NCBI RefSeq assembly: GCF_002250625.1
Contig: NZ_NMVQ01000012.1
Coordinates: 310,001 to 374,000, forward strand
Length of the DNA: 64,000 bases
DNA from: Enemella dayhoffiae
Lineage (GTDB): Bacteria > Actinomycetota > Actinomycetes > Propionibacteriales > Propionibacteriaceae
Reading direction: 5' to 3'
Shown: positions 1-64,000 of the stretch, piece after piece
Layout of the letters: each line of letters begins with the position of its first letter
Numbering within the stretch: position 1 is the first letter of the stretch
Program-made: the position numbers and the translations under genes
Notes under the pieces: model-generated
What the model was told of the DNA's origin: nothing
The model's input: only the letters and a program-made list of their open reading frames with translations
Database searches by the model: none

Positions 1-111
1 TCGGCGTACCACTTGCTCGGCAACGCTGACGTGGCCCTCGCGGATCAGTTCCGCGGCGTGTCCGCGCGACCGCGCCAGCCCGAGCTCGACCAGCGCCGCG
101 TCGAGCCGCAC
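1..111 (-). CDS. tlyA: TlyA-type rRNA 2'-O-methyltransferase, N-terminal part (cut by window edge)
   Basis: Only the first 37 codons are inside the window. They read VRLDAALVELGLARSRGHAA and onward, the S4-like RNA-binding start of TlyA, the dual 16S/23S rRNA cytidine-2'-O-methyltransferase. The start chosen is the GTG at 111, because an in-frame TGA lies just upstream and is shared with the end of the preceding small gene. The order HAD phosphatase - small protein - tlyA is the usual actinobacterial order, normally followed by NAD kinase and recN beyond this edge. The catalytic Rossmann domain is not visible, so the identification rests on the S4 motif and synteny. Confidence 0.8.
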   Translation of the reverse strand, partial: MRLDAALVELGLARSRGHAAELIREGHVSVAEQVVRR

Positions 112-114
112 CGG

Positions 115-336
115 TCAGGCTCCGCCCGCGGCCGAGTGGTTGCCGGCGCCGGTGGATTCGTCATCGGGGTCGGAGAGGACACGGTGCAGGTCCTCGTGGG
201 CCCGGGCCAGGGCATCGTGGTGTTCGGTCAGTGGTCGTTCGGCGAGGTCGGCCAGATCGGCGAGCACCCCATCGACCCGGGCGTGCCCGGTCGTGGGGAC
301 CGGCCCCGGATCCTTGGCCTGCTGCGGTTCGGTCAC
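115..336 (-). CDS. Small conserved acidic protein upstream of tlyA
   Basis: A 73-residue acidic protein (MTEPQQAKDPGPVPTTGHAR and onward). It has a central predicted helix (RVDGVLADLADLAERPLTEH) and a disordered Ser/Gly/Ala tail. It corresponds in position and size to the small gene between the HAD phosphatase and tlyA in mycobacteria (Rv1693-like). Its stop lies 3 bases before the tlyA GTG, so translation is probably coupled. No catalytic motif is visible and the function is unknown. Confidence 0.75.
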   Translation of the reverse strand: MTEPQQAKDPGPVPTTGHARVDGVLADLADLAERPLTEHHDALARAHEDLHRVLSDPDDESTGAGNHSAAGGA

Positions 337-353
337 GGCGTCTCCTGTTCGGC

Positions 354-1349
354 TCAGCTGAGTTCGGAAAGCTGCTGCAGGGCCGCGGCGGTGCCAGACT
401 CGGCCGGGTCACTGCCCGGCGGGAGCAACGCCAGCAGTGCTCGCAGGGCGTCCAGCTGCTGGCCGGGGGTCGAGAGCGGTCCGTCGACGGCGAAACCGTC
501 GCCGCGGCGGCGTACGCACCCCTCCCCGCACCGCGCGGTGTCGCCGTCCAGCTCGACTTCCGCGGCGGGTTCGAGCAGGGCGCGCAGGTCGTGGCCCAGG
601 TGGTCGGGGCGGTGCGTCGCGGCGACCAGCTCGGCCTTGCCGTGGGCACCGGTGAACACGAACAGGCTGGTCATGCCGACGGCCGCGGCGCCGTCGATGT
701 CGGTGTCGATCCGGTCGCCGACGAAGATCGGGCGCTCGGCGCCGAGCCGGCGTACGGTCTCCTCCAGCAGCGGCGGGCAGGGCTTGCCGGCGACCAGCGG
801 ATCGACCTCGACCGCCTGCCGCAGGGCGTTGATCTGGGCGCCGGCGCCGGCGACCAGTCCGCGGTCGGTGGGGCGGTTGGAGTCGGTGTTGGTGGCGACC
901 CACAGCGCCCCGGCCTGGATCGCGAACCCCGCCTCGTCGATCAGCCGCCACGGCAGGTCGGGGTGGTACCCCTGGATCACCGCCGCCGGGGGCTGCTTCC
1001 CGGCCGACACCGGCCGCAGCCCGACCGCGCGGACCTCGGCGGCCAGCGCGTCGGTGCCGACGACCAGGATCGGGGCGTCGGCGGCCACTCGCTCGGCGAG
1101 CAGCCGCGCCCCGGCCTGGGATGAGGTGACCACGTCAGCCTGTTCTGCCGGTACGCCCAGCTCGACCAGGTGTTCGGCCACCGCGGCGGGGGTGCGGGCG
1201 GCGTTGTTGGTGACGAACCCGACCCGGGCGCCGCGCTCGCGCAGGGCGGCGATCCCCTCGGCGGCACCGGGCACCGGCTCGGGCCCGAGATAGACGACAC
1301 CGTCCAGATCGAACAGCGCGGCGTCATGGGCGTCGACGAGAGCGGTCAC
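354..1349 (-). CDS. HAD-IIA family phosphatase (NagD-like, Rv1692-type)
   Basis: 331 residues with all four HAD motifs. Motif I is DLDGVVY (nucleophile and acid/base Asp14/Asp16), motif II VTNNAA, motif III GKPCPP with its Lys, and motif IV VGDRIDTDI. The NagD-type C2 cap lies between motifs II and III. The syntenic mycobacterial protein Rv1692 is a glycerol-3-phosphate phosphatase involved in recycling polar heads of glycerophospholipids, so a similar role is inferred here. The start is GTG and overlaps the TGA of the upstream TPR gene (GTGA), indicating co-transcription. The residues after about 270 have no obvious motif. Confidence 0.88.
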   Translation of the reverse strand: MTALVDAHDAALFDLDGVVYLGPEPVPGAAEGIAALRERGARVGFVTNNAARTPAAVAEHLVELGVPAEQADVVTSSQAGARLLAERVAADAPILVVGTDALAAEVRAVGLRPVSAGKQPPAAVIQGYHPDLPWRLIDEAGFAIQAGALWVATNTDSNRPTDRGLVAGAGAQINALRQAVEVDPLVAGKPCPPLLEETVRRLGAERPIFVGDRIDTDIDGAAAVGMTSLFVFTGAHGKAELVAATHRPDHLGHDLRALLEPAAEVELDGDTARCGEGCVRRRGDGFAVDGPLSTPGQQLDALRALLALLPPGSDPAESGTAAALQQLSELS

Positions 1350-2563
1350 CGCTGTTCCAGTCCGGTTTCCGCCGGGTAGTCCCGGGTCGCGGCGGGCTGC
1401 TCGTCGTCGGTCTCCGGCTGGGCGTCGTCGTCCTCGGTCTCGTCGAAGTCGATCACCAGGCCCTCGAGCTGGGCGACGCGTTCGTCTGCGTCGGTCTCGC
1501 CGGCGGAGTCGAGCTTGGCGGCGGCGCCGAACCAGGTGTGCGCTCCGTCGCGGTCCCCCGCCTCGAGGAGCTGTTCGGCGTACGCGTAGCGCAGCCGGGC
1601 CGCGCTGGTTGCGGGAACACGCCTGCCGCGGGACCCCTGGATCTCGGACTCGAGCAGCCGGCGGGCCTCGGCGTGCTGGCCCTGATCGGCGCGGGCGCCG
1701 GCCTCGACGATCCGCATCTCGATCCGGGTGGCCGGGTCGAGGTCGAGTCGTTCGGCCTGCCGCGCCAGCTTGAGCGCCTCGTCGGGGCGGCCCAGGGCGC
1801 GCTCGCAGTCGGCCATCACCGGCAGGTATTCGTCGCCTCCGCTCATCCGTCGCAGTGCGCGGTATTCACTCAGTGCGGCGGCGAAGTCTGCGGCGGCGTA
1901 CGCGGTCTCGGCGACCGCGGCGCGCACCACAGGGAGCCGGGAGGCGAGCCGGCGGGCGACCTTGGCGTGCGCGTACGCGAGCTCAGGCTCGAGGTCGACC
2001 AGGAGCCCGGCGGCAAGCAGCCGGGGACCGACCTTGTCGGCCAGGTCCAGCGGCAGGCCCTTCAGTTCGGCCTTGACCCCGCGCGGCAGCTGCCGCAGGT
2101 CCAGGTCCTCGGGGAGCTGCGGATCGGGGCCACCTTGGCCGGAGCGGGTGGGGCGCCGTCTCGGCTCGTCGGTCCGGTCGTCGCGGCGAAACTGGGGGCG
2201 TTCGGTACGCCCACGCGTGTCCTCGCCCTGTCGGCGGGAACGGGAATCGCCGTCGCGGCGGGGACGGGAACCTCCAGTTCCACGAGAATCGCGGCGATCA
2301 CCGTCGGCCGAGTCGCGACCTCGGGAGGGCCCGCTGCGACCGGTGGACGGCCGGCGGCGGTCCTCCCGGTCCTGGGGTCCGGCATCATCACGGCGTCGGC
2401 GCTCGCCACCCCCGCGACTAGCACCGCCGTCGCCGCGGCCCGAGCCCCGCGCGTCACGGCCGGGACGGCCGGCTCCCGAGTCGCGTCGACCGGAGCCACC
2501 GCGTCCGGATCCGGAGCCGCGGCCCCTGTTGTCACCGGTACGCCGGCCCTCGTCTTCTGCCAC
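1346..2563 (-). CDS. TPR-like protein with long Arg/Gly-rich N-terminus
   Basis: 405 residues. Roughly the first 145 are low-complexity, rich in R, G, D and S (RGRGSGSGRGG, RRDSRGTGGSRPRRDGDSRS), hence disordered, basic and RNA-binding-like. Residues 150-370 are helical with TPR-like repeats (AYAHAKVARRLASRLPVVRA; MADCERALGRPDEALKLARQ). The tail is acidic. It sits where Rv1691 sits in mycobacteria, upstream of the HAD phosphatase and tlyA. A role in ribosome-linked metabolism is only an inference from the RG-rich region and from neighbours that act on rRNA. GTG start; an internal start after the RG region cannot be excluded. Confidence 0.8.
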   Translation of the reverse strand: MAEDEGRRTGDNRGRGSGSGRGGSGRRDSGAGRPGRDARGSGRGDGGASRGGGERRRRDDAGPQDREDRRRPSTGRSGPSRGRDSADGDRRDSRGTGGSRPRRDGDSRSRRQGEDTRGRTERPQFRRDDRTDEPRRRPTRSGQGGPDPQLPEDLDLRQLPRGVKAELKGLPLDLADKVGPRLLAAGLLVDLEPELAYAHAKVARRLASRLPVVRAAVAETAYAAADFAAALSEYRALRRMSGGDEYLPVMADCERALGRPDEALKLARQAERLDLDPATRIEMRIVEAGARADQGQHAEARRLLESEIQGSRGRRVPATSAARLRYAYAEQLLEAGDRDGAHTWFGAAAKLDSAGETDADERVAQLEGLVIDFDETEDDDAQPETDDEQPAATRDYPAETGLEQR

Positions 2564-2655
2564 CCGCCAATCCTGCCGGAGTGGCCGCAGCGACGCAAAG
2601 CAGGCGCTCGCTCAGGGAACCTGACTGGTCCGCTCGTTCCTCGCTCGCTCAGGGA

Positions 2656-2680
2656 CCGGCTTCGACAGGCGCAGCCAACG
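2656..2680. repeat. Dispersed intergenic repeat, copy 1 (CTTCGACAGGCKCAGCC)
   Basis: Contains GGCTTCGACAGGCGCAGCC. Close copies occur at 25306-25330 and 45957-45980. Just upstream (2624-2655) a second word, CGCTCGTTCCTCGCTCGCTC, is partly repeated. Such TTCGACAGGCTCAGC words recur in many actinobacterial intergenic regions. Confidence 0.7.
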
Positions 2681-2690
2681 TCAGAGAACG

Positions 2691-2734
2691 CAAAAACACC
2701 TCAGGGCGGCTCCGAAGAGCCACCCTGAGGTGTT
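2691..2734 (-). terminator. Rho-independent terminator of the rRNA operon
   Basis: Read on the minus strand, an 18-bp stem (arms 2717-2734 and 2695-2712, one G-U pair) closes a TTCG tetraloop and is followed by GTTTTTG. It begins directly after the 5S 3' end, the expected place for the end of the rRNA transcript. Confidence 0.93.
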
Positions 2735-2740
2735 GTATTG

Positions 2741-2858
2741 TCCGGCGACGTCCTAGTCTCCCACACACTCCCGTGTGCAGTACCTTCGGCGCTGAGAGGC
2801 TTAACTTCCGGGTTCGGAATGGAGCCGGGTGTTTCCCTCTCGCCATGATCACCGAAAC
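2741..2858 (-). rRNA. rrf: 5S ribosomal RNA
   Basis: The minus strand reads GTTTCGGTGATCATGGCGAG, then AAACACCCGGCTCCATTCCG, AACCCGGAAGTTAAGC, and ends near GGGAGACTAGGACGTCGCCG: a normal actinobacterial 5S rRNA of about 118 nt. It follows the 23S gene by about 100 bp and is followed at once by the terminator. End positions are estimated to within a few bases. Confidence 0.95.
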
Positions 2859-2929
2859 ACTATTGAGATGTGTCGGACCGACCAGGCCACTTTCGTGGCG
2901 GCGGTTTCCCGACCGTATCTCGGAAACCT

Positions 2930-2956
2930 CACAGTGGACGCGTAGCACCTTTGTAG

Positions 2957-2964
<8 letters not shown>
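2930..2964 (-). other. 23S processing stalk, 3' side
   Basis: This stretch is almost perfectly complementary to 6046-6082 on the other side of the 23S gene (shared core CGCGTCCACTGTG and its complement, plus CTACAAAG and GCTTGTT). Paired in the precursor, the two form the stem normally cut by RNase III. Confidence 0.8.
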
Positions 2965-7900
<4,936 letters not shown>

Positions 7901-8056
7901 TCGGTCAACCCGTGGGTCGACCTCAAAATCAACGAGTCTGATTCCTGACAGGATCCATTGCTGGATCTATCAAATAATCAACTCAAAGAAATCCATACTC
8001 ACTTGACCGAAGTCACCCGAGCACGGGGTTTCTGTGCATATTTGGCATTGACTTTT

Positions 8057-8090
8057 AAGCACGCTGTTGAGTTCTCAAGTTTCGTTCGCA
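8057..8090 (-). promoter_or_regulatory. rRNA leader boxA-like antitermination/processing element
   Basis: The minus strand reads CTTGAGAACTCAACAGCGTG, the typical actinobacterial boxB-boxA-boxC leader word, about 160 nt upstream of the 16S 5' end. The same CTTGAGAACT core recurs before the 23S gene. Known role in such leaders: NusB/NusE antitermination and 16S processing. Confidence 0.75.
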
Positions 8091-8135
8091 CACCGCGCTC
8101 GAATCTTTCGATCCGGGCTTGGGGCAACCCGTATT

Positions 8136-8164
8136 ACTTTACTCTTTCCTTCAGTCGGAGTCAA
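8136..8164 (-). promoter_or_regulatory. rRNA promoter, proximal (TTGACT-N17-TAAAGT)
   Basis: On the minus strand a -35 TTGACT (8159-8164) is separated by exactly 17 bp from a -10 TAAAGT (8136-8141). It is the nearest of three tandem sigma70-type promoters before the 16S gene. Confidence 0.7.
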
Positions 8165-8243
8165 ATCCGCTTCCGTTCCGAGTTCCTTCGGCCGTAGCCT
8201 CCGGTTTGCCGCCCGTTCACTTTCGTTTGAGGCGACCTGATCA

Positions 8244-8272
8244 AGCTTAGATGCTGCGTTTCCCCTTGTCAA
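8244..8272 (-). promoter_or_regulatory. rRNA promoter, middle (TTGACA-N17-TAAGCT)
   Basis: Consensus -35 TTGACA (8267-8272) and -10 TAAGCT (8244-8249) with a 17-bp spacer, read on the minus strand. Confidence 0.75.
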
Positions 8273-8329
8273 ACCGGGGATCCGGCGGATTTGCTGCTCC
8301 GGGCCAAGACCCTTGGGGCAACTCGATCA

Positions 8330-8358
8330 ATTCTACCGATCCGTCCGTTCCGAGTCAA
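8330..8358 (-). promoter_or_regulatory. rRNA promoter, distal (TTGACT-N17-TAGAAT)
   Basis: A -35 TTGACT (8353-8358) and a -10 TAGAAT (8330-8335) with a 17-bp spacer on the minus strand, the best -10 of the three. The rest of 8360-8603, up to the end of tyrS, shows no gene; it is the tyrS-rrn boundary. Confidence 0.75.
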
Positions 8359-8603
8359 ACTCGGCCTTCCGGGCCAGTCCCCGCACAGCGCTCAGCCGCC
8401 GGAACTGATGGGTTCTTGTTGAACGCACATCTGTCCGGTCGTCGTCGAGCCGTGTGGGTACCCACCTGGGCCGGGCCGTGAGAGCCGACTTTCGCCGCTC
8501 CCCTGCGTCCCTTGCACCGTCGGGGCTCAGAGAACATTACGCACCGCCCGGCCCGAGGTCAAATCGAGGCGTGGTGGCCCCGATCACACGCCCAGAACGC
8601 GCT

Positions 8604-9878
8604 TCAGCGGCGTACCCGAACCATCCCCACGGTCTTCTTCCCGCGGCGGACAACCGCGTAACGACCGTGCAGCAGATCCGAATCCTGCAGCCGGGCCTCG
8701 GCGTCGCTCACCTTCTGGTTGTTCAGGTAGGCCCCGCCCTCGGCGATGGCCCGTCGGGCGGCGCCCTTGGAGTCGACCACCCCGGCCGCCAGCAGTGCGT
8801 CCACCACCAGCGGCAACTCGGCGCCGGCAGCCAGTTCCCCTCCGCCGACCTCGCCGGCCACCTGGGCGAGCGTGCCCTCCGGCAGCTCGGCCAGCTCACT
8901 GCGGCCGAACAACGCCGCGGCAGCGGCCTCGGCGGCCTTCCGCTCGGCCTCCCCGTGCACCAGGTCGGTGATGTCGTCGGCCAGCGCCCGCTGGGCCGCC
9001 CGCTGCCACGCCTCCTCGGCCGTCTGCCGGGCCAGGTCCTCGATCTCCTCGCGCGAACGCGGGCTGAACACCTTGAGGTACTCGACCACCTTGGCGTCCT
9101 CGGCGTTCAGGAAGTACTGGTGGAAGGCGTACGGGCTGGTCAACTCGGCGTCCAGCCAGATGGTGCCGGACTCGGTCTTGCCGTATTTCGTGCCGTCGGC
9201 CTTGGTCAGCAAGGGCGTGACCAGACCGTGTACGCCGGCCCGTTCGGTCCGCCGGATGTAGTCGATGCCGGCGGTGATGTTGCCCCACTGGTCCTGGGCA
9301 CCCGTCTGCAGGGTGCAGCCGTGCCGTTTGTACAACTCGTGGTAATCCAACGACTGCAGCAGCACGTAACTGAACTCGGTGTAGGAGATGCCGCTGTCCA
9401 ACCGCCGGGCGACCACGTCGCGGTCCAGCATCCGGTTGATCGAGAAGTGCTTGCCGACGTCGCGCAGGAAGTCGAGGGTGGACAGCTCGGCGGTCCAGTC
9501 GTAGTTGTTCACGAAGCGCACCGGGTTGGGCCCGTCCAGCTCGACAAAGCGGCTCATCTGCTCGCGCAACCGCTCCACCCAGCCGGCCACCACTTCCTTG
9601 CCGTTCATCACCCGCTCCCCGGCCTGCTTCGGGTCACCGATCAACCCGGTCGACCCGCCCACCAGCAGCAACGGGTGATGCCCGCCGGCGTGCAGCGCCC
9701 GGACGACCATCAGCTGCACCAGGTGGCCGATGTGCAGGCTGGGTGCGGTTGGGTCGAACCCGACATAGCTGGTCACCGGTCCGGCGTCCAGGTGCGCCGA
9801 CAGCGCCTCCCGGTCGGTCGAGTCGGCCACCAGGCCCCGCCACAGCAGTTCATCCAGCACACGGTTCACGGCCTCCAC
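8604..9878 (-). CDS. tyrS: Tyrosine--tRNA ligase
   Basis: Class I synthetase of about 424 residues. The N-terminal catalytic Rossmann fold has the HIGH signature (LHIGHLVQL) and the KMSKS-equivalent KYGKT (TKADGTKYGKTE). The C-terminal S4 RNA-binding domain ends GKKTVGMVRVRR. It charges tRNA-Tyr in the cytoplasm. The frame is open further upstream, but family starts (xNRVLDELxWRGL) favour GTG at 9878 or GTG at 9869. In mycobacteria tyrS is near the TPR-HAD-tlyA group; here the rRNA operon separates them. Confidence 0.95.
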   Translation of the reverse strand: MEAVNRVLDELLWRGLVADSTDREALSAHLDAGPVTSYVGFDPTAPSLHIGHLVQLMVVRALHAGGHHPLLLVGGSTGLIGDPKQAGERVMNGKEVVAGWVERLREQMSRFVELDGPNPVRFVNNYDWTAELSTLDFLRDVGKHFSINRMLDRDVVARRLDSGISYTEFSYVLLQSLDYHELYKRHGCTLQTGAQDQWGNITAGIDYIRRTERAGVHGLVTPLLTKADGTKYGKTESGTIWLDAELTSPYAFHQYFLNAEDAKVVEYLKVFSPRSREEIEDLARQTAEEAWQRAAQRALADDITDLVHGEAERKAAEAAAAALFGRSELAELPEGTLAQVAGEVGGGELAAGAELPLVVDALLAAGVVDSKGAARRAIAEGGAYLNNQKVSDAEARLQDSDLLHGRYAVVRRGKKTVGMVRVRR

Positions 9879-9920
9879 CCTAGCGAGACCCGGCCCGGTG
9901 GCAGGATCTCGACCATGCTG

Positions 9921-10450
9921 CAGAACCTGCCCCACAACTCGCCTCGGACCGCGAGCAGCTGGCGGCGAGCGAGCGTCCGGCCGTGCGGCTCACCGTGCAC
10001 GACGAGCCCCCGGCGTAGGCCTGGTCCAGCCAGCTGGGCGGAATCCCCTACTGGCTGCCCGGTGATCGCTGGCCGACCGGTTTCGACGTCGGCCACGACC
10101 GCCCAATCCGGCTGCCCTGGTTGGGTCAGCTGAACCTCGGCGAGCTCCCGGCCCTGCCGGGTTTCCCGAGCAGCGGATTGCTGCAGTGCTGGGTGCCGCT
10201 GGAGCGCTATCGCGGTCACGACCTCGTCTGCCACGTGCGGCATCGCCCGATCAGCGACCCCTCGGCGGTCCTGGTCGACGACCCCGCCCTGGGCCTGGAC
10301 GACCGCCGGCTGATCAGCGACCCCACCGGCCCCGCCATCACCGGGGAGCTGGTTCGACAGCTGTGGTCACCCAGCAGTCGCGAGTTCACCGACCTGGCAG
10401 AGGCCGACGTCTCGCGGTGCGCCGGCTCCACCACGAGCTCGCCTGCTGAG
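9921..10450 (+). pseudogene. Decayed DUF1963 (YwqG)-like gene
   Basis: In one plus-strand frame the text reads AWSSQLGGIPYWLPGDRWPT (from about 10018), then LPWLGQLNLGELPALPGFPS, SGLLQCWVPLERY, and a long Asp/Pro-rich stretch. This is the pattern of DUF1963 proteins (GGxPxW, fLxQlnL, lP..GlLqfF). An in-frame TAG at 10016-10018 separates it from an upstream coding-like stretch (SERPAVRLTVHDEPPA), no good start is visible, and the 3' end runs into the argH terminus. I infer a nonsense-mutated, truncated copy lying between convergent-looking neighbours. This fills most of the tyrS-argH gap. Confidence 0.55.
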
Positions 10451-10457
10451 TTCGGCC

Positions 10458-12477
<2,020 letters not shown>

Positions 12478-12481
<4 letters not shown>

Positions 12482-13422
12482 CGCGCGCGATCCCCACTCT
12501 GCAGCAGGAAGGCGAGCAACGCCTTCTGAGCGTGCCGCCGATTCTCGGCCTCGTCGAACACCACCGAGCGTGGCCCCTCGAGCACCGACGCCTCGATCTC
12601 CTTACCGCGATAGGCCGGCAGGCAGTGCATCACGATGGCGTCCGAATCGGCACCGGAGACCAACGTCTCGGTCACCGAATAGGGCGCGAATGCCTGCACC
12701 CGTTCGGAATCCTGGCCCTCCTGCCCCATCGACACCCAGGTGTCGGTGCACACCACGTCGGCCCCGGAGACCGCTTCGGTGGCCGAGTCGGTGACCAGGA
12801 TCGAGCCGCCGGTGCGGTCAGCGATCGCTTCGGCGCGCGTCAGCACCTCGGCCGCCGGGTGATAGTCCGCCGGGGCGCCGATCCGCACCCGCATGCCGGC
12901 CAGTGCGCCGGCGAGCAGATAGGAGTTGGCCATGTTGTTGGCCCCGTCGCCGACGTACGCGAAGCTCAACCCCTGCAGGGATCCCTTGTGCTCGATGATC
13001 GTCTGCCAGTCGGCGAGCACCTGGCACGGGTGATAGTCGTCGGTGAGGGCGTTGATCACCGGCACCGAGGACGCCGCCGCCATCTCCTCGATCCGCTGCT
13101 GGGGTCCGGTCCGCCAGACGATCGCGGCGACGTGCCGGGAGAGCACCCGGGTCACATCGGGGATGGTCTCCCGGACCCCCACCCCGGCCAGCCGTCCGTC
13201 AACCAGCATGGGGTTTCCGCCGAGCTCGGCGATGGCCGCGTGAAAGGACACCTGGGTGCGCAGGGTGGGCTTGTCGGTGAGCACGGCGACCGAACGCGGA
13301 CCCTCCAGCGGACGGAACCCGAACGGGTCCTGCTTCATCCGCGCAGACAGGTCCAGCACCTCGGCCTGTTCGGCGGCGCTGAGGTCGTCGTCGGCCAGGA
13401 AGTGCTTCGGTTGCTCGGTCAT
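12478..13422 (-). CDS. argF: Ornithine carbamoyltransferase with atypical carbamoyl-phosphate loop
   Basis: 314 residues, close to the family length. It has the ornithine-side motifs [18 protein letters not shown] and the catalytic HCLP ([10 protein letters not shown]). The carbamoyl-phosphate loop, normally STRTR in ornithine carbamoyltransferases, reads PTLRTQ here ([11 protein letters not shown]). The central R-T is kept but the S-T and the last Arg are replaced, which recalls the SLRT form of acetyl- and succinyl-ornithine carbamoyltransferases. The intact SMG loop and the position in argJBDFR still favour plain ornithine as substrate. Start and stop overlap the neighbours (ATGA). Confidence 0.92.
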
Positions 13423-14636
13423 CCACGGCTCCGTTCCAGGATGGCGGGCAGCGCGTCCACGAAGGAGTCCAGCTGCTCGGCGGTCAGGTTGAGCGGCGGC
13501 GCGAGCCGCAGCACGTTCGGGCGCGGGGCGTTGATCACGAACCCTGCCTCCAGCGCGGTCTCATAGCAGGCCGGCGCGATCTCGGCGGTCAGCTCTATGC
13601 CGCGCAACAGCCCGCGGCCGCGGACGCCGGCCACCAGCGGGTGGTCCAGTTCATCGACCCGCTGCTCCAGGTGGTCGCCGAGGCGGCGTACCGAAGCGAG
13701 CAGCTCGTCGCGCTCGATCACCTGCAGCACGGCCAATCCGGCGATCGCGGCGACCGGGTTGCCGCCGAAGGTGGTGCCGTGCGAACCGGGCTGCAGCAGC
13801 TCGGCCGCCGCCCCGGTCGCCACGCAGGCGCCGATCGGGAACCCGTTGCCGAGCCCCTTGGCCAGGGTGACCACGTCGGCCACCACACCCTCGTGCTGGC
13901 TGGCCAACCAGTGCCCGGTGCGTCCGATTCCGGTCTGCACCTCGTCGAACCAGAGCAGGGAACCGTGCTCGCGGGTCAGCTCCCGAGCCCGCCGCAGATA
14001 ACCGTCGGGGGGAACCACCACGCCGTTCTCACCCTGGATCGGCTCGATCACCACCGCCGCCACCGTGTCGTCGATCGCCGCGGCCAGCGCCTCGGCATCC
14101 CCGTAGGGGACGAAGGTGACCTCGCCGGGCAGCGGTTCGAACGGCTCGCGATACTTCGGGTTGTGGGTGAGCGCCAGCGCGCCCATCGAGCGGCCGTGGA
14201 AGGCGCCCTCCATCGAGATGATCCGGGTCCGCCCGGTGCGCCGGCTGAGCTTGAACGCCGCCTCGTTGGCCTCGGTGCCGGAGTTGGTGAAGAACACCTT
14301 GGCGGGCTGCCCCGAGTCACCGGCGACGATCGCGGAAAGCCGTTCGGCCAGAGCGATCTGGGCCGGCGTGGCGAAGAAGTTCGACACGTGACCCAGCGTC
14401 GCCAGCTGCGAGGTGATCGCCGCCAGCACCGTCGGGTGGGCGTGGCCGAGCGCGTTCACCGCCAGCCCGCCGAGCAGGTCGAGATAGCGCTTGCCCTCGC
14501 TGTCCCAGACGTGGGCACCCTCGCCGCGGACGAAGACCCGCTTCGGCGGCCCGAACGTGTTCATGATCGCGTGCTGATAGCGCTCGACCAGCTCCGGCTG
14601 GTGCCCCTGCGGCAGGGTTGCGGAGAGCTCGGTCAT
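13419..14636 (-). CDS. argD: Acetylornithine aminotransferase
   Basis: 405-residue class III PLP aminotransferase. The Schiff-base Lys is in [14 protein letters not shown]; the PLP-Asp region is [15 protein letters not shown]; the phosphate-binding region is [12 protein letters not shown]. It converts N-acetylglutamate semialdehyde to N-acetylornithine. The ATG shares one base with the argB TGA, and its own stop overlaps the argF start. Confidence 0.95.
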
Positions 14637-15564
14637 CAGGATTTCCCTTCGCTGGCGTCGTTTGCGACACGGTCGGCGATCACCTGGGTGCCGACGCCGG
14701 CGTTGGTGAAGATCTCCAGCAACAGCGCGTGCGGCACGCGGCCGTCGAGCACGGTGGCCCGGCTCAGCCCGCCCTCGACGGCGGCCAGGCAGGCCTCCAT
14801 CTTGGGCACCATGCCTGACTGCAGGGTCGGCAGCATCTCCCGCAGCTCGCTGGCGGTGATGCCGGTGATGATCTCGGGATCCTCGGGCCAGTTGCGATAG
14901 AGCCCGGCCACGTCGGTCAGCACGACCAGCTTCTCCGCGCCCAGCGCGACCGCCAGGGCGGCGGCCGCGGTGTCGGCGTTCACGTTGTGCACGGTGCCGT
15001 CCTCGTCGGGGGCGACGGTCGCCACCACCGGGATCCGTCCGGCCTCCATCAGGTCACGAACCGCCTCGGGCCGGACCTGGCTGACCTCGCCGACGAGTCC
15101 GAGGTCGACGTCCTCCCCGTCCAGCAACAGCCCCTTGCGGGTCGCGGTGAACAACCCGGCGTCCTCGCCGGAGAGTCCCACCGCGAGCGGGCCATGTCCG
15201 TTGACCAGGCCGACCAGTTCGCGGTTCACCTGCCCCATCAGCACCATCCGGACGACGTCCATCGCGGCCGGGGTGGTCACCCGCAGCCCGCCGCGGAATT
15301 CGGAGTCGATGTCGAGGCGCTTGAGCATCGACGAGATCTGCGGGCCGCCCCCGTGCACGACGACCGGTTGTACGCCGCAGCGGCGCAGGAAGACGATGTC
15401 CTCGGCGAAGGCGCGTTTCAGCTCGTCGTCGATCATCGCGTTGCCGCCATATTTGATCACGATCGTCGCGCCGGCATAGTCGTTCAGCCAGGGCAGCGCC
15501 TCCGCCAGCACGGCCGCCTTCTCGCGGGGGCCGAGGCCGGCGGGGGTCGCCTCGTTGGGCTCAC

Positions 15565-15568
<4 letters not shown>
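14636..15568 (-). CDS. argB: Acetylglutamate kinase
   Basis: 310 residues of the amino acid kinase fold, with phosphate-binding VIKYGGNAM, the glycine-rich VVHGGGPQI, and the C-terminal GMVPKMEA motif typical of arginine-inhibitable acetylglutamate kinases. The open frame runs far upstream, but the ATG at 15568 ([20 protein letters not shown]) overlaps the argJ stop, matching the coupled pattern of the operon. It phosphorylates N-acetylglutamate and is the usual feedback target. Confidence 0.95.
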
Positions 15569-18045
<2,477 letters not shown>

Positions 18046-18052
18046 TTCGGCC

Positions 18053-19225
18053 ATGGAGGAGTCCGAACGGGAGCGCACCGAGGCGCTGGCCGCGCTGCTG
18101 TCGGCCGAGGACACCGGCATCCAGAACGCCGGCCAGACCTCGATGGCGTTGATCGGGGTGATCGCGGCCTATCTGCCGGTGTCGCTGTTCGCGGTCTATC
18201 AGGGCTATGGCAAGGAGATCCTGGCCTATCTGCCGCTGCCGGTGGTGCTGCTGATGTTCTTCCAGATGGTGCAGACCGCGGCCACCTCGCGCCGGGCCCG
18301 TTCGGCGGCGATCGTGGAGCGCGAGCTGGTGCTGGTGGCCGGGCTCGACCAGCCGTACGCCGAGGGTCGGCTCGGCACCCCGGCACGCAACCCGATCGTC
18401 AACCCGTATGCGATCATCGCCCAGCGCGGCGACCGGTGGATCTCCCGCTATGTGGCTGCCGTGTTGCCGTTTCTGGGGTTGTATGCGATCGGGATCGCCT
18501 ACACCTGGTTCCTGTGCTCCGAGGCCGGCCGGCTCAACCCGGACTATCCGACCCGCACCTGGGCGGTGATCGTGCCGGTGCTGCTCAATCTGGTGCTGTG
18601 GTCGGTGTTCGCCGACAGCGCGATGAGCTATTTCACCCCGCGCTACAAGATCAACATCTGGGTGCCGATGGCCGGGCTGGCCGGCATCTGGCTGCAGTCA
18701 CGGCAGCCGGACGACCCGACCCCGGCCTGGCTCTATTTCAGCGTGCTGAGCGCGGCCATGATCACCTTCGCCGCGCTCACCAGGCCGACGAAGTGGCGGG
18801 GGCACGACGTGATCGCGCGCGCCGGTGTGGCCGGAATCATCGTGTCCGCGTTGGGTTTCTGGGTTGCGGTGTTCCCGGTCGCGGGTTTCGGGGAGCACGA
18901 GTCGAGCGTCTGGGCCAACGTGTCGATGCACATCGTGGCACCGATCGTGACGCTGCTGGCGATCTGGTATCGGCGTACGCCGTTGACCCCGCTCCGGTGG
19001 AGCCGGGTCGGCCTGGTTCTGCTGTTCCCATTGGGTTATGGCGCGTTTCTGCTGGTGTCCCGAGCGCTGTGGGGTACGCCGATCCCCTACGCCTTTCTCA
19101 ACCCGGAGCGCTCCAGCGTCGGCTCGACCATCGTCACCTGCGTGTTGACGCTGATCGTGTCGTTCCTGGTCGCCACGGCCGAGCGGATCGCGTTGGCGAT
19201 CCGGCCGCGGCACGGCATCGAATAG
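18053..19225 (+). CDS. Polytopic membrane protein: unknown N-terminal half plus Pr6Pr-like C-terminal half
   Basis: 390 residues with about ten hydrophobic segments. The C-terminal half (from about residue 190) resembles the Pr6Pr family of six-segment membrane proteins, including WRGHDVIARAGVAGIIVSAL, SMHIVAPIVTLLAIWY and a region near LLFPLGYGAFLLVSRALWG. The N-terminal half has an acidic soluble start (MEESERERTEALAALL), two membrane segments at about 31-77, an Arg-rich loop (SRRARSAAIVERE) and two more segments at about 136-190, and I do not recognise it. Pr6Pr proteins are usually about 200 residues, so this is roughly double length. It is transcribed alone, divergent from the arginine operon. 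Function unknown. Confidence 0.7.
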   Translation: MEESERERTEALAALLSAEDTGIQNAGQTSMALIGVIAAYLPVSLFAVYQGYGKEILAYLPLPVVLLMFFQMVQTAATSRRARSAAIVERELVLVAGLDQPYAEGRLGTPARNPIVNPYAIIAQRGDRWISRYVAAVLPFLGLYAIGIAYTWFLCSEAGRLNPDYPTRTWAVIVPVLLNLVLWSVFADSAMSYFTPRYKINIWVPMAGLAGIWLQSRQPDDPTPAWLYFSVLSAAMITFAALTRPTKWRGHDVIARAGVAGIIVSALGFWVAVFPVAGFGEHESSVWANVSMHIVAPIVTLLAIWYRRTPLTPLRWSRVGLVLLFPLGYGAFLLVSRALWGTPIPYAFLNPERSSVGSTIVTCVLTLIVSFLVATAERIALAIRPRHGIE

Positions 19226-19250
19226 CCGTGCCACGGCAGGAGATCCTACG

Positions 19251-21728
19251 TCAGGAGCGCAGCACCGCCCCGCAGGATTCTCTCGCGGCGGCGACCGCGG
19301 CGTCGCGGGCCTGGGCCGCCTCGGCGTCCTTCAGCGTTCGCCCGACGGCCCGGAAGCGCAGGGCGTACGCCAGCGACTTCCTGCCCTCGGGGATCTGGTC
19401 GCCGGTGTAGATGTCGAACAGTCGTATCGACTCGAGCAGTTCGCCGGCCCCTCGCACCAGGGCGGCCTGCACGTCGGCGGCGGCCACGTCGGCGGGCACG
19501 ACCAGGGCCACGTCCTCCTTGGCCACCGGATAGCTGGACAGCGGTGCGATCACCCCGGGGCCGGGGAGCGCCGCGAGCAGGGCGTCGAGGTCCAGCTCGA
19601 TCGCCGCGGCACCCGCGGAGAGCCCGAATTCCTTGACCACGTTGGGATGCAGTTCACCGGCATGTCCGACGACCACGTCGTCCAGCACCAGCTCGGCGCA
19701 CCGTCCCGGGTGGAACGGTGCCTGCTGACCCGCCCGCCGCCGCACGGGTACGCCGAGGGTGCGGGCGAGTGCGTCGACGATGCCCATCGCGTGCCGCCAG
19801 CCGACCGGTTCGGCCGCACCGTCCCAGCGCTGCGGCAGCCAGGACCCCTGGAGCAGCACGCCGAGGTGCCGCGGCTGGGCCGGAATGGCGTCGTTCAAGG
19901 CGGCCCACTCGCTGTCGGTGGGACGCCGATCGACTGGAGGCATTGGGGCGGGGCGTCCGTCACCGGCGCGGAACACCGAGCCCAGCTCGAAGATGGCCAC
20001 GTCGTCGAGGCCACGGCTGAGGTTGCGCGCGGCGGCGGCGAGCAGCCCCGGCAGGGTGGTGGTACGCAGGAACGGACTGGTCTCGGCCAACGGGTTGGCC
20101 AGGCGTACCTGGGCCCGGCGCGGATCGTCGGCGCCGAGGCCGAGCCGGTCGAGGTCGGCGGTGGCCTGGAAGGGGAAGGTGAGCACCTCGACCAGACCGA
20201 GATCGGCCAGTGTCGTGGTGACGGCGCGGCGGCCCCGCTGACCGGCGGTCAGCCCGCGACCGCCGGGGGCGGGCGGCACCAGCCCGACGATCCGGTCCAG
20301 CCCGACCTTCTGGCCGACCTCCTCGACGTAGTCGTAGGGGTCACGCAGGTCGGGCCGCCAGCTCGGCGGGGTGACCCGCAGCTGGTCGCCGTCACGCTGC
20401 ACGTCGATCCCGGCGCCGGTGAGCGCCTCGACCACCGTGTCGGCCGAGACGGGCATGCCCAGGATCTTCTCGGGCAGGTCGACGGGCAGGGTGCAGCCGG
20501 GCAGCGGGGGCACCTCGCCGACCACGGTGACCCGCTCGTCGACGGTGCCGCCGCCGAGCTCGGCCAGCAGTTGCCCCGCGCGCAGCACCCCGGCATAGGT
20601 GGCCGCCGGGTCGACGCCGCGTTCGAAGCGGCGCGAGGCCTCCGAGGGCAGCTTGTGCCCGCGCGAGCTGCGCGAGATCGTGGCCGGGTCGAAGTAGGCA
20701 CCCTCGATCACCACGTTTCGGGTCTGGTCGGAGAGCTCGGTGCTGGCCCCGCCCATCACCCCCGCCAGGCCGATCGGCCCGGAATCGTCGGTGATCACCA
20801 GGTCGTCGGGGCCGAGGGTGCGGACCTGGTCGTCCAGGGTGGTCACGGTCTCCCCCGCCCGGGCCGCCCGGACGACGATGTCGCCGGAGAGCCTGTCGGC
20901 GTCATAGCCGTGCAGGGGGCGCCCCAACTCGACCATCACGTAGTTGGTGATGTCGACCGCCAGCGAGATGGAGCGGATCCCGGACTGGGTGATCCGGCGC
21001 TTCAGCCACGCCGGGCTGGACCGTGTGGGGTCGAAGCCGGTGACCCGCAGGGCGACGAACTGCGAGCAGCGCGGGTCGGCCAGGCGTACGCCGACGCTCC
21101 CCTGCTGCGGGTCGCCGAATTCCTGCACCGGATCGGTGAACGCCACGTCGAACGACTGCGCCAGCTCGCGGGCCAGACCGCGGATCGACAGGCAGTGCGG
21201 CATGTCCGGGGTGATCTCCAGCTCGAAGATGACCTCGTCGGCCCCGAGCAGCGGCATCGCCGGCTGCCCGACCTGGGGATCTCCTTCCAGCACGATGATT
21301 CCGTCGGTCCCGTCCTCGGGCAGCCCGAGCTCGGTGGCCGAGCAGATCATCCCGTCGGAGACGTGACCGTAGGTCTTGCGGGCGGCGATCTCGAACCCTC
21401 CGGCCAGCACCGCGCCCGGCAGCGAGACCACGACGTGGTCTCCGACGCCGAAATTGTGTGCCCCACAGACGATCCCGCGACCGGGCTGATCGGGTGGGTT
21501 GTGCGCGCCGACGTCGACGGTGCACCAGTTGATCGTCTTTCCGTTCTTCTGCGGCTCGGGGTTGACCTCGAGCACGCGCCCGACGACGACCGGTCCGCTC
21601 ACCTCGGTGCCGGCCTGGACGCCCTCGACCTCGATACCGGCGCGGATGAACGCCTCGCGCAGGGCGGGCACGTCGACATCGGCGGGTAGCTCGACGAACT
21701 CGCGGAGCCAGGACAGCGGGGCCTTCAT
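19251..21728 (-). CDS. pheT: Phenylalanine--tRNA ligase beta subunit
   Basis: 825 residues with the full bacterial architecture: N-terminal tRNA-binding OB fold (GPVVVGRVLEVNPEPQKNGK), the B3/B4 editing region (SEASRRFERGVDPAATYAGV), B5 and catalytic-like B6/7, and a C-terminal ferredoxin-like anticodon-binding domain (PLSSYPVAKEDVALVVPADV). It forms the alpha2beta2 enzyme with PheS. The ATG overlaps the pheS stop (ATGA). Normal length. Confidence 0.96.
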   Translation of the reverse strand: MKAPLSWLREFVELPADVDVPALREAFIRAGIEVEGVQAGTEVSGPVVVGRVLEVNPEPQKNGKTINWCTVDVGAHNPPDQPGRGIVCGAHNFGVGDHVVVSLPGAVLAGGFEIAARKTYGHVSDGMICSATELGLPEDGTDGIIVLEGDPQVGQPAMPLLGADEVIFELEITPDMPHCLSIRGLARELAQSFDVAFTDPVQEFGDPQQGSVGVRLADPRCSQFVALRVTGFDPTRSSPAWLKRRITQSGIRSISLAVDITNYVMVELGRPLHGYDADRLSGDIVVRAARAGETVTTLDDQVRTLGPDDLVITDDSGPIGLAGVMGGASTELSDQTRNVVIEGAYFDPATISRSSRGHKLPSEASRRFERGVDPAATYAGVLRAGQLLAELGGGTVDERVTVVGEVPPLPGCTLPVDLPEKILGMPVSADTVVEALTGAGIDVQRDGDQLRVTPPSWRPDLRDPYDYVEEVGQKVGLDRIVGLVPPAPGGRGLTAGQRGRRAVTTTLADLGLVEVLTFPFQATADLDRLGLGADDPRRAQVRLANPLAETSPFLRTTTLPGLLAAAARNLSRGLDDVAIFELGSVFRAGDGRPAPMPPVDRRPTDSEWAALNDAIPAQPRHLGVLLQGSWLPQRWDGAAEPVGWRHAMGIVDALARTLGVPVRRRAGQQAPFHPGRCAELVLDDVVVGHAGELHPNVVKEFGLSAGAAAIELDLDALLAALPGPGVIAPLSSYPVAKEDVALVVPADVAAADVQAALVRGAGELLESIRLFDIYTGDQIPEGRKSLAYALRFRAVGRTLKDAEAAQARDAAVAAARESCGAVLRS

Positions 21729-22819
21729 CGAGCGATCCCTTCAAGAGAACGAGAAAAGCGGAGGTCACCCTCGACCATGTCGCGCAGGTCGGTGGCGCCG
21801 TTGCGGAACATCACGCCACGGTCGATGCCCATACCGAAGGCGAATCCGGAATAGACCTCGGGGTCGACGCCGCAGGCGATCAGCACGCGCGGGTTGACCA
21901 CGCCGCAGCCGCCCCACTCGATCCACCCCTCGCCGCCGCAGGTGCGGCAGCCGCGGTCGGTGCCGCGGCAGACGAAGCACTGCAGGTCGACCTCGGCGCT
22001 CGGCTCGGTGAACGGGAAGAAGTGCGGCCGGAACCGGGTGGTCACCCCGCCGAACAGCTCGCTGGCCAGGTGGTCCAGGGTGCCCTTGAGATGCGCCATC
22101 GAGATCCCCTTGTCCACCACCAGTCCCTCGACCTGGTGGAAGACCGGCAGGTGCGTAGCGTCGAACTCGTCGGCGCGATACACCTTGCCGGGGCAGGCGA
22201 TGTAGACCGGCAGCTCCCGGGTGAGCAGGGCACGCGCCTGCACCGGGGAGGTGTGCGTACGCATCACCAGGTGGTGCTCGGGCGGGTCGACGAACAGGGT
22301 GTCCTGCAGATAGCGGGCCGGGTGATCAGGCGGAAAGTTCAGCGCGTCGAAGTTGAGCCACTCGCTCTCCAGCTCGGGGCCCTCGGCGATCTCCCAGCCC
22401 ATCGCGACGAAGATGTCACTGACCAGATCCATCATCCCGGTGATCGGGTGGATCGCCCCGCGCGGGGTGAGCTCGACCGGCAGGGTGACGTCCACCGTCT
22501 CGGTGGCGAGCCGGTGCTCGAGCTCGGCGGCGGCCAGTTCCCCCTCGCGCGCCTTGAGTGCCTGGCCCACCCGCCCGCGGGCCTGCCCGATCCGCTTGCC
22601 GGCGTCCTTGCGCGCCTGCGGCGGCAGGGCGCCGATCTCCCGGTTGGCCAGGGCCAGCGGGGAGCGTTCACCGGTGTGCTCGATCCGCACCTGCTTCAGC
22701 TCGGCGCTGCTGCCGGCCGCGGCGATGGCGGCCAGCGCGTCGGTGACGAACTGGTCGACCTGCTCGGCCTCCAGCGGTGTCACCTGGACTGGATCGAAGT
22801 TGGTGTTCGGCCCGGACAT
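21725..22819 (-). CDS. pheS: Phenylalanine--tRNA ligase alpha subunit
   Basis: Class II synthetase of 364 residues. It has an N-terminal coiled coil, motif 2 (TTRFRPHFFPFTEPSAEVD) and motif 3 (GFAFGMGIDRGVMFRNG). The frame opens 12 codons upstream, but the ATG at 22819 is preceded by a strong ribosome site (GAGGGGAG). It is co-transcribed with pheT. An insertion with four cysteines (CFVCRGTDRGCRTCGGEG) in the motif 2-3 region is typical of bacterial PheS. Confidence 0.96.
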   Translation of the reverse strand: MSGPNTNFDPVQVTPLEAEQVDQFVTDALAAIAAAGSSAELKQVRIEHTGERSPLALANREIGALPPQARKDAGKRIGQARGRVGQALKAREGELAAAELEHRLATETVDVTLPVELTPRGAIHPITGMMDLVSDIFVAMGWEIAEGPELESEWLNFDALNFPPDHPARYLQDTLFVDPPEHHLVMRTHTSPVQARALLTRELPVYIACPGKVYRADEFDATHLPVFHQVEGLVVDKGISMAHLKGTLDHLASELFGGVTTRFRPHFFPFTEPSAEVDLQCFVCRGTDRGCRTCGGEGWIEWGGCGVVNPRVLIACGVDPEVYSGFAFGMGIDRGVMFRNGATDLRDMVEGDLRFSRSLEGIAR

Positions 22820-23002
22820 GGGCTCCCCTCGGTTCGGCGTGGTGCTCTGGTGCACGATGTCGGTGCAGCACGGGTCAGTCTAGGAAGTACGCCCGGCCCG
22901 CGCGAACGCGTTCCACCCGAATCGGCGTGCGCCGGGTGGGCGCGGTTGCCCCGGTTTGCCATCATGGCTGGCGGAGTCGAGTGGCAGAGAGGTGATTCCA
23001 GC

Positions 23003-24022
23003 GTGTTTCCTCCCGGCTGGCAGGCAATGCTGACCGAGAAGGCCATCCACATCGTGTTGACCGTGCTGTTCGCACTGGTGCTGCGGTGGGCGGTGCACAA
23101 GGCGATCCGCAAGGCTATCGACACCGCCGCAACCGGGCGCCGGCGACTGGCCGGTGGCCTCGGCGAACGGGCCAGCACCGTGCTGGCCAGGAGCCAGCAG
23201 GGCACCCAGGCCCGGGCCCGGCAGCGCACCGAGACCCTGGGCACGGTGCTCGCCTCGGTGTTCGATCTGGTGCTGGTAATCGTGGTGGTGCTGATGGTGT
23301 TGAGCACCCTCGGCATGTCGGTCGGGCCGGCGCTGGCGTCGGCCGGGATCGGCGGGCTGGCGCTCGGGTTCGGCGCGCAGAGCCTGGTCAAGGACCTGAT
23401 CTCGGGGGTGTTCCTGATCTTCGAGGACCAGTTCGGGGTGGGCGATTTCGTCACCGTGAACGGCATCCAGGGCACCGTGCTGCGGGTCGGCTTCCGGGTC
23501 ACCCAGCTGCAGGATCCGAGTGGGGAGATCTGGTATGTCCGCAACGGCGAGGTGACCAAGGTCGGCAACCAGACCCAGGGGTGGTCCTCCAGCTTCGTGC
23601 AGATCCCGGTGAACATCTCCGAGGACCCATTTCGGGTGGTGCGCATCCTCGAGGAGGCGGTGGCCAGCCTGGACGAGGAGCCCGAGTGGCGCGAGCAGAT
23701 GCTGGACACCCCGCAGGTGCTCGGGCTGACCAACTTCAACGACCGGCTGATGAACTTCACCGTGCTGGCGAAGTGCCCCGGCAACGAGCAGTGGGCCGTG
23801 GAGCGGGAGATCCGCGCCCGGGCGATGACGGTGCTGCGCGAGGCGGGAATCCGCTCCCCCGGCCTGCTGGTCGAATCGCGCAGCTTCGACCGGGTTGCCG
23901 TCGACGAGGACTCGGTGCTGCGCTCCACCCGACGCAGCTCACTGTTGCGCCGCCGTCGGCCTGCCGAGGTCGGGGTGAACAGCGGCCAGGCCGACGAGAA
24001 CCCGAACGCCGACGAGCACTGA
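23003..24022 (+). CDS. Small-conductance mechanosensitive channel (MscS family)
   Basis: 339 residues from the GTG at 23003, which has a ribosome site (AGAGAGGTGATT); an ATG at 22964 would add 13 residues. An N-terminal membrane helix, a basic Arg-rich linker and a second helix (VFDLVLVIVVVLMVLSTLGM) precede the pore-lining TM3, which is rich in Gly/Ala (ASAGIGGLALGFGAQSLVKD). A beta domain follows (FGVGDFVTVNGIQGTVLRVG) and then the cytoplasmic vestibule. The tail is basic then acidic. It would release solutes on hypo-osmotic shock. Single gene, divergent from pheST. Confidence 0.92.
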   Translation: MFPPGWQAMLTEKAIHIVLTVLFALVLRWAVHKAIRKAIDTAATGRRRLAGGLGERASTVLARSQQGTQARARQRTETLGTVLASVFDLVLVIVVVLMVLSTLGMSVGPALASAGIGGLALGFGAQSLVKDLISGVFLIFEDQFGVGDFVTVNGIQGTVLRVGFRVTQLQDPSGEIWYVRNGEVTKVGNQTQGWSSSFVQIPVNISEDPFRVVRILEEAVASLDEEPEWREQMLDTPQVLGLTNFNDRLMNFTVLAKCPGNEQWAVEREIRARAMTVLREAGIRSPGLLVESRSFDRVAVDEDSVLRSTRRSSLLRRRRPAEVGVNSGQADENPNADEH

Positions 24023-24035
24023 GTCGGCAGCGGTC

Positions 24036-24860
24036 TCAGCGGCGCTGGGCGGTGGCGGAGGCGTACAGGCAGACCGCGGCCGCGGTGGCCAGGTTGAGGC
24101 TCTCGGCGCGGCCGAAGATGGGCACGGCGACCTGACGATCGGCCAGCACGGCGTGCTCGGGCGGCAGCCCCCACGCCTCGTTGCCCATCAACCACACCGT
24201 GGGGCGGGCGAGTGCGCCACTGTCGGCGAGGACGTCGAGGGTGTCCTGCCCGCCGCCGTCGGCCGCCAGCACCTGGAACCCCTTGTCCCGGAAGAAGTCC
24301 AGGGTGTTCGCCAGGTGGGCGCCGGTGACCACCGGCAGGTGGAACAGCGACCCGACCGAGGCGCGGACCACCTTGGGGTTGGTCACCTCGACCGAGTCTG
24401 CGGTGAGCACCACCGCGTCGGCACCGAACGCGTCGGCGCAGCGGATCACGGTGCCGGCGTTGCCCGGGTCCCGCACCTGGGCGCACACCACGACCAGCCT
24501 CGCAGCCGCTCCGAGGTCGTCGAGGGTGCCCTCGGTGTGCTCGCAGATCGCCACGATCCCCTGCGGAGTGGTGGTGTCGGTGATGGTGGCCAGCTCGGCC
24601 GCGGTGACGGCGTACGCCCGGACGCCGGCCCTGCGCGCTGCCACCAGCAGCGGCTGCAGTCGCTCGTTGCCGTCGACGTGGAACAGTTCGCGGACCCGTG
24701 CGGGGTCGGCGAGCGCCTCGCGGACGGCCTGGGGTCCCTCGGCCAGGAACAGCCCGGTGTTCAGTCGCTGCTTGCGCTGCAGCAACCGACGAGCCGACCG
24801 GAGCCGCCCCTGTCCGGGGCGGTCACCGGCCGGCTCGTGCGAGGAAACTCCAGCTGGCAA
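24036..24860 (-). CDS. SpoU/TrmH-family RNA 2'-O-methyltransferase
   Basis: 274 residues. The N-terminal substrate-binding region (LLQRKQRLNTGLFLAEGPQA) and the C-terminal knotted SPOUT domain are complete: motif 1 DPGNAGTVIRCADAFGADAV, motif 2 WLMGNEAWGLPPE, motif 3 VPIFGRAESLNLATAAAVCL. It methylates a ribose in rRNA or tRNA using SAM; position just after rplT, as in many actinobacteria, suggests an rRNA target (TsnR/RlmB-like). The start appears to be TTG at 24860, 14 bases after rplT; no better start is visible. Confidence 0.9.
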   Translation of the reverse strand: MPAGVSSHEPAGDRPGQGRLRSARRLLQRKQRLNTGLFLAEGPQAVREALADPARVRELFHVDGNERLQPLLVAARRAGVRAYAVTAAELATITDTTTPQGIVAICEHTEGTLDDLGAAARLVVVCAQVRDPGNAGTVIRCADAFGADAVVLTADSVEVTNPKVVRASVGSLFHLPVVTGAHLANTLDFFRDKGFQVLAADGGGQDTLDVLADSGALARPTVWLMGNEAWGLPPEHAVLADRQVAVPIFGRAESLNLATAAAVCLYASATAQRR

Positions 24861-24874
24861 GGCAATGCCGCGGC

Positions 24875-25246
24875 TCAGGCGGCCGCGGTCTCACCCTGGT
24901 TGGCGCGCGACACCTCGACCAGGGCGGCGAACGCCTTGGAGTCGGAGACGGCGAGCTCGGCCAGGATCTTGCGATCCACCTCGACGCCGGCGTTCTTCAG
25001 GCCGTTGATGAACCGGTTGTAGGTCATCCCCTCGGCGCGGGCGGCCGCGTTGATCCGCTGGATCCACAGCTTGCGGAAGTCACCCTTCTTCGCCCGGCGG
25101 TCGCGATAGGCGTACACCATCGAATGGGTGACCTGCTCCTTGGCCTTGCGATAGAGGCGGGAGCGCTGGCCGCGGTAGCCCGAGGCCTGCTCAAGAACTT
25201 CACGGCGCTTCTTCTGCGCATTCACAGAACGCTTCACGCGTGCCAT
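24875..25246 (-). CDS. rplT: 50S ribosomal protein L20
   Basis: 123 residues with the classic start [20 protein letters not shown] and the body [20 protein letters not shown]. It is an early 23S-binding assembly protein and part of the infC-rpmI-rplT transcript; in other bacteria L20 represses this operon. The tail is slightly Ala-rich. A 92-bp gap containing a dispersed repeat separates it from rpmI, longer than usual. Confidence 0.97.
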
Positions 25247-25305
25247 GGGTTACTCCTTGTTCATCGGTTCGGGATCTCCGGACCGGGGTTGGTTCGTGGG
25301 TGGTG

Positions 25306-25330
25306 GTGGCTTCGACAGGCTCAGCCAGCC
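25306..25330. repeat. Dispersed intergenic repeat, copy 2
   Basis: GGTGGCTTCGACAGGCTCAG followed by CCAGCC, between rplT and rpmI. It shares the GTGGCTTCGACAGGCTCAGCC core with 45957-45980. Confidence 0.7.
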
Positions 25331-25338
25331 TGGGTGAC

Positions 25339-25533
25339 CTACTTGCCGAGAAGCTTCTTGGCCTTCTTGGCGTCGCCCTTGACCAGCACGGCGTCGCCGT
25401 CCAGACGACGGGTACGCGTGGTCGGCTTGTGCTCGTTGAGGTGCATCTTGCCGGCCTTGCGGTGCATGACCTTGCCCGACCCAGTGATCTTGAAGCGCTT
25501 CTTGGCACCGGAGTGCGTCTTCATCTTCGGCAT
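25339..25533 (-). CDS. rpmI: 50S ribosomal protein L35
   Basis: 64 residues, [20 protein letters not shown] and onward, ending KKAKKLLGK, a canonical bL35. The frame is open upstream, but this ATG gives the family start and follows a good purine-rich site (AGAAGGAGCGGCAG). It lies between infC and rplT. Confidence 0.97.
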
Positions 25534-25621
25534 CTGCCGCTCCTTCTGTGCACACAGGGATCTGCTGTGCATGGTTGCTTCCCGACGGCAGCCTGTCCGC
25601 CGGGTGACCACTGATCGATGA

Positions 25622-26311
25622 TCAGAGATCGATGTCGGGGTCCATGTTGTCCGCGGGCCCCTTCTTCTTCGCTTTCCGCTCCTGCTGGGAGGCCTGCCGG
25701 CGACGCTCCGCCTGCATCGCATCCTCCGCCTCCTGGTCGGCTGTGCGCGCTGCCGCCCGGGCGTCCTTCTCCGCCTGGACGTCGACGCGAGCCTCGGTCT
25801 TCTTCTTGGTCGGACCGAGCACCATCAGCATGTTCCGGCCGTCCTGCTTGGGCGCGGACTCGACGAAACCGAACTCCTCGACGTCGTCGGCCAGCCGCTT
25901 GAGCAGGTTGAAACCGAGCTCCGGGCGGGACTGCTCCCGGCCCCGGAACATGATGGTGATCTTCACCTTGTCCCCGGCCTTGAGGAAGCGCACGACGTGA
26001 CCCTTCTTGGTCTCGTAGTCGTGCCCGTCGATCTTGGGTCGGAGCTTCATCTCCTTGATCACGGCGTTGGTCTGGTTCCGTCGGCTGCTGCGGTCCTTCT
26101 GCGCGGCCTCGTACTTGAACTTGCCGTAGTCCATGAGCTTGGCCACCGGCGGTCGGGCCATCGGGGCGACCTCGACCAGGTCGAGATCCGCCTCTCGGGC
26201 CAGCCGCATGGCGTCCTCGATCCGAACGATGCCCACCTGCTCGCCGGCAGGGCCGACGAGGCGGACCTCGGATACACGGATACGCTCATTGATGCGCGGT
26301 TCGGTGCTGAT
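25622..26311 (-). CDS. infC: Translation initiation factor IF-3 with probable ATC start
   Basis: 229 residues. The N-terminal domain ([20 protein letters not shown]) and C-terminal domain ([31 protein letters not shown]) are complete, with a charged actinobacterial extension ([20 protein letters not shown]). There is no ATG, GTG or TTG at the family start. A strong ribosome site (CCAGGAGG) sits 4 bases before ATC at 26311-26309, followed by AGC ACC GAA CCG. AUU/AUC/AUA starts are the known device by which IF-3 represses its own translation. The in-frame upstream stretch is interrupted in sense by the leader hairpins, so I do not take it as coding. Confidence 0.95.
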
Positions 26312-26366
26312 GTGTCCTCCTGGGTTGTCCTGCGACCCGCTTCCACGGAACCGCACCGGGAAACCG

Positions 26367-26392
26367 AAAAGGCCCCCGCGTGAGCGGAGGCC
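26367..26392 (-). terminator. Attenuator-like hairpin in the infC leader
   Basis: The minus strand reads GGCCTCCGC-TCAC-GCGGGGGCC and then TTTTCGGTTT: a 9-bp stem (one G-U) with a T-rich tail, about 55 bases before the infC start. It looks like an intrinsic terminator inside the leader, hence possible attenuation of infC-rpmI-rplT. Confidence 0.7.
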
Positions 26393-26491
26393 TGGAGGAC
26401 GCCCGAGGAACCGCCGGAAGGCGGCGTACCCTCTGCGCGGACCCGACGACCGGAGGCCGTGCGGGTGGGAGACCAGGTCCCCACTTGTGCG

Positions 26492-26510
26492 GATCCGCCG
26501 AAGGCGGATC
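26492..26510 (-). promoter_or_regulatory. Perfect hairpin upstream in the infC leader / end of the SseB gene region
   Basis: GATCCGCC-GAA-GGCGGATC is a perfect 8-bp stem. It lies between the SseB gene (stop at 26565) and infC; without a T-run it could be the SseB terminator or the first element of the leader. The whole 26312-26564 stretch (253 bp) holds no gene. Confidence 0.5.
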
Positions 26511-26564
26511 ATTCGGCGTCCATGATAGTCGACACCGTCTCGGAATGCGAACTGCAGGAATTGT

Positions 26565-27116
26565 TCAGGGCGTACGCGTGGCCAGCCAGCCGAAACCGCC
26601 GTCCTCGAGTCGGACCAGGCGGCGGCTCTCGGCCAGGTTGGCCAGCACCTCCCCGTCGATCACCAGCGGGTGCGGCCCCTCGAAGTCGACCAGCAGGGTG
26701 CTGGCCCGGGACTGGCGCGCGGTGTCGGCGACCACGTCGAGGGTGGCCGGGATCGGCCGGGCGCGATCGTTCCACCGCGACAGCGAGTCGGTGCCGGTGA
26801 AGGCGAGCATCGCCGTGCCCAGAGTGGGGTGCTTGAGCAGCACAGCGGCCATCTCGGCCTGCCGCTGCGGGTCGTGGGTCATCGTCTCGTCACCGGTGGA
26901 GACCAGCGGTACCAGCAGCCGCGAGCCGCACAACCGCGCCACCGCGGCCAGGTAGTCGGTCGGCTGGCCGGTCTCGGCGGCCAGGCCGAGGGCTCGGCGT
27001 ACCTCTTCGTCGGCCCGGCCGTCGTCGCTGGCGTAGTGCTCGGAATAGCCGCCGAGGCTGCGACCGGCTCCGTTGAGCTCGTGGCTGGGGTGCTGGTGGG
27101 TCTGCTCGTCCGACAT
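26565..27116 (-). CDS. SseB-family protein
   Basis: 183 residues. The frame opens earlier, but the ATG at 27116 ([20 protein letters not shown]) fits actinobacterial members. The SseB N-terminal region is visible: [20 protein letters not shown], then [20 protein letters not shown] with the characteristic LxaFTdxxsL-like segment, then [17 protein letters not shown]. In actinobacteria a gene of this family commonly precedes infC. Biochemical function is not known; the name comes from enhanced serine sensitivity in E. coli. Confidence 0.8.
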
Positions 27117-27145
27117 GGTCAGTGAGCCTAACGCGCCGTGGCTGC

Positions 27146-27928
27146 TCACTGCTTCCAGTAACCGCAGAAGGTGACCTCGTCCTTGGCCCAGCCGCGCTCG
27201 CGGACCAGGTGGCGGCGTACCCCGGTGGCCAGCCCGGACTCCCCCACGGCGAAGGCGTAGCGGTCCTGGTCGGGCAGGGTGAGCGCGGCCAGTTCGCGGA
27301 GCAGTTGCTGGCCCGGACGACTGCCCGGCGGACGTACCAGCCACTGCACCGCCACCCCCGCGGGTGCGGTCACCGGCTGGGCGTCGGCCAGGTCACAGAC
27401 CTCGATCAGCGCGTGAGCGCTCGCCGAGGCGGGCAGGTCACGCAGCACCCCCAGCACGGCCGGCAGCCCGGTCTCGTCGGCGCACAGCAGCAGGTTGGTC
27501 GCCGTCGGCTCCGGCCACCCGCAGCCCTGGTCGAGCAGGGCGACCCGGTCACCGGCGGCGGCCGCCTGGGCCCACGGCCCGGCCACCCCGTCGGTGCCGT
27601 GCACCACGAAGTCGATGTCCAGTTCACCGTCGTCGGCCCGCCATTCCCGCAGCGTGTAGCTGCGCACGGTCGGGCGAAGCCGGGCCGGGGTGGCCATCAT
27701 CCTCAGATAGCTGGCCCGGGTCATCCGCTCGGGCACGTGCTCGAGACTGCGTTCGTCGGCGGTGGGCAGGAACAGCCGGACCCACTGGTCGAAGCCGCGC
27801 CACTCGAGCCGCGCCAGGTCGGCACCGGTCAGGGTGACCCGGTGCAGGTTGGGTGAGATCCGGACGGTGCGCGCCACCTCGGCGCGCATCACGCCGGAGG
27901 CGGCGTGGGTGACGGTGATGTTGGTCAT
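27146..27928 (-). CDS. Siderophore-interacting protein (FAD/NAD(P)H ferric-siderophore reductase)
   Basis: 260 residues. The FAD-binding N-terminal domain has the RxYTxR signature (RPTVRSYTLREW). The C-terminal NAD(P)H-binding domain (TNLLLCADETGLPAVLGVLR) ends in the family tail EVTFCGYWKQ. This family reduces ferric siderophores in the cytoplasm to release iron. It overlaps the upstream importer gene (ATGA), forming a two-gene iron operon under the IdeR-type box at 29190-29208. Normal length. Confidence 0.93.
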   Translation of the reverse strand: MTNITVTHAASGVMRAEVARTVRISPNLHRVTLTGADLARLEWRGFDQWVRLFLPTADERSLEHVPERMTRASYLRMMATPARLRPTVRSYTLREWRADDGELDIDFVVHGTDGVAGPWAQAAAAGDRVALLDQGCGWPEPTATNLLLCADETGLPAVLGVLRDLPASASAHALIEVCDLADAQPVTAPAGVAVQWLVRPPGSRPGQQLLRELAALTLPDQDRYAFAVGESGLATGVRRHLVRERGWAKDEVTFCGYWKQ

Positions 27929-29166
27929 CGCGTCTCCCCCGACCGGCCGTGACGGACCGCGACCACGGTGGCCAGCAGGGCCAGCCCCACGCAGCCGAAC
28001 AGCACGTTGCGATAGCCGAGGCTGCCGGCCAGATAGAGCAGCCCGGCACCGAGCAGATAGCTCGCCACCATCGCGACCGCGGCCAGCACGGTGAAGTCGC
28101 TGCCCTCGGAGCCCGATCGGGTCATCGACATGTTGACGGTGTAGACGAGGGTGCTGGCGGCGGCCATCGCCGCCACGAAGACGCTGAGCACCACGATTGT
28201 CGCCACCAGTGGTGCCTGCGCCGCGACCAGCGGGACGAGCGCCAGCACCGCGCCGGCGTTGAGCAACCCGACCACCAGCAGCACCCGTCGTCGACCGAGG
28301 CGGGCGACCAGCGGTCCCATCGCCAGCGAACCGAGGGCCGCCGGGGCGGCGAGCAGCATCCCGAGCACCCAGCCGAGCCGGCTGAGCGACCAGCCTGCGT
28401 CGGTCAGCAGCGGCGAGAGCAGAGGGTACGCCGCGGTACTTCCGGCGAGCAGCAGCGGCATCACCAGCAGGCCCCAGCGCAGGCCACCGGGCTGACGGAA
28501 GACGCGGACCAGCGCGGCGTACGCACTGCCGAGCCGCGGCGGGGGTCCGTCGGGAAGCCGTTCGCGGTGCCGCAGCACCAGCGGCAACGGGGCCAGCGAG
28601 AGCACGGTGAGGGTGATCATCGCCGGCACCCAGCCGAAGCGGTCATAGACGAGCACCACGACACCGCCGCCGAGCACGTTGCCGACCCACTGGGCGGCGT
28701 TGGCGATGCCGTTGGCCAAGGTGCGGGTGTCGTCGGTGACGGCGCGGGCGGTCAGCCCGTCGGCGGCGATGTCCTGGGTGGAGGTGATCAGCGTGTAGAC
28801 CGCGATCAGCGCGCCGAGCAGGCCGAGGTGCTGGTGCGGCTCGGGGATGGCCACCATCGCCAGCCCGGCCAGTGCGAGCAGCGGCTGCAGGATCAGCAGC
28901 CAGGTGCGGTAGTGCCCGAAGCGGGTGTGCCCGAACCGGTCGATCAGCGGCGCCCAGAGCGGCTTGAGCGCCCAGAAGATGCCGGCCGCGCTGACCGCGG
29001 CAAGGCTCTCCAAGGAGGCACCCCGTTGCCGCAGCATCGCGGTCAGCCCGACGTAGATGAAGCCGACGCCGAGGTACTGGGTGATGTACAGGGTGGACAC
29101 CAGCGGGAAGATCCCTCGGGCGCCCGCCTCGGTGCGGGTCCTCGGCCGGTCGGCCAGATCGGTCAC
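27925..29166 (-). CDS. MFS siderophore importer, RhtX/FptX-like
   Basis: 413 residues and about 12 membrane segments. The N-terminal segment (TLYITQYLGVGFIYVGLTAM) and the loop ALKPLWAPLIDRFGHTRFGH resemble the RhtX/FptX group, single-component inner-membrane importers of ferric siderophores (rhizobactin 1021, pyochelin). The next gene is the reductase and the promoter carries an iron box, which strongly supports iron uptake. No substrate-binding protein or ABC components are nearby, consistent with a single-component importer. The siderophore itself is not inferable. Confidence 0.85.
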   Translation of the reverse strand: MTDLADRPRTRTEAGARGIFPLVSTLYITQYLGVGFIYVGLTAMLRQRGASLESLAAVSAAGIFWALKPLWAPLIDRFGHTRFGHYRTWLLILQPLLALAGLAMVAIPEPHQHLGLLGALIAVYTLITSTQDIAADGLTARAVTDDTRTLANGIANAAQWVGNVLGGGVVVLVYDRFGWVPAMITLTVLSLAPLPLVLRHRERLPDGPPPRLGSAYAALVRVFRQPGGLRWGLLVMPLLLAGSTAAYPLLSPLLTDAGWSLSRLGWVLGMLLAAPAALGSLAMGPLVARLGRRRVLLVVGLLNAGAVLALVPLVAAQAPLVATIVVLSVFVAAMAAASTLVYTVNMSMTRSGSEGSDFTVLAAVAMVASYLLGAGLLYLAGSLGYRNVLFGCVGLALLATVVAVRHGRSGETR

Positions 29167-29189
29167 GGATCCTCCATCGGGAAAATTGA

Positions 29190-29208
29190 TTAGGTGAGCC
29201 TAAACTTA
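29190..29208 (-). promoter_or_regulatory. DtxR/IdeR-type iron box before the siderophore operon
   Basis: TTAGGTGAGCCTAAACTTA matches 16 of 19 positions of the DtxR/IdeR consensus TTAGGTTAGCCTAACCTAA. It lies 24 bp before the importer ATG, the classic repression position, so the pair should be induced by iron limitation. Confidence 0.88.
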
Positions 29209-29255
29209 TGCTTCCCGTGGAGGCTGTCAAGAGGGGCGTACGCCGCCCGAGCGGC

Positions 29256-30500
29256 TCAGGCGCCCCGCCTGCGCTGCACCAGCAGCGCGGTGCCGAAGAC
29301 GAGCAGCCCAAGCATCGACAGGCCGGCGCCGACCCAGCTCGGGGCGGTCCAGCCGAGCCCGGCGCTGATCACCAGCCCGCCGAGCCAGGCGCCCAGCGCG
29401 TTGGCCAGGTTGAGCGCGGCGTGGTTGCTCGCCGCGCCCAGGGTGCGTGCTCCCCCGGCGGCCCGCATCAGCCGCAGCTGCAGGCCGACCACGAACAGCG
29501 AGGCGGAAACGCTGATCCCGAACACGGTCACCACTGCGGCGATCGGGTGGGCCGCGGTCTGGGTGAACACGGCGAGCAGGATCCCGTTGCTGATCAGCCC
29601 GATCACGATGGTGCGCGCGACCGACCAGTCGGCCAGCCGCCCGCCCAGGCCGGTGCCGATGAACATGCCGATTCCGTACACCAGCAGGAAGAGCGGGACC
29701 ATCGACTCGGCCAACCGGCTCACCTCGGTCACCGTGGGGGCGATGTAGGAATACATGGCGAACATGCCGCCGAATCCGGCGGCGCCGGTGAGCAGGGTGA
29801 GCGCGACCTGCCAGTTGGCGAACTCCCCGACCTCGCGGCGTACCGTGCGGGTGCGGTCGCTGTGACTGCGCGGCACGAAGCAGGCCACCATCGCCAGCGA
29901 CAGCAGGCCGATCCCGGCGACCAGCAGATAGGCGCTGCGCCAGCCGACTGCCTGGCCGAGCCAGGTGGCGAGCGGGACGCCGACGATGTTGGCGACCGGG
30001 ATGCCGAGCATCACCCGGCCGACGGCCCGACCGGCGCGTCCCGGTGGGGCCAGGTCGACCGCGACCAGGGCGGCCAGGCCGAAGAAGGCGCCGTGCGGCA
30101 GTCCGGCGAGCACCCGCGAGGCGACCAGCAGGTCGTATCCCGAGGCCGCGGCGGCGGCCAGGTTGCCGACCACGAACAGCGCCATCTGCAGCAGCAGCAT
30201 CCTGTGCCGGGCGTGCCGCGCGCCGAGGACGGCGAACAGGGGTGCGCCGACGACGACGCCGATGGCGTACGCCGAGATCACGTGACCGGCGGTCGGGATG
30301 GAGACCCCGATGCCGTCGGCGATCTGCGGCAGCAGGCCCATGCTGACGAACTCGGCGGTGCCGATCGCCAGGCCGCCGATGATCAGGGCGAGTTCGGCGG
30401 CGGCGATCCGGCCGCGGGACAGCGTGCTCGGATCGGTTCCCGGGGCGGGCGGAGTCAGTCGTCGAATCATGGTTGGTGCAGTCATCGTGATTACTTCCAA
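29256..30500 (-). CDS. MFS transporter, DHA1 drug/sugar-efflux type
   Basis: 414 residues and 12 membrane segments. The start (LALIIGGLAIGTAEFVSMGL) and the segment ISAYAIGVVVGAPLFAVLGA match the DHA1/AraJ-like efflux group. The loop motif A reads GARHARHRMLLLQM. It probably exports a small molecule or drug by proton antiport. It is transcribed alone; the iron box at 29190 points away from it (its own promoter is beyond 30500). The likely start is ATG at 30500 or the second ATG (MTAPTMIRR). Confidence 0.85.
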   Translation of the reverse strand: MEVITMTAPTMIRRLTPPAPGTDPSTLSRGRIAAAELALIIGGLAIGTAEFVSMGLLPQIADGIGVSIPTAGHVISAYAIGVVVGAPLFAVLGARHARHRMLLLQMALFVVGNLAAAAASGYDLLVASRVLAGLPHGAFFGLAALVAVDLAPPGRAGRAVGRVMLGIPVANIVGVPLATWLGQAVGWRSAYLLVAGIGLLSLAMVACFVPRSHSDRTRTVRREVGEFANWQVALTLLTGAAGFGGMFAMYSYIAPTVTEVSRLAESMVPLFLLVYGIGMFIGTGLGGRLADWSVARTIVIGLISNGILLAVFTQTAAHPIAAVVTVFGISVSASLFVVGLQLRLMRAAGGARTLGAASNHAALNLANALGAWLGGLVISAGLGWTAPSWVGAGLSMLGLLVFGTALLVQRRRGA

Positions 30501-30715
30501 AGACGTGCGGTGACTGCCATCCTCGCCAGCCCGGACGTGTGCGACAACGCGGGCGCGGTGTCGTGCTATTCCGGGTTCCCGGGGCTTTCCCTGAGGCGCC
30601 CGGCGATATCGCGGGAGATGATTCGATGCTCGCCGGCCACACCAGTCGGGATCTCGGGGATTTCTCCGGGAACCGGTACGCCGGCCCCGTGGCCGACGCG
30701 TGGGAGACTTGGCCC

Positions 30716-31231
30716 ATGGACCCCAACACCGCTCTGCTGCCGCTGTGCATCGCCCTCGGCGTGCTCGGGCTGATTCTCGCCGTCCTGCTCTGGATCCGCG
30801 GCCGCCGCGGGCGGGCGCTCCAGGCGCTCGGCTTCGCCGCGCTGCCGGTGGGGCTCTATCTCACCGGCCTGCTGCGGATGCTGTGGGACGCCGTGGTGGC
30901 GGTCGCCCGCTGGGCCTCTTCGGTGGTGTTCAACACCACCATCTGGACCGGCTTCGGACTGATCGGCCTGGCCGTGGTGCTCTGGGTGGTCGGCGGCATG
31001 GTCGCCCGACGGAACCACACCCGGCGGGCCGTGGAGAAGGCGAAGGGCGGTGGCGCGGTCGAGTCGCCGACCCGTCGCGGAGGTGCCGGTGCGGCCGCCG
31101 GGGCGACCGCCGTCGGTTCGGGGTCCGGCACCAGGCCCGCGGCCAAGGCGTCGGGGGCGAAGGGCAAGGCCGCCGCCGACCCCGAGGAGGACGAGATCGA
31201 GGCGATCCTGCGCTCCCGCGGCATCGAGTGA
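30716..31231 (+). CDS. Small membrane protein with charged tail
   Basis: 171 residues from the ATG at 30716 (MDPNTALLPLCIALGVLGLI). Three hydrophobic segments lie at about 7-25, 38-58 and 80-102. A basic stretch (RRNHTRRAVEKAKGGG) and a long Ala/Gly-rich flexible region follow, ending in DPEEDEIEAILRSRGIE. I recognise no family. The conserved-looking acidic/helical end could bind a partner; that is speculation. The upstream gap 30501-30715 holds no gene. Confidence 0.75.
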   Translation: MDPNTALLPLCIALGVLGLILAVLLWIRGRRGRALQALGFAALPVGLYLTGLLRMLWDAVVAVARWASSVVFNTTIWTGFGLIGLAVVLWVVGGMVARRNHTRRAVEKAKGGGAVESPTRRGGAGAAAGATAVGSGSGTRPAAKASGAKGKAAADPEEDEIEAILRSRGIE

Positions 31232-31246
31232 ACCGATGCCCGCAGG

Positions 31247-31708
31247 TCAGCCGACGGGGACCTGCCGGGCAGGTGCCGAGGTGCGCTGCGAGCCGGGGGT
31301 CGGGGCCGACTGCAACGCCTTGCGCAGCGCCAGGAAGAGCAGCACGAACCCGGCGGTGAGCATCATGTGTCCGAGGCCGGCGATGCCCGCGAACGCCTTG
31401 CTGGTCAGGGGATTCCCGAGCACGGTGAAGGTGCCGCGGACCAGCATCATGGCCCCGGTGACCAGCACTCCGGCGTTCCACAGCCCGAAGAACCAGCCGA
31501 ACGTGCGGCTCTGCGAGAGCCGGAACACCTGCTCCAGCACCAGCACGAGCAGCATCACCAGGGTGCCTAGGGTGAGGAAGTGGGTGTGGCCCAGCCCAAG
31601 CTGCGAGGTTCCGGTGAACCCGTGACTGCGGGTGAGTTCGCGGTAGTAGAGACCGGCGGCGAGGCCCAGCACGGTGTATCCGGCGGCGGAGGCGTACAAC
31701 TTCTTCAT
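31247..31708 (-). CDS. DUF2871 family membrane protein
   Basis: 153 residues with four membrane segments. The family features are MKKLYASAAGYTVLGLAAGL, YYRELTR, and the His motif GLGHTHFLTLGTLVMLL. The conserved His pair (HTH) could bind metal or haem, though nothing has been shown for the family as far as I know. It faces the gene at 30716 tail to tail. The C-terminal 25 residues are Ser/Pro/Thr-rich. Confidence 0.82.
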   Translation of the reverse strand: MKKLYASAAGYTVLGLAAGLYYRELTRSHGFTGTSQLGLGHTHFLTLGTLVMLLVLVLEQVFRLSQSRTFGWFFGLWNAGVLVTGAMMLVRGTFTVLGNPLTSKAFAGIAGLGHMMLTAGFVLLFLALRKALQSAPTPGSQRTSAPARQVPVG

Positions 31709-31743
31709 GCGGACCAGTCAACCGGCGGGGAAGCGCCGATCCA

Positions 31744-32223
31744 TCAATCCTTCGGTTGATTCCGGTGGGCGGCCAGCAGTTCCCGGAGCCGGTCGACCGC
31801 GGCCCGGGTACGCCGACCGTCGACGGTCTGCAGGGCGAGCATCGGCACCCGGCTCGGATCGTCGGGGTTGTCGGTGAGGATCAGATGGGCCCAGGACGCA
31901 CCCGGTCCCCAGCGCACGTCCTCGACCTCGTCCCAGCTCAGCCGCCGACTGAGCACGGCGTTGCGCACGGTCAGCCCGCTGGGGTCGGCGGTCACCGTGG
32001 ACAGAGCCATCGCCATCATGATCGCGATCCCGCCGCCGGCGATCGCCAGCAGGGTGATCACCTGGAAGGCGGTGAACCGGGCCCGGACGTCCGCGCCGAT
32101 GGCCCACCAACCCAGCAGCAGGCCGAGCACGATCACCGCCGAGAGGCCACCGGCCCAGATCAGCAGCATCCGCGGGCGGAACATCTCGGGCCGGGCTCCC
32201 GGCGTACCGGATCCGGCGGTCAC
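31744..32223 (-). CDS. PH-like domain membrane protein downstream of hisG
   Basis: 159 residues. Two membrane segments (MLLIWAGGLSAVIVLGLLLG; VITLLAIAGGGIAIMMAMAL) are followed by a bacterial PH-like domain (VTADPSGLTVRNAVLSRRLS, WDEVEDVRWGPGASWAHLIL). The GTG at 32223 overlaps the hisG TGA (GTGA). A PH-domain membrane protein next to hisG is a recurrent actinobacterial arrangement. Function unknown. Confidence 0.75.
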   Translation of the reverse strand: MTAGSGTPGARPEMFRPRMLLIWAGGLSAVIVLGLLLGWWAIGADVRARFTAFQVITLLAIAGGGIAIMMAMALSTVTADPSGLTVRNAVLSRRLSWDEVEDVRWGPGASWAHLILTDNPDDPSRVPMLALQTVDGRRTRAAVDRLRELLAAHRNQPKD

Positions 32224-33095
32224 AGGCGACAGGCGGCGATGTCGGTGACCAGGATCGCGCGGGCGCCGAGCTCCCACAGGTCGTCCATCACCTGCTGGGC
32301 CTGGGCGCGACGGACCATCGCCCGCACGGCCACCCAGCCCGACTTCGCCAGCGGGGACACCGTGGGTGATTCTAGGCCCGGCGTGAGCGCCGACGCCCGG
32401 TCGACCAGCTCGGCCGGGCAGTCGTAGTCCATCATCACGTAGTTGCGCGCCACCAGGACGCCGGACAGTCGGCGTACCAGCAGTTCCAGGCCCATCGGCT
32501 CAGGCAACTCGGCCCGCTGGATCAGGATCGCCTCGCTGTGCATGATCGGCTCCCCGAAGACATCCATCCCGGCCTGGCGCAGCGTACGCCCGGTCTCGAC
32601 GACGTCGGCGATCACGTCCGCCACCCCGAGCCGGATGGCGCTCTCCACGGCACCGTCGAGCTTGATCAGCCGCGCCTTGACGCCCTGCCGTTCCAGGTAC
32701 GCCCCCACCAGGCCCGGGTAGGAGGTGGCGACCCGCTGACCCGTCAGCCCTTCGACCGTGTGTCCCGCGCCGGTCGGCCCGGCGAAGCGGAACCGGGTCC
32801 CACCGAACCCGAGGGCCAGGACCTCCCTGGCCCGCGCCCCCGAATCGAGCAGCATGTCGCGGCCGGTGATGCCGACGTCCAGGGTGCCCTCCCCCACGTA
32901 CACGGCGATGTCACGCGGGCGCAGGTAGTAGAACTCGACGTGGTTCGCCTCGTCGGTGAGCACCAGCTCCTTGCTGTCGCTGCGCTGGCGGTAGCCGGCC
33001 TCGCGAAGCATCTGGGCGGCCGCCTCGGACAGCGCCCCCTTGTTGGGGACCGCGATCTTCAGCGTGGGACGTTCGGTGCCGTTGGCGGAGTTCAC
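32220..33095 (-). CDS. hisG: ATP phosphoribosyltransferase (long form)
   Basis: 291 residues, so the long HisG form with a C-terminal ACT-like regulatory domain (SGWVAVRAMVRRAQAQQVMD) that binds histidine. Catalytic domain: LKIAVPNKGALSE, GTLDVGITGRDML, and the PRPP-binding region VADVIADVVETGRTLR. It catalyses the first committed step of histidine synthesis. GTG start 24 bases after the hisE stop. The remaining his genes are not in the window. Confidence 0.95.
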   Translation of the reverse strand: MNSANGTERPTLKIAVPNKGALSEAAAQMLREAGYRQRSDSKELVLTDEANHVEFYYLRPRDIAVYVGEGTLDVGITGRDMLLDSGARAREVLALGFGGTRFRFAGPTGAGHTVEGLTGQRVATSYPGLVGAYLERQGVKARLIKLDGAVESAIRLGVADVIADVVETGRTLRQAGMDVFGEPIMHSEAILIQRAELPEPMGLELLVRRLSGVLVARNYVMMDYDCPAELVDRASALTPGLESPTVSPLAKSGWVAVRAMVRRAQAQQVMDDLWELGARAILVTDIAACRL

Positions 33096-33118
33096 GGCCG
33101 CCAGCGTAGTCGGGATGC

Positions 33119-33382
33119 TCACAGGTGGGCGTACACGTCCTCGAGGTCGAGATCGAGCGCGATCATCATCACCTGCAGGTGGTAGAGGAGCTGGCTGATC
33201 TCCTCCGCCGCCTCCTCCTTCGACTGGTATTCGGCGGCCATCCACACCTCGGCGGCCTCCTCGACCACCTTCTTTCCGATGGCGTGTACGCCGGCATCGA
33301 GGCGCTGCACCGTCGACGACCCCTCCGGCCGGTTGCGCACGGTCTCGGTCAGCTCGGCGAACAACCCCTCGAAAGATTTCAC
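33119..33382 (-). CDS. hisE: Phosphoribosyl-ATP pyrophosphatase
   Basis: 87 residues: [20 protein letters not shown], then [16 protein letters not shown] and [20 protein letters not shown], carrying the acidic metal-binding E-E-x-x-E motifs of the all-alpha NTP pyrophosphatase fold. GTG start at 33382. It hydrolyses the HisG product and pairs with hisG as in other actinobacteria, where HisE is separate from HisI. The gap 33383-33560 up to the next gene holds no recognisable feature. Confidence 0.95.
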
Positions 33383-33560
33383 GCTGGCTAGTCTAAGGCG
33401 GCTCGCGCGCAGGGTGCCCAATCCCCGATGTTCAGCGCAGTCGTCGAATCCTCGCGGTGACTGGGTTGGTATGGACTTCGAGACGCGGGATTCTCCTTGG
33501 TGGCCTCCAGATCGGGGGCGCCCTGCCAGACGCTCCCCGCCCTGCGCGCGAGCCGCCCAA

Positions 33561-34736
33561 TCAAGAACGCCGCTTGAAGATTGTGGAGCCGGAGCCGAGG
33601 CGTTCGACGAGCATCTCGTCGGCGTCGTCGCCGTGATGGGCGTCGGTGGGGTTGTCGGCGTCGGCGGTCGAGGGGTCGGAGGCGATCAGGGCGTTCACCC
33701 ACCGAGCACGGGGATCGGCGTCGACCAGGACCGCCTTGAGCAGCAGCGTCGCCGGCAGGGCGAGCAGGGCACCCAGCGGACCCAGGACGAGGGCCCAGAT
33801 CAGCAGCGACACGAACACCACGCTCGGGGTGAGCCCGACGGCGTCCCCGGTGAACTTCGGCTGGATGATCGACTGCACCACGAAGTTGGCGACGCAGTAG
33901 ATGACCACCACGATGATCGCCTCGGTCGGCCCCTTGGCGAGCAGCGCCATCAGCGCCGGCGGCATCAGACCGATCACGAACCCGATGTTGGGGATGTAGT
34001 TCGTCAGGAACGACAGCACCGCCCACACCAGCGCCAGTGGGACGCCGATGACCACCAGCGCCACCCAGTCGATGACGGCGACGATCAGGCCGAACACCGT
34101 GGTGACGATCCAGTACTGCCGCACCCCCTCGCCGAAGGAGACGAGGGCCTCGGTGAGCTGCGGGTGGTACCTGCCCGCCCGCCGCAGCCGAGCCCCGAAG
34201 CCGACCGAGTCCATCATCAGGAAGAACACGGCGGTGACCACCACGAGCAGCACCGACAGCACGCCCTGCAGGTTGGCCAGCACGTCGGTGAGCACGCTCA
34301 CCACCGACTGCGGGTCGATCGCCTTCACCTGCTTGGTCAGCTGGTCCTCGGAGATCCCGAAGCGTGCCAGCAGGTCGACCACCTGGCCCCACAGCGCGAG
34401 GAACTTTTCGCGATAGGCGGGCAGTTCGGTGATCAGCAGGGTGATCGACCAGCCGATCGCCCAGAAGAAGGTGAACAGGATCGCCAGCACCACCAGGCCC
34501 GCCACGACCGCGGCCGCCCACTTCGGCACCCGCTTGCGGACCAGCCAGGACTGCAACGGCGACACGGCGAGCACCAGGTTGAGCGCCAGGAACAGCGGCG
34601 CGGCGTACGCCTTGAAGCTGCCGAGCTGGTTCAACAGCAGCAGGCCGATGGCCAGCCCGAGCAGGATCAGCAGGACCCGGGGCAGCCCCGAGCGCGGCTG
34701 GTCCGGGCGGGACGCGGCCGCTTCCACGCGGCTCAC
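33561..34736 (-). CDS. AI-2E family (PerM/YdiK-like) transporter
   Basis: 391 residues and about 8 membrane segments, ending in the family region [20 protein letters not shown] and [20 protein letters not shown]. The large soluble loop ([20 protein letters not shown] and on) between membrane segments is typical. The family exports varied small molecules or ions; the AI-2 name is historical, and a substrate cannot be inferred. The GTG at 34736 overlaps the mshC TGA (GTGA), so it should be co-translated with the mycothiol ligase. The C-terminal 45 residues are acidic then basic. Confidence 0.88.
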
Positions 34737-35995
34737 CGAGGCGCCGGTCCGTGGACCAGGCGTACGCCCAGGAGCGCGTCGGCCAGCGCGGCGACCAGAC
34801 CCGGGGCGTCGGTGTCGTCCCCGTCGACGTCCAACGACGCGGCCGCCCAACCGTCGATCGCGGCCAGCGCGGCCGGCGCGTCCAGATCGTTCGCCAGGGC
34901 TCGGCGTACCTGATCCAGCACCTCGGTCGCCGGCAGCGTCGCCGGCAACGACACGGCCTCCCGCCAGGTCGCCAGCCGCGAGGTCGCCTCGGTCAGCTGT
35001 TCGTCGGTCCAGGACCAGTCGCCGCGGTAGTGGTTGGCCAGCAGCACCAGCCGGATCGCCATCGGGTCCACCCCCTCGGCGCGCAGCCGCGACACCAGCA
35101 CCAGGTTGCCCTTGGACTTGGACATCTTCTCGCCGTCCAGGCCGACCATCCCGGCGTGCACGTACGCCTGGGCGAACCGCTTCCCGGTGGCGGCGTACGC
35201 CTCGGCGGCGCTCATCTCGTGGTGCGGGAAGATCAGGTCGGAGCCGCCGCCCTGGACGTCGAACTCGCTGCCCAGGTAGTGCTCGGCGATCGCGGCGCAC
35301 TCGATGTGCCAGCCCGGGCGCCCCTCGCCGAAGGGGCTCGGCCAGCTCGGCTCCTCGGGGCGGGCCAGCTGCCAGACCAGGCAGTCCAGCGGGTGCCGCT
35401 TGCCGGGTCGGTCCGGGTCCCCGCCGCGCTCGGCGAAGGTGGCCAGGGCCTGCCGCTCGTCGAGGTGGGAGATGCTGCCGAACTCGGGATCACTGTGCAC
35501 GGCGAAGTACCAGTCGGCCTCGCCCTCGGTGGCGGCGTACACCTGCGCGGCGTCGAAGCGCTGCAGCAGCTCGGTGACCAGCGGGATCGACTCGACGGCC
35601 CCGATGTAGTCGGCCGGGGGCAGCACGTTCAGGGCCCTCATGTCGGTGCGGAACAGTTCGGTCTGCTCGGCGGCCAGCTCACGCCAGTCGAGGCCGGTGT
35701 CGCGGGCCCGCTCCAGCAGGGGGTCGTCCACGTCGGTCACGTTCTGCACGTAGTTGACCCGCAGCCCGCGGTCGCGCCAGACCCGGTTCAGCAGGTCGAA
35801 GGCGACGTAGGTGTTGGCGTGGCCCATGTGCGTGGCGTCGTAGGGGGTGATCCCGCAGACGTAGAGCCGGGCGGTGCCCGAACCCGGTGCGGTCTCCACC
35901 AGTCCCTGGGCCGCGGTGTCGTGCACCCGGATCGGGGGCAGCTCGACGCCTGCGGCGGGCAGGGTGGGCAGATCCGGAACGGTCCAAGCGCGCAT
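34733..35995 (-). CDS. mshC: L-cysteine:1D-myo-inositol 2-amino-2-deoxy-glucopyranoside ligase (mycothiol synthesis)
   Basis: 420 residues, cysteinyl-tRNA synthetase-like but without the anticodon domain, as in MshC. Zinc and cysteine-binding Cys47 is in [10 protein letters not shown]; the HIGH equivalent is THMGHANTY; other features are [29 protein letters not shown] and the KMSKS motif [10 protein letters not shown]. The family tags [19 protein letters not shown] and [15 protein letters not shown] distinguish it from CysS. It joins cysteine to GlcN-Ins, the penultimate mycothiol step, which fixes the organism as an actinobacterium. It lies beside the SCO1664-DUF3090-phosphatase trio, as in Streptomyces. 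Confidence 0.95.
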
Positions 35996-36081
35996 GGGGT
36001 CGAGCCTAGCGAGCGTGACCGACCGGCACCTATTCGTCCCAGCCGCAGAACCCGATCGGGGGTCTGACGCGTCGGTTGGTC

Positions 36082-36936
36082 ATGCAGTCCCGCCAATCCG
36101 TGTCTCGCCGCGCCCTGTTTGCCGCCGGGCTGGGTGTCGCCGCGCTGACCGCCTGCGGTCGATTCGGCGACGCCCCTCCCCCCGCCGGTCAGCCACCCGG
36201 CGTACGCCTGCTCGCCGAGTCGCCCGGCAGGCACGTGACCGCTCCCGTGGAGTTCTGGTCCGGCGCCGAGCAGGTGCGCTGGGCCCTGCGGCACCGCTTT
36301 CACTGGGAACCGGACCTGCTCGCGACCCTCGACCCCGATCAGCACGCGATCCTTGGCCTCCCCTACGGCGGTTGCGCCGTGCACAGCCCCCGGCTGGTGG
36401 TCGACAGCACCCGGGTCGCGGTGGCGTTCCGGCGGCCCGAGGATGACGGTCGGCAGATCGACTGCGTCGCCCACACCTACCGCACAGCCTGGTTCCTGGC
36501 TCCCTGGTCGGTCCTGCCACAGTCCTTCTCCGTCGCCTCCCCCCGCTCACCCGAACTGCGGGTGCACGATCGGGTTCGGGTGTCTCCGCTCGAACTGCGT
36601 GCGCTGCGGTCGACCCAGCTGGCCGTTGAGCACCCCAGCAGACTCGCGCCGGTCACCGACCAGGCGGAGTTCGAGCGACTCCGCGGCGCCGGCCTGCTGG
36701 ACAACGTGAGCTGGACCGGACGGGAGGGACTGCTGTTCCAGGCGGTGGTATGCCTCAGCAGCTCACCCGAGAGCCGACCGGTGCACCTGGTGCTGGATGG
36801 TGAACGGCTGCACCTGTCCGGGGCGACAAGCCGCACCGAGGGAAAGGCGTACGAGCTGGTCTGGGACGTGCCGGCGGTACTGCTGCCCCGCCAGGTGCTG
36901 CTGGAGGGTGCCGGCGCCCCCCTCCAGGTGCGCTGA
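36082..36936 (+). CDS. Putative Tat-type lipoprotein of unknown function
   Basis: 284 residues from the ATG at 36082. The signal peptide is SVSRRALFAAGLGVAALTAC: a twin-arginine (SRRALF), a hydrophobic core and a lipobox LTAC with Cys about 29, followed by a Pro-rich linker. The mature part shows no motif I recognise; two Cys (GGCAVHSP, QIDCVAHTY) could form a disulphide. It is on the opposite strand between mshC and the SCO1664-type gene, interrupting a usually compact neighbourhood, so it may be lineage-specific. It ends 6 bases before the facing gene. Confidence 0.75.
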   Translation: MQSRQSVSRRALFAAGLGVAALTACGRFGDAPPPAGQPPGVRLLAESPGRHVTAPVEFWSGAEQVRWALRHRFHWEPDLLATLDPDQHAILGLPYGGCAVHSPRLVVDSTRVAVAFRRPEDDGRQIDCVAHTYRTAWFLAPWSVLPQSFSVASPRSPELRVHDRVRVSPLELRALRSTQLAVEHPSRLAPVTDQAEFERLRGAGLLDNVSWTGREGLLFQAVVCLSSSPESRPVHLVLDGERLHLSGATSRTEGKAYELVWDVPAVLLPRQVLLEGAGAPLQVR

Positions 36937-36942
36937 GTCGGT

Positions 36943-37737
36943 TCACAGCGGCGGCCACGGGATCGACGGCCAGCCGCCCCGCGGCAGCGGGAAGTGTCCC
37001 TCATCGAGCAGCTCGGCACAGCGCAGCTCGTACGCCACCACCTCGTCGGGGGTGATCAGCTCACCGAGCTCATCGACCACGGCCACTGCGTCGCTGACCA
37101 GTTGCCGTTCGGCCTCGGTCAGCTGCTCCCCACCCCAGCCCCACAGCACCGTCCGCAGCTTGGGATCGGTGTGGAAGCAGAGGCCGTGGTCGACCCCCCA
37201 GGTGCGGTTCGGCGTACGCAGGATGTGCGCACCCTTGCGGTCGGCGTTGTTGATCACCGCGTCGAACAGCGCCATCCGGCGCAGCTGCGGGTCGTCGGCG
37301 TGCACCACCGCCACCGGCCGGTCGTGCGCATCCACCCCCTCGACGACCTCGAACCAGCCCTCGGGCACCCGGCCGGCCGGCACAAGGTCGACCGGGTCGT
37401 CCAGCTCGGCGGTCCCGTCCTCGCCGTCGCTGACCTCGATCCACCGCTGCAGCGATCCCGGACCGAGCGGGCCGTCGACGATCACAGTTTCCGGGACCAG
37501 GTCGAAGCCGGCCGTCGCCGAGACCTGGTACGCCGCCAGCTCGCGCTGGGCGAGGGTGCCATCGGGGAAGTCCCACAGCGGCCGCTCCCCGCGCACCGGC
37601 TTGTAGACGCACAGCATCGGGTCGCCCCCCGGCGGGGTCAGCTCGCACAGGAAGGTGGCGTTGGAGGCCTGCACCAGCCGTCCGGTGACGGTCAACTCGG
37701 CCCCGGACAACCGCGCGGCGAAACTGGGCTCACTCAT
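36943..37737 (-). CDS. SCO1664-family protein, PI3/4-kinase-like fold
   Basis: 264 residues. The family landmarks are the Lys motif LCVYKPVRGERPLWDFPDGT, the putative catalytic loop DAVINNADRKGAHILR and the putative metal loop WGVDHGLCFH. These parallel the Lys, D-R-x-x-N and DFG elements of PI3/4-kinase-like folds, with deviations (Lys-Gly-Ala-His in the loop, DHG for DFG). It is restricted to actinobacteria and belongs to a conserved trio with DUF3090 and a histidine-phosphatase gene, all present here in order. The substrate is unknown; a metabolite or protein kinase is an inference. Confidence 0.88.
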   Translation of the reverse strand: MSEPSFAARLSGAELTVTGRLVQASNATFLCELTPPGGDPMLCVYKPVRGERPLWDFPDGTLAQRELAAYQVSATAGFDLVPETVIVDGPLGPGSLQRWIEVSDGEDGTAELDDPVDLVPAGRVPEGWFEVVEGVDAHDRPVAVVHADDPQLRRMALFDAVINNADRKGAHILRTPNRTWGVDHGLCFHTDPKLRTVLWGWGGEQLTEAERQLVSDAVAVVDELGELITPDEVVAYELRCAELLDEGHFPLPRGGWPSIPWPPL

Positions 37738-37750
37738 GGCCGATTCCGGG

Positions 37751-38347
37751 TCAGAACAGCGGCCGCCGATAACCGTTGGCGCGGGGGCAGATGTGACCGT
37801 CCGGGTCGATCGGCTGCAGGCAGAACGGGCAGGCCGGCCGCCCGGCGGCGATCAGCGCCTGGCTACGGGCGACGAAGTCGCGGGCCACGGTGGGCCGGAT
37901 CCGCACCACCAGCACCTCGCCGGCGCGCTCGGCCTCGGCCTGGGCGGCCTGCTCGGCGGAGGTCTCGTCGTCCAGCTCGAGCTCGTCGTCGTCACCCTCG
38001 GTCACCGAGAACATCTCGATCACGATCTTCTGATCCGCCGGATCCCAGGCGATGGTCATCGTGCCGACCCGGAACTCCTCGGTGATCGGGGCGTCCAGCG
38101 GCTGGTTGTCGTGCGCCACCTCGCGTTGCGGTGGTACCTGCACCATGCCGCCGGTCAGCCGGCCGACCTCGCCCAGCACCCGGTCGAGGTGCTCGGCCAG
38201 CACCGACACCTGCTGCTTCTCGCAGGCGACGCTGGTCAGCCGGTTGCCCTCGCGCGCCTGCAGGAAGAAGGTGCGATCACCCGGCTCGCCGACCGTACCG
38301 GCGACGAAGCGGTCAGGGGTGTCGTAGCGATGCTCGACGATGGCCAT
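37751..38347 (-). CDS. DUF3090 family protein with C-terminal zinc-type motif
   Basis: 198 residues. It starts MAIVEHRYDTPDRFVAGTVG (family MSRQVHxFDxPDRFVAGTVG-like), with an acidic linker (DDDELELDDETSAEQAAQAE) in the middle. The end, PACPFCLQPIDPDGHICPRA, gives C-x2-C-x9-H-x-C, a likely single zinc site, and closes with NGYRRPL. It is the middle member of the actinobacterial trio; spacing is 13 bases to each neighbour, so this is one transcript. Function unknown. Confidence 0.9.
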   Translation of the reverse strand: MAIVEHRYDTPDRFVAGTVGEPGDRTFFLQAREGNRLTSVACEKQQVSVLAEHLDRVLGEVGRLTGGMVQVPPQREVAHDNQPLDAPITEEFRVGTMTIAWDPADQKIVIEMFSVTEGDDDELELDDETSAEQAAQAEAERAGEVLVVRIRPTVARDFVARSQALIAAGRPACPFCLQPIDPDGHICPRANGYRRPLF

Positions 38348-38360
38348 ACGGTCAGCCTAC

Positions 38361-39152
38361 TCACTGCCCCGCGGTGGGGCTGTTCCCTTCCAACCGGGGC
38401 GGAGGGTCGGTGGCTTCGTCGGCCGGGGCGGTGGTGCTGCCGACCGGGGCCGTCGGGCCGGGTTGCTGGGCGTGGGCGCCGAGGCCGCCGCCGACCGCGG
38501 CATCGGGGTCGCCCTCGGCCGGCGGGATCAGCGAGGCCAGCGGGCCGGTGGTGGAGTTCATGGTGACCACGTAGGGCCGGCTCTCGGTGTAGCGGATCAC
38601 CGACACCGAGGCCGGGTCGACCATGATCCGCTGGAACGAGTCGAGGTGCAGCCCCAGCGCGTCGGCCAGGATCGCCTTGATCACGTCCCCGTGCGAGACG
38701 GCCAGCCAGGCCGCCCGGTCACCGTGCTCGGCGTGCAGCCGGCGATCCCACTCCCGGACGGTGTCGATCGCCCGCGCCGACAGCTGGGTGAGCGCCTCGC
38801 CGCCGGGGAAGCGGGCCGCCGACGGTTGCCGCTGCACCGTCTGCCACAGGTCGTGGCTGGCCAGCTCGGTCAGCTTGTGCCCGGTCCACTCGCCGTAGTC
38901 GCACTCGGTCAGCCCGGGCTCAAGGGCCGGGGTCAGCCCGCGATCGCCGAGCAGCAGCTCGGTGGTCTGCACGCAGCGCTGGATCGGCGAGGTGACCACC
39001 GCGGCCAGGGGTACGCCCGCCAGGCGCTCCCCCACCGCGCGGGCCTGCTCCTGCCCGGTCTCGTCGAGCTCGACGCCCTCGGCCCGCCCGGCGAGTACGC
39101 CGGCGGTGTTGGCGGTGGAGCGGCCGTGCCGGACCAGAAAGAGGGTCGTCAT
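38361..39152 (-). CDS. Histidine phosphatase, MSMEG_4193 family (probable phosphomutase/phosphatase)
   Basis: 263 residues. The phosphohistidine motif is FLVRHGRSTANTAG; other catalytic residues lie in SPIQRCVQTTELLL, ECDYGEWTGHKLTEL and AVSHGDVIKAILAD (second His). After about residue 200 the protein continues into a Pro/Thr/Asp-rich flexible tail ending SPTAGQ, longer than the catalytic core needs. It is the first gene of the trio. Named a probable phosphomutase by family; phosphatase activity is equally likely. Confidence 0.9.
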   Translation of the reverse strand: MTTLFLVRHGRSTANTAGVLAGRAEGVELDETGQEQARAVGERLAGVPLAAVVTSPIQRCVQTTELLLGDRGLTPALEPGLTECDYGEWTGHKLTELASHDLWQTVQRQPSAARFPGGEALTQLSARAIDTVREWDRRLHAEHGDRAAWLAVSHGDVIKAILADALGLHLDSFQRIMVDPASVSVIRYTESRPYVVTMNSTTGPLASLIPPAEGDPDAAVGGGLGAHAQQPGPTAPVGSTTAPADEATDPPPRLEGNSPTAGQ

Positions 39153-39328
39153 GGGCCCGAGGATACCGACGCCTGCTGGGGCGTGCCTGATCGCGGCTCA
39201 GACCGCCGGCCGACCCGGGGCGACCATGGCTCGGCCCACCGGCCGGACCTGGCGCGCCGATGCCCTACCGATCGGTCCGCGGGTCTACTGTTTCCGAGGC
39301 ATCATCAGCGGTCGAAGGGAATCATCGG

Positions 39329-40159
39329 ATGGATTGGCTGGACGCCATCGTGCTGGGCATCGTGCAGGGGCTGACCGAGTTTCTGCCGATCTCCTCCAGC
39401 GCGCATCTGTCGATCGTCGGGCAGCTGCTCGGCGGGGTCGACCCGGGCGCGGCGTTCACCGCGATCACCCAGCTCGGCACCGAGACCGCGGTGGTGATCT
39501 ATTTCGCCCGCGACATCGGCCGGATCATCAAGCAGTGGGCACTCGCGCTGGCCGGCAGGGTGCCGCGCAACGACCCGGGCGCCCGGATGGGCTGGCTGAT
39601 CATCGTCGGCTCGATCCCGATCGGTGTGCTCGGCGTGCTGTTCGAGAAGGCGATCGACCACAACCTGCGCAACCTGTGGATCACCGTCGCCATGCTCGCC
39701 GGTTTTGCCATCGTCATTGCGATCGCCGACCGGGTGGCCCGCAACGAGAAGACCCTGGACCAGCTCAGCTGGCGCGACGGCCTGCTCTATGGCCTGTTCC
39801 AGGCGATGGCGCTGATCCCCGGGGTGTCCCGCTCCGGCGGCACCATCGCCGGCGGTCTGCTGATGGGTTACCGGCGCGAGGCCGCCGCGCGGTATTCGTT
39901 CCTGCTGGCGATTCCCGCGGTCTTCCTGTCCGGGTTGTACAAGTTGAAGGACGTGGCCGGTGACCCGACGGCCTCGTGGGGGCCCATCATCGTGGCCACC
40001 ATCCTGGCGTTCGGCATCGGCCTGGCGGTGATCCACTGGCTGCTGCGCTTCGTCAGCAAGCACAACTTCACCGTCTTCGTCGTCTATCGGCTGATGCTCG
40101 CCGCGGTGGTGTCGGTGCTGCTGCTCACCGGTGTGCTGCACCCGCTCGCGCAGGGCTGA
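39329..40159 (+). CDS. uppP: Undecaprenyl-diphosphatase
   Basis: 276 residues, about 8 membrane segments, with the two family signatures [20 protein letters not shown] and [20 protein letters not shown]. It recycles undecaprenyl pyrophosphate for peptidoglycan and gives bacitracin tolerance. The ATG at 39329 gives [11 protein letters not shown]; the open frame upstream is not family-like. Its place beside the trio and mshC matches mycobacteria and Streptomyces, but here it is divergent from the trio. Confidence 0.95.
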
Positions 40160-40230
40160 TCCGCGGGCGTTGAGCGGCGGCGTACGCGTCGCACGGTCAT
40201 CCCCGCCGGAGTTTCGTTAGGGTCGACGCC

Positions 40231-41211
40231 ATGCAGCTGCGCACGGTGGGACGCTCGGGACTCGAGGTGTCGGAGTTCGGTCTCGGCACGATGACCTGGG
40301 GGCGGGACACCTCCGCCGAGCAGGCGCGGCAGCTGCTCACCGACTTCGCCGAGGCTGGCGGAAACCTGGTCGACACCGCTGCGGCGTACGGCTCCGGCGA
40401 GGCCGAGCGGATGCTCGGCGAGCTGACCCGGGTGGTTCCGCGCGAGGAGCTGGTGATCGCCACCAAGGCCGGGTTCGTGGTGCGCGACCGGCAGCGGGTC
40501 GTCGACACCTCGGCCCGTGCCCTGTTGACCGACCTGGAGGGGTCGCTGCGGCGGCTGCGCACCGACCACGTCGACCTGTGGCAGGTGCACGCCTGGGGCA
40601 GTGCCCCGCTCGAGGAAACCCTTGCTGCGCTGGATCAGGCGGTGTCCTCGGGCAAGGTGCGCTATGTCGGGGTGTCCAACTTCATCGGCTGGCAGACCGC
40701 TGCCGCGGCCACCTGGCAGCGCGCCGTGCCGGGCCGGGCGCCGGTGGTGTCGAATCAGGTCGAATATTCGCTGCTCGCGCGGCGGGCCGAGGTGGAGATC
40801 CTGCCGGCGGTGCGGGCGGTGCAGATGGGCTTCTTCCCGTGGTCACCGCTGGGCCGCGGCGTGCTGTCCGGGAAGTATCGCCACGGCACTCCGCGCGATT
40901 CCCGTGCTGCGTCGCATTTCGCCTGGTTCACCGAACCCTATCTGGACGCGCGCAGCCGGGCGGTGGTGGAGGCGGTGGCGCGGGCTGCCGACGGGTTGGA
41001 CCTGACGCTGAGCCAGGTGGCGCTGGCGTGGGTCCGCGACGCGCCAGGGGTGACCGCTCCGCTGCTGGGGGCGCGTACCCCTGAACAACTCACCGGCTGC
41101 CTGGCGGCGGTCGGCGTACGCCTGCCCGAGCAGATCGCCTCAGCCCTGGACGACGTGTCCGGCGGGCCGATGCGCGGCCGCGTTGGCGACGACCGACTGA
41201 CCAACCCGTGA
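40231..41211 (+). CDS. Aldo/keto reductase
   Basis: 326 residues, TIM-barrel NADPH oxidoreductase. The catalytic tetrad is visible: Asp in VDTAAAYGSGEAE, Tyr in the same motif, Lys in VIATKAGF and His in DLWQVHAWG. The cofactor end has GVTAPLLGARTPEQL. The sequence resembles the YajO/Tas-like group. Substrate not inferable. It follows uppP by 71 bp on the same strand and meets the DUF5703 gene end to end (the stops abut). Confidence 0.92.
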   Translation: MQLRTVGRSGLEVSEFGLGTMTWGRDTSAEQARQLLTDFAEAGGNLVDTAAAYGSGEAERMLGELTRVVPREELVIATKAGFVVRDRQRVVDTSARALLTDLEGSLRRLRTDHVDLWQVHAWGSAPLEETLAALDQAVSSGKVRYVGVSNFIGWQTAAAATWQRAVPGRAPVVSNQVEYSLLARRAEVEILPAVRAVQMGFFPWSPLGRGVLSGKYRHGTPRDSRAASHFAWFTEPYLDARSRAVVEAVARAADGLDLTLSQVALAWVRDAPGVTAPLLGARTPEQLTGCLAAVGVRLPEQIASALDDVSGGPMRGRVGDDRLTNP

Positions 41212-41412
41212 CTAGAGGGTCGGGCGTACCCGGATGATCTTGCGGCGTACCCAGACGTCGCGGGTGCCGTCGCGATAGCGACGCAGCCGCACCAGCTCCC
41301 AGCCGCCGTATTCGGCGCGGTCGGTGAGCAGCCGACGGACCGCGTTGCGGGACCAGTCACGAGGGATCCGGACCTGCTCCACCTCGTATTCGATCGGGGT
41401 GCGTATGTTCAC
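41212..41412 (-). CDS. DUF5703 family small protein
   Basis: 66 residues, MNIRTPIEYEVEQVRIPRDW then AEYGGWELVRLRRYRDGTRD and VWVRRKIIRV. This is the pattern of a small basic actinobacterial family found next to the M20 peptidase gene, as here (13 bases downstream of it). Function unknown; co-transcription suggests a link to the peptidase. Confidence 0.85.
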   Translation of the reverse strand: MNIRTPIEYEVEQVRIPRDWSRNAVRRLLTDRAEYGGWELVRLRRYRDGTRDVWVRRKIIRVRPTL

Positions 41413-41425
41413 GCGATCTCCTGGC

Positions 41426-42745
41426 TCATGCCATCTCCAAGAAGTGGTCGAGCACCCGGGAGCCGAACTCCAGCGACTCGGTCGGCACCCGTTCGTCGAT
41501 CCCGTGGAACATGCCGACGAAGTCGAGCTCGGGTGGCAGTTTCAGCGGCGCGAACCCGAAGCAGCGCACGCCGAGCTTCGACCACGCCTTGCCGTCGGTG
41601 CCGCCGCTCATCAGGTAGGGCACCGCGCGGGCCCCGGAATCCTCGGCCAGCAAGGACTTCTGCATCGCCTCGACCAGGTCGCCGGCGAACTCGGTCTCCA
41701 CCGCCGGGTCGTGCACGACGTATTCCATCCGGACCTTCTCGCCGAGCAGTTCTCTCATCGTGGTGCGGAACTCCTCCTCGCCACCGGGCACCACCCGCCC
41801 GTCCACCCCGGCGGTGGCCTGACCGGGGATCACGTTCACCTTGTAGCCGGCGTCCAGCATCGTCGGGTTGGTGGTGTTGCCCATGGTGGCGCCGACCATC
41901 CGGGAGATGGATCCCAACCGGGACAGGGTTTCCTCGACGTTGTCCAGGTCGAGCTCGATCTCCAGCGCCTCGGAGACCGCGTCGAGGAACGCCTGCTGGG
42001 CGCTGGTGATCCGATAGGGCCACTGGTACGCCCCGATCCGCGCGACGGCGGCGGCGAGCTCGGTGACCGCGTTGTCGTGGTTGCGCATCGACCCGTGACC
42101 GGCGGTGCCGTCGGCGATCAACTTCAACCAGGACAGGCCCTTTTCGGCGGTCTGCACCAGATAGAGCCGCAGGTCGTCTCGGATGGTCAGCGAGAAACCG
42201 CCCACCTCACCGATCGCCTCGGTGCAGTCGGCGACCGTGTCCGGGTGGTGCTGCACCAGCCAGGTCGCGCCCAGGGTGCCGCCGGCCTCCTCGTCGGCGG
42301 TGAACACCAGCCGGATCGGGCGCCGGGTGGGCCGGCCGCTGCGTACCCGGTCGCGAACCACGCTGAGCACCATCGCGTCGAAGTCCTTCATGTCGACCGC
42401 GCCGCGGCCCCAGACGCAGCCGTCACGCACCTCGCCCGCCAGCGGGTCGACCTGCCAGTCCGCGGCGTTGGCCGGCACCACGTCGGTGTGCCCGTGCACC
42501 AGCAGCGGCGGCAGGCCGGTGTCACAGCCGGGCGGTTCCCAGTGCGCGACCAGGGTGGTACGCCGCTGCTCGGACTCGAACAGCTCGCAGGAGATGCCCA
42601 CCTCGTCGAGCTTTCCGGCGATGTATTCCGCGGCGTCCCGCTCCCCCGGTCCGGTTCCGGTGCCATCGTTGGTGGTGTCGATGCGGATCAGCTCGTGACA
42701 CAGCTGCACCACCTCGGCGTCGGGGGCGCTGGGCTGTTCGCTCAT
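41426..42745 (-). CDS. M20/M28-type metallopeptidase (ArgE/DapE/carboxypeptidase-like)
   Basis: 439 residues. Zinc ligands: His and Asp in VHGHTDVVPA, Asp in GRGAVDMKDFDAM, the catalytic Glu pair in FTADEEAGG, and a C-terminal His in VGMFHGIDERVP. The dimerisation domain lies between about 200 and 320 (GTAGHGSMRNHDNAV). It hydrolyses a peptide or N-acyl amino acid; the family is too broad for a substrate. The ATG at 42745 gives MSEQPSAPDAEVV; the upstream frame belongs to the intergenic region. Confidence 0.9.
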   Translation of the reverse strand: MSEQPSAPDAEVVQLCHELIRIDTTNDGTGTGPGERDAAEYIAGKLDEVGISCELFESEQRRTTLVAHWEPPGCDTGLPPLLVHGHTDVVPANAADWQVDPLAGEVRDGCVWGRGAVDMKDFDAMVLSVVRDRVRSGRPTRRPIRLVFTADEEAGGTLGATWLVQHHPDTVADCTEAIGEVGGFSLTIRDDLRLYLVQTAEKGLSWLKLIADGTAGHGSMRNHDNAVTELAAAVARIGAYQWPYRITSAQQAFLDAVSEALEIELDLDNVEETLSRLGSISRMVGATMGNTTNPTMLDAGYKVNVIPGQATAGVDGRVVPGGEEEFRTTMRELLGEKVRMEYVVHDPAVETEFAGDLVEAMQKSLLAEDSGARAVPYLMSGGTDGKAWSKLGVRCFGFAPLKLPPELDFVGMFHGIDERVPTESLEFGSRVLDHFLEMA

Positions 42746-42761
42746 CGGAATCCTCTCCAGG

Positions 42762-43769
42762 TCAGCGGCTGAGCACGACCTTGAGCCGACCGGTCTGGGC
42801 GGCGTTGGCCCGATCATAGGCGGTCTGCACCTGCTCGAGATCGTCCATCGCGAACTTGTCGGTGGTCAGCACGCTGGCCAGCTTCGGGTCGTTCTGCAGA
42901 TAGGCGTCCGCCTTGCGCAGCATGTTCTGGTGATCCCGGGTGAGGCCGGAGATCAGGGTCAGGTCCTTGTGCAGGAAGTCGAAGAAGTTCAGCGACTGCG
43001 ACGGATCATCGGGTACGCCGAAGCCGAAGATGGTGCCACCGCTGGCCACCGCGGTGATCGCATCGTTGAGGGTGTAGGAGTTGTGCCCCACCGCCTCCAC
43101 GATCAGATCGGGACGGTCGGCGTCGCCCAGCCGAGCCGCCCAGTAGTGGCTGTTCACCTGCAGGAATTCCTCGACCCCGAACGCCTCGGCGGCCGCGCTG
43201 TGGTCGATCGGGTCGATCCCGGTGACGTGCGCGGCCCCGGCCTCCTTGAGCAGTCGGGCGAACATCAGCCCGATCGGTCCCTGGCCGAGCACGGCGACCC
43301 GCTTGCCGCGCACGTCGCCGAGCCGCTGCACGGCGTACAGCACGCAGGCCAGCGGCTGCAGGTTGATCGCCACGTCGGGGGTCCAGCGTTCGTCGTAGCG
43401 CACCACCTCGTGGCCGGGGGTGATCACGTAGGGCCGCAATCCCTGGTAGTTCAGCGACCAGCCGACGACCCTGTCCCCCACCTGGTGGTGCGGGTCGCGG
43501 GTCGCGACCACCTCGCCGAGGATCTCGTGCATCGGCGTACCGGGGGTGGAGATGAAGCCCTCGTTGGCCTTGCCGAAGTCGCGGCCCCCGGCCACCCGGT
43601 CACCGATGTTGCCGCGGAAATAGGGGATGTCGGAGCCGCAGATCCCGCCGGTGATCATCTTCAGCAGCACGTCACCCGGCCCGAGCTCCGATTGCTGCGG
43701 CTTCGCCACCTCGTCGACAGCGAAGCGCATCGGTGCCTGCAGCGAGAACGTCTTCATCGATTCAGCCAT
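42762..43769 (-). CDS. Zinc-type medium-chain dehydrogenase
   Basis: 335 residues. Catalytic zinc ligands are Cys in GGICGSDIPY and His-Glu in GTPMHEILGEV. The NAD(P) fold signature is VAVLGQGPIGLMFARLL. The structural-zinc lobe with four cysteines, usual in alcohol and sorbitol dehydrogenases, is absent: GHE is followed directly by GEVVATRDPHHQVGDRV. Substrate unknown, possibly a polyol or amino alcohol. The start chosen at 43769 (MAESMKTFSLQAPM) has no strong ribosome site; a second ATG is 4 codons in. Confidence 0.87.
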   Translation of the reverse strand: MAESMKTFSLQAPMRFAVDEVAKPQQSELGPGDVLLKMITGGICGSDIPYFRGNIGDRVAGGRDFGKANEGFISTPGTPMHEILGEVVATRDPHHQVGDRVVGWSLNYQGLRPYVITPGHEVVRYDERWTPDVAINLQPLACVLYAVQRLGDVRGKRVAVLGQGPIGLMFARLLKEAGAAHVTGIDPIDHSAAAEAFGVEEFLQVNSHYWAARLGDADRPDLIVEAVGHNSYTLNDAITAVASGGTIFGFGVPDDPSQSLNFFDFLHKDLTLISGLTRDHQNMLRKADAYLQNDPKLASVLTTDKFAMDDLEQVQTAYDRANAAQTGRLKVVLSR

Positions 43770-43852
43770 GAGACCCAGTCTGCCCCCGCTCCCCTGCCGA
43801 GCGCGCCGCACCCCAACGGGCAAACGCTTTCGCGTCGCGGGGCCAGAGTTGC

Positions 43853-43858
43853 TATAGT
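43853..43858 (+). promoter_or_regulatory. -10 hexamer of the tRNA-Leu promoter
   Basis: TATAGT, 35 bp before the tRNA 5' end. No good -35 is seen at 16-18 bp, so support comes only from position and match. Confidence 0.4.
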
Positions 43859-43893
43859 TCATGCGCTGTGCCGACGAGATCGGCCAACACCCT

Positions 43894-43982
43894 GTCCGGG
43901 TGGCGGAATAGGTAGACGCGCTAGCTTGAGGTGCTAGTGCCCGTTATAGGGCGTGGAGGTTCAAGTCCTCTCTCGGACACCA
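43894..43982 (+). tRNA. tRNA-Leu (anticodon GAG)
   Basis: An 89-nt class II tRNA with encoded CCA. Acceptor strands GTCCGGG and CTCGGAC pair fully (one G-U); discriminator A. The anticodon stem-loop CTAGC-TTGAGGT-GCTAG gives GAG at 43928-43930, reading CUC/CUU. A long variable arm (TGCCCGTTATAGGGCG) and the T-loop GGTTCAAGTCC are present. It stands alone, followed by a hairpin terminator. tRNA genes are common integration sites, but no integrase or repeated 3' end is nearby. Confidence 0.97.
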
Positions 43983-43986
43983 CTGG

Positions 43987-44027
43987 AAAACCCCGCCTGA
44001 CCGCGCAATGCGCGTCAGGCGGGGTTT
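43987..44027 (+). terminator. Terminator after tRNA-Leu
   Basis: AACCCCGCCTGAC on the left and GTCAGGCGGGGTT on the right form a 13-bp perfect stem, extended by GCGC/GCGC around an AAT loop with one bulged C, followed by TTTGCC. It begins 5 bases after the CCA. Confidence 0.8.
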
Positions 44028-44083
44028 GCCGTTTCCCAGGGTTTTCGGCGCTGCGTTCGGGCCACCCTTCGCGTACCGAACGT

Positions 44084-44153
44084 CACCTCGCGGCTCGAAC
44101 GCCACTCAGCGGCTCACCGGTGAGCCGCGAAGTGAAACCCGAGCCGCGAAGTG
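44084..44153. repeat. Cluster of four CACTTCGCGGCTC-type units in inverted array
   Basis: Two units point one way (CACCTCGCGGCTC at 44084; CACTCAGCGGCTC at 44103) and two the other (GAGCCGCGAAGTG at 44122 and 44141). The middle two meet in a perfect 20-bp palindrome, GCGGCTCACCGGTGAGCCGC (44109-44128). The purpose is unclear: REP-like element, binding-site array or decayed mobile-element end. Confidence 0.75.
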
Positions 44154-44181
44154 GGGTGGGTCCGCGAGTGGGCCGCAGCCC

Positions 44182-44440
44182 TCAGCCCCGCCGACGCCGC
44201 AACAGCATGGCGGCTCCGGCGAGCAGGCCCACTCCGAGCAGGCCCAGCCATCGCTCCGGCCCACCGGTCGCCGGCAGCGGGGCAGGCTGGCTCGGCGCCG
44301 GCTGCACCGGCGGGGCGGCGGAGCGGGCGACGGGCTCGGGCTCGGGCTCGGCGACGTGGTCGGCGGCAGCTGGATCACGGTCGTGGTGGTCGCGCAGGTG
44401 CTGCCAGACGACGCTTGAGGGCCGTGCGGGCGCTCCTGTT
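44182..44440 (-). pseudogene. C-terminal remnant of an LPXTG surface protein
   Basis: The minus strand, ending in TGA at 44184-44182, reads a Pro-rich stretch (AAPPVQPAPSQPAP), then LPATGGPERWLGLLGVGLLA and GAAMLLRRRRG. This is a complete cell-wall sorting signal: LPATG, a membrane helix and a basic tail, as cut by class sortase A enzymes. Upstream the frame stays open to about 44468 but has no ATG, GTG or TTG in a useful place and no signal peptide. I infer the 3' end of a deleted surface-protein gene. With the repeat cluster this fills the 44030-44531 gap; 44441-44531 is A+T-rich and featureless. Confidence 0.65.
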
Positions 44441-44531
44441 GTATAAAACTGTTCAGACCACCCGAATCATGCCACAGCCGGCCCCGCGTCGTTGACGAAT
44501 CAGTTCAAGTCTATTTGTCGATAATCCTGTC

Positions 44532-45941
44532 CTACTGGGAATCTCGGCGGTTGGTGGTCATCGCCGTCGGGTCCACCCAGCGATCGAAGTCTTCGCCGTC
44601 GACTCCCTCGGCCAGGGCCGCCTCGCGCAGGGTGGTGCCCTCGGCGTGCGCCCGCTTGGCGATCTTCGCGGCGGAGTCATAACCGATGTGCGGGTTGAGC
44701 GCGGTGACCAGCATCAGGTTGGACTCGAGGTTGGCCTCGATGCGTTCGGTGTTCGGCTCGATTCCGGTCGCGCAGTGCACGGTGAACGATCGGCACCCGT
44801 CGGCCAGCAGCCGGACGCTCTCCAGCACCGCGTGCACCATCACCGGCTTGTAGACGTTGAGCTCGAAGTTGCCCTGGCTGCCCGCGAACCCGACCGTGGC
44901 GTCGTTGCCGAAGACCCGGGTGGCGACCATGGTCAGCGCCTCGCACTGGGTCGGGTTCACCTTGCCCGGCATGATCGAGGAGCCGGGTTCGTTGACGGGG
45001 ATCAGCAGTTCACCGATCCCGTTGCGCGGACCGGAGGCGAGCCAGCGTACGTCGTTGGCGAGCTTCATGCAGGCTCCGCCGAGCGTGCGCAGGGCCGAGC
45101 TGACCGCGACCAGTCCGTCGTGGGCGGCCAGGGCTGCGAACAGGTTGTCGGCCTGGCGGAACTCCAGCCCGGTCTCGGTGGAGATCTCCGCCGCCGCGGT
45201 ACGCCCGAAGTCCGGGTGGGCGTTCAGGCCGGTGCCCACGGCGGTGCCGCCGATGGCGAGCTGGCGTACGCCGTCCTCGGCCGCCCGCACCCCCGCCAGG
45301 GCCGCGTCCAGCTGGGCGACCCAGCCGGAGATCTCCTGGCCCAGGGTGATCGGGGTGGCGTCCTGCAGGTGGGTCCGGCCGACCTTGACCACCTCGGCGT
45401 ACGCCTTCGCCTTCGCCGCGAGCACGTCGCGCAGCTCGGTCACCGCCGGATAGAGCCGCTCGGTGAGCTCGAGCGCGACCGCGATGTGCATCGCCGTGGG
45501 AAACGTGTCGTTGCTGGACTGGCCGCGGTTGACGTGGTCATTGGGGTGCACCGGGGCCTTCTCCCCGCGGCGCCCGCCGGCCAGTTCGCTGGCCAGGTTG
45601 GCGATCACCTCGTTGGCGTTCATGTTCGACTGGGTGCCCGAACCGGTCTGGAACACCACCAGCGGGAACTCCTCGTCGCGCTCCCCCGCGATCACCTCAT
45701 CGGCCGCCCGCTCGATCCAGCGGGCCAGTTCGGGGTCGAGCTCGCCCAGCTCGGCGTTGGCACGGGCGGCCGACTTCTTCAGCACGCCGAGGGCGCGGAT
45801 GATCGGCCGTCCCCAGACGAACGCCGGTCCGCCGATGTCGAAATTCTCCAGGCTGCGTTCGGTCTGGGCGCCCCAGAGGCGCTCGGCCGGCACCTCGATC
45901 TCGCCCAGGGAGTCCCGCTCGGTCCGTGTCCGTTGACTCAT
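44532..45941 (-). CDS. fumC: Fumarate hydratase class II
   Basis: 469 residues. The signature loop is [17 protein letters not shown]; active-site regions are [36 protein letters not shown] and [17 protein letters not shown]. It interconverts fumarate and malate in the citric acid cycle and recycles fumarate released by ArgH. The start [20 protein letters not shown] matches the family. Aspartase is the alternative, but the loop and length favour fumarase. Single transcription unit. Confidence 0.94.
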
Positions 45942-45956
45942 GGCTCCACGGTACGC

Positions 45957-45980
45957 GGTGGCTTCGACAGGCTCAGCCCA
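45957..45980. repeat. Dispersed intergenic repeat, copy 3
   Basis: GGTGGCTTCGACAGGCTCAG followed by CCCA, in the 42-bp gap between fumC and the next minus-strand gene. It is 21 bp identical to copy 2. Confidence 0.7.
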
Positions 45981-45983
45981 CGT

Positions 45984-46754
45984 TCAGAAGGAGAGCGCCT
46001 TGAAGAACGGGAGCAGGGCGACCATCAGCCCGGTGCTCATCCAGAACATGCCGAACACCATGGCGAACTCCGCCAGTGCGCCGAGCCGCGGGTTGCCCAC
46101 CTCGTAGTGCCCGTGGCCCGCGGCCCGGTGGCCGGCGTGATCGGCGATGTCGGCCCCGGGCCGGATGGCGTTCTTGATCGCCAGCACCGAGGCGGCCAGC
46201 AGATAGGTCATGAACGGGATCCCGATCACCGCGGCCACCCACATCACCTGGGCCGGATCACCGTTGGTGCCGCCCATGCCCGGCTGCTGGGTCAGGTGGC
46301 CGGTCGGGGCGTGCCCGGCGTGCCCACCGTGCCCGGCGTGCTCACCGCCGGACATCCCGCGCGGGCTCATCGCCCACGCCATCGCCGCCATCGCGGACAG
46401 GTGCCAGGCCATCGCACCGAACATCCCGCCGTGACCGAAGGCGTGCCAGGCGTGCCGCCGCAGCGAGGGTTCGCGCCGACCGAGCGTACGAACCCCGAGC
46501 CCGACGAACCACAGGGTGACCAGGCCGAAGAAGACCGCGAACGCCGAGCCCGGGATCACCGAGGAGACCGGCTTCCACAGCGAGCGCGGCACCATGCACA
46601 GCATCACCAGTGACATCACCAGGTGCAGCAGGTTGGACACCAGGGTCATCCCCGACTGGCGGCGGGCCAGCTGATAGAGCGACCAGGCGGTGGTGAACGC
46701 GAACAGCACCAGCAGGCCGACGAACTTGACCGGGGTGTCGGTGAGGGAGAACAA
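45984..46754 (-). CDS. DUF5134-like polytopic membrane protein with His-rich loop
   Basis: 256 residues if translation starts at TTG 46754 (then FSLTDTPVKFVGLLVLFAFT), chosen because a GAGCTAGGAG ribosome site precedes it by 5 bases and no ATG/GTG start is available. About six membrane segments: VSNLLHLVMSLVMLCMVPRS, AVFFGLVTLWFVGLGVRTLG, MFGAMAWHLSAMAAMAWAMS and others. A His/Gly loop (GGEHAGHGGHAGHAPTGHL) lies mid-protein and another His cluster near the C-terminus. The layout resembles DUF5134. His-rich loops suggest metal (Cu/Zn) contact, but no copper genes are nearby. Confidence 0.7.
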   Translation of the reverse strand: MFSLTDTPVKFVGLLVLFAFTTAWSLYQLARRQSGMTLVSNLLHLVMSLVMLCMVPRSLWKPVSSVIPGSAFAVFFGLVTLWFVGLGVRTLGRREPSLRRHAWHAFGHGGMFGAMAWHLSAMAAMAWAMSPRGMSGGEHAGHGGHAGHAPTGHLTQQPGMGGTNGDPAQVMWVAAVIGIPFMTYLLAASVLAIKNAIRPGADIADHAGHRAAGHGHYEVGNPRLGALAEFAMVFGMFWMSTGLMVALLPFFKALSF

Positions 46755-46845
46755 GCAGACTCCTAGCTCAATGGCCCCCCTTCGGGGCCCGCACCACCGT
46801 AGCCGAAGTCCGGCGGCTCCTCGCACCGTGCGGCATGATGCCAGC

Positions 46846-48009
46846 ATGCATCCCGCGAGCACTGGCACCGTCTCGCGTGCACCGACCGGGGCGCGGGTCG
46901 CCGCGGTCGATGTGACCCGCTACCTCGCCCTGCTCGGGATCATGGCCAATCACATCTGGGGCACCGGGATGGTCGCGCGGGCGCTGTGGGATCTGCACGC
47001 GATCGCGTTCACCTGGCTGATCGGGGTGGGTTCGGCGTACGCCGTTCCGGCCCGTGGGCGACCCGGCCGCGGACGGGCCGTGGCGGGGGTCGCCCTGCGG
47101 GCGCTGGTGCTCGCCGCCGCCGGCTGGACCCTGGAGGACCTGCAGGCGGGCACCGTCTCGGTGGTGCTGGTCCGGTTGGCGCTGATCACCGCCCTGGTCG
47201 GGGTGGTCGCACTGCTGCCGGATCGCTGGCTGCTGGTTCTGGTAGGGCTGCTCTGGGTGGGCTCGACCACGCTCGGCTGGCTGCTGATGGCGTACCTTCC
47301 CGGGGCGTTCCACGCCGGCACCGGGTGGCGCTCGCTGCTGCATCCGGGCACCTGGCCCTATCAGTTGTTCCATCCGTACTATCCGGTGCTGCCCTGGCTC
47401 GGGGTGGCGTTGCTCGGGTTGTGGGTGGCCCGCCGGCTGCGGTTCGACCGGCCGCGGGACCTGGTGCGGTTGGGCGTCGGGGGTGCGGTGCTGGCCGGGG
47501 CCGGGCTGCTGGTGTCACTGGCGCTCATCGCCTGGTTCGGGCATCCGGAGCCGTATTCGCTGGCGTTCCGCTCTTTCGGGGAGTTTCCGATGCTGGCCGC
47601 CGACTGGCGCTGGTTGCTCGGGGTCGGGCCCTATCTGCCGTCGGCCCCGAGCCTGGCCGTCTCCAGCGGGGTGGTGATGCTGCTCACCGCGCTGATCTCG
47701 GCGGTGTGCCGGCTGCTCGGCGACCACCACCCTGCGGTACGCGTGATGGCGATCGTCGGGGCGATGACGTTCACGGCCTATTTCGCGCACGTCCTGCTCA
47801 CCCGGGCGGCGCGGGCCGGCGTACAGGCCCACCTGTTGCCGGGATCGCCGCTGCTGCACTGGCTGGTGCAGGTGGTGCTGCTCACCGCGGCGCTGTGGGC
47901 GTGGCACCGCTGGATCCCCGGACGGCTCGGCAAGGGCCCCCTGGAGTGGCTGTCCCGCGCCTTCGCCGCGGCGGTGCTGGACCGGGTCGCACCCCAGAAA
48001 CGCAGCTGA
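46846..48009 (+). CDS. Polytopic membrane protein (DUF1624/DUF418-type acyltransferase-like)
   Basis: 387 residues with about ten membrane segments. The N-terminal RVAAVDVTRYLALLGIMANH matches the R-x-x-x-x-D-x-x-R-x-x-A-l-x-G-m start of DUF1624/DUF418 and heparan-glucosaminide acetyltransferase-like proteins, and the later DUF418-like end is TFTAYFAHVLLTRAARAG. Such proteins transfer or flip acyl groups on the cell surface; this is a family-level inference. The start at 46846 lacks a clear ribosome site. It is divergent from the DUF5134-like gene across 91 bp. Confidence 0.75.
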   Translation: MHPASTGTVSRAPTGARVAAVDVTRYLALLGIMANHIWGTGMVARALWDLHAIAFTWLIGVGSAYAVPARGRPGRGRAVAGVALRALVLAAAGWTLEDLQAGTVSVVLVRLALITALVGVVALLPDRWLLVLVGLLWVGSTTLGWLLMAYLPGAFHAGTGWRSLLHPGTWPYQLFHPYYPVLPWLGVALLGLWVARRLRFDRPRDLVRLGVGGAVLAGAGLLVSLALIAWFGHPEPYSLAFRSFGEFPMLAADWRWLLGVGPYLPSAPSLAVSSGVVMLLTALISAVCRLLGDHHPAVRVMAIVGAMTFTAYFAHVLLTRAARAGVQAHLLPGSPLLHWLVQVVLLTAALWAWHRWIPGRLGKGPLEWLSRAFAAAVLDRVAPQKRS

Positions 48010-48062
48010 CGGCCGCACCGGCGCCCCCGCCCCACCGCGGGCGTTCCCACACCGGAGTATGG

Positions 48063-48079
48063 TTAGTTTTGTTAACTAA
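48063..48079 (+). promoter_or_regulatory. Palindromic operator before the MarR-MFS pair
   Basis: TTAGTT-TTGTT-AACTAA: perfect 6-bp arms, A+T-rich in a G+C-rich setting, 20 bp before the MarR start. This is the usual size and place for MarR autorepression. Confidence 0.65.
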
Positions 48080-48098
48080 TCTTGTGGAGGTGGCGGAC

Positions 48099-48566
48099 GT
48101 GCCCGAACGGTCGTTGGCGCACGAGTTGCGAGTGGCGTGCATGCGGATCGCCCGCCGGGCCCGGCAGGAGTCGGGTGGGCTCACCCCGCACCTGTTCGCC
48201 GCCCTCGCCCCGCTGGAGACCGAGCCGCGAACCGCGACCTGGCTGGCCGCCCGGGAACAGGTCAGTGCCGCGTCGATGTCGCGTACGGTCAAGGAACTCG
48301 AGTCGCTCGGCCTGATCGCCCGCAGCGGTGACCCGCGGGACGGGCGGCAACGGGTGTTGACGGTGACCAAAGCGGGCCGGGAGGCGCTGGCCGAGTCACG
48401 GCGCCGCCGCAACACCTGGATGTGTCGCCAGCTCGAGGGGTGCAGCGAGGATGAGCTCCGGGTGCTCAGGGCGGCCAGCGAGATCCTGACCCGGATGACC
48501 GAGACCGCCGGGTCCTCGAGCGAACCCTCCGAGACCCGCGACGTGGTCGCCGGGGGGCGCCGATGA
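48099..48566 (+). CDS. MarR-family transcriptional regulator
   Basis: 155 residues from the GTG at 48099, which has GGAGG 8 bases upstream. The winged helix-turn-helix is clear: LAAREQVSAASMSRTVKELE, then SLGLIARSGDPRDGRQRVLT with the conserved D-x-R-x-G wing. The C-terminus is a dimerisation helix plus a Ser/Glu-rich tail. The stop overlaps the next ATG (ATGA), so it is co-expressed with the MFS exporter, which it probably represses until a ligand binds. Confidence 0.92.
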   Translation: MPERSLAHELRVACMRIARRARQESGGLTPHLFAALAPLETEPRTATWLAAREQVSAASMSRTVKELESLGLIARSGDPRDGRQRVLTVTKAGREALAESRRRRNTWMCRQLEGCSEDELRVLRAASEILTRMTETAGSSSEPSETRDVVAGGRR

Positions 48567-49849
48567 GTGTGTTCTCCTCGCTGCGGGTGCCCAACTATCG
48601 GCAGTACTTCTTCGGGATCCTGACCTCGAACACCGGGACCTGGATGGCCCGCACCGCCCAGGCGTGGCTGGTGCTGGTGGTGCTCACCCAGCACGACGCC
48701 CAGGCGCTCGGCGTGGTGACCGGGTTGCAGTTCCTGCCCATCCTGCTGTTGAGCGCCTTCGGCGGGGCACTGGCCGACCGCTTCCCGAAGCGGGTGCTGA
48801 TGATCTGCACCCAGTCCGCGATGGCGTTGAACGCCGTGCTGCTCGGCGTCCTGGTCACCAGCGGGCACGTGCAGCTGTGGCACGTCTTTCTGTGCGCGCT
48901 GATCGACGGCACCGCCGCCGCGATCGACAACCCGGCCCGCCAGTCGTTCGTCTCCGAGATCGTGCCGACCGAGCAGCTGTCCAACGCGATCGGGCTCAAC
49001 TCCGCCTCGTTCAACGCGGCCCGGCTGGTCGGGCCGGGGCTGGCCGGGGTGCTGATCGCGCTGTGGGGAACCGGTCCGGTGTTCTGGGTCAACGCGGTCA
49101 CCTTCGCCGCGGTGATCCTGGCCCTGGCCACGATGCGCAGCGACCAGCTGAGTCCCGCCCCCCGCGCGGCCCGCGGGACCGGGGGCGTCCGCGAGGGGCT
49201 GCGCTATGTCCGGGCGCGGCCATACCTGCTGCTGATCATGGTGGTCGCGGCGATGGTGGGGCTGTTCGGGATGAACTATCAGCTGACCAACGTGATGATG
49301 TCGACGATGGTGTTCGGCCGGGGCGCGGTGGAGTACGGGATGCTCGGTTCGGTGATGGCGATCGGCTCGCTGACCGCGGCCCTGCTCGCGGCGCGGCGGC
49401 AGCGGCCCCGGCTGCGGCTGCTGATGGGAGCCCTGGCGGTGTTCGTGGTGTGCACCCTGCTCAGTGCGGTGGCGCCGAACTTCTGGGTGTTCACGCTGCT
49501 GTTGATTCCCTCGGGGCTGTCGGTGATCACGGTGATGATCACGTGCAACTCCTTGCTCCAGCTGACCAGCGACGCGACCTATCGCGGACGGGTGATGGCG
49601 TTGTACATGCTGGTGTTCATGGGCACCACCCCGATCGGCGCGCCGGCCCTGGGCTGGGTCGGGCAGCACCTCGGGGCACGCTGGACGCTCGGCATCGGCG
49701 GGATCGCGCTGGCGCTGACCTGGATCGTGATCGCGATCTATCTGGCCCGCGCCGAGGACCTGCACGTCCGCCTCGACCTGAGGCACCGCCCGTTCGTGGT
49801 GCTGCATCGGGGGCGGGTGACCGAGGACGCCGGCGAGAAGTTCGCCTGA
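48563..49849 (+). CDS. MFS exporter, DHA3/EntS-like
   Basis: 428 residues, 12 membrane segments. The start SLRVPNYRQYFFGILTSNTG, TWMARTAQAWLVLVVLT and the motif GGALADRFPKRVLMICTQS are typical of the DHA3 group (EntS enterobactin exporter, macrolide efflux MefA type), and SFVSEIVPTEQLSNAIGLNS is the family's central signature. It is regulated with the overlapping MarR gene, hence probably a drug or metabolite exporter. Length is normal. Confidence 0.92.
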   Translation: MSVFSSLRVPNYRQYFFGILTSNTGTWMARTAQAWLVLVVLTQHDAQALGVVTGLQFLPILLLSAFGGALADRFPKRVLMICTQSAMALNAVLLGVLVTSGHVQLWHVFLCALIDGTAAAIDNPARQSFVSEIVPTEQLSNAIGLNSASFNAARLVGPGLAGVLIALWGTGPVFWVNAVTFAAVILALATMRSDQLSPAPRAARGTGGVREGLRYVRARPYLLLIMVVAAMVGLFGMNYQLTNVMMSTMVFGRGAVEYGMLGSVMAIGSLTAALLAARRQRPRLRLLMGALAVFVVCTLLSAVAPNFWVFTLLLIPSGLSVITVMITCNSLLQLTSDATYRGRVMALYMLVFMGTTPIGAPALGWVGQHLGARWTLGIGGIALALTWIVIAIYLARAEDLHVRLDLRHRPFVVLHRGRVTEDAGEKFA

Positions 49850-50002
49850 GGGTCCGGCACATCCCTGGCCTACGCCGGCCGGAGAGTCTCCCGCAGGCGT
49901 ACGCCCACCTCACTCTCAACCTCAACTCGACAGGTGACGCACCGATCGGTTGGGACCATACTGGCGCCCGGAAATCGGCTCGTCGACTGAAGGGTGCCAT
50001 CC

Positions 50003-52279
50003 ATGCTTCCCCGCCTGTTGCCCGGCATCGCGCTGACCAGCCTGGTGCTGCTGACCGGCCTGCTGCCGGCCCACGCCGCCCCGACTCCCGGACCCACCCC
50101 AGCGCCGACCGCCGCGCCGACCCGGCCAGCGCCCGCGGCGCGGACCTCGGTCAACCAGCTGCCGGTGCAGGCGGTGGATCGCGCGGCCGCACCGCGGGTC
50201 GAGGCGGCCGGGGAGCGACCGGCGGGGCGGGTGTCCGCCGCACTGCCGGCACGGCAGACGGCCCCCTTCTCGATGCTCGGCGTGACCTGGGCGCCGGGCT
50301 CGGCACCCGCGCCGCACGTCGCGGTACGCCTGCTGCAGCGCGGCGTCTGGAGCGACTGGCAGGAGCTGCACGCCGATCCGGACACCCAGACCGACGACCC
50401 GACGGCCCGGCCCGGGACCTCGCCCACCTTCGTCGGCGAGGCGACCGGCGTCGAGGTGCGCGCCGTCACCGAAGACAGCGAGCAGGCCCCGGCCGATCTC
50501 AAGGCCGTGCTGATCGACCCGAAGACGTTGGCCACCGACTCCGTCCCGACCACGCAGCCCCCGGCGACCACGCGAGCCGCCGCCGGGCAGGCACCGATGC
50601 CGACGGGAATCATCTCCCGCGCCGGTTGGGGCGCCGACGAGTCGCTCAAGTCCAGCTGCCCGGCCTTCAGCAAGACCGTCCACGCCGTGGTGGTGCACCA
50701 CACCGAGGGCACGAACAACTACACCAAGGATCAGTCGGCCGGGATCGTGCGCGGCATCTACGCCTATCACGTGCAGGGCAACGGCTGGTGTGACATCGGC
50801 TACAACTACCTGATCGACAAGTATGGCCAGATCTTCGAGGGCCGCTCCGGTGGGATGACGATGCCGGTCAAGGGTGCCCACGCGGTGGACTGGAACACCG
50901 ACACCATGGGCATCTCGCTGCTCGGTTCGTTCACCACCGAGCTGCCCCCCGAGGTCGCCCTCGATGCGGCCGTGCGGTTGAGCGCCTGGCGGCTGGCCGC
51001 CTATTACCGTGACGCGACCGCGCGGATCACCATCAACGGGGTCACCTCCAACGTGATCTCCGGGCACCGCCAAGTGGTGGCGACCGACTGCCCGGGTGAA
51101 GCCTTCTACAACTATCTGCCCACCTTCCGGCAGCGGGTGGTGAGCACGATGGGATCGATCAGCACCCCGATCAAGGCACGCTGGGACGCCCTCGGCGGGG
51201 CGGCCGGTCCGGCCGGCGAGCCTTACGTCGGTGAGGCCCCGATCGCCACCGGCCGGGTGACGCAGTTCACCAACTATGACATCTTCTCCGTCACCGGTGT
51301 CCGGACCAGCTTCACCAAGGGCGACATCAGGGCCAAGCACCGCCAGCTCGGCTCGGCGAAATCCTTCCTCGGCTTCCCGACCATCGACGAGGTCTGCGGA
51401 TTGCGCGACGGCGGCTGCTACACCAACTTCCAGGGCGGCGCGATCCTCTGGTCCCCGACCACCGGGGCCCACCCCAACGCCGGGGCGATCCGGATGAAGT
51501 ATGCCGACCTCGGTTTCGAGAACAGCACCCTGGGCTACCCGATCAGCGATGAGTTCTGCGGGTTGCGCGATGGAGGCTGCTTCCAGGACTTCCAGGGCGG
51601 CACGATCATGTGGTCGCCCAAGACCGGCGCGGTCGTCAACCGCGGCCCGATCCGCGCCGAGTATGGGGCCAAGAAGTTCGAGGCGGGACCGTTCGGTTGG
51701 CCGGTCGCCGACGAGGTGTGCTCCACCGACGGCTGCGTCCAGGACTTCCAGCGCGGTTCCATCCTGTGGTCCAAGAGCACCGGTGCGCGGACGGTCTGGG
51801 GGGCCATCGGGATCAAATATGCCGAGCTCGGTCGCCAGCAGGGCCCGCTCGGCTATCCCACCGGCGGTGAGGTGTGCGGCCGGGACGGCGGCTGCTATCA
51901 GCCGTTCCAGCGCGGCGTGATCCTGTGGTCCCCGCAGTCCGGGGCGCACCCCACCTGGGGCGCCATTCAAGAGACCTACGGCACGCTCGACTTCGAGCAC
52001 GGCGTGCTCGGCTATCCGACCAGTGACGAATACTGCGGCCTGCGCGACGGAGGCTGCAACCAGAACTTCGCCGGCGGCGCGATCCTCTGGTCCCCGAGCA
52101 CGGGTGCGCACGAGAACCTCGGCGCGATCCGGATGGAATATGCCCGGCTGGGCTACGAGAACAGCCGGCTCGGTTACCCGACCACCGGGGAGGTGTGCTC
52201 CAGTGCCGACCACTGCGAGCAGCGGTTCAGCGGCGGGCGGATCCTGTGGGATCGCGCGATCGGTGCCCGAGTAGGCTGA
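50003..52279 (+). CDS. Secreted N-acetylmuramoyl-L-alanine amidase with LGFP repeats
   Basis: 758 residues from the ATG at 50003. The signal peptide ends near LLPAHA, followed by a Pro/Ala-rich linker. The amidase/PGRP domain (about 200-375) has a zinc His in AVVVHHTEGTNN, the Tyr/His region GWCDIGYNYLIDKYGQIFEG and the second His/Cys in VISGHRQVVATDCPGEAFYN. From about residue 390 to the end, seven LGFP-type repeats of about 54 residues occur (LGYPISDEFCGLRDGGCFQD; FQGGAILWSPTTGAHPNAGA), which anchor proteins to the mycolyl or arabinogalactan/peptidoglycan layer in relatives. Most repeats carry a Cys pair (C-x-x-x-x-G-G-C) that probably forms disulphides. It should cut or remodel peptidoglycan. 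Confidence 0.93.
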   Translation: MLPRLLPGIALTSLVLLTGLLPAHAAPTPGPTPAPTAAPTRPAPAARTSVNQLPVQAVDRAAAPRVEAAGERPAGRVSAALPARQTAPFSMLGVTWAPGSAPAPHVAVRLLQRGVWSDWQELHADPDTQTDDPTARPGTSPTFVGEATGVEVRAVTEDSEQAPADLKAVLIDPKTLATDSVPTTQPPATTRAAAGQAPMPTGIISRAGWGADESLKSSCPAFSKTVHAVVVHHTEGTNNYTKDQSAGIVRGIYAYHVQGNGWCDIGYNYLIDKYGQIFEGRSGGMTMPVKGAHAVDWNTDTMGISLLGSFTTELPPEVALDAAVRLSAWRLAAYYRDATARITINGVTSNVISGHRQVVATDCPGEAFYNYLPTFRQRVVSTMGSISTPIKARWDALGGAAGPAGEPYVGEAPIATGRVTQFTNYDIFSVTGVRTSFTKGDIRAKHRQLGSAKSFLGFPTIDEVCGLRDGGCYTNFQGGAILWSPTTGAHPNAGAIRMKYADLGFENSTLGYPISDEFCGLRDGGCFQDFQGGTIMWSPKTGAVVNRGPIRAEYGAKKFEAGPFGWPVADEVCSTDGCVQDFQRGSILWSKSTGARTVWGAIGIKYAELGRQQGPLGYPTGGEVCGRDGGCYQPFQRGVILWSPQSGAHPTWGAIQETYGTLDFEHGVLGYPTSDEYCGLRDGGCNQNFAGGAILWSPSTGAHENLGAIRMEYARLGYENSRLGYPTTGEVCSSADHCEQRFSGGRILWDRAIGARVG

Positions 52280-52342
52280 CCCCCTCGCGGCGCGGCCGCC
52301 GGGCGTACGCCGACACCGACGCATGAAGCGACAGGAGGAACC

Positions 52343-52621
52343 GTGCTGGACTTCCACCACGACGAGCAGGCACACCAGTATCAGGTGTCGCAGGACGGAC
52401 AGCGGGTCGGCCTGATCGACTATCGGTTGGCCGACCAGGTGGCCACCTTCACCCACACCGAGACCGACCTGTCGGTGCAGGGGCAGGGCATCGCCGGGAA
52501 GCTGACCCAGTTCGCGCTGGACGACGTCCGCTCCCGGGGTTGGCGGCTGGTGCCGCGGTGCCCGTACACCCGCAGCTTCGTCGAGCGCCACCAGGAGTAC
52601 GCGGACCTGCTCGCGGACTGA
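52343..52621 (+). CDS. Small GNAT-like N-acetyltransferase (YidJ/YjdJ type)
   Basis: 92 residues. The family features are GLIDYRLADQVATFTHTETD, then the acetyl-CoA loop VQGQGIAGKLTQFALDDVRS, and a C-terminal CPYTRSFVERHQEYADLL. The Q-G-x-G-I-A/G-x-x-L motif and short length match the DUF1621-like mini-GNAT group. The ATG has an AGGAGG site. Substrate unknown. Confidence 0.88.
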   Translation: MLDFHHDEQAHQYQVSQDGQRVGLIDYRLADQVATFTHTETDLSVQGQGIAGKLTQFALDDVRSRGWRLVPRCPYTRSFVERHQEYADLLAD

Positions 52622-52629
52622 GCTCTGGC

Positions 52630-53250
52630 TCAGGGGGCGCGGTGGTCCTTGGGCAGCCGCAGTCCGCTGCCGCGCAGTTCGAGGTCGGCGAGGTCGCGGA
52701 TCACCTCGGTGTTGCCGGCGCGCCACTCCCCCACGGGGTCGTCGCTGATCCGGGCCAGTTCGTGCATGGGCTGGTTGGCCATCGCCCGCAGCGCGAACAG
52801 GTCCACGTCGGCGTCGTTGTCGATGAACCGCCGGGCGGCACTGGACGCCCGATGGAACCGCAATCGCCCCGGCAGCCAGACGGCCACCAGCACCGCCACC
52901 GGGATCAGCACCACGAGCAGGGCCACCACGGTGGCGAGTTGCTCGATGGCGGACGCCTGGTTGTTGGCCGAGGTGATGATGTCGTCCATCGACGTCGCCG
53001 CGGTGTCGAAAGGTTTGCGCAACTCCGAGCCGGCCACCGGAACCCCACCGGTGGACTGGGCCGCCGAGACGAACCCGTCGCGCACCCGAGTGGCGGCCGC
53101 CGCGGTCTGCCGAGCAGGCTCCGCAGCGGCCGAGACCACGGCGTGCACCCCGCGGGACACCAGGAACCACCCGACCGCCCAGAACACCATGAAGACGTCT
53201 GAGGCGACCTGGCGGGTCAGCTTCCAGGACGGGCGCGCATAGAAGGCCAT
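52630..53250 (-). CDS. Membrane protein adjacent to dprA in the ancestral order
   Basis: 206 residues: MAFYARPSWKLTRQVASDVF, a first membrane segment (MVFWAVGWFLVSRGVHAVVS), an extracytoplasmic-looking Ala/Thr/Ser region of about 80 residues, a second segment (VVALLVVLIPVAVLVAVWLP), then a basic-to-mixed cytoplasmic tail. No family recognised. Its first three codons and upstream region are duplicated at 58316-58433, which shows that it originally stood immediately downstream of dprA, before the 5-kb island arrived. Confidence 0.8.
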   Translation of the reverse strand: MAFYARPSWKLTRQVASDVFMVFWAVGWFLVSRGVHAVVSAAAEPARQTAAAATRVRDGFVSAAQSTGGVPVAGSELRKPFDTAATSMDDIITSANNQASAIEQLATVVALLVVLIPVAVLVAVWLPGRLRFHRASSAARRFIDNDADVDLFALRAMANQPMHELARISDDPVGEWRAGNTEVIRDLADLELRGSGLRLPKDHRAP

Positions 53251-53357
53251 GGGGCCAGTCTCCCGCACCGGCCCCAGCCTGGCGCCCACTAACCGACGGC
53301 ACCGGGCACCAACTTCCAGCCACCGCGCTCGTTCTGCTGGACCAGACCGAGATCCTC
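53240..53357. repeat. 118-bp direct repeat, left copy
   Basis: Identical to 58316-58433 at 116 of 118 positions; both differences (C/A and C/T) lie within 5 bp of each other near 53275. It contains the start codons of the 52630-53250 gene, the intergenic stretch, and the last 20 or so codons of dprA, so here the dprA end is a fragment and the other gene is intact. Confidence 0.95.
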
Positions 53358-53361
53358 TAGG

Positions 53362-53386
53362 TGTACTGACCGGACACGTTGATCGA
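53362..53386 (+). repeat. IS21-type end, left
   Basis: 25 bp starting TGTACTGACCGGACACG and ending TTGATCGA. Same orientation as the internal copy at 54737, inverted relative to 58289-58313. The XRE start codon is only 15 bp further in, so the end may supply its promoter. Confidence 0.85.
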
Positions 53387-53400
53387 CTAGGTTTCAGTCC

Positions 53401-53709
53401 ATGGGTGTCCAAGTTCCTTTCAGCGGTCCGGTCGAGATCCAGGCTGGGCTCTTGTGGAGAGAGTCCGTCGGCGATGTCCTCCGACAGGAGCGTGTGGGGC
53501 GAGGTGAGCGCTTGTCCGATGTCGCCGAACGAGCAGGCCTGTCGGCGCAGTACCTTTCCGAGATCGAGCGCGGGCTGAAGGACCCCTCTTCGGAGATGTT
53601 GCATGCCATCGCCGGTGCTTTGGAGCTAGAGGTTCCTGATGTGGCGCGCAGGGCCGCCAGTGTGCTGGAGGCCACGTTGGCCACGCCGGTGATGGTCTTG
53701 GCGGCCTGA
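53401..53709 (+). CDS. XRE-family regulator, ClgR-like
   Basis: 102 residues. The helix-turn-helix part, VGDVLRQERVGRGERLSDVA and ERAGLSAQYLSEIERGLKDP, is followed by SSEMLHAIAGALELEVPDVA. This closely follows the pattern of ClgR, the actinobacterial activator of clp protease genes (LGDVLRxxRxxxGxTLREVS...VSLGYLSEVERGxKEASSELL). Being inside the mobile island it is probably an accessory paralogue; it lies 57 bp before the epimerase on the same strand and may control it. The first 20 residues are unlike ClgR and may be replaced by an internal start. Confidence 0.8.
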   Translation: MGVQVPFSGPVEIQAGLLWRESVGDVLRQERVGRGERLSDVAERAGLSAQYLSEIERGLKDPSSEMLHAIAGALELEVPDVARRAASVLEATLATPVMVLAA

Positions 53710-53766
53710 CGCTGCTCACAGCAGATCCGACCGCACGCAGGGCCAGCACCTGAGACGGTGGATGTC

Positions 53767-54735
53767 ATGGACATTCTCCTTCTCGGCGGTACTGCCTTCC
53801 TCGGTCGTGAGATCGCGCGACAGCTCGTTGCTCAAGGCGATGCAGTGACATGCCTAGCGCGTGGCTCACAACCAGCACCAGCAGGCACCACGTGGGTGCA
53901 AGCCGATCGTGACGATCCCGACGCTCTCGCCGGGGTCTCCCAGCAGGTTTGGGACGCGATTGTTGACCTGACCCGTGAACCAGTGCACGCGGTCCGCGCC
54001 GCTGGCCAGCTGACGGCCAGGCACTTTGTGTACGTCTCTTCCGGGAGTGTCTACGCGGACTTCTCGACACCCGAGCAACAGGTCACTGCCCAGACGGTGC
54101 CACCCCTGGATCAGGAGCGGATGCAGGACCCAAGTCAGTACGGCCCTGCCAAGGTGGCTTGCGAGAACGCTTATCTGACGCTGAACCAGGCTGTGACGAT
54201 CATCCGTTCCGGGTTGATTGGCGGCGGCGGAGACTGGACCGGACGCTCCGGTTACTACCCTTGGCGATTCGCCCACCCGACTGGTCCGGATGTTCTCGTG
54301 CCGGACCCGACCCAGCCGACCGCGATCCTGGATGTGCAGGACCTCGCCGCCTGGATCACGCACTGCATCCACGAACGCGTGACCGGAATCTTCAATGCCG
54401 CGGGATCGTCCACAACCCTGAAAGAGGTATACCAGCAGTGCAAGACTCTGACTGTCTCTCAAGCGACCATTCGGGTCGTCGAGGACCAACAGCTTCTCGC
54501 TGAGGGCATCCAACCCTGGATGGGACCCCGATCACTGCCTTTGTGGATTCCCGAGCCGAGCCTGAGATTCGTGGCCACCCTGGACTGTGGCCCAGCCCGG
54601 GCAAAGGGGTTTCAGACAAGACCGCTGACTCAGACGTTGGCAGCCGCGCTGCAGTATGAAGAGCGGCGCTACGATCCCCGTCAAGCGGGTCTCACTGACG
54701 ATGACGAAGAGGCCCTCCGACGGGCGCTCGGCTAG
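53767..54735 (+). CDS. NAD-dependent epimerase/dehydratase family protein
   Basis: 322 residues, extended SDR. The cofactor loop is MDILLLGGTAFLGREIARQL (GGTxFLG variant of GxxGxxG), with HFVYVSSGSVYADFS and the catalytic region YGPAKVACENAY (Tyr-x-x-x-Lys). The GGTxFLG type resembles plant CSP41-like and actinobacterial reductase-like proteins of uncertain substrate. A GTG at 53758 is an alternative start. Its stop codon is 1 base before the internal IS21-type end, so XRE plus epimerase form a 1.4-kb cassette between two same-direction ends. Confidence 0.88.
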   Translation: MDILLLGGTAFLGREIARQLVAQGDAVTCLARGSQPAPAGTTWVQADRDDPDALAGVSQQVWDAIVDLTREPVHAVRAAGQLTARHFVYVSSGSVYADFSTPEQQVTAQTVPPLDQERMQDPSQYGPAKVACENAYLTLNQAVTIIRSGLIGGGGDWTGRSGYYPWRFAHPTGPDVLVPDPTQPTAILDVQDLAAWITHCIHERVTGIFNAAGSSTTLKEVYQQCKTLTVSQATIRVVEDQQLLAEGIQPWMGPRSLPLWIPEPSLRFVATLDCGPARAKGFQTRPLTQTLAAALQYEERRYDPRQAGLTDDDEEALRRALG

Positions 54736-54736
54736 T

Positions 54737-54761
54737 TGTACTGACCGGAGACGTTGATCGA
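54737..54761 (+). repeat. IS21-type end, internal copy
   Basis: 25 bp starting TGTACTGACCGGAGACG and ending TTGATCGA. It differs from the left end at one position and from the right end (on the opposite strand) at one position. It marks a previous insertion or deletion boundary inside the island. Confidence 0.85.
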
Positions 54762-54775
54762 AGGCCGTTTGCTCG

Positions 54776-55201
54776 CTAGAGGAGGCGGCGCAACATCTCG
54801 TTGAGCTGGGACGCCTCGGTGCCGGTGAGGTCTTGCAGTAGCTCCGCTTGCGCCGAGTCGACTGCCTTCTCGATCTCGCCCAGTCGTTGCATCCCCTGCT
54901 CTGTCAGTGCTATGAGGTTTCGTCTCGAATCGGCGGGGTCCTCTGATCGAGTGGCCGACCGCTCTTCGATCAGGCTGCGAGTCCTTTCCGCGACGTCCTT
55001 CTTGTCGATACCAAGTCGGGTGCCCAGCTCCGCCTGGCTACAGGGGCCGAACTCCGCGAGGGCGCACAGCAAGGCGTACTCGTACCGGCCGGCGTCAACG
55101 GACGCAAAGGCCTGTCTGCTCAGCCGGGCGGCCACCGTTGCGACGTGGGTGATGAGCCAGGTTGGCGTGTTCAGCAGCCGCTGCGGGGGTGAGGCTTCCA
55201 T
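54776..55201 (-). CDS. MarR-family regulator (island)
   Basis: 141 residues. It has DAGRYEYALLCALAEFGPCS, the recognition region QAELGTRLGIDKKDVAERTR, and a wing SATRSEDPADSRRNLIALTE (D-x-x-D-x-R-R-N instead of the usual D-x-R-x). It is divergent from a truncated MFS gene across 67 bp that contain a perfect double palindrome (55214-55253), a classic MarR-repressed exporter layout. With the exporter destroyed, the regulator may now be an orphan. Confidence 0.88.
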   Translation of the reverse strand: MEASPPQRLLNTPTWLITHVATVAARLSRQAFASVDAGRYEYALLCALAEFGPCSQAELGTRLGIDKKDVAERTRSLIEERSATRSEDPADSRRNLIALTEQGMQRLGEIEKAVDSAQAELLQDLTGTEASQLNEMLRRLL

Positions 55202-55213
55202 GAGACTCCTTGC

Positions 55214-55253
55214 GTTGGTGTCACCAACAATCTATGTTGTTGGTGACACCAAC
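55214..55253. promoter_or_regulatory. Double-palindrome MarR operator
   Basis: GTTGGTGTCACCAACAA, a TCTATG spacer, then TTGTTGGTGACACCAAC: perfect 17-bp inverted arms. Each arm is itself a 7-1-7 palindrome (GTTGGTG-N-CACCAAC), so two dimers could bind side by side, 13 bp before the MarR start and overlapping both divergent promoters. Confidence 0.85.
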
Positions 55254-55268
55254 GATACGGGGTGACGG

Positions 55269-55471
55269 TTGAGTAGGTCTTCGAGGCCGTGGATGGTCCT
55301 GGCTAGCGTGGCGTGCGCGCAACTGATGATCGGGGTGGACGCCACTATACTTTCTGTTGCGTTGCCGGAGATGGCCGGCGACCTGGGCTTGGGGCCGTCG
55401 GCGGCGGCGTGGGTCATGGCGGGGTACGTCTTGGCGGCGGGATCGCTGATGATCCCGGCCGGCAGGGTGTG
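55269..55471 (+). pseudogene. Truncated DHA2-type MFS exporter gene
   Basis: The first 67 or so residues read SSRPWMVLASVACAQLMIGV, DATILSVALPEMAGDLGLGP and SAAAWVMAGYVLAAGSLMIP, then AGRV, the start of a 14-segment drug exporter up to the end of membrane segment 2. The family continuation (ADRxGRR) is lost at about 55471, after which the frame runs into unrelated sequence. The stretch 55472-55558 has recurring words (GTTTCGACACC, GTTTCGACATC) and may be another element end. TTG start at 55269 with GGGGTGA upstream. Confidence 0.8.
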
Positions 55472-55558
55472 GCTATGGAGGTCTCGTTCAACACCGAGTG
55501 GAGGTTGTTTCGACACCGCTCGGTTCGTGAGCTGCCCCGGTGTTGGTGAGTTTCGACA

Positions 55559-56578
55559 TCACTCCTGAAGTGGGCAGGCACGGATGGACGTGCAGTTCGG
55601 GTCGGGCTCAGCCGTGGCTCGGTAGCGGTCGGCGACTGCGTCTGCCCGAGCGTGCAGGGAAGCGCGCAGTTCGGGCGGGGCGAGCGCTTCAGCGTTGGTG
55701 CAGAGCTGCCACAGCGCCCACTCTGCGTGCCAGAGATCTTGGAAGGTGACTTCGAGGCGTAGCCAGCCGTCCGGTTCGGCCTCCTCGGCGCGTACGGCTT
55801 CTGCCATGTCGAGGAGGTCGTCCCGGCGCGCCGGGCTCACACGTACCTGGACGGAGATGTGGCCCTCGGACAGGAATTCGGCGCACCGTTGTGCCCAGAT
55901 GTGTTCGAGGTCGACCTGATCTGGTCGCTGGGCTGGTTCGACAAGCTCTTCGGCGGCGTGGATCCGCGATACTCGCATGGTCCGGTCGGTGCCGGACTCG
56001 GCGGCCAGTAAGTAGCCCTTGTCTCGCACGGTGACCAGGCCGATCGGGTCCACTGTGTGCCATTGGGGTGGCTGGCCGCGCGAGGCGTAGTGGATCCGCA
56101 GTTTGCGTCCGGCGAGGACCGCGCGTCGCACCACCATCAACGTGGCGTCGGGCAGCTCTTCCTGGCTCAGGCGACGGGAAAGTAGGTCGGTCTCGGGGTT
56201 GACGAGGAACCGTTGTGCCGCGTTGGTCGCGGCGACCTGGTGGCCTTCGGGGAGGGCGTCAACGATCTTCCGCATTGCTGAGGCGAGAGCCGTCCCAAGT
56301 CCGAAGATCTGCTCGCCTGGCCTCGAGCCAGCGGTGAGCAGCGCGAGTGCTTCGTCGTTGTTGAGGCCCGTGAGCTCGGTCCGGAACCCAGGTAGGAGTG
56401 CGTACCCACCGTGCCGGCCACGTTCGGCATAGACGGGGACGCCGGCCGCGGAAAGCGCTTCGATGTCGCGCAGGACGGTGCGCGGGGAGACCTCGAGCTC
56501 TTTGGCCAGGGCATCCGCGGTCAACTGGCCGCGCTGACGCAGCAGCAGGACCAAGGACACCAGCCGGTCAGCTCGCAC
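55559..56578 (-). CDS. WYL-domain transcriptional regulator (YafY type)
   Basis: 339 residues from the GTG at 56578 (RADRLVSLVLLLRQRGQLTA). The N-terminal HTH_11 domain is DALAKELEVSPRTVLRDIEA and the linker LSAAGVPVYAERGRHGGYAL. The WYL domain is AVLAGRKLRIHYASRGQPPQ and VDPIGLVTVRDKGYLLAAES, where GYL stands for WYL, followed by a C-terminal WCX extension. WYL domains sense small ligands or nucleic acids. It is divergent from the Rid gene with a palindrome between, so it probably regulates both. Confidence 0.92.
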   Translation of the reverse strand: MRADRLVSLVLLLRQRGQLTADALAKELEVSPRTVLRDIEALSAAGVPVYAERGRHGGYALLPGFRTELTGLNNDEALALLTAGSRPGEQIFGLGTALASAMRKIVDALPEGHQVAATNAAQRFLVNPETDLLSRRLSQEELPDATLMVVRRAVLAGRKLRIHYASRGQPPQWHTVDPIGLVTVRDKGYLLAAESGTDRTMRVSRIHAAEELVEPAQRPDQVDLEHIWAQRCAEFLSEGHISVQVRVSPARRDDLLDMAEAVRAEEAEPDGWLRLEVTFQDLWHAEWALWQLCTNAEALAPPELRASLHARADAVADRYRATAEPDPNCTSIRACPLQE

Positions 56579-56601
56579 GACGAAGACGTTACCTGAATAC
56601 C

Positions 56602-56616
56602 TGACACAAGGTGTCA
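56602..56616. promoter_or_regulatory. Palindrome between the WYL and Rid genes
   Basis: TGACAC-AAG-GTGTCA, perfect 6-bp arms, 24 bp upstream of the WYL start and 87 bp upstream of the Rid start; a candidate operator for the WYL regulator. Confidence 0.55.
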
Positions 56617-56703
56617 TGATTCAGCGTCAGGGTGGTTACGCGCCGCCGAACCGCGGCGACGCCCGAATGCGGGCAACCCCGATGGAATCTGATTGGAGCT
56701 GAT

Positions 56704-57105
56704 GTGGCAATCGAACGAGTGGCCGTCAACCCGGTGACGTGGTCGGTGGAGATGGGGTTCAACCAGGGCGAGGTGATCACCGGCCACACCCGGACGTTGT
56801 ACTGCTCTGGGCAGACCGCGATGGGAGCCGACGGAACTCCTCAGCATGAGGGAGACATGGCAGCACAGGTTGCGTTGAGCCTGGACAACCTGGAGGCGGT
56901 GCTGGCCGCGGCCGACATGTCACTGGCCAACCTCGTGCGGCTCAACGTGTACACCACCGACGTCGACCTGCTCTTCCAGCACTACGGAGTGCTGGCGTCG
57001 CGGCTGGGAGCAGCCCAGGTAGCGCCGACCACCACCATGCTCGGCGTGACACGGCTGGCGATCCCCGGCCAGATGATCGAGCTGGAAGGCACCGCGGTCG
57101 CCTGA
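56704..57105 (+). CDS. Rid-family (YjgF/YER057c) protein lacking the usual arginine
   Basis: 133 residues from the GTG at 56704 (TTGGAGCT upstream). Fold landmarks: TRTLYCSGQTAMGADGTPQH, EGDMAAQVALSLDNLEAVLA, DMSLANLVRLNVYTTDVDLL and PGQMIELEGTAVA. In RidA the conserved P-x-R-S arginine binds the imine substrate; here the position reads VAPTTTMLGVTRL, so that Arg is absent and RidA-type deaminase activity is unlikely. It is probably one of the Rid1-Rid7-like subgroups of unknown chemistry. Divergent partner of the WYL regulator. Confidence 0.88.
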   Translation: MAIERVAVNPVTWSVEMGFNQGEVITGHTRTLYCSGQTAMGADGTPQHEGDMAAQVALSLDNLEAVLAAADMSLANLVRLNVYTTDVDLLFQHYGVLASRLGAAQVAPTTTMLGVTRLAIPGQMIELEGTAVA

Positions 57106-57171
57106 GCGACCCCTGCTGCCCGCTCCGGTCACCGTCGGCGCGGGCAGGCAGGCAGGGAGGGGTGATCGCTG

Positions 57172-57655
57172 ATGCACCAGCTGAGGACGATCGGGGTCTA
57201 CGGCTTCGATGCCTCGTCGTTTCTGGACAGCCTGAACAAGGGCGGGGTCAGCATGCTGCTCGATGTGCGACAGCGTCGCGGCGTGCGAGGCACCCAGTAC
57301 GCCTGGGCCAACTCGCAGCGATTGCAGGCCTCGCTTGCCGCCGCCGGGATCGGGTACTGGCATCACCGCGACCTGGCCCCCACCACCGAGCTGCGTCAGC
57401 TTCAGTATGCCGAGGACGCCCGCCAGGGTGTCGCAAACGCACCCGCCGTGAGCTCGCCCCGCGTACGTCGACCGCTACACCGCTGAGGTCCTCGCCCACG
57501 CCGACCTCGAGCCGATCGTGTCGGCGCTGCCGAGCGTCGGAGCAGCGGCCTTGTTCTGCGTCGAGCGCGATCCCGAGGCCTGTCACCGTTCCTTGATTGC
57601 CCAGCGATTGGCCGAGCAGCAAGGCGTGACGGTCGGGCATCTGCGTCCGCGGTGA
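57172..57655 (+). pseudogene. DUF488 family gene with two frameshifts
   Basis: Three frames must be joined. The first gives MHQLRTIGVYGFDASSFLDS and LNKGGVSMLLDVRQRRGVRG, to about 57430; a short second frame gives KRTRRELAP; the third gives AYVDRYTAEVLAHADLEPIV, ending with the DUF488 signature ALFCVERDPEACHRSLIAQR. Each shift equals loss of one base. DUF488 proteins carry conserved Arg/Cys-His residues; function unknown. Sequencing error is possible, but two slips within 40 bp beside other broken genes favour real decay. Confidence 0.8.
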
Positions 57656-58165
57656 GGAGCACTTGGCAGGGGTTGGGCGATGGTGCGGGTGGTTCTCGCG
57701 TTGCGCTGTACGCAGCGATCCGCCGCGATGCCCGTGCCGGGATGTCGAACCGCGCTCTGCAACGCAGGCACCGGGTCGGATACCGCACCGTCACGGCCGC
57801 ACTGAACTCCGCCTGGCCGGAACCACGAAAGGCACCGCCGAAGCGTGGCTCCCGCCTGGACCCGTACCGGGCCATCATCGACGGCTGGCTCCGTGGCGAT
57901 CTGGATGCCCCGAGGAAGCAGCGGCACACCGCGAAGCGGATCTTCGACCGCCTCCTGGACGAACATCACGCCATCGAGGTGTCGTACTGGATGGTGCGCG
58001 AGTACGTCGCCATCCGGCGCCGCGAGATCCGGATCGAAGCGGGTCGGGAACCCCCCAACACGTTCATCCCTCAAGAACACCTGCCGGGGCGGGAGGCCGA
58101 CGTCGACTTCGGTGAGGTCGCGATCCGGCTGCGCGGGGAACTGGTCACCTGCACGTTGTTCAGTC
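57652..58165 (+). pseudogene. IS21-family istA transposase, N-terminal fragment
   Basis: The N-terminal helix-turn-helix (VALYAAIRRDARAGMSNRAL, QRRHRVGYRTVTAALNSAWP), a linker (LDPYRAIIDGWLRGDLDAPR), then the start of the DDE domain with the first catalytic Asp (GREADVDFGEVAIRL). The homology stops near LVTCTLFSL, so the second Asp, the Glu and all of istB are missing. About 120 bp further is the IS right end. This is an internally deleted IS21-like copy. Confidence 0.85.
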
Positions 58166-58288
58166 TTGCTTGTGACGGCAATCGGGTAATCCGCCTCGTG
58201 GTTGAACAATGCGCCCCTCCAACGTCTCGTCAGACAACCACAAGATACGGCCTGGGGTCGACATCGCTGGGCCCCTACACGTTCACCA

Positions 58289-58313
58289 TCGATCAACGTC
58301 TCCGGTCCGTACA
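58289..58313 (-). repeat. IS21-type end, right
   Basis: Minus strand starts TGTACGGACCGGAGACG and ends TTGATCGA. It forms the inverted partner of 53362-53386. Confidence 0.85.
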
Positions 58314-58315
58314 TC

Positions 58316-58433
58316 TAGAAGGCCATGGGGCCAGTCTCCCGCACCGGCCACAGCTTGGCGCCCACTAACCGACGGCACCGGGCACCAACTTCCAGCCACC
58401 GCGCTCGTTCTGCTGGACCAGACCGAGATCCTC
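58316..58433. repeat. 118-bp direct repeat, right copy
   Basis: Second copy of 53240-53357. Here the dprA end is the intact one (stop at 58365-58367) and the neighbouring gene is reduced to its codons M-A-F before the island begins. Confidence 0.95.
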
Positions 58434-59510
58434 GACCTCGGCCAGCGCGTCGAGGACGCTCATCAGGTCCAGTCCGCAGCGGGCGGACAGCTCACCGGCA
58501 CTGAGTCCGCCGCGCCCGGGCACCGCCTCAAAGACGGTCCGCTGCACCTCGTCCAGTCCGTCCAGCAGCCGGCCCCGGCCGCGCTCGATCGGCAGCAGGC
58601 TCTGCCCCATCGGGGCCACCAGCTCGCACACCTGGTCGGCGTTGGTGACCAGCTCGGCCTCCTTGTCGCGGATCATCTTGTGCGGGTTGGCCGAGACCAC
58701 CGAGGTGACCGGACCTGGTACCGCCATCAGGTGCCGCCCGAGCCCCTGGCCCCAGTTCATCGTGTTGCGGGCGCCCGAGCGCATCCCCGCCTCGACCATC
58801 ACCGTGCCCAGGGACAGCGCGGCTATCAGCCGGTTGCGGCCGAGAAAGCGAATCCGGGTGGGGTGCTCCCCCGGCGGCAGCTCGGAGCAGATCAGCTGCT
58901 CGGAGCGCAGCTGCTCGAACAGCCGGTTGTTGCCCCTCGGATAGCCGACCTCGACCCCGTTGGCGAGCACGGCCACCGTCCGCCCGGAGGCGGCGATCGC
59001 GCCGCGGTGGGCGCAGGCGTCGATCCCGTATGCCCCGCCGGAGACCACGGTGCGGCCGCGGCCCGCCAGGTCGGCGGCGAGATCGGCGGCCACCGACTCG
59101 CCGTAACTGGTGGAGGCCCGTGAGCCGACGATGGCGACCGAGTCGTGGCACCACTCGGCCAGATGCCCCGGGCCCAGCAACCAGACCCCGAACGGGGCGC
59201 CCGCGAGCCGGTGGTCGGGCACCCCCACCCCGGCCAGGTCGTCGAGCTGGTCGGGCCACTCGGAGTCGCCCGGCACCACGAAGCGGGCGCCGTGCTGCTC
59301 GGTGTGGCGCTGCACGACCTGCAGCCGCACCTGCGCCGCCCGCCGGCCCCAGGGGGTGTCCCGGAGTGCTCCGGACAGGGAGTTCCACACCGCAACCGCT
59401 CCCTCGGCCTCGACCAGCGCGGTCAGCGCCGGGTCGGCCGGGTCGCTGGCGCAGCACAGGCCCATCCGGGCCCAGCGTTCGGCATCGGCCACCTCGCTCA
59501 CTGGACTCAT
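58365..59510 (-). CDS. dprA: DNA-processing protein DprA (Smf)
   Basis: 381 residues. The Rossmann-like core has VAIVGSRASTSYGESVAADL, GGAYGIDACAHRGAIAASGR, NRLIAALSLGTVMVEAGMRS and VPGPVTS. A C-terminal winged helix (GRGGLSAGELSARCGLDLMS) ends GWKLVPGAVG. It loads RecA on incoming single-stranded DNA and is often kept in actinobacteria without full competence. The ATG overlaps the comM stop. Its last codons are inside the 118-bp duplication, yet the gene itself is intact. Confidence 0.94.
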   Translation of the reverse strand: MSPVSEVADAERWARMGLCCASDPADPALTALVEAEGAVAVWNSLSGALRDTPWGRRAAQVRLQVVQRHTEQHGARFVVPGDSEWPDQLDDLAGVGVPDHRLAGAPFGVWLLGPGHLAEWCHDSVAIVGSRASTSYGESVAADLAADLAGRGRTVVSGGAYGIDACAHRGAIAASGRTVAVLANGVEVGYPRGNNRLFEQLRSEQLICSELPPGEHPTRIRFLGRNRLIAALSLGTVMVEAGMRSGARNTMNWGQGLGRHLMAVPGPVTSVVSANPHKMIRDKEAELVTNADQVCELVAPMGQSLLPIERGRGRLLDGLDEVQRTVFEAVPGRGGLSAGELSARCGLDLMSVLDALAEVEDLGLVQQNERGGWKLVPGAVG

Positions 59511-61042
59511 GCCGCCTCCGTGCTCGGTGCGATCTCGCCGCGCCGCAGGGCGATCGAGCGGCGTACCTCGGTCCGGGTCGGGGCCGCGAGCCCGGCCAGG
59601 TCGGCCAGGGTCCAGGCGATCCGCAGGCACTTGTCCACCCCACGGGAGGACAGCCGGCCGCGCAGCACGGCCTGGTCATAGTCCTCGTAGCCCTGGGGCA
59701 ACGGCAGCCGGGTGCGCAGATAGGGGCCGGGCACCTCGCCGTTGGTGCGCCACCCGGTGCCCAGCAGGCGGTGCCGTTGCCGGTCGCGGGCAGCCAGCAC
59801 CCGCTCCAGCACCTGGGCCGAGGTCTCGGCGTCGCCGTCGGGCTGACGCAGGGATCGGCGTACCGGCATCAGCCGCTGCTGAATGTCGATCCGGTCCAGA
59901 ATCGGGCCCGACACGCGACCGCGGTAGCGACGGACCGCGTGCGGTGCGCAGTGGCAGTTCCCACCGGGGGTGTCGGCCATCCCGCACGGGCACGGGTTCG
60001 CCGCCAGCACCAGCTGGAACTGGGCCGGAAAGCGGGCCTGGTGCTGGGTACGCCCCAGCAGCACCGTGCCCGACTCGAGGGGGGTGCGCAGCGACTCCAA
60101 CGCCTTGTTCGGGAACTCCGGGGCCTCGTCGAGAAAGAGCACCCCGCGATGGGCGAGCGAGATGGCGCCGGGCCGCAGCATCCGCCCGCCGCCACCGATC
60201 AGACTGCCCACCGACGCGGAGTGGTGCGGGTCGGCGTACGGCGGACGCAGGCTGAGCTGATCGGGGACCTCGGCGCCCGCCATGCTGCGGACGGCGGCCA
60301 CCTCGAGCGCCTCGACCGCGCTGAGGTCGGGCAGCAGGGTGGACAGCCGCTCCGCGAGCATGGTCTTGCCCACCCCCGGTGGGCCGTGCAGATAGAGGTG
60401 GTGCCTGCCCGCGGCCGCGACCTCCAGCGCCCAACGGGCCTCGGGCTGGCCCATCACGTCGGCCAGGTCCTTGGTCGCGGCGCCCGCGTCGCTCGCACTG
60501 CTGGGGGCTGGCTCGGGTTCGGGCACGGGCTGGCCGTGCAACAGGTCGACCAGCTCGGCGACCGTGGCCACCCCGCGACAGCGCATCCCTGAGACCAGCC
60601 GGGCCTCACCGAGCTGCTGGCTGGGCACCACGGCCCGCTCGATGCCGTGCAACCGGGCCGCCAGCAGCGCCGGCAGCACCCCGCGCACCGGGCGTACCCG
60701 ACCGTCCAGACCGAGCTCCCCCATCAGCACCACCCCCTCCAGGGCCGCTGCCGGCACCACCTCGGCCGCCGCCAGCACACTGGCGGTGATGCCGAGGTCG
60801 TAGTGGCTGCCCGCCTTGGGCAGGGTCGCCGGGGTCAGGTTGATGGTGAGCAGGGAGTCGGGCCAGCGGAACCCGGCACTGGCGACCGCCGCCTTGCAGC
60901 GATCCCGGGATTCATAGAGCGAGGTGTCCGGCAGGCCCACCAGCACCGTGCGGGGCAGGCCAGCACCGGTGTGTGCCTGGATCTCCACCAGTTCCCCGTC
61001 CATCCCGATCAGGGCCACCGAACAGGCCCGGGCCAGCGCCAT
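59507..61042 (-). CDS. comM: YifB/ComM-family Mg-chelatase-like AAA+ ATPase
   Basis: 511 residues. An N-terminal Lon-like domain (TVLVGLPDTSLYESRDRCKA) is followed by AAA+ with Walker A HGPPGVGKTMLAERL and Walker B GVLFLDEAPEF, and then a C-terminal domain with the zinc-type cysteines NPCPCGMADTPGGNCHCAPH. In Vibrio ComM is a branch-migration helicase in transformation. It is in the usual block between yraN and dprA; both junctions overlap by one to four bases. Confidence 0.94.
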   Translation of the reverse strand: MALARACSVALIGMDGELVEIQAHTGAGLPRTVLVGLPDTSLYESRDRCKAAVASAGFRWPDSLLTINLTPATLPKAGSHYDLGITASVLAAAEVVPAAALEGVVLMGELGLDGRVRPVRGVLPALLAARLHGIERAVVPSQQLGEARLVSGMRCRGVATVAELVDLLHGQPVPEPEPAPSSASDAGAATKDLADVMGQPEARWALEVAAAGRHHLYLHGPPGVGKTMLAERLSTLLPDLSAVEALEVAAVRSMAGAEVPDQLSLRPPYADPHHSASVGSLIGGGGRMLRPGAISLAHRGVLFLDEAPEFPNKALESLRTPLESGTVLLGRTQHQARFPAQFQLVLAANPCPCGMADTPGGNCHCAPHAVRRYRGRVSGPILDRIDIQQRLMPVRRSLRQPDGDAETSAQVLERVLAARDRQRHRLLGTGWRTNGEVPGPYLRTRLPLPQGYEDYDQAVLRGRLSSRGVDKCLRIAWTLADLAGLAAPTRTEVRRSIALRRGEIAPSTEAA

Positions 61043-61449
61043 CAGCCGATCCCCTGCACGTGCGTGACCTCGGGGGCGTACCCGGGTCGTTTCAGGATGC
61101 CGATCGCATCCAGCCGGACCCGGACGCCACCGGTCGGGTGTTCCTCCAGCCAGGCACCCGCCAGACGACGGAGCCGCCGCACCTTGGCCACGGTGATCGC
61201 CTCCAGCGGAGTGCCGAATCCGGTGCCCGTACGCAGTTTCACCTCACAGAACACCAGCGTGGAATCGGGGGCCTCCCCGTCCAGCGCGACGATGTCCACC
61301 TCGCCGTGGCGGCACCGCCAGTTCCGGTCGAGGATCACCAAACCCGCCGCGGTCAGGTGAGCCACCGCCAGCTCCTCGCCGCGGGCTCCCAGCCGCTGTC
61401 TGCTCCCAGTCATACCGGCACCATGCGGAGCTGGCGCCGAATCGTTCAC
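61042..61449 (-). CDS. yraN: UPF0102 (YraN) family nuclease-like protein
   Basis: 135 residues. The endonuclease-fold motif is visible: GARGEELAVAHLTAAGLVIL, WRCRHGEVDIVALDG (E-x-D) and LVFCEVKLRTG (E-x-K). Actual activity in cells is unproven for the family. GTG start at 61449, or ATG at 61413, which fits the shorter homologues. The stop shares a base with the comM ATG. Confidence 0.9.
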   Translation of the reverse strand: MNDSAPAPHGAGMTGSRQRLGARGEELAVAHLTAAGLVILDRNWRCRHGEVDIVALDGEAPDSTLVFCEVKLRTGTGFGTPLEAITVAKVRRLRRLAGAWLEEHPTGGVRVRLDAIGILKRPGYAPEVTHVQGIG

Positions 61450-61583
61450 TCAGAGTCAGTCACCTGTGGACAGTGCTTGGTGGGCAGTTCGGGTTGTGGA
61501 CAACTTCTTGGTGGGGGGTTCTTCCCCTCGACACGCGCGGCACTGCTCGGCTCCGCTGCGCATGCCGCGCCGCTCGGGGAGCG

Positions 61584-61889
61584 TTACTTGGGGACCTCGA
61601 GGTCGTTGTGGGCGATCTCCTCGATGGAGACGTCGCGGAAGGTGAGCACCTTGGCGCTCTTCACGAACCGGGCCGGGCGGTACATGTCCCAGACCCAGGC
61701 GTCACCCATCGAGACCTCGTAGTAGACGTCGCCGCCCTCGGTGCGCACCTTGAGGTCGACCGCGTTGCAGAGATAGAACCGGCGTTCGGTCTCGACCGCA
61801 TAGGTGAAGATGCCGACGACGGACTTGTACTCCTTGTAGAGCTGCAGCTCCAGCTCGGACTCATACTGCTCAAGGTCTTCGGCGCTCAT
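61584..61889 (-). CDS. DUF2469 family protein
   Basis: 101 residues, MSAEDLEQYESELELQLYKE and YKSVVGIFTYAVETERRFYL, with VSMGDAWVWDMYRPARFVKS. Very strongly conserved across actinobacteria and always beside rnhB; function unknown. The ATG overlaps the rnhB stop. The 134-bp gap to yraN (61450-61583) holds no gene. Confidence 0.93.
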   Translation of the reverse strand: MSAEDLEQYESELELQLYKEYKSVVGIFTYAVETERRFYLCNAVDLKVRTEGGDVYYEVSMGDAWVWDMYRPARFVKSAKVLTFRDVSIEEIAHNDLEVPK

Positions 61890-62554
61890 GGTTCCGCCAC
61901 TCTAGCGCCGATCGTCCGGGACACGTTCTCGTAGCGCATCCGGTGTTCGGGGCAGGGCCCCAACTCGTCCAGGTGCCGCTGGTGCAGCGGGGTGCAGTAG
62001 CCCTTGTGCACCCCGAACTCGTACGCCGGATGGACCCGGTCCAGCTCGGTCATCATCCGGTCCCGGGTGACCTTCGCGATCACCGAGGCCGCTGCCACGC
62101 AGGCGGCCACCCGGTCGCCCTTCCAGACGGCCAGCCCGGGCACCCCGAGTCCGTCCACCGGAAACCCGTCGGTGAGCACGAATCCGGGCACCGCCCCCAG
62201 GCGGCCCAGGGCTCGGCGGAGTGCGGAGATGTTGGCCACGTGCATGCCGAGCCGGTCGCATTCGCCCGGCGACACCTCGACCACGGCCCAAGCCAGCGCC
62301 TTGTCGAGGATTTCGGCGTACGCCCGGTCGCGGGCGGCGGCGGTCATCAGCTTGGAGTCCTTCAACCCGCAGATCTGTCGCGAGCGGCCGTCCCCGAGGA
62401 TCACCGCGGCCGCGACCAGCGGTCCGGCGCAGGCCCCGCGGCCGGCCTCGTCGGCGCCGGCCACGGGCCCCAGACCCGCTCGGGCCAGGGCGCGCTCGTA
62501 GCCGTAGAGGCCGGCGTCCCGGCGTACCACGAATCGTTTGCCGGAGCCGGACAT
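61886..62554 (-). CDS. rnhB: Ribonuclease HII
   Basis: 222 residues. Catalytic acids are in VAGADEAGRGACAGPLVAAA (D-E-x-G-R-G), an Asp in GFVLTDGFPV, and the Lys/Ser region SVIAKVTRDRMM, then YEFGVHKGYCTPLHQ. It removes ribonucleotides from DNA. The ATG at 62554 shares a base with the lepB stop. Normal length with a short basic N-terminus. Confidence 0.94.
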   Translation of the reverse strand: MSGSGKRFVVRRDAGLYGYERALARAGLGPVAGADEAGRGACAGPLVAAAVILGDGRSRQICGLKDSKLMTAAARDRAYAEILDKALAWAVVEVSPGECDRLGMHVANISALRRALGRLGAVPGFVLTDGFPVDGLGVPGLAVWKGDRVAACVAAASVIAKVTRDRMMTELDRVHPAYEFGVHKGYCTPLHQRHLDELGPCPEHRMRYENVSRTIGARVAEP

Positions 62555-63858
62555 CAGCAGCCCTCCGAGACCTGCACCACCACTGGTTCGGGGGGCGGGG
62601 CCTGCTGCGGTGGCGGGATTCCGGCGAAGATCTGCGGGGTCTCCAGTCGTTGGAACCGGCTGAACGGGCTGGCGATCAGCACCACCGAGCCGACCACGTC
62701 GGAGATCGGCACGAACGCGGGCGTACCGGCCTTGCCGCCGTTGGTGGACACGTCCTGGAGGTGGCAGCGGGAGTCGCCGGAGTTGGACCGGTGGTCGCCC
62801 AGGACGAAGATCCGATCGGCCGGGACGACCACCTCGAACGGCTTCTCCGCGGGCTTGTTCCGGCCACCGGAGTCGGAGTAGAGATAGGCGGTCTCGTCGA
62901 GCGGATAGCCGTTGACGCTGACCCGGCCGAGCTTGTCGCAACACTTGACCCGGTCCCCCGGCATGCCGACCACCCGCTTCACCAGGTGTTCGTCGCCGGA
63001 GTCGGGCAGCAGTCCGACGAACTCCAGGCCCTTGCGGACCGGGCCGGGGGCCGGCGCGGCGTCGGGGCCGAGCCAGTGGTTGGAGTCGGTGAACACGACG
63101 ATGTCCCCGCGGCGGAATTCGAGCACCCGCTGGGCGATGATCTTGTCGTTGACCTGCAGGGTGTTCTCCATCGACTCCGAGGGGACCTCAAAGGGCTGGA
63201 ACACGAAGCTGCGCAGCAGGGTGGTCACCACCAGTGCGCCGACGATGATGATCGCCAGTTCACGCGCGGTGCCGAGGATCTTCTGGCGCAGGGTCCGGGG
63301 GGCTTCCTGCTTCTTGTCCCGGGTACGCCGGCCGCTCCCGCTCCGCTCGGCGCCCCGCTTCGGCGTACGCTCCGCGCGGCTCGAGCCCTTCGGCGTGGGC
63401 TCCGCGCGGCTCGAGCCCTTCGGCGTACGCTCCGCGCGGCTCGAGCCCTGGGGTGTGCTGGAGCGTGGCGGGGCCGCCCGTCGAGGTCCGGCCGCCGTCT
63501 CGGTCTGCGCGGGGCGCGGGGACGGCACCGCCCCAACCGCGGGTACGCCGAGCGGGCGCCCCGCCTGGTGCGGGGGCTGGGTCGGCGCGGTGAACAGGCC
63601 GCTTCGGGGCAGCGTCCGGTCCCGACGGTCGGTGGCGTCCAGTTCTTCGGGCTCGAACGGGCGAAAGGCCGTCTCGGAATCGGGGTCGGCCGTCCCGGGG
63701 GCTCGCTGGGGGTCCAGCCAGGGCGGTGGTGCGGTGGCGTCCTCGAGGGCCCTCCGCGGCCGGGCCGGGCCCCGCACCACGGTCCGGTCCGGGTCGTCGG
63801 CGGACTCGGCGCCGAGCGGTCCCTCCCAGAAGCCGGATCGCGAGGACGGCTGGCTCAA
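62554..63858 (-). CDS. lepB: Signal peptidase I with long repetitive N-terminus
   Basis: 434 residues, about 150-180 longer than typical. Residues 1-200 are disordered, acidic then Pro/Arg/Ser-rich, with a ten-residue repeat (GSSRAERTPK, three copies). A single membrane segment (ELAIIIVGALVVTTLLRSFV) follows. Catalytic Ser is in FEVPSESMENTL and Lys in HLVKRVVGMPGDRV, with box E FVLGDHRSNSGDSR. It cleaves signal peptides outside the membrane; the long part is cytoplasmic. It lies between rplS and rnhB as usual. Confidence 0.94.
   Translation of the reverse strand: MSQPSSRSGFWEGPLGAESADDPDRTVVRGPARPRRALEDATAPPPWLDPQRAPGTADPDSETAFRPFEPEELDATDRRDRTLPRSGLFTAPTQPPHQAGRPLGVPAVGAVPSPRPAQTETAAGPRRAAPPRSSTPQGSSRAERTPKGSSRAEPTPKGSSRAERTPKRGAERSGSGRRTRDKKQEAPRTLRQKILGTARELAIIIVGALVVTTLLRSFVFQPFEVPSESMENTLQVNDKIIAQRVLEFRRGDIVVFTDSNHWLGPDAAPAPGPVRKGLEFVGLLPDSGDEHLVKRVVGMPGDRVKCCDKLGRVSVNGYPLDETAYLYSDSGGRNKPAEKPFEVVVPADRIFVLGDHRSNSGDSRCHLQDVSTNGGKAGTPAFVPISDVVGSVVLIASPFSRFQRLETPQIFAGIPPPQQAPPPEPVVVQVSEGC
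63361..63450 (-). repeat. Three 30-bp tandem repeats inside lepB
   Basis: Units at 63361-63390, 63391-63420 and 63421-63450 differ at only a few positions (the middle one has GGG for ACG, the last ends in G). They encode the ten-residue repeat in the disordered LepB N-terminus, so copy number can vary without shifting the frame. Confidence 0.9.
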
Positions 63859-63962
63859 CGGCGTACTCCCTGTCGGTACACGGTTCGATCAGGTGCCACG
63901 CGGTCGGCGTGGACGCCTGCCAAACTACCCGTCGCAGCGACCACTGGGGCCCCGAGCGCGAC

Positions 63963-64000
63963 TCAGTTGTCGCGCTTCTCCTTGATCTTGGCCGCCTTGC
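63963..64000 (-). CDS. rplS: 50S ribosomal protein L19, C-terminal end (cut by window edge)
   Basis: The last 11 codons read KAAKIKEKRDN and stop. This is the typical actinobacterial L19 tail, directly upstream of lepB as in other actinobacteria. Only the tail is visible. Confidence 0.8.
   Translation of the reverse strand, partial: KAAKIKEKRDN

What the first reader, a model, noticed from the sequence alone, without database searches (positions are those of the whole stretch)
36943..39152. Conserved kinase-like / zinc-motif / histidine-phosphatase trio beside mycothiol synthesis: candidate undescribed system
Three co-directional genes with 13-bp gaps encode a PI3/4-kinase-like SCO1664 protein (putative catalytic D-R-K-x-x-H and D-H-G loops), DUF3090 with a C-x2-C-x9-H-x-C end, and an MSMEG_4193-type histidine phosphatase with a flexible tail. 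Families of this trio travel together in actinobacteria and no function is known to me. Seen: motifs and spacing. Known: co-occurrence. Inference: a phosphorylation/dephosphorylation cycle with DUF3090 as adaptor or substrate, possibly tied to thiol or cell-wall metabolism (mshC and uppP flank it).
Basis: partly seen in the sequence, partly recalled or inferred. Interest (0 to 1): 0.62.

Follow-up and report, generated by a model that had tools for sequence, protein, structure and literature searches.

The report
Actinobacterial kinase–phosphatase–zinc-protein trio
Three neighbouring genes, kept together across most of the actinobacteria, encode a protein with the fold of lipid- and secretory-pathway kinases, a matching phosphatase and a small zinc-binding protein; together they look like an unexplained phosphorylation switch whose target nobody has found.

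Summary
Three co-directional genes with two 13-bp gaps encode TIGR03848, DUF3090 and SCO1664 proteins, all well above the curated cut-offs. One small error: the zinc motif is C-x2-C-x8-H-x-C, not x9.

The co-occurrence is real. In 197 genomes of the phylum, 81 of the 82 with DUF3090 also have SCO1664. The exception ends at a contig edge. Gene order is constant while the flanks change. The clearest losses remove all three genes, though one deletion could do that because they are linked.

SCO1664 is predicted to have a PI4-kinase-II/FAM20-type kinase fold (Z 17.9). Its ATP-site residues are invariant, except that the metal-binding Asn is an invariant His. The phosphatase keeps its full catalytic set. 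DUF3090 is predicted to have a PUR/Whirly-type fold (Z 9.6) with a zinc tail. That is a fold-level match only.

DUF3090 is dispensable: two transferred loci keep the phosphatase–kinase pair without it, so it cannot be the only substrate. The thiol link is not supported: 38 of 82 trio genomes have no MshC above the CysS level.

Best reading: an opposing kinase/phosphatase pair acting on an unknown substrate, with DUF3090 as an accessory protein. Substrate, catalysis and complex formation were not tested.

The parts
36943..37737 (-). SCO1664-family protein (TIGR03843), predicted PI4KII/FAM20-type kinase
   Evidence: 325.5 bits vs 172.4 cut-off; AF2 model of the orthologue in L008: PI4KII-beta Z 17.9, 231 residues, rmsd 3.9
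37600..37602 (-). K46, beta-3 lysine of the ATP site (Y-K-P)
   Evidence: 0.99 conserved in 150 sequences
37540..37542 (-). E66, alpha-C glutamate
   Evidence: 1.00 conserved
37225..37242 (-). catalytic loop D166-R-K-x-x-H171; the His sits where PI4KII has its metal-binding Asn
   Evidence: D, R, K and H all 1.00 conserved; aligned to N-T-D-R-G-N-D-N of PI4KII-beta
37183..37191 (-). D183-H-G185, DFG-equivalent
   Evidence: D 1.00, H 0.95, G 0.99; aligned to D-N-G of PI4KII
37751..38347 (-). DUF3090 protein (TIGR03847, PF11290)
   Evidence: 225.9 bits vs 117.25 cut-off; 214.8 bits to PF11290
37841..38323 (-). predicted PUR/Whirly-type fold, residues 9-169
   Evidence: AF2 pLDDT 90.7, pTM 0.81; human PURA Z 9.6, 112 aligned, rmsd 3.1; top five entries all Pur-alpha
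37787..37831 (-). zinc motif C173-x2-C176-x8-H185-x-C187
   Evidence: 0.99-1.00 conserved in 135 sequences
38361..39152 (-). MSMEG_4193-family histidine phosphatase (TIGR03848, PF00300)
   Evidence: 310 bits vs 203.85 cut-off; R8, H9, R59, E83, H154 at 0.98-1.00
38364..38537 (-). variable C-terminal tail of the phosphatase, residues 206-263
   Evidence: outside the TIGR03848 match, which ends at residue 205

Best explanation
The trio is an ancient, chromosomal actinobacterial phosphorylation module. SCO1664 binds ATP and metal and phosphorylates an unidentified hydroxyl group. The MSMEG_4193-type histidine phosphatase removes that phosphate through a phosphohistidine intermediate. DUF3090, a PUR/Whirly-type fold with a zinc knuckle, helps target or regulate the pair but is not essential to it. 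Shown here: fold prediction, invariant catalytic residues, fixed gene order, joint presence and joint loss, and a phosphatase-kinase pair that survives without DUF3090. Inferred: catalysis by SCO1664, action of both enzymes on the same substrate, and the role of DUF3090.
For: Kinase fold and ATP-site residues. Phosphatase catalytic set intact, and the M. tuberculosis orthologue Rv2135c is an acid phosphatase without mutase activity (PMC3866925). SCO1664 and DUF3090 shared in 81 of 82 genomes in the phylum sample, with a TIGR03848-type phosphatase next to them wherever the contig reaches; in the class sample 139 of 140. All three missing together in complete genomes of family f80 and genus g207. 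The trio keeps its order in deep branches where the flanks change. DUF3090-SCO1664 median gap 3 bp, 26 of 124 with a 4-bp overlap. In family f69 DUF3090 is unlinked but still retained in eight genomes. G413 and G008's second locus keep phosphatase plus kinase without DUF3090.
Against: No activity of SCO1664 has been measured. G246 keeps the phosphatase and DUF3090 but has lost the kinase cleanly from between DUF3090 and mshC, so these two can outlive it. Rv2135c turned over small phosphate esters only weakly, with Km near 10 mM, so its true substrate is unknown. The linked genes can be lost by one deletion. Several single-genome absences are draft assemblies, where one missing contig would look the same. 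The metal-site His is unusual for an active kinase of this clan.
Confidence: 0.55

Rival explanations
1. The pair makes and removes a phosphoinositide, possibly the PI3P reported in mycobacteria: SCO1664 is the missing bacterial PI kinase and the histidine phosphatase turns PI3P over.
For: Closest fold is PI4-kinase type II and 44 of 47 relatives match PF00454. PI3P synthesis in mycobacteria has been published (Morita et al. 2010, doi 10.1074/jbc.M110.119263; citation seen, paper not held; that its turnover involved a vanadate-sensitive phosphatase is from memory). Rv2135c was found in membrane fractions.
Against: No membrane anchor or PI4KII cysteine motif is visible in the sequence. FAM20 and CtkA/HipA, with protein or sugar substrates, are also close folds. 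Nine of ten g207 genomes lack the trio; if g207 is Corynebacterium, as inferred, these still make PI.
Confidence: 0.12
2. SCO1664 is a protein kinase whose main target is DUF3090, and the phosphatase resets it.
For: DUF3090 and SCO1664 are the most tightly coupled gene pair and co-occur almost perfectly. FAM20 and CtkA/HipA relatives are protein kinases (substrates from general knowledge).
Against: The phosphatase-kinase pair persists without DUF3090. DUF3090 has no invariant Ser/Thr/Tyr; the best column, 39, is Ser or Thr in 126 of 135.
Confidence: 0.15
3. DUF3090 is a single-stranded nucleic-acid binder and the trio modifies RNA, DNA or a nucleic-acid-bound protein.
For: The only folds clearly similar to DUF3090 are PUR proteins, followed by Whirly and MRP proteins, which bind single-stranded nucleic acid. 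Disruption of Rv2134c, the DUF3090 gene by position, sensitised BCG to rifampicin (PMC11329110).
Against: No sequence-level link to PURA (hhalign probability 0.3). DUF3090 is acidic (median pI 4.5). The rifampicin effect may be indirect.
Confidence: 0.12
4. The three genes are a leftover neighbourhood of housekeeping genes with no shared pathway.
For: The class-wide block also holds mshC, uppP and an aldo-keto reductase, so some linkage is ancestral.
Against: Only the trio is kept in deep branches with different flanks; DUF3090 is retained even where unlinked; the phosphatase-kinase pair moved together in a two-gene form.
Confidence: 0.06

Closest known systems
Type II phosphatidylinositol 4-kinases (PI4K2A/B)
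   Same: Best fold match, Z 17.9 over 231 residues; same order of Lys, Glu, DR loop and DxG; matching G-S-x-Q-L-F-V hinge stretch
   Different: 16-20% identity; metal Asn replaced by invariant His; no cysteine-rich membrane motif; bacterial and half the size
FAM20 secretory kinases (FAM20A/B/C)
   Same: Second fold match, Z up to 14.6; weak sequence hits
   Different: Different position-5 metal residue (Glu in FAM20C, from memory); no secretion signal here
CtkA / HipA-type bacterial kinases
   Same: Kinase fold, CtkA Z 12.8, HipA about 10
   Different: Toxin-antitoxin or host-directed context; PF20613 score of the window protein is below cut-off
Rv2135c of M. tuberculosis
   Same: Same histidine-phosphatase type; paper places it beside uppP in actinobacteria
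   Different: Only its acid phosphatase activity is known; partner genes were not studied
PUR-alpha (PURA)
   Same: Repeat topology and fold match to DUF3090, Z 9.6
   Different: No detectable sequence similarity; DUF3090 is acidic and ends in a zinc motif

Membership tests
TIGR03843 (SCO1664 family) | score over curated cut-off | tested here: met
   325.5 vs 172.4 bits
TIGR03847 / PF11290 (DUF3090) | score over curated cut-off | tested here: met
   225.9 vs 117.25; 214.8 vs 27
TIGR03848 (MSMEG_4193 family) | score over curated cut-off | tested here: met
   310 vs 203.85 bits
Histidine phosphatase superfamily branch 1 | R-H-G motif, second Arg, Glu and second His | tested here: met
   R8-H9-G10, R59, E83, H154; PF00300 5e-51
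Phosphoglycerate mutase | mutase activity | not testable with these tools
   orthologue Rv2135c has none (PMC3866925)
PI3/PI4 kinase (PF00454) | profile match | tested here: inconclusive
   44 of 47 relatives match at E up to 1 (best 9.7e-14), but the window protein itself does not
PI3/PI4 kinase (PF00454) | kinase fold with Lys, Glu, catalytic Asp and DxG | tested here: met
   K46, E66, D166, D183/G185; Z 17.9 to PI4KII
PI4K type II | metal-binding Asn after the DR motif | tested here: not met
   His at that place in 150 of 150 sequences
PI4K type II | cysteine-rich palmitoylation motif | tested here: not met
   no cysteine cluster in the sequence
PI4K type II | phosphorylates phosphatidylinositol | not testable with these tools
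   needs an enzyme assay
FAM20 family (PF06702) | profile match | tested here: inconclusive
   5 of 47 relatives match weakly, best 0.032
HipA-like kinases (PF20613) | score over gathering cut-off | tested here: not met
   10.6 vs 27 bits for the window protein
PUR proteins | fold of two PUR repeats | tested here: met
   PURA Z 9.6, 112 residues, rmsd 3.1
PUR proteins | sequence similarity to PURA | tested here: inconclusive
   no hhalign signal against one PURA sequence; no PUR model among the listed Pfam families
PUR proteins | binds single-stranded nucleic acid | not testable with these tools
   acidic protein, median pI 4.5

The most novel reading that the evidence does not exclude
SCO1664 and the MSMEG_4193-type phosphatase are the unidentified kinase and phosphatase of an actinobacterial phosphoinositide (PI3P) cycle, with DUF3090 as a regulator: a bacterial, self-directed lipid-phosphate signalling system.
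Probability: 0.1. Interest if true: 0.88.

Novelty: new variant of a known kind. Interest (0 to 1): 0.56.

Why it matters
The trio is near-universal in Actinomycetia, including Streptomyces and mycobacterial relatives, and reaches several deeper classes, yet no function was found in the papers searched here. A conserved kinase opposed by a phosphatase would be a core regulatory or metabolic switch of the phylum, and the predicted folds make the question testable with three purified proteins. An unusual invariant His in the metal site would also be new kinase chemistry.

Tried and rejected
Thiol link: rejected as a general explanation, because the trio is much wider than MshC; within the class mshC is lost together with the trio in eight genomes, which one deletion of a linked block explains. 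Mobile or defence origin: no viral relatives of the kinase (the DUF3090 alignment could not be scanned), one real plasmid hit and one doubtful phage record, no strong PADLOC match. Conserved promoter or terminator in the window: nothing beyond chance. Direct sequence homology of DUF3090 to PURA: no signal. Solved structures by sequence: nothing for DUF3090. Complex prediction: the stop-codon read-through DUF3090-SCO1664 chain folded well in both parts (pTM 0.66), but no interface scores or coordinates are returned, so contact between them is undecided. Mirror-tree test: partial correlations 0.36-0.48 after correcting for mshC and uppP, consistent but uncalibrated. Proteasome link: no proteasome family among the window proteins scanned; not profiled.

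Full report
What is there. Three minus-strand genes at 36943-39152 encode, in transcription order, a histidine phosphatase (263 aa), DUF3090 (198 aa) and an SCO1664 protein (264 aa), with 13 bp between each. All score well above the NCBIfam cut-offs. The zinc motif is C-x2-C-x8-H-x-C. mshC lies on the same strand but behind an opposite-strand gene of unknown family (36076-36936), and uppP is divergent, so in this window neither shares an operon with the trio. The genome holds one SCO1664 gene; the nearest relative found is a Propionibacteriaceae MAG (L002).

Co-occurrence. In a sample of 197 genomes of the phylum, SCO1664 is found in 82, one of which (G165, 9e-4) is marginal. DUF3090 is in 82, and the two share 81. 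The exception, G163, has DUF3090 ending five bases before the end of its contig. A TIGR03848-type phosphatase lies beside them wherever the contig reaches. In 148 genomes of the class, SCO1664 is in 139 and DUF3090 in 140, with 139 shared. Order is phosphatase-DUF3090-SCO1664 in every deep-branch locus that holds all three, while no other neighbour is kept across them. Among 124 distinct loci the DUF3090-SCO1664 gap has a median of 3 bp and 26 overlap by 4 bp. These counts are not phylogenetically independent.

Loss pattern. Family f80 (six genomes, three of them in one contig) lacks all three genes and MshC. In genus g207, inferred to be Corynebacterium from its family, genome size and the C. 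glutamicum control, nine of ten genomes lack all three. G214, G295, G103, G039 and G193 also lack all three, but these are drafts and a missing contig could mimic that. Because the genes are linked, one deletion can remove them together. Two facts do not depend on linkage. In family f69 DUF3090 sits far from phosphatase-SCO1664-mshC in eight genomes and is still kept. And G413, like G008's second locus, has phosphatase plus SCO1664 and no DUF3090; their kinases group together (97/96) inside a clade of non-class genomes, which points to transfer of a two-gene form. G246 has lost only SCO1664, from between DUF3090 and mshC.

Mycothiol. MshC over the cut-off occurs in 18 phylum-sample genomes, all with the trio. 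A further 23 trio genomes have an MshC-like hit of 345-446 bits and three are borderline, leaving 38 of 82 with nothing above the CysS level. G193 and G039 have MshC-like genes without the trio. A review had noted that SCO1664 is invariably linked to mshC (PMC4255298); that holds for many class genomes but not for the phylum, nor for all class loci fetched.

The kinase. A profile of 47 relatives finds PI4KII-beta in the PDB at 1.7e-5, and 44 of the 47 match PF00454, although the window protein alone does not. An AlphaFold2 model was made of the L008 orthologue, as part of a stop-codon read-through chain with DUF3090; mean pLDDT is 87.8 and most blocks of both folded parts are above 90. Its kinase part matches PI4KII-beta at Z 17.9 (231 residues, rmsd 3.9), then FAM20 at 14.6, CtkA at 12.8 and HipA near 10. 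K46, E66, D166, R167, K168, H171, D183 and G185 are 99-100% conserved in 150 sequences. H171 stands where PI4KII has its metal-binding Asn. An ATP site is therefore likely; activity is not shown.

The phosphatase. R8-H9, R59, E83 and H154 are 98-100% conserved. Rv2135c, the M. tuberculosis protein of this type, is a tetrameric acid phosphatase with weak activity on small esters and no mutase activity (PMC3866925).

DUF3090. Its own model (pLDDT 90.7, pTM 0.81) matches Pur-alpha structures at Z 9.1-9.6, clear of the next entry at 7.0; Whirly and MRP proteins follow at 5-6. Those families bind single-stranded nucleic acid. There is no sequence-level signal and DUF3090 is acidic, so binding is only a lead. 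No Ser, Thr or Tyr is invariant; column 39 is Ser or Thr in 126 of 135. Reported phenotypes are thin: Rv2134c insertions sensitise BCG to rifampicin, MSMEG_4192 insertions are enriched after dibucaine, and MSMEG_4192 appears in a ClpC1 interactome. Both are taken as DUF3090 genes by position, not tested here.

How it most likely works. SCO1664 phosphorylates an unknown hydroxyl target, the histidine phosphatase reverses it, and DUF3090 targets or tunes the pair. The pair without DUF3090 argues against DUF3090 as sole substrate. The most exciting reading that the data do not exclude is a phosphoinositide cycle, given the PI4KII-like fold, the restriction to actinobacteria and published PI3P in mycobacteria (Morita 2010, cited; not readable here). 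I rate it about 0.1.

Limits. No complex geometry was available. Genus and family names behind G handles are inferred.

Noticed in passing
L182:5305-8757, L199:4641-9021; also L025, L034, L036, L043, L048, L054, L056, L058, L062: A chelatase/MoxR-like AAA+ ATPase and VWA protein pair recurs within about 8 kb of the trio in several class lineages, in at least three arrangements, and flanks both two-gene loci that lack DUF3090.
   Followed up: partly
L203:8426-10309, L204:8240-10092, L205:7664-9644, L206:8197-10495: In family f69 the DUF3090 gene away from the trio lies directly downstream of ferrochelatase, with a short-chain dehydrogenase gene further upstream in at least three of the four; possibly one relocation event.
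   Followed up: partly
window 36076-36936 (+): A predicted lipobox protein between mshC and the trio on the opposite strand, with no Pfam or NCBIfam match over cut-off.
   Followed up: no
L074: A record named Vibrio cholerae strain 35D carries an actinobacterial-type trio; likely mislabelled or contaminated.
   Followed up: no
MT835969.1:2118-3387: A 14.9-kb record filed as a phage from human faeces encodes DUF3090 and SCO1664 side by side; likely a bacterial contig.
   Followed up: no
G129, G016, G124 and about 20 other genomes outside the class: MshC-like proteins of 345-446 bits, below the MshC cut-off and well above CysS, in genomes outside the class; possibly divergent mycothiol or another thiol.
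   Followed up: no
L162:10427-11599, L173, L174, L179, L180, L191, L194: A DUF6183 gene follows SCO1664 on the same strand in families f28 and f43.
   Followed up: no
L025, L034, L047, L048, L062: Saccharopolyspora, Halopolyspora and Umezawaea loci have DUF3090-SCO1664 without an adjacent phosphatase; whether it lies elsewhere was not searched.
   Followed up: no
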